Shown here in pieces: positions 1 through 6,642 of a stretch of 6,642 bases of DNA. The translations under genes and the position numbers were made by a program. The notes under the pieces are model-generated. The model ran no database searches. It had not been told where the DNA came from and was given only the letters and a program-made list of their open reading frames with translations. Within the stretch, counting starts at the first letter, position 1; the number at the start of each line of letters is the position of its first letter. The stretch lies in assembly GCA_016839845.1 (NCBI GenBank), contig JAEOTL010000215.1:1-6642 (forward strand), in the 5' to 3' direction. Origin of the DNA: Promethearchaeota archaeon (lineage in GTDB: Archaea; Asgardarchaeota; Lokiarchaeia; Sigynarchaeales; SOKP01).

Positions 1-1655
1 CCTATTATCAAGCCTATTTTTTCAGAAATTTTAACAGCCAAGTTATCAGGTTCTAGTTTGCTTAATGATTGAATCTTTCTTAGAGCTTCTACTTGACAAC
101 CAAGAGCAACTACAACTGCACTTTTTATTTCTTCATCTTTTATTAAATCTCTACAAATTGATAAGGTAGGAGATAAAGCATATTTAGAAGATGCAAAATT
201 CTTTAGTTGATCAGGATCTTTCACTATGGTAGGAATAGGCTTCCAGTTCTCGTCCCTTCCATTTACTACTACTGCGTCAAAAATTTTCTTTTCTAAACAG
301 AATTTTAAAAGAGCTGTTGTAAACCCTCCACTTTGAGCTCTATTTAATATTTCAGGATCACTTGATCTAGATTGGAAGACTTCAATTTTAGGTCCAAAAT
401 CTATATCATCAATTTTATGTGAAAAGTTTTGAGGGAGAAGTGTTGTTCTAGGACAGACCGTTATACATAAACCACAATTAACACAACCCTTTCTCGGAAC
501 AGCTCTTTCAGATTCCATAGATATGCAATCTGAAGGGCAGACAGCCGCACACATTCCACAACCACTACAAAGATCCATTCTTTGAAGCCAAGATGTATTG
601 TAGTTAAGAAAGAGCTTGCATTCACCACATAAGTTTTCATCGATATCAGCAACTAATCTAATATCTTTTTTGTCAGCAAGTTCATTTAATTTCCTTATTG
701 ACAATCCAGAAAAATCAGAAATTCTTTCATAACTTTTTCTTTTCATGTAGACCTCTAAATCATTAAGCATGTTTTGCACAACTGATGTTGTACTAAGAAT
801 CGAAGAGGTACAAACCCCAACAGCCTTAGCTCCCGCTAAAAATCTTTCAATTGCATCTTTTCCATCCATTATCCCTCCAATGCCTATTATAGGGATATTT
901 ACTGATCTGGCTAACTCAATTGTACACCCTACCGCAAACTCTCTTAGTGCAGCACCTGAAACTGCACCAAGACCAGGATATCCTAGCTTTGGTTCACCCG
1001 TCTCAATATCCAATGATGTACTGTATCCAATAGCATCAGTGATGCATACTGCAGCTGCACCTGATTTTTCAGCGGCTTTAGCTAATTCGATTGTATCATT
1101 AGGGGATATCGAAACAGCTCGACCACTAAACTTAACTATTACCTCCATATCAGCAGCTTTTCTAATAGTTGTTATAACTTGAGGTAATGTTTCTCCTTTA
1201 TCCGCAGGGAATCCAGCAGCCCACATAACAGGACATCCTCCAGAACCTGCAATTTCTATGAAATTAATTCCAGCAGAATATAGTGTTTTTACAATACGAA
1301 TTATATCTTCTTCTTTATCGTTAGTCCATGGAGGTGAAGTAGGAAAGTAAACATTTGCAATTATTGGAATATCTCCTTCTTTAGCAATTTTTAATTCCTT
1401 ATCTACCCATCTCTCAAGGGTGAATTCTGAAGCAGCATCAGTATTTAGTATACTATTGGCAGTTTTTGATATGAATCTACTAAATGGCTCAAAAGGCTCT
1501 TTGATTATTGTTTTGGTTGTAGCAGCCCCCCATCCTGCCTCTCCTGCTAGCTTTATGTGTTCCCCAGTGCGAGTGGTTGGACCGGCTTCGAGAATGAAAG
1601 GATTTTTAAGTTCTAATTTTCCAATTTTTACTGATAAATCAACCATTCTACTCAA
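1..1655 (-). CDS. DHODH/PreA-like dehydrogenase fused to 2[4Fe-4S] ferredoxin and FrhB-like domain (3' partial)
   Basis: One uninterrupted frame of 551 codons runs off the left edge, so the C-terminus is missing. Residues about 5-305 form an FMN TIM barrel of the dihydroorotate/dihydropyrimidine dehydrogenase class. Visible signs are NPFILEAGP near the start, the TKT lysine (K48), a CP motif with C141, VKFS (K175), and the phosphate-binding GIGGI at 258-262 followed by a LAGAKAVGV segment. Residues 363-402 hold two CxxCxxCxxxCP clusters (C363, 366, 369, 373 and C391, 394, 397, 401). From about residue 425 the protein resembles FrhB/FdhB, with SGGFTTALL at 442, SKYALSP at 490 and GCQVEALRK at 519. 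The likely role is a cytoplasmic flavo-iron-sulfur oxidoreductase passing electrons from FMN through the ferredoxin to a flavin/F420 site. The substrate is unknown. The TTG start at 1655 is preferred over ATG at 1646 because GGGAGG lies 5 nt before the TTG but 14 nt before the ATG. Confidence 0.88.
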   Translation of the reverse strand, partial: MSRMVDLSVKIGKLELKNPFILEAGPTTRTGEHIKLAGEAGWGAATTKTIIKEPFEPFSRFISKTANSILNTDAASEFTLERWVDKELKIAKEGDIPIIANVYFPTSPPWTNDKEEDIIRIVKTLYSAGINFIEIAGSGGCPVMWAAGFPADKGETLPQVITTIRKAADMEVIVKFSGRAVSISPNDTIELAKAAEKSGAAAVCITDAIGYSTSLDIETGEPKLGYPGLGAVSGAALREFAVGCTIELARSVNIPIIGIGGIMDGKDAIERFLAGAKAVGVCTSSILSTTSVVQNMLNDLEVYMKRKSYERISDFSGLSIRKLNELADKKDIRLVADIDENLCGECKLFLNYNTSWLQRMDLCSGCGMCAAVCPSDCISMESERAVPRKGCVNCGLCITVCPRTTLLPQNFSHKIDDIDFGPKIEVFQSRSSDPEILNRAQSGGFTTALLKFCLEKKIFDAVVVNGRDENWKPIPTIVKDPDQLKNFASSKYALSPTLSICRDLIKDEEIKSAVVVALGCQVEALRKIQSLSKLEPDNLAVKISEKIGLII

Positions 1656-1660
1656 ATTAA

Positions 1661-1666
1661 CCTCCC
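1661..1666 (-). promoter_or_regulatory. Strong Shine-Dalgarno of the fusion dehydrogenase
   Basis: GGGAGG on the minus strand ends 5 nt before the TTG at 1655. The match is strong and its spacing decides the start: the in-frame ATG at 1646 would be 14 nt away, longer than usual. Initiation at TTG adds three residues (M-S-R) before that methionine. Confidence 0.7.
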
Positions 1667-1704
1667 TTTTTTACAACGTATAAATGTTTTCACACAATGT
1701 TTGT

Positions 1705-1716
1705 CACATATTTAAT
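1705..1716 (-). promoter_or_regulatory. Candidate TATA box for the fusion dehydrogenase
   Basis: On the minus strand this reads ATTAAATATGTG. Archaeal initiation about 25-27 nt downstream would fall near 1685, giving a leader of about 30 nt that contains the GGGAGG ribosome-binding site. A second AT-rich match (CATTTATACG, 1686-1677) is closer to the gene, but its transcript would begin at about the start codon and exclude the strong Shine-Dalgarno, so I prefer the distal box. This is an inference from spacing only. Confidence 0.4.
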
Positions 1717-1743
1717 CATTGAATAATTTAACTATGTTTAAAC

Positions 1744-1754
1744 TTACATATATG
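1744..1754 (+). promoter_or_regulatory. Candidate TATA box for dphB
   Basis: TTACATATATG is centred about 29 nt before the ATG at 1779. Transcription would then start at or just before the start codon, giving a leaderless or nearly leaderless mRNA. No Shine-Dalgarno-like sequence precedes the ATG, which agrees with this. Together with the minus-strand box at 1705-1716 it makes the 1656-1778 interval a divergent promoter region. Confidence 0.5.
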
Positions 1755-1778
1755 CAAGACAATTTCTAGAAAGATTAA

Positions 1779-2828
1779 ATGTGCCCTATATTTTTTATTG
1801 GACTGGGACTACATATAAACGGTATATCTAAAATTGGGCAAGAGATTGCAAATAATTCTGATTTTATTTACTTAGATGCCTACACAAGTCCACTATCTAA
1901 ACAAGATATTTCCTCAATTCAAAAATTAATCAAGAAGAACGTCAAAATAATTAATAGAGAATTTTTAGAAGACAGTAGAACTATTTTAAATCAAGCAAAG
2001 CAAAATGATGTATCTTTACTGGTTTATGGAGATCCAATGATAGCTACAACCCATACTGAGATCAGAATCAGAGCAGAAAGAAGTGGAATAAAAACAAGAA
2101 TTATTCATAACTCATCAATACTAAGTGCCTTGTCTGGAGAAACAGGTCTCCATGCCTATAATTTCGGAAAACCTGTAACTATTACAAACTCAGCTTCTAC
2201 ACCCAAAATTACTGCCTATGAAGTTATCTATCAGAACCTTATAAGAAACCTTCATACAATAGTTCTTCTTGAGTACGATTACTCTAATAATTTTTTCGTT
2301 AGTCCCAACCAAGGTTTGGAATCTTTACTAAAGACAGAACAAGATCTAAAATATGGAATTTTCGATTTTGATACCTTTATTATAGTTGCATCTAGGATAG
2401 GAAACCATCAATCTATGAAGGGAGGAAAACTACTAGGATTGCTTAAAAAAAATTTTGGGGAACCCCCCCATACTGTGATTATCCCTGGAAAACTCCATTT
2501 TACTGAAGTTGACTCTTTGAAAACAATTCTGAAAATTAATGGAAAAGATATTTCAGATAATTCATTAAAAGCTAAACCTATTGGATTTACAATGGTCAAT
2601 AAATATGTTAAAAACGCAAGAGATGCACTTTCAAAGGCCAGATCTAAGGGTGAACAAGAAGGAAAGATCCATTTAGAAAATCTTTTCGAAAATGTGGATT
2701 GTTATCTGTCAGACGCTGAAAGATTTCTAAATCAAGGAAAATATGAATTAGCAATATTAAGTATAGGTTACGCTGAAGGACTTCTAGACGCTCTTAGGTT
2801 TATTGGAGAGTTAGAAATTAGATGGTAA
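1779..2828 (+). CDS. dphB: Diphthine synthase (DphB) with C-terminal DUF357-like domain
   Basis: This is the SAM-dependent methyltransferase of diphthamide biosynthesis. It methylates the modified histidine of archaeal elongation factor 2 in the cytoplasm. The N-terminus (FFIGLGLH, residues 5-12) is the family's first strand and loop. GDPMIATTH at 84-92 is the cofactor-binding motif. SSILSA at 112-117, GLHAYNFGKPVTI at 123-135 and PHTVIIPGKLHF at 230-241 are also hallmark segments. DphB is usually about 265 residues, while this protein has 349. The extra 75-80 residues are helical and include a stretch of the DUF357 type (YLSDAERFLNQGKYELAI, 309-326, then YAEGLLDALRFIG), so I read it as a fusion. 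The start has no Shine-Dalgarno and is probably leaderless. ribL follows 54 nt downstream on the same strand, so co-transcription is possible. Confidence 0.92.
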   Translation: MCPIFFIGLGLHINGISKIGQEIANNSDFIYLDAYTSPLSKQDISSIQKLIKKNVKIINREFLEDSRTILNQAKQNDVSLLVYGDPMIATTHTEIRIRAERSGIKTRIIHNSSILSALSGETGLHAYNFGKPVTITNSASTPKITAYEVIYQNLIRNLHTIVLLEYDYSNNFFVSPNQGLESLLKTEQDLKYGIFDFDTFIIVASRIGNHQSMKGGKLLGLLKKNFGEPPHTVIIPGKLHFTEVDSLKTILKINGKDISDNSLKAKPIGFTMVNKYVKNARDALSKARSKGEQEGKIHLENLFENVDCYLSDAERFLNQGKYELAILSIGYAEGLLDALRFIGELEIRW

Positions 2829-2844
2829 TTAAGAATAGAAATGT

Positions 2845-2854
2845 CTTTTAAGTT
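2845..2854 (+). promoter_or_regulatory. Weak TATA-like box before ribL
   Basis: CTTTTAAGTT lies about 34 nt before the ATG at 2883, in the 54-nt gap after dphB. It could give ribL its own start of transcription near 2875. The match is weak, and read-through from dphB is equally possible. Confidence 0.25.
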
Positions 2855-2882
2855 GAATTAGTTTGAAGCTGTCACGAGAAAT

Positions 2883-3524
2883 ATGAACACCCAAAACACC
2901 TCATCGCTTAAAAAGAAATTAATCAATGCGATATACTGTAACAGTATTCTTGGATTAAAAAATGATAATGGTCAATTAGCTCAAATATTGAATGTCAACC
3001 AACAAACCATAAAAGATTTGGGCAAATTGATGGAAAAACAGGGCTTAATATCAAAAAGCTATGATACTCGCTGTCTTACCCCCAAAGGCAGATCTAAAAT
3101 AAAAGTTGTATTAACGGGAGGTGTTTTTGATATAATCCATCCAGGTCATATTTTCGTGTTAAAATCTGCGAAGAAACTTGGGGATTTCTTGATAGTTGTT
3201 ATTGCAACAGATAAAAATACAAAAAGAAACAAGGGCCGAAATCCTTTGAATAGGGAAAATCAAAGACTAGAACTTGTGAAATCACTGAAGATGGTAGATC
3301 TAGCAATCATTGGTAGAGAAGGAAAAATTATGGATATAGTATTAAAAATTAGACCTAATATAATAACTCTAGGATATGATCAGAAACATGATGAATCTGC
3401 TTTACTGAAAGAATCCCAATTAAGGGGAATGTCGATAAAGTTCGTAAGACTTGGAACAATGATGCCTAACATCAAAAGTTCTGAAATCATTAAAAATAAT
3501 GCTCATATAATTGAAGAGTTTTAA
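2883..3524 (+). CDS. ribL: Archaeal FAD synthase (RibL-type nucleotidyltransferase) with N-terminal winged helix
   Basis: Residues about 74-205 are a cytidylyltransferase-fold domain of the RibL/TagD kind. The first strand runs into GGVFDIIHPGH, with the catalytic HxGH at 86-89. Other signs are ATDKNTKR at 108-115, NRENQRLELVKSL at 123-135, GYDQ at 164-167 (GPDQ in the Methanocaldococcus enzyme, from memory) and a KSSEII segment at 198-203. RibL transfers AMP from ATP to FMN to make FAD. Residues 1-73 are an added winged helix-turn-helix: the helices fall around GQLAQILNVNQQTIKDLGKL, and LTPKGR (65-70) is the usual wing ending. Stand-alone RibL is about 150 residues, and this protein has 213. 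The catalytic domain has no cysteine, whereas two C-terminal cysteines were reported to matter in Methanocaldococcus RibL. A different nucleotidyltransferase substrate therefore cannot be excluded. No clear Shine-Dalgarno precedes the ATG. Confidence 0.8.
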   Translation: MNTQNTSSLKKKLINAIYCNSILGLKNDNGQLAQILNVNQQTIKDLGKLMEKQGLISKSYDTRCLTPKGRSKIKVVLTGGVFDIIHPGHIFVLKSAKKLGDFLIVVIATDKNTKRNKGRNPLNRENQRLELVKSLKMVDLAIIGREGKIMDIVLKIRPNIITLGYDQKHDESALLKESQLRGMSIKFVRLGTMMPNIKSSEIIKNNAHIIEEF

Positions 3525-3606
3525 ACTCATTAAATAAAAACAAAAACTTTTACTTTAACCAAATTTCTTAAAAATAATATCTCAGATTTATTCAACTTAC
3601 ATTAAA
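3525..3606. other. Convergent AT-rich intergenic gap
   Basis: These 82 nt lie between the 3' ends of ribL (plus) and endonuclease V (minus). The plus strand has short T-rich stretches (ACTTTTACTTTAA, AATTTCTT) that could help archaeal transcription stop. There is no convincing hairpin or long T-run, so I do not call a defined terminator. Confidence 0.35.
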
Positions 3607-4265
3607 TTAATTAATAAAATCAACTTTCTTTTGGATCAATTTTGATAATTTATGAGCCTCCTTAAGTGTCATTAGAGAATATATATAATCAGATCTTATG
3701 AAATTTTCCAAATTATCTATCGTTATTTTATGTCCAGGACTGAGATAATAAATTTTTTTAGAATCTTTAAATGCTATACCAACGATAGAACCATTAATCT
3801 CAATAAAAGCTACTTCTTTATTAAATGAATTTATTTTACCAACAAGAAGAGATTTAGCAACGCCAATTGTAGGTGTATCCAAAACCAAACCAACAAAAAC
3901 TGCTAAACCAGCCCTTCGTGGGTGGGCTATCCCATGGCCATCTACTAATATTAGATCCGGTTTTATGGAAAGAGATTCCACTGACCCCATCACGATAGGC
4001 CCTTCTCTTATAAACAAATAATTAGGAATATATGGAAATGAACAGAAACCAGTAAATTTAGAAACCTCTATTATTTTATTAGTAGAAAAATTCCATAAAA
4101 CCGAAACACCTGTTGCCCTATCACGATTATAAGAAACATCAACTCCGCAAACAAAATTTACATTTTTAAAATCTAAAGGCTCGAGTTTATGACTATCCGC
4201 GATTTTTTGCTGAATTTTAGATAAAAAATTAAGTAAGATTTTATCTAACCCATCTACACCATCAT
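3607..4265 (-). CDS. nfi: Endonuclease V, catalytic residues intact, start codon/frame problem
   Basis: Endonuclease V cleaves at the second phosphodiester 3' of deaminated bases such as hypoxanthine/inosine, in DNA and in some organisms RNA. The open frame contains all family motifs: GVDVSY, the strand-separating PYIP wedge, FIREGP, LVDGHGIAHPRR, GVAKSLLVG and LSPGHK. The three metal-binding acids are present (D in GVDVSY, E in REGP, D in LVDG). The frame is open from 4296 to 3607 but has no ATG, GTG or TTG before a TTG at 4017, which lies inside the protein and would drop the first catalytic Asp and the PYIP wedge. Two tandem ATGs at 4265 and 4262 lie 5 nt after the translin stop but in another frame. 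One extra G after them would give a 219-residue protein beginning MMGVDG, with the acids at 43, 88 and 109, as in Thermotoga EndoV (43, 89, 110). The likely cause is a missing base or a real frameshift. A start at ATC 4239 or ATT 4215 is the alternative. Confidence 0.85.
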
Positions 4266-4270
4266 ATAAT

Positions 4271-4903
4271 TTATTCTTTGGTAGGAACTTTTCTTTTTAT
4301 ATCCCCAATAGTTTTTATTAATTCTGCTCTTCTAATTTCTTCGGTAATTGTTGATCTTACGTCTTCAAGTGAATACCTTGCTACATCTAATTTCCTTTTA
4401 ATTCCGTGAATTACATTATCATAGACTATCAGAGGAGACAACAAAATATACAATTTTTCCATTAAACTGAATAAGGAGGAAGCTTGCTTCGTTTTGCCAT
4501 TTCTTATACTATCATATATTCGTCTTTTTACTTCTCCTATGACATCTAGTATGCCCAAGATATACGCAGAATTACTCACATTAAGATCCTTCCTTGAAGG
4601 CATGGATTTATTATATGCAATGGCATACAATACAGATGCCTCAACATATTCAGTTTCTGGTTGGATCAGATATTTTTTTAAATCATTAATACTTTGACCT
4701 TTTAACTTCTTAAGAAGAGACTGTACTTTCTTTAAAAGCAATTCTGCCTCCTTAGGATTCGATAAATGAACATTCATAATAGCTTTGGCTGAAAAGGAAA
4801 TAACATCTCTTGATTCTTTTAAAAGCTTTTCGCGTTTTATGAGTACTTTTTCTAATTCAATAGTAATATCAGATAAAGAGTTCTCAATACGATTTAACTT
4901 CAT
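4271..4903 (-). CDS. Translin-family protein (archaeal translin/TRAX-like)
   Basis: This 210-residue, nearly all-helical protein belongs to the translin family. Members bind single-stranded nucleic acid and, in the eukaryotic C3PO and archaeal TRAX-like octamers, act as RNases. Family landmarks are KREKLLKESRDVI at 23-35, an ETEYVEA segment at 83-89, YILGILDVIGEVKRR at 114-128 (the family's Y-x-x-G-x-x-D-x-x-G-E-x-x-R block), MEKLY near 148 and the GIKRKLDVAR segment at 167-176. E85, E88 and D120 occupy positions resembling the acidic residues of the TRAX active site, so nuclease activity is plausible but unproven. The ATG at 4903 is the first start after an in-frame TGA, and a TATA-like box sits about 26 nt upstream, suggesting a leaderless mRNA. 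The stop lies 5 nt before the tandem ATGs of endonuclease V, so the two genes probably form one operon. Confidence 0.85.
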   Translation of the reverse strand: MKLNRIENSLSDITIELEKVLIKREKLLKESRDVISFSAKAIMNVHLSNPKEAELLLKKVQSLLKKLKGQSINDLKKYLIQPETEYVEASVLYAIAYNKSMPSRKDLNVSNSAYILGILDVIGEVKRRIYDSIRNGKTKQASSLFSLMEKLYILLSPLIVYDNVIHGIKRKLDVARYSLEDVRSTITEEIRRAELIKTIGDIKRKVPTKE

Positions 4904-4923
4904 AAAATCTAATCATAACTAGT

Positions 4924-4935
4924 CAATAAAATAGG
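4924..4935 (-). promoter_or_regulatory. Candidate TATA box for the translin-endonuclease V operon
   Basis: CCTATTTTATTG on the minus strand is centred about 26 nt before the ATG at 4903. This is the spacing expected if transcription begins at the start codon, as proposed for dphB. No Shine-Dalgarno directly precedes the ATG. A GGAGGGAG further upstream (about 4953-4946) is too distant to serve it. Confidence 0.5.
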
Positions 4936-5036
4936 TTTTGATTAACTCCCTCCATAAATTTTATCAATATAACACTTGTCTATTCTTTTTTAGATTATTT
5001 TATTAGAATAATATACATTGAACTACTAAACACCCA

Positions 5037-6464
5037 TCATTTTGGTTGTAATGATCTGGATAATGCATTTAAGCCCTCGATTATCTCTCGATATCTTTGT
5101 ATGTTACTCAATAAAATATTGAATCTGTAACGGCTGCTTATGGTTTTAACAAATTGATTTACTATGAACTTTTTACGAAGATAAAATTCTCTAAAATATT
5201 TATTTACAGTTGATCCTATTACTTCGATGGGAATTGATGAAAATTCAGACATCCCTATACCAGTTTCCCAATATTTCTCAACATTTAATCCCCGATTATC
5301 CATTTCATTCCAAAGATCAGTACCTGGGAATATATCAAGAAGATTAAACTGAGCAACATCTATATCTAATTGTTGAGCAAAATTCATGGTATTTCTTATT
5401 TCTTCTATAGTTTCATCAGGCGCTCCTACAATAAATGAGCCTACTATGATATCTATACCAGCTTTTCTGGTTTTTTGTACTGCTTCTTTTGTTTGTTGAG
5501 GTGTTATCCTTTTATTATAGTATTCAAGAATTCTTTGATTTGCACTTTCAATACCAAAATATACAAGCTTACAACCAGATTTTGCCATCTCTCTCATCAT
5601 GTCATATGTACATCTATCCACACGTGAATCGCAGAACCATTCAATATCTATTTTTTCTTTCTTTATCTTTTTGCATAGTTCTGAAGTTCTTTTTTGGTTA
5701 AGAGTAAAATTATCATCAACAAATAGGACTTGCTTATATCCTTGGTCTTCAACCATTCTCATTTCATCAATAATAGAATTAACAGATCTACCCCTCCAAA
5801 TGTTATGTAAAAATTTATTACATCCACAAAATCTACATTGAAATGAACAACCTCTTGATGATAGCATGGTCGTAAATTTTTTAGGAGCTACAACTATTCC
5901 AGAAATCATAGAATGATATTCACAACTAAGTAAATTACGATCAGGAAAAGGATATTGATCTATATTTTTAAGTAAAGGCTTTTCTGGCGTTGAAACTATT
6001 CTATCATTTTGTCTAAACACAATCCCCATGACATTATTTAATTTTCCTCCTTTCTCTAAACAATTGACTAATTCTAAAGTAGTATGTTCCCCCTCCCCCT
6101 TCACTATTGCATCTACACAATCATATTTTCCTAGTATCCTCTCAGAGTTAAAGGAAGCATGCATATTTCCAAAGACGACAAAAAGGTTAGGGTTTTCCTT
6201 TTTAGCCATTTGAGCTATTTTAACAGCTGTTTGTGCGGAATTAGTAAGGACTGAAAAACCTAGAATATCCGTATTTTCTTTTTTAATCCAACTCACCGTT
6301 TCATTTAAATTCAAATCAACAGCTGCATGATCAAGAATTGAAACCTTAACTCCATATTTTTTTAAAAAAGACGCAATATAAAGAATTCCAGTAGGAGGCC
6401 AAGAAGCCCGTGCTGTTGTAAATCCAATTTCATAAGGCGAAGGATGAATTAAAGAAACTTTCAT
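5037..6464 (-). CDS. B12-binding-type radical SAM protein of unknown substrate
   Basis: Residues 1-140 form a Rossmann-type cobalamin-binding-like domain: KVSLIHPSP at the start, PPTGILYIASFLKKYG at 23-38, ILGFSVLT at 67-74, FGNMHASF at 98-105, and a KGEGE segment at 122-126 that closes the domain as in BchE-like enzymes. The radical SAM domain follows, with the cluster motif CSFQCRFC (C206, C210, C213). It continues through VDDNFT (249-254), a YFGIESANQRIL segment at 302-313 and the SAM-barrel strand with VGAPDET at 346-352. The enzyme should bind a [4Fe-4S] cluster and SAM and use radical chemistry, possibly C-methylation or ring/bond formation. The substrate cannot be read from sequence. 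Cobalamin use is uncertain because no DxHxxG motif is visible. The usual GGxH is GNMH here. The ATG at 6464 follows an AAAGGT Shine-Dalgarno embedded in a perfect palindrome. The gene appears monocistronic, as a 133-nt gap separates it from translin. Confidence 0.87.
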   Translation of the reverse strand: MKVSLIHPSPYEIGFTTARASWPPTGILYIASFLKKYGVKVSILDHAAVDLNLNETVSWIKKENTDILGFSVLTNSAQTAVKIAQMAKKENPNLFVVFGNMHASFNSERILGKYDCVDAIVKGEGEHTTLELVNCLEKGGKLNNVMGIVFRQNDRIVSTPEKPLLKNIDQYPFPDRNLLSCEYHSMISGIVVAPKKFTTMLSSRGCSFQCRFCGCNKFLHNIWRGRSVNSIIDEMRMVEDQGYKQVLFVDDNFTLNQKRTSELCKKIKKEKIDIEWFCDSRVDRCTYDMMREMAKSGCKLVYFGIESANQRILEYYNKRITPQQTKEAVQKTRKAGIDIIVGSFIVGAPDETIEEIRNTMNFAQQLDIDVAQFNLLDIFPGTDLWNEMDNRGLNVEKYWETGIGMSEFSSIPIEVIGSTVNKYFREFYLRKKFIVNQFVKTISSRYRFNILLSNIQRYREIIEGLNALSRSLQPK

Positions 6465-6479
6465 TACCTTTGAAAGGTA
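6465..6479. promoter_or_regulatory. Perfect 15-bp palindrome over the radical SAM gene's ribosome-binding site
   Basis: TACCTTT and AAAGGTA arms of 7 bp flank a single central base, and the element directly abuts the ATG at 6464. On the minus strand its right arm is the probable Shine-Dalgarno (AAAGGT). It could be a repressor operator at the start of the message, or an RNA hairpin (6-bp stem, 3-nt loop) hiding the ribosome-binding site. The symmetry is seen directly and the function is inferred. Confidence 0.5.
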
Positions 6480-6499
6480 TTAAAATTTAGTTATTAAGG

Positions 6500-6508
6500 A
6501 TTTAAGTA
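6500..6508 (-). promoter_or_regulatory. Candidate TATA box for the radical SAM gene
   Basis: TACTTAAAT on the minus strand lies about 40 nt before the ATG at 6464. Initiation near 6478 would give a leader of about 14 nt that begins at the palindrome and includes the AAAGG ribosome-binding site. A closer TAAATTTTA (6489-6481) is an alternative, but it would leave the start codon too near. Confidence 0.3.
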
Positions 6509-6563
6509 CATAAATCTATGATAAATCCAAAATTATTAGTGTAAAATCCAAATCAATTTATAA

Positions 6564-6636
6564 TGGACCGGGAGGGATTTGAACCCCCGACCTCCTGAGT
6601 GCAAGTCAGGCATTACTACCGCTGAACTACCGGCCC
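6564..6636 (-). tRNA. tRNA-Ala (anticodon UGC)
   Basis: The minus strand folds into a complete cloverleaf of 73 nt including discriminator A. The acceptor stem GGGCCGG pairs with CCGGTCC and contains the G3-U70 wobble that is the main alanine identity element. The anticodon stem CCTGA/TCAGG is perfect, with loop CTTGCAC and anticodon UGC at 6603-6601. The variable loop is 5 nt. The T-arm is GGGGG-TTCAAAT-CCCTC. CCA is not encoded, so it must be added after transcription. The D-arm is slightly irregular: GTTC faces GTAAT with either a bulged U or a C-U mismatch. No intron is seen. The gene's promoter would lie beyond the right edge. Confidence 0.96.
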
Positions 6637-6642
6637 AAATTA

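Follow-up and report, generated by a model that had tools for sequence, protein, structure and literature searches.

In silico analysis of the window, the 6,642 nucleotide stretch of Promethearchaeota archaeon contig JAEOTL010000215.1 considered here, established that a single uninterrupted minus-strand frame (3-1655, 551 codons in the mechanical ORF list) encodes an FMN barrel, a 2[4Fe-4S] ferredoxin domain and an FrhB module, and we tentatively propose that this fusion is a single-chain iron-sulfur flavoenzyme which wires a reductase of the PydA/UacX type to F420, its substrate most likely being an N-heterocycle that is neither uracil nor orotate. Counted from the likely start, an ATG at 1646, the first 548 of approximately 739 codons are visible (3..1646; ORF list and the intact homologues P0001 and P0002), the gene being truncated at the left window edge with its 3′ part outside. 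The barrel, of the DHO_dh family, occupies residues 1-316 (699..1646), the ferredoxin domain with its eight cysteines residues 358-402 (441..575), and the visible part of the FrhB module residues 417-548 (3..398), all on the minus strand; the last of these includes the minus-strand FrhB_FdhB_N match (PF04422) at 156..377, and PF04432 completes the module in P0001. Three Pfam models matched above their gathering scores in this one open frame, namely DHO_dh at residues 7-302 (E = 2e-26), Fer4 (E = 2.6e-5) and FrhB_FdhB_N at residues 427-500 (E = 9.1e-21), which bears out the description of the three parts in the earlier note as one polypeptide read without a break, and with it the assignment of FrhB by profile.

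The remainder of the protein can be read from two full-length homologues. P0001 (739 aa) is 96% identical to the window protein over 99% of the query and carries FrhB_FdhB_C (PF04432) at 510-665 (3.9e-29), with ferredoxin-type matches at 694-736; the FrhB C-terminus that the earlier note expected from an extension to the left was thus found, in this close homologue and not on the window's own contig. P0002 (749 aa), from a 23.8-kb contig, can be aligned over its full length at 40% identity and has the same domains in the same order. Both exceed the gathering scores of FrhB_FdhB_N (22) and FrhB_FdhB_C (23.3), with 74.9 and 101.9 for P0001 and 45 and 122.9 for P0002, and in both the central 2[4Fe-4S] domain retains all eight cysteines and the FrhB module its four. 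An internal NAD(P)H partner domain was considered and rejected, no Pyr_redox match at E <= 0.001 (Pfam) having been obtained in P0001 or P0002.

Among the matches listed in protein searches the fusion is represented by at least two clusters, P0001 and P0002, a count which is a lower bound because P0002 was missed by two of these searches. A two-row profile search of proteins (E <= 1e-40) had P0001 and P0121 among the matches listed and missed P0002; P0121 (627 aa) is another FrhB fusion, which combines FlpD (PF02662) with ferredoxin and the FrhB N and C domains. As to the recurrence of this Pfam order elsewhere, to which the earlier note had pointed, it was present in P0001 and P0002, and no profile match spanning both halves was among those listed for 832 archaeal genomes (G001-G832), at most 2-5 candidates per genome having been scored in part of that search. 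A peptide-pattern search of GTDB genome contigs gave no further fusion, eight relatives matching over the barrel only at 25-29% identity, and such a pattern found the fusion in none of 109 stretches of viral contigs. No paper combining dihydroorotate dehydrogenase, F420 and FrhB was found in a PMC text search, and no DHODH-FrhB fusion is named in the titles or abstract openings of the matches listed; passages of PMC11237513 on archaeal fusions mention Fsr and no DHODH-FrhB fusion.

The FrhB module stands in the position taken by PreT or by the FAD/NADPH part of DPD, as had been suggested on first reading of the DNA, and its nearest solved structures are F420-reducing modules, 8RIU and 8RJA being the closest FrhB relatives. 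Cysteines C517, C552, C611 and C614, numbered from the ATG at 1646, match Cys104/134/192/195, the four [4Fe-4S] ligands of FrhB (PMC3591093); the codon of C517 lies at 96..98 on the minus strand and the other three lie outside the window edge. Certain features of the module were counted against the F420-reductase reading. The proposed F420-phosphate loop (164GKGK in M. marburgensis FrhB) was equated with TKGK in the M. barkeri protein; opposite this KGK loop P0001 has MPES, and P0002 an altered stretch with an insertion. The same loop is GEGK in 8riu_B and KKEG in 8rja_E, both of which are F420-reducing. Of 38 near-invariant positions in nine FrhB relatives P0001 keeps 27 and P0002 29, and their scores against the frhB equivalog TIGR03289 (150.9 and 146.8, respectively) fall far below its cut-off of 331.5; both results were held against the same reading. 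CofD, a marker of F420 synthesis, was matched in 34 of 40 chosen genomes, G588 and G328 included, and above cut-off in 33, which is circumstantial evidence for F420 use, the six genomes with no match again being counted on the negative side; the control search gave matches in 6/14 genomes, above cut-off in three.

Structure matching gave the barrel a DPD fold, and in pairwise alignment its C138 (codon at 1233..1235, minus strand) meets the catalytic C671 of pig DPD, variants of which are named in PDB titles; this cysteine is invariant in P0002. D204 (codon at 1035..1037, minus strand) and A205 meet N736 and T737, P0002 having the same two residues, and an alanine beside a gap in the alignment stands opposite N668, these three DPD positions being, we take it, the ones that hold the pyrimidine. 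The loop of C138 was poorly modelled (pLDDT 51-64), a point counted against the F420-reductase reading. The PreA model NF006183 (equivalog cut-off 335 bits) scored 130.1 with P0001, 133.6 with the window ORF and 165.8 with P0002, and TIGR01037 (dihydroorotate dehydrogenase 1B, cut-off 270 bits) 139.7 with P0001 and 168.7 with P0002; P0001 also missed another curated PyrD cut-off (95.7 against 330), and a plain PyrD or PreA was rejected on these curated cut-offs. With both homologues PRK07259 and TIGR01037, which are models of PyrD type, outscored PreA, all below cut-off, and the barrel alone gave 1.2e-18 against PyrD chains (DHODB) as compared to 2.9e-13 against DPD, both results weighing against the preferred reading; such sequence scores bring the barrel as a whole no nearer to DPD than they do to PyrD. 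Since the scores with PyrD are at least equal to those with PreA or DPD, the F420-reductase reading was lowered and an oxidative alternative raised.

A tree of 92 rows pairs P0001 with P0002 at 100/98 and puts next to them, at weak support (88/69), a group of 34 DHODH-Fer4 rows, whereas E. coli PreA and the PyrD-like rows are placed elsewhere; both fusions are flagged as long branches of unsure placement, and this, like the weak support, was counted against the reading of an F420-linked reductase. The Cys-Pro and the D in place of N are also found, among the rows printed, in DHODH-Fer4 proteins such as P0003, P0006-P0008 and P0011-P0020. The fusion resembles E. coli PreTA and pig DPD in its FMN barrel with 2[4Fe-4S], its catalytic Cys and its DPD fold, but their partner is an NAD(P)H/FAD one, and the barrel described earlier as PreA-like is not PreA proper, P0001 reaching 130 bits against a cut-off of 335 and being without N736/T737. 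That it groups with DHODH-Fer4 proteins and apart from E. coli PreA, at the weak support given, further weakens that kinship.

The central 2[4Fe-4S] domain serves two places at once, that of the ferredoxin which follows a PydA-type barrel and that of the ferredoxin which precedes FrhB, and its profile scores (53.4 and 49.2 bits against FrhB-type copies, 43.4 and 45.1 against DHODH-type copies) do not decide between these as its parent. Further cysteines are kept in both fusions, as a linker CxxC (C340, C343; 618..629, minus strand) and as a C-terminal set comprising CxxxC (C695, C699) and CxxCxxCxxxC (C719, C722, C725, C729). By what we take to be the usual two-cluster ferredoxin pattern the C-terminal set completes one cluster and falls two ligands short in the other, this copy presumably missing the first pair of cysteines in the first motif, and from the sequence the linker CxxC and the C-terminal motif could complete each other. 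The structure model is unreliable at residues 331-350 and 691-710 (pLDDT 37-41), and the structure matches span residues 1-328 and 345-695, with the C-terminal tail outside.

The visible neighbour of the fusion gene is dph5, the other side lying beyond the window edge, and because the two genes are divergent the window gives no operon context; that it holds no operon partner was counted against the F420-reductase reading. The dph5 gene (1779-2828, plus strand) encodes a diphthine synthase with a fused DUF357 tail. Its product is closest to G588 and G328 (47%) among 80 genomes, mostly of the phylum of G280, and in two other genome samples reaches at most 41% over the Dph5 part, besides short DUF357-only matches; full-length matches at 39-47% identity mark one genome set in the phylum of G280. 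There follow a cytidylyltransferase-like protein (2883-3524, plus strand), whose first ~70 residues lie outside the Pfam match and could, at a guess, be a helix-turn-helix, a translin-like protein (4271-4903) and a B12-binding radical SAM protein (5037-6464), and the window also contains a tRNA-Ala. An endonuclease V frame is listed at 3607-4017 (minus strand, mechanical ORF list), the TTG at 4017 being the first ATG, GTG or TTG in frame; the frame is open over 3607-4296 (~229 codons) with the conserved N-terminal part present, and the start is either unusual or lost.

Unfused DHODH-Fer4 genes were examined in their loci. In the phylum of G236 (28 archaeal genomes) an SsnA-like gene directly adjoins the DHODH-Fer4 gene in 17 of the 19 loci read, the exceptions being L103 and L113; these calls rest on 24-36% BLAST identity to a 280-residue segment of E. 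coli SsnA. The SsnA-like neighbour in L088 has SsnA as its best NCBIfam model, at 407.9 bits against a cut-off of 444, and that in L093 was profiled by Pfam only. Among the rows printed most SsnA-adjacent archaeal relatives are without the Cys and have the Asn, unlike the fusion, and because they differ at these two motif positions the balance was again moved from the F420-linked reductase towards an oxidative enzyme. Of 348 genomes from the phylum of Clostridium acidisoli, 13 gave a match at E <= 1e-70, with Xdh-like genes in 11 and SsnA-like genes in seven of the 13 loci. Only one of these, L151, is close to the sister group of the fusion (E 3e-199, 60% identity to P0003), and there the gene adjoins an SsnA-like gene that scores below cut-off (2.7e-80, 270 bits), YgeW-like and Xdh-like genes being found close by. 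A DHODH-type match was present in 33 of the 40 loci read as L088-L127, and in none of the 40 does an FrhB gene adjoin an unfused DHODH-Fer4 gene, a result counted against the F420-reductase reading, with the proviso that ORF selection may hide genes, as it did the DHODH-Fer4 gene of L116. FrhB and DHODH genes do occur apart on one contig, ~5.5 kb from each other in L103 and ~20 kb in G710:C16 (L108/L109), as do FrhB and a weak DHODH match in L126 (~7.4 kb). The archaeal sister-group member in L103 (6774-7976) lies near carbamoyltransferase, amidohydrolase and amino acid permease genes, and near an indolepyruvate-type oxidoreductase and an MtmB-like gene, a setting which resembles the L151 cluster. 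An aldehyde:ferredoxin oxidoreductase gene (644-659 aa) adjoins the DHODH-Fer4 gene in L104, L105 and L117, and in L120 lies near it with a small ORF between; we know of no literature on this pairing.

Of the enzymes described so far, PydAc and UacX come closest; the earlier note had named neither. PydAc of Clostridium chromiireducens, as portrayed in sections of PMC7332683, is a ferredoxin-dependent enzyme that reduces uracil and, like the fusion, joins an FMN barrel to a ferredoxin domain and lacks the FAD/NADPH portion that PydA/DPD carries; it differs in that FrhB is absent and the ferredoxin domains number two (one in C. pasteurianum, where a separate ORF encodes the second), whereas in the fusion FrhB is attached C-terminally and the pyrimidine-site residues differ. 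In excerpts of PMC12507026, where F420 and dihydropyrimidine dehydrogenase appear together, YgfK with NAD(P)H and SsnA dearomatises and opens yanthine, and UacX is a PF01180 barrel without the FAD part that probably uses ferredoxin, neither being described there with FrhB; an F420-dependent yanthine reductase of the unrelated luciferase family is proposed in Chloroflexota. UacX, known to us by description, resembles the fusion as a barrel protein without the FAD part, and the sister group of the fusion can adjoin SsnA-, Xdh- and YgeW-like genes (L151). The donors described for the PydA/UacX superfamily in these parts of PMC7332683 and PMC12507026 are NADPH, NADH and ferredoxin; as far as these excerpts on YgfK, UacX and PydAc extend, members of the barrel family therefore reduce N-heterocycles with interchangeable electron inputs, and by analogy the fusion would likewise reduce an N-heterocycle.

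For the FrhB side a parallel is Fsr, in which, according to portions of PMC10229431, ferredoxin and an FrhB-type F420H2 oxidase feed a reductase domain within one polypeptide, but with FrhB N-terminal to a siroheme reductase, whereas in the fusion it is C-terminal to an FMN barrel. The F420-reducing CODH zeta subunit and FwdI of Candidatus Ethanoperedens (8RIU, 8RJA) are, in extracts of PMC11493965, separate subunits, unlike the module joined here to a catalytic domain, and the FrhB modules of Fsr and of the CODH subunit carry an N-terminal ferredoxin (same portions of PMC10229431 and PMC11493965). ANME FrhB paralogues are likewise tied to many oxidoreductases, including F420-dependent glutamate synthase types, with none linked to DHODH or DPD among those described in the relevant passages of PMC9012536. 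Taken together, these partial accounts (PMC10229431, PMC11493965, PMC9012536) describe an established or presumed coupling to F420, by way of FrhB-type modules, of sulfite reductase, CODH, Fwd, glutamate synthase and others. In the fusion the FAD of the FrhB module would accept a hydride from F420H2, and single electrons would travel from it through the [4Fe-4S] cluster of FrhB and then the 2[4Fe-4S] domain to the FMN of the barrel, where FMNH2 would reduce a C=C or C=N bond that is activated, Cys138 being the putative proton donor; F420 as donor, the direction of the electrons and the class of substrate are what we infer here.

That the gene reflects a chimeric assembly or a junction read wrongly is hardly credible, for while the window ends within it and the protein searches listed just two clusters of the fusion, the domain order and the linker cysteines are common to two full-length proteins that are 40% identical, and P0001 represents four member sequences; a chimera, or the frameshift joining two genes that the earlier note had allowed for, was rejected on this evidence. 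It is rather unlikely that ferredoxin or another carrier, and not F420, feeds the FrhB flavin, the protein then being a more elaborate ferredoxin-dependent reductase like PydAc. The top-ranked FrhB-type PDB chains are named as F420 enzymes, 7-hydroxymethyl chlorophyll a reductase (HCAR), an FrhB relative that uses ferredoxin, is ~34 orders of magnitude weaker in E-value, and the genomes nearest by Dph5 encode CofD; however, the closest barrels carry a ferredoxin domain only, like ferredoxin-type enzymes, the extra C-terminal motif could dock ferredoxin, and the proposed F420-phosphate loop is not conserved.

The opposite direction, in which the enzyme would reduce F420 and oxidise a dihydroorotate- or dihydropyrimidine-like substrate, is unlikely. 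It is favoured by the F420-reducing operation of the closest FrhB relatives, 8riu and 8rja (PMC11493965, in part), by the better match of the barrel alone to PyrD chains than to DPD and by the higher scores of PyrD-type models over PreA, but the pyrimidine-site residues of DPD are replaced (D204, A205), the scores stay below the curated PyrD cut-offs (95.7 for a cut-off of 330, 139.7 for one of 270), PyrD-like rows lie elsewhere in the tree, and the described relatives with barrel and ferredoxin run, in the accounts at hand, as reductases. Flavin-based bifurcation or confurcation, with two flavins and two ferredoxin modules coupling F420 and ferredoxin to one substrate, is very unlikely. The model is unreliable precisely where the extra motifs sit (pLDDT 37-41), and DPD, with a similar set of flavins and clusters, is not known to bifurcate; yet both fusions have two domains of flavin type and the central 2[4Fe-4S] domain and, apart from these, keep a cluster motif at the C-terminus. 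Equally improbable is a version of this scheme in which F420 and ferredoxin together would drive the reductive dearomatisation of a heterocycle and a split second ferredoxin, made up of the linker and C-terminal cysteines, would be the extra ferredoxin port.

Should the fusion indeed be a reductase wired to F420, its built-in FrhB would add F420 to the donors within the PydA/UacX fold, and the FrhB-wired F420 enzymes, which comprise hydrogenase, formate dehydrogenase, sulfite reductase, CODH, Fwd and glutamate synthase, would extend to barrel flavoenzymes, with the fusion providing a single-gene target for tests of F420-driven heterocycle reduction.
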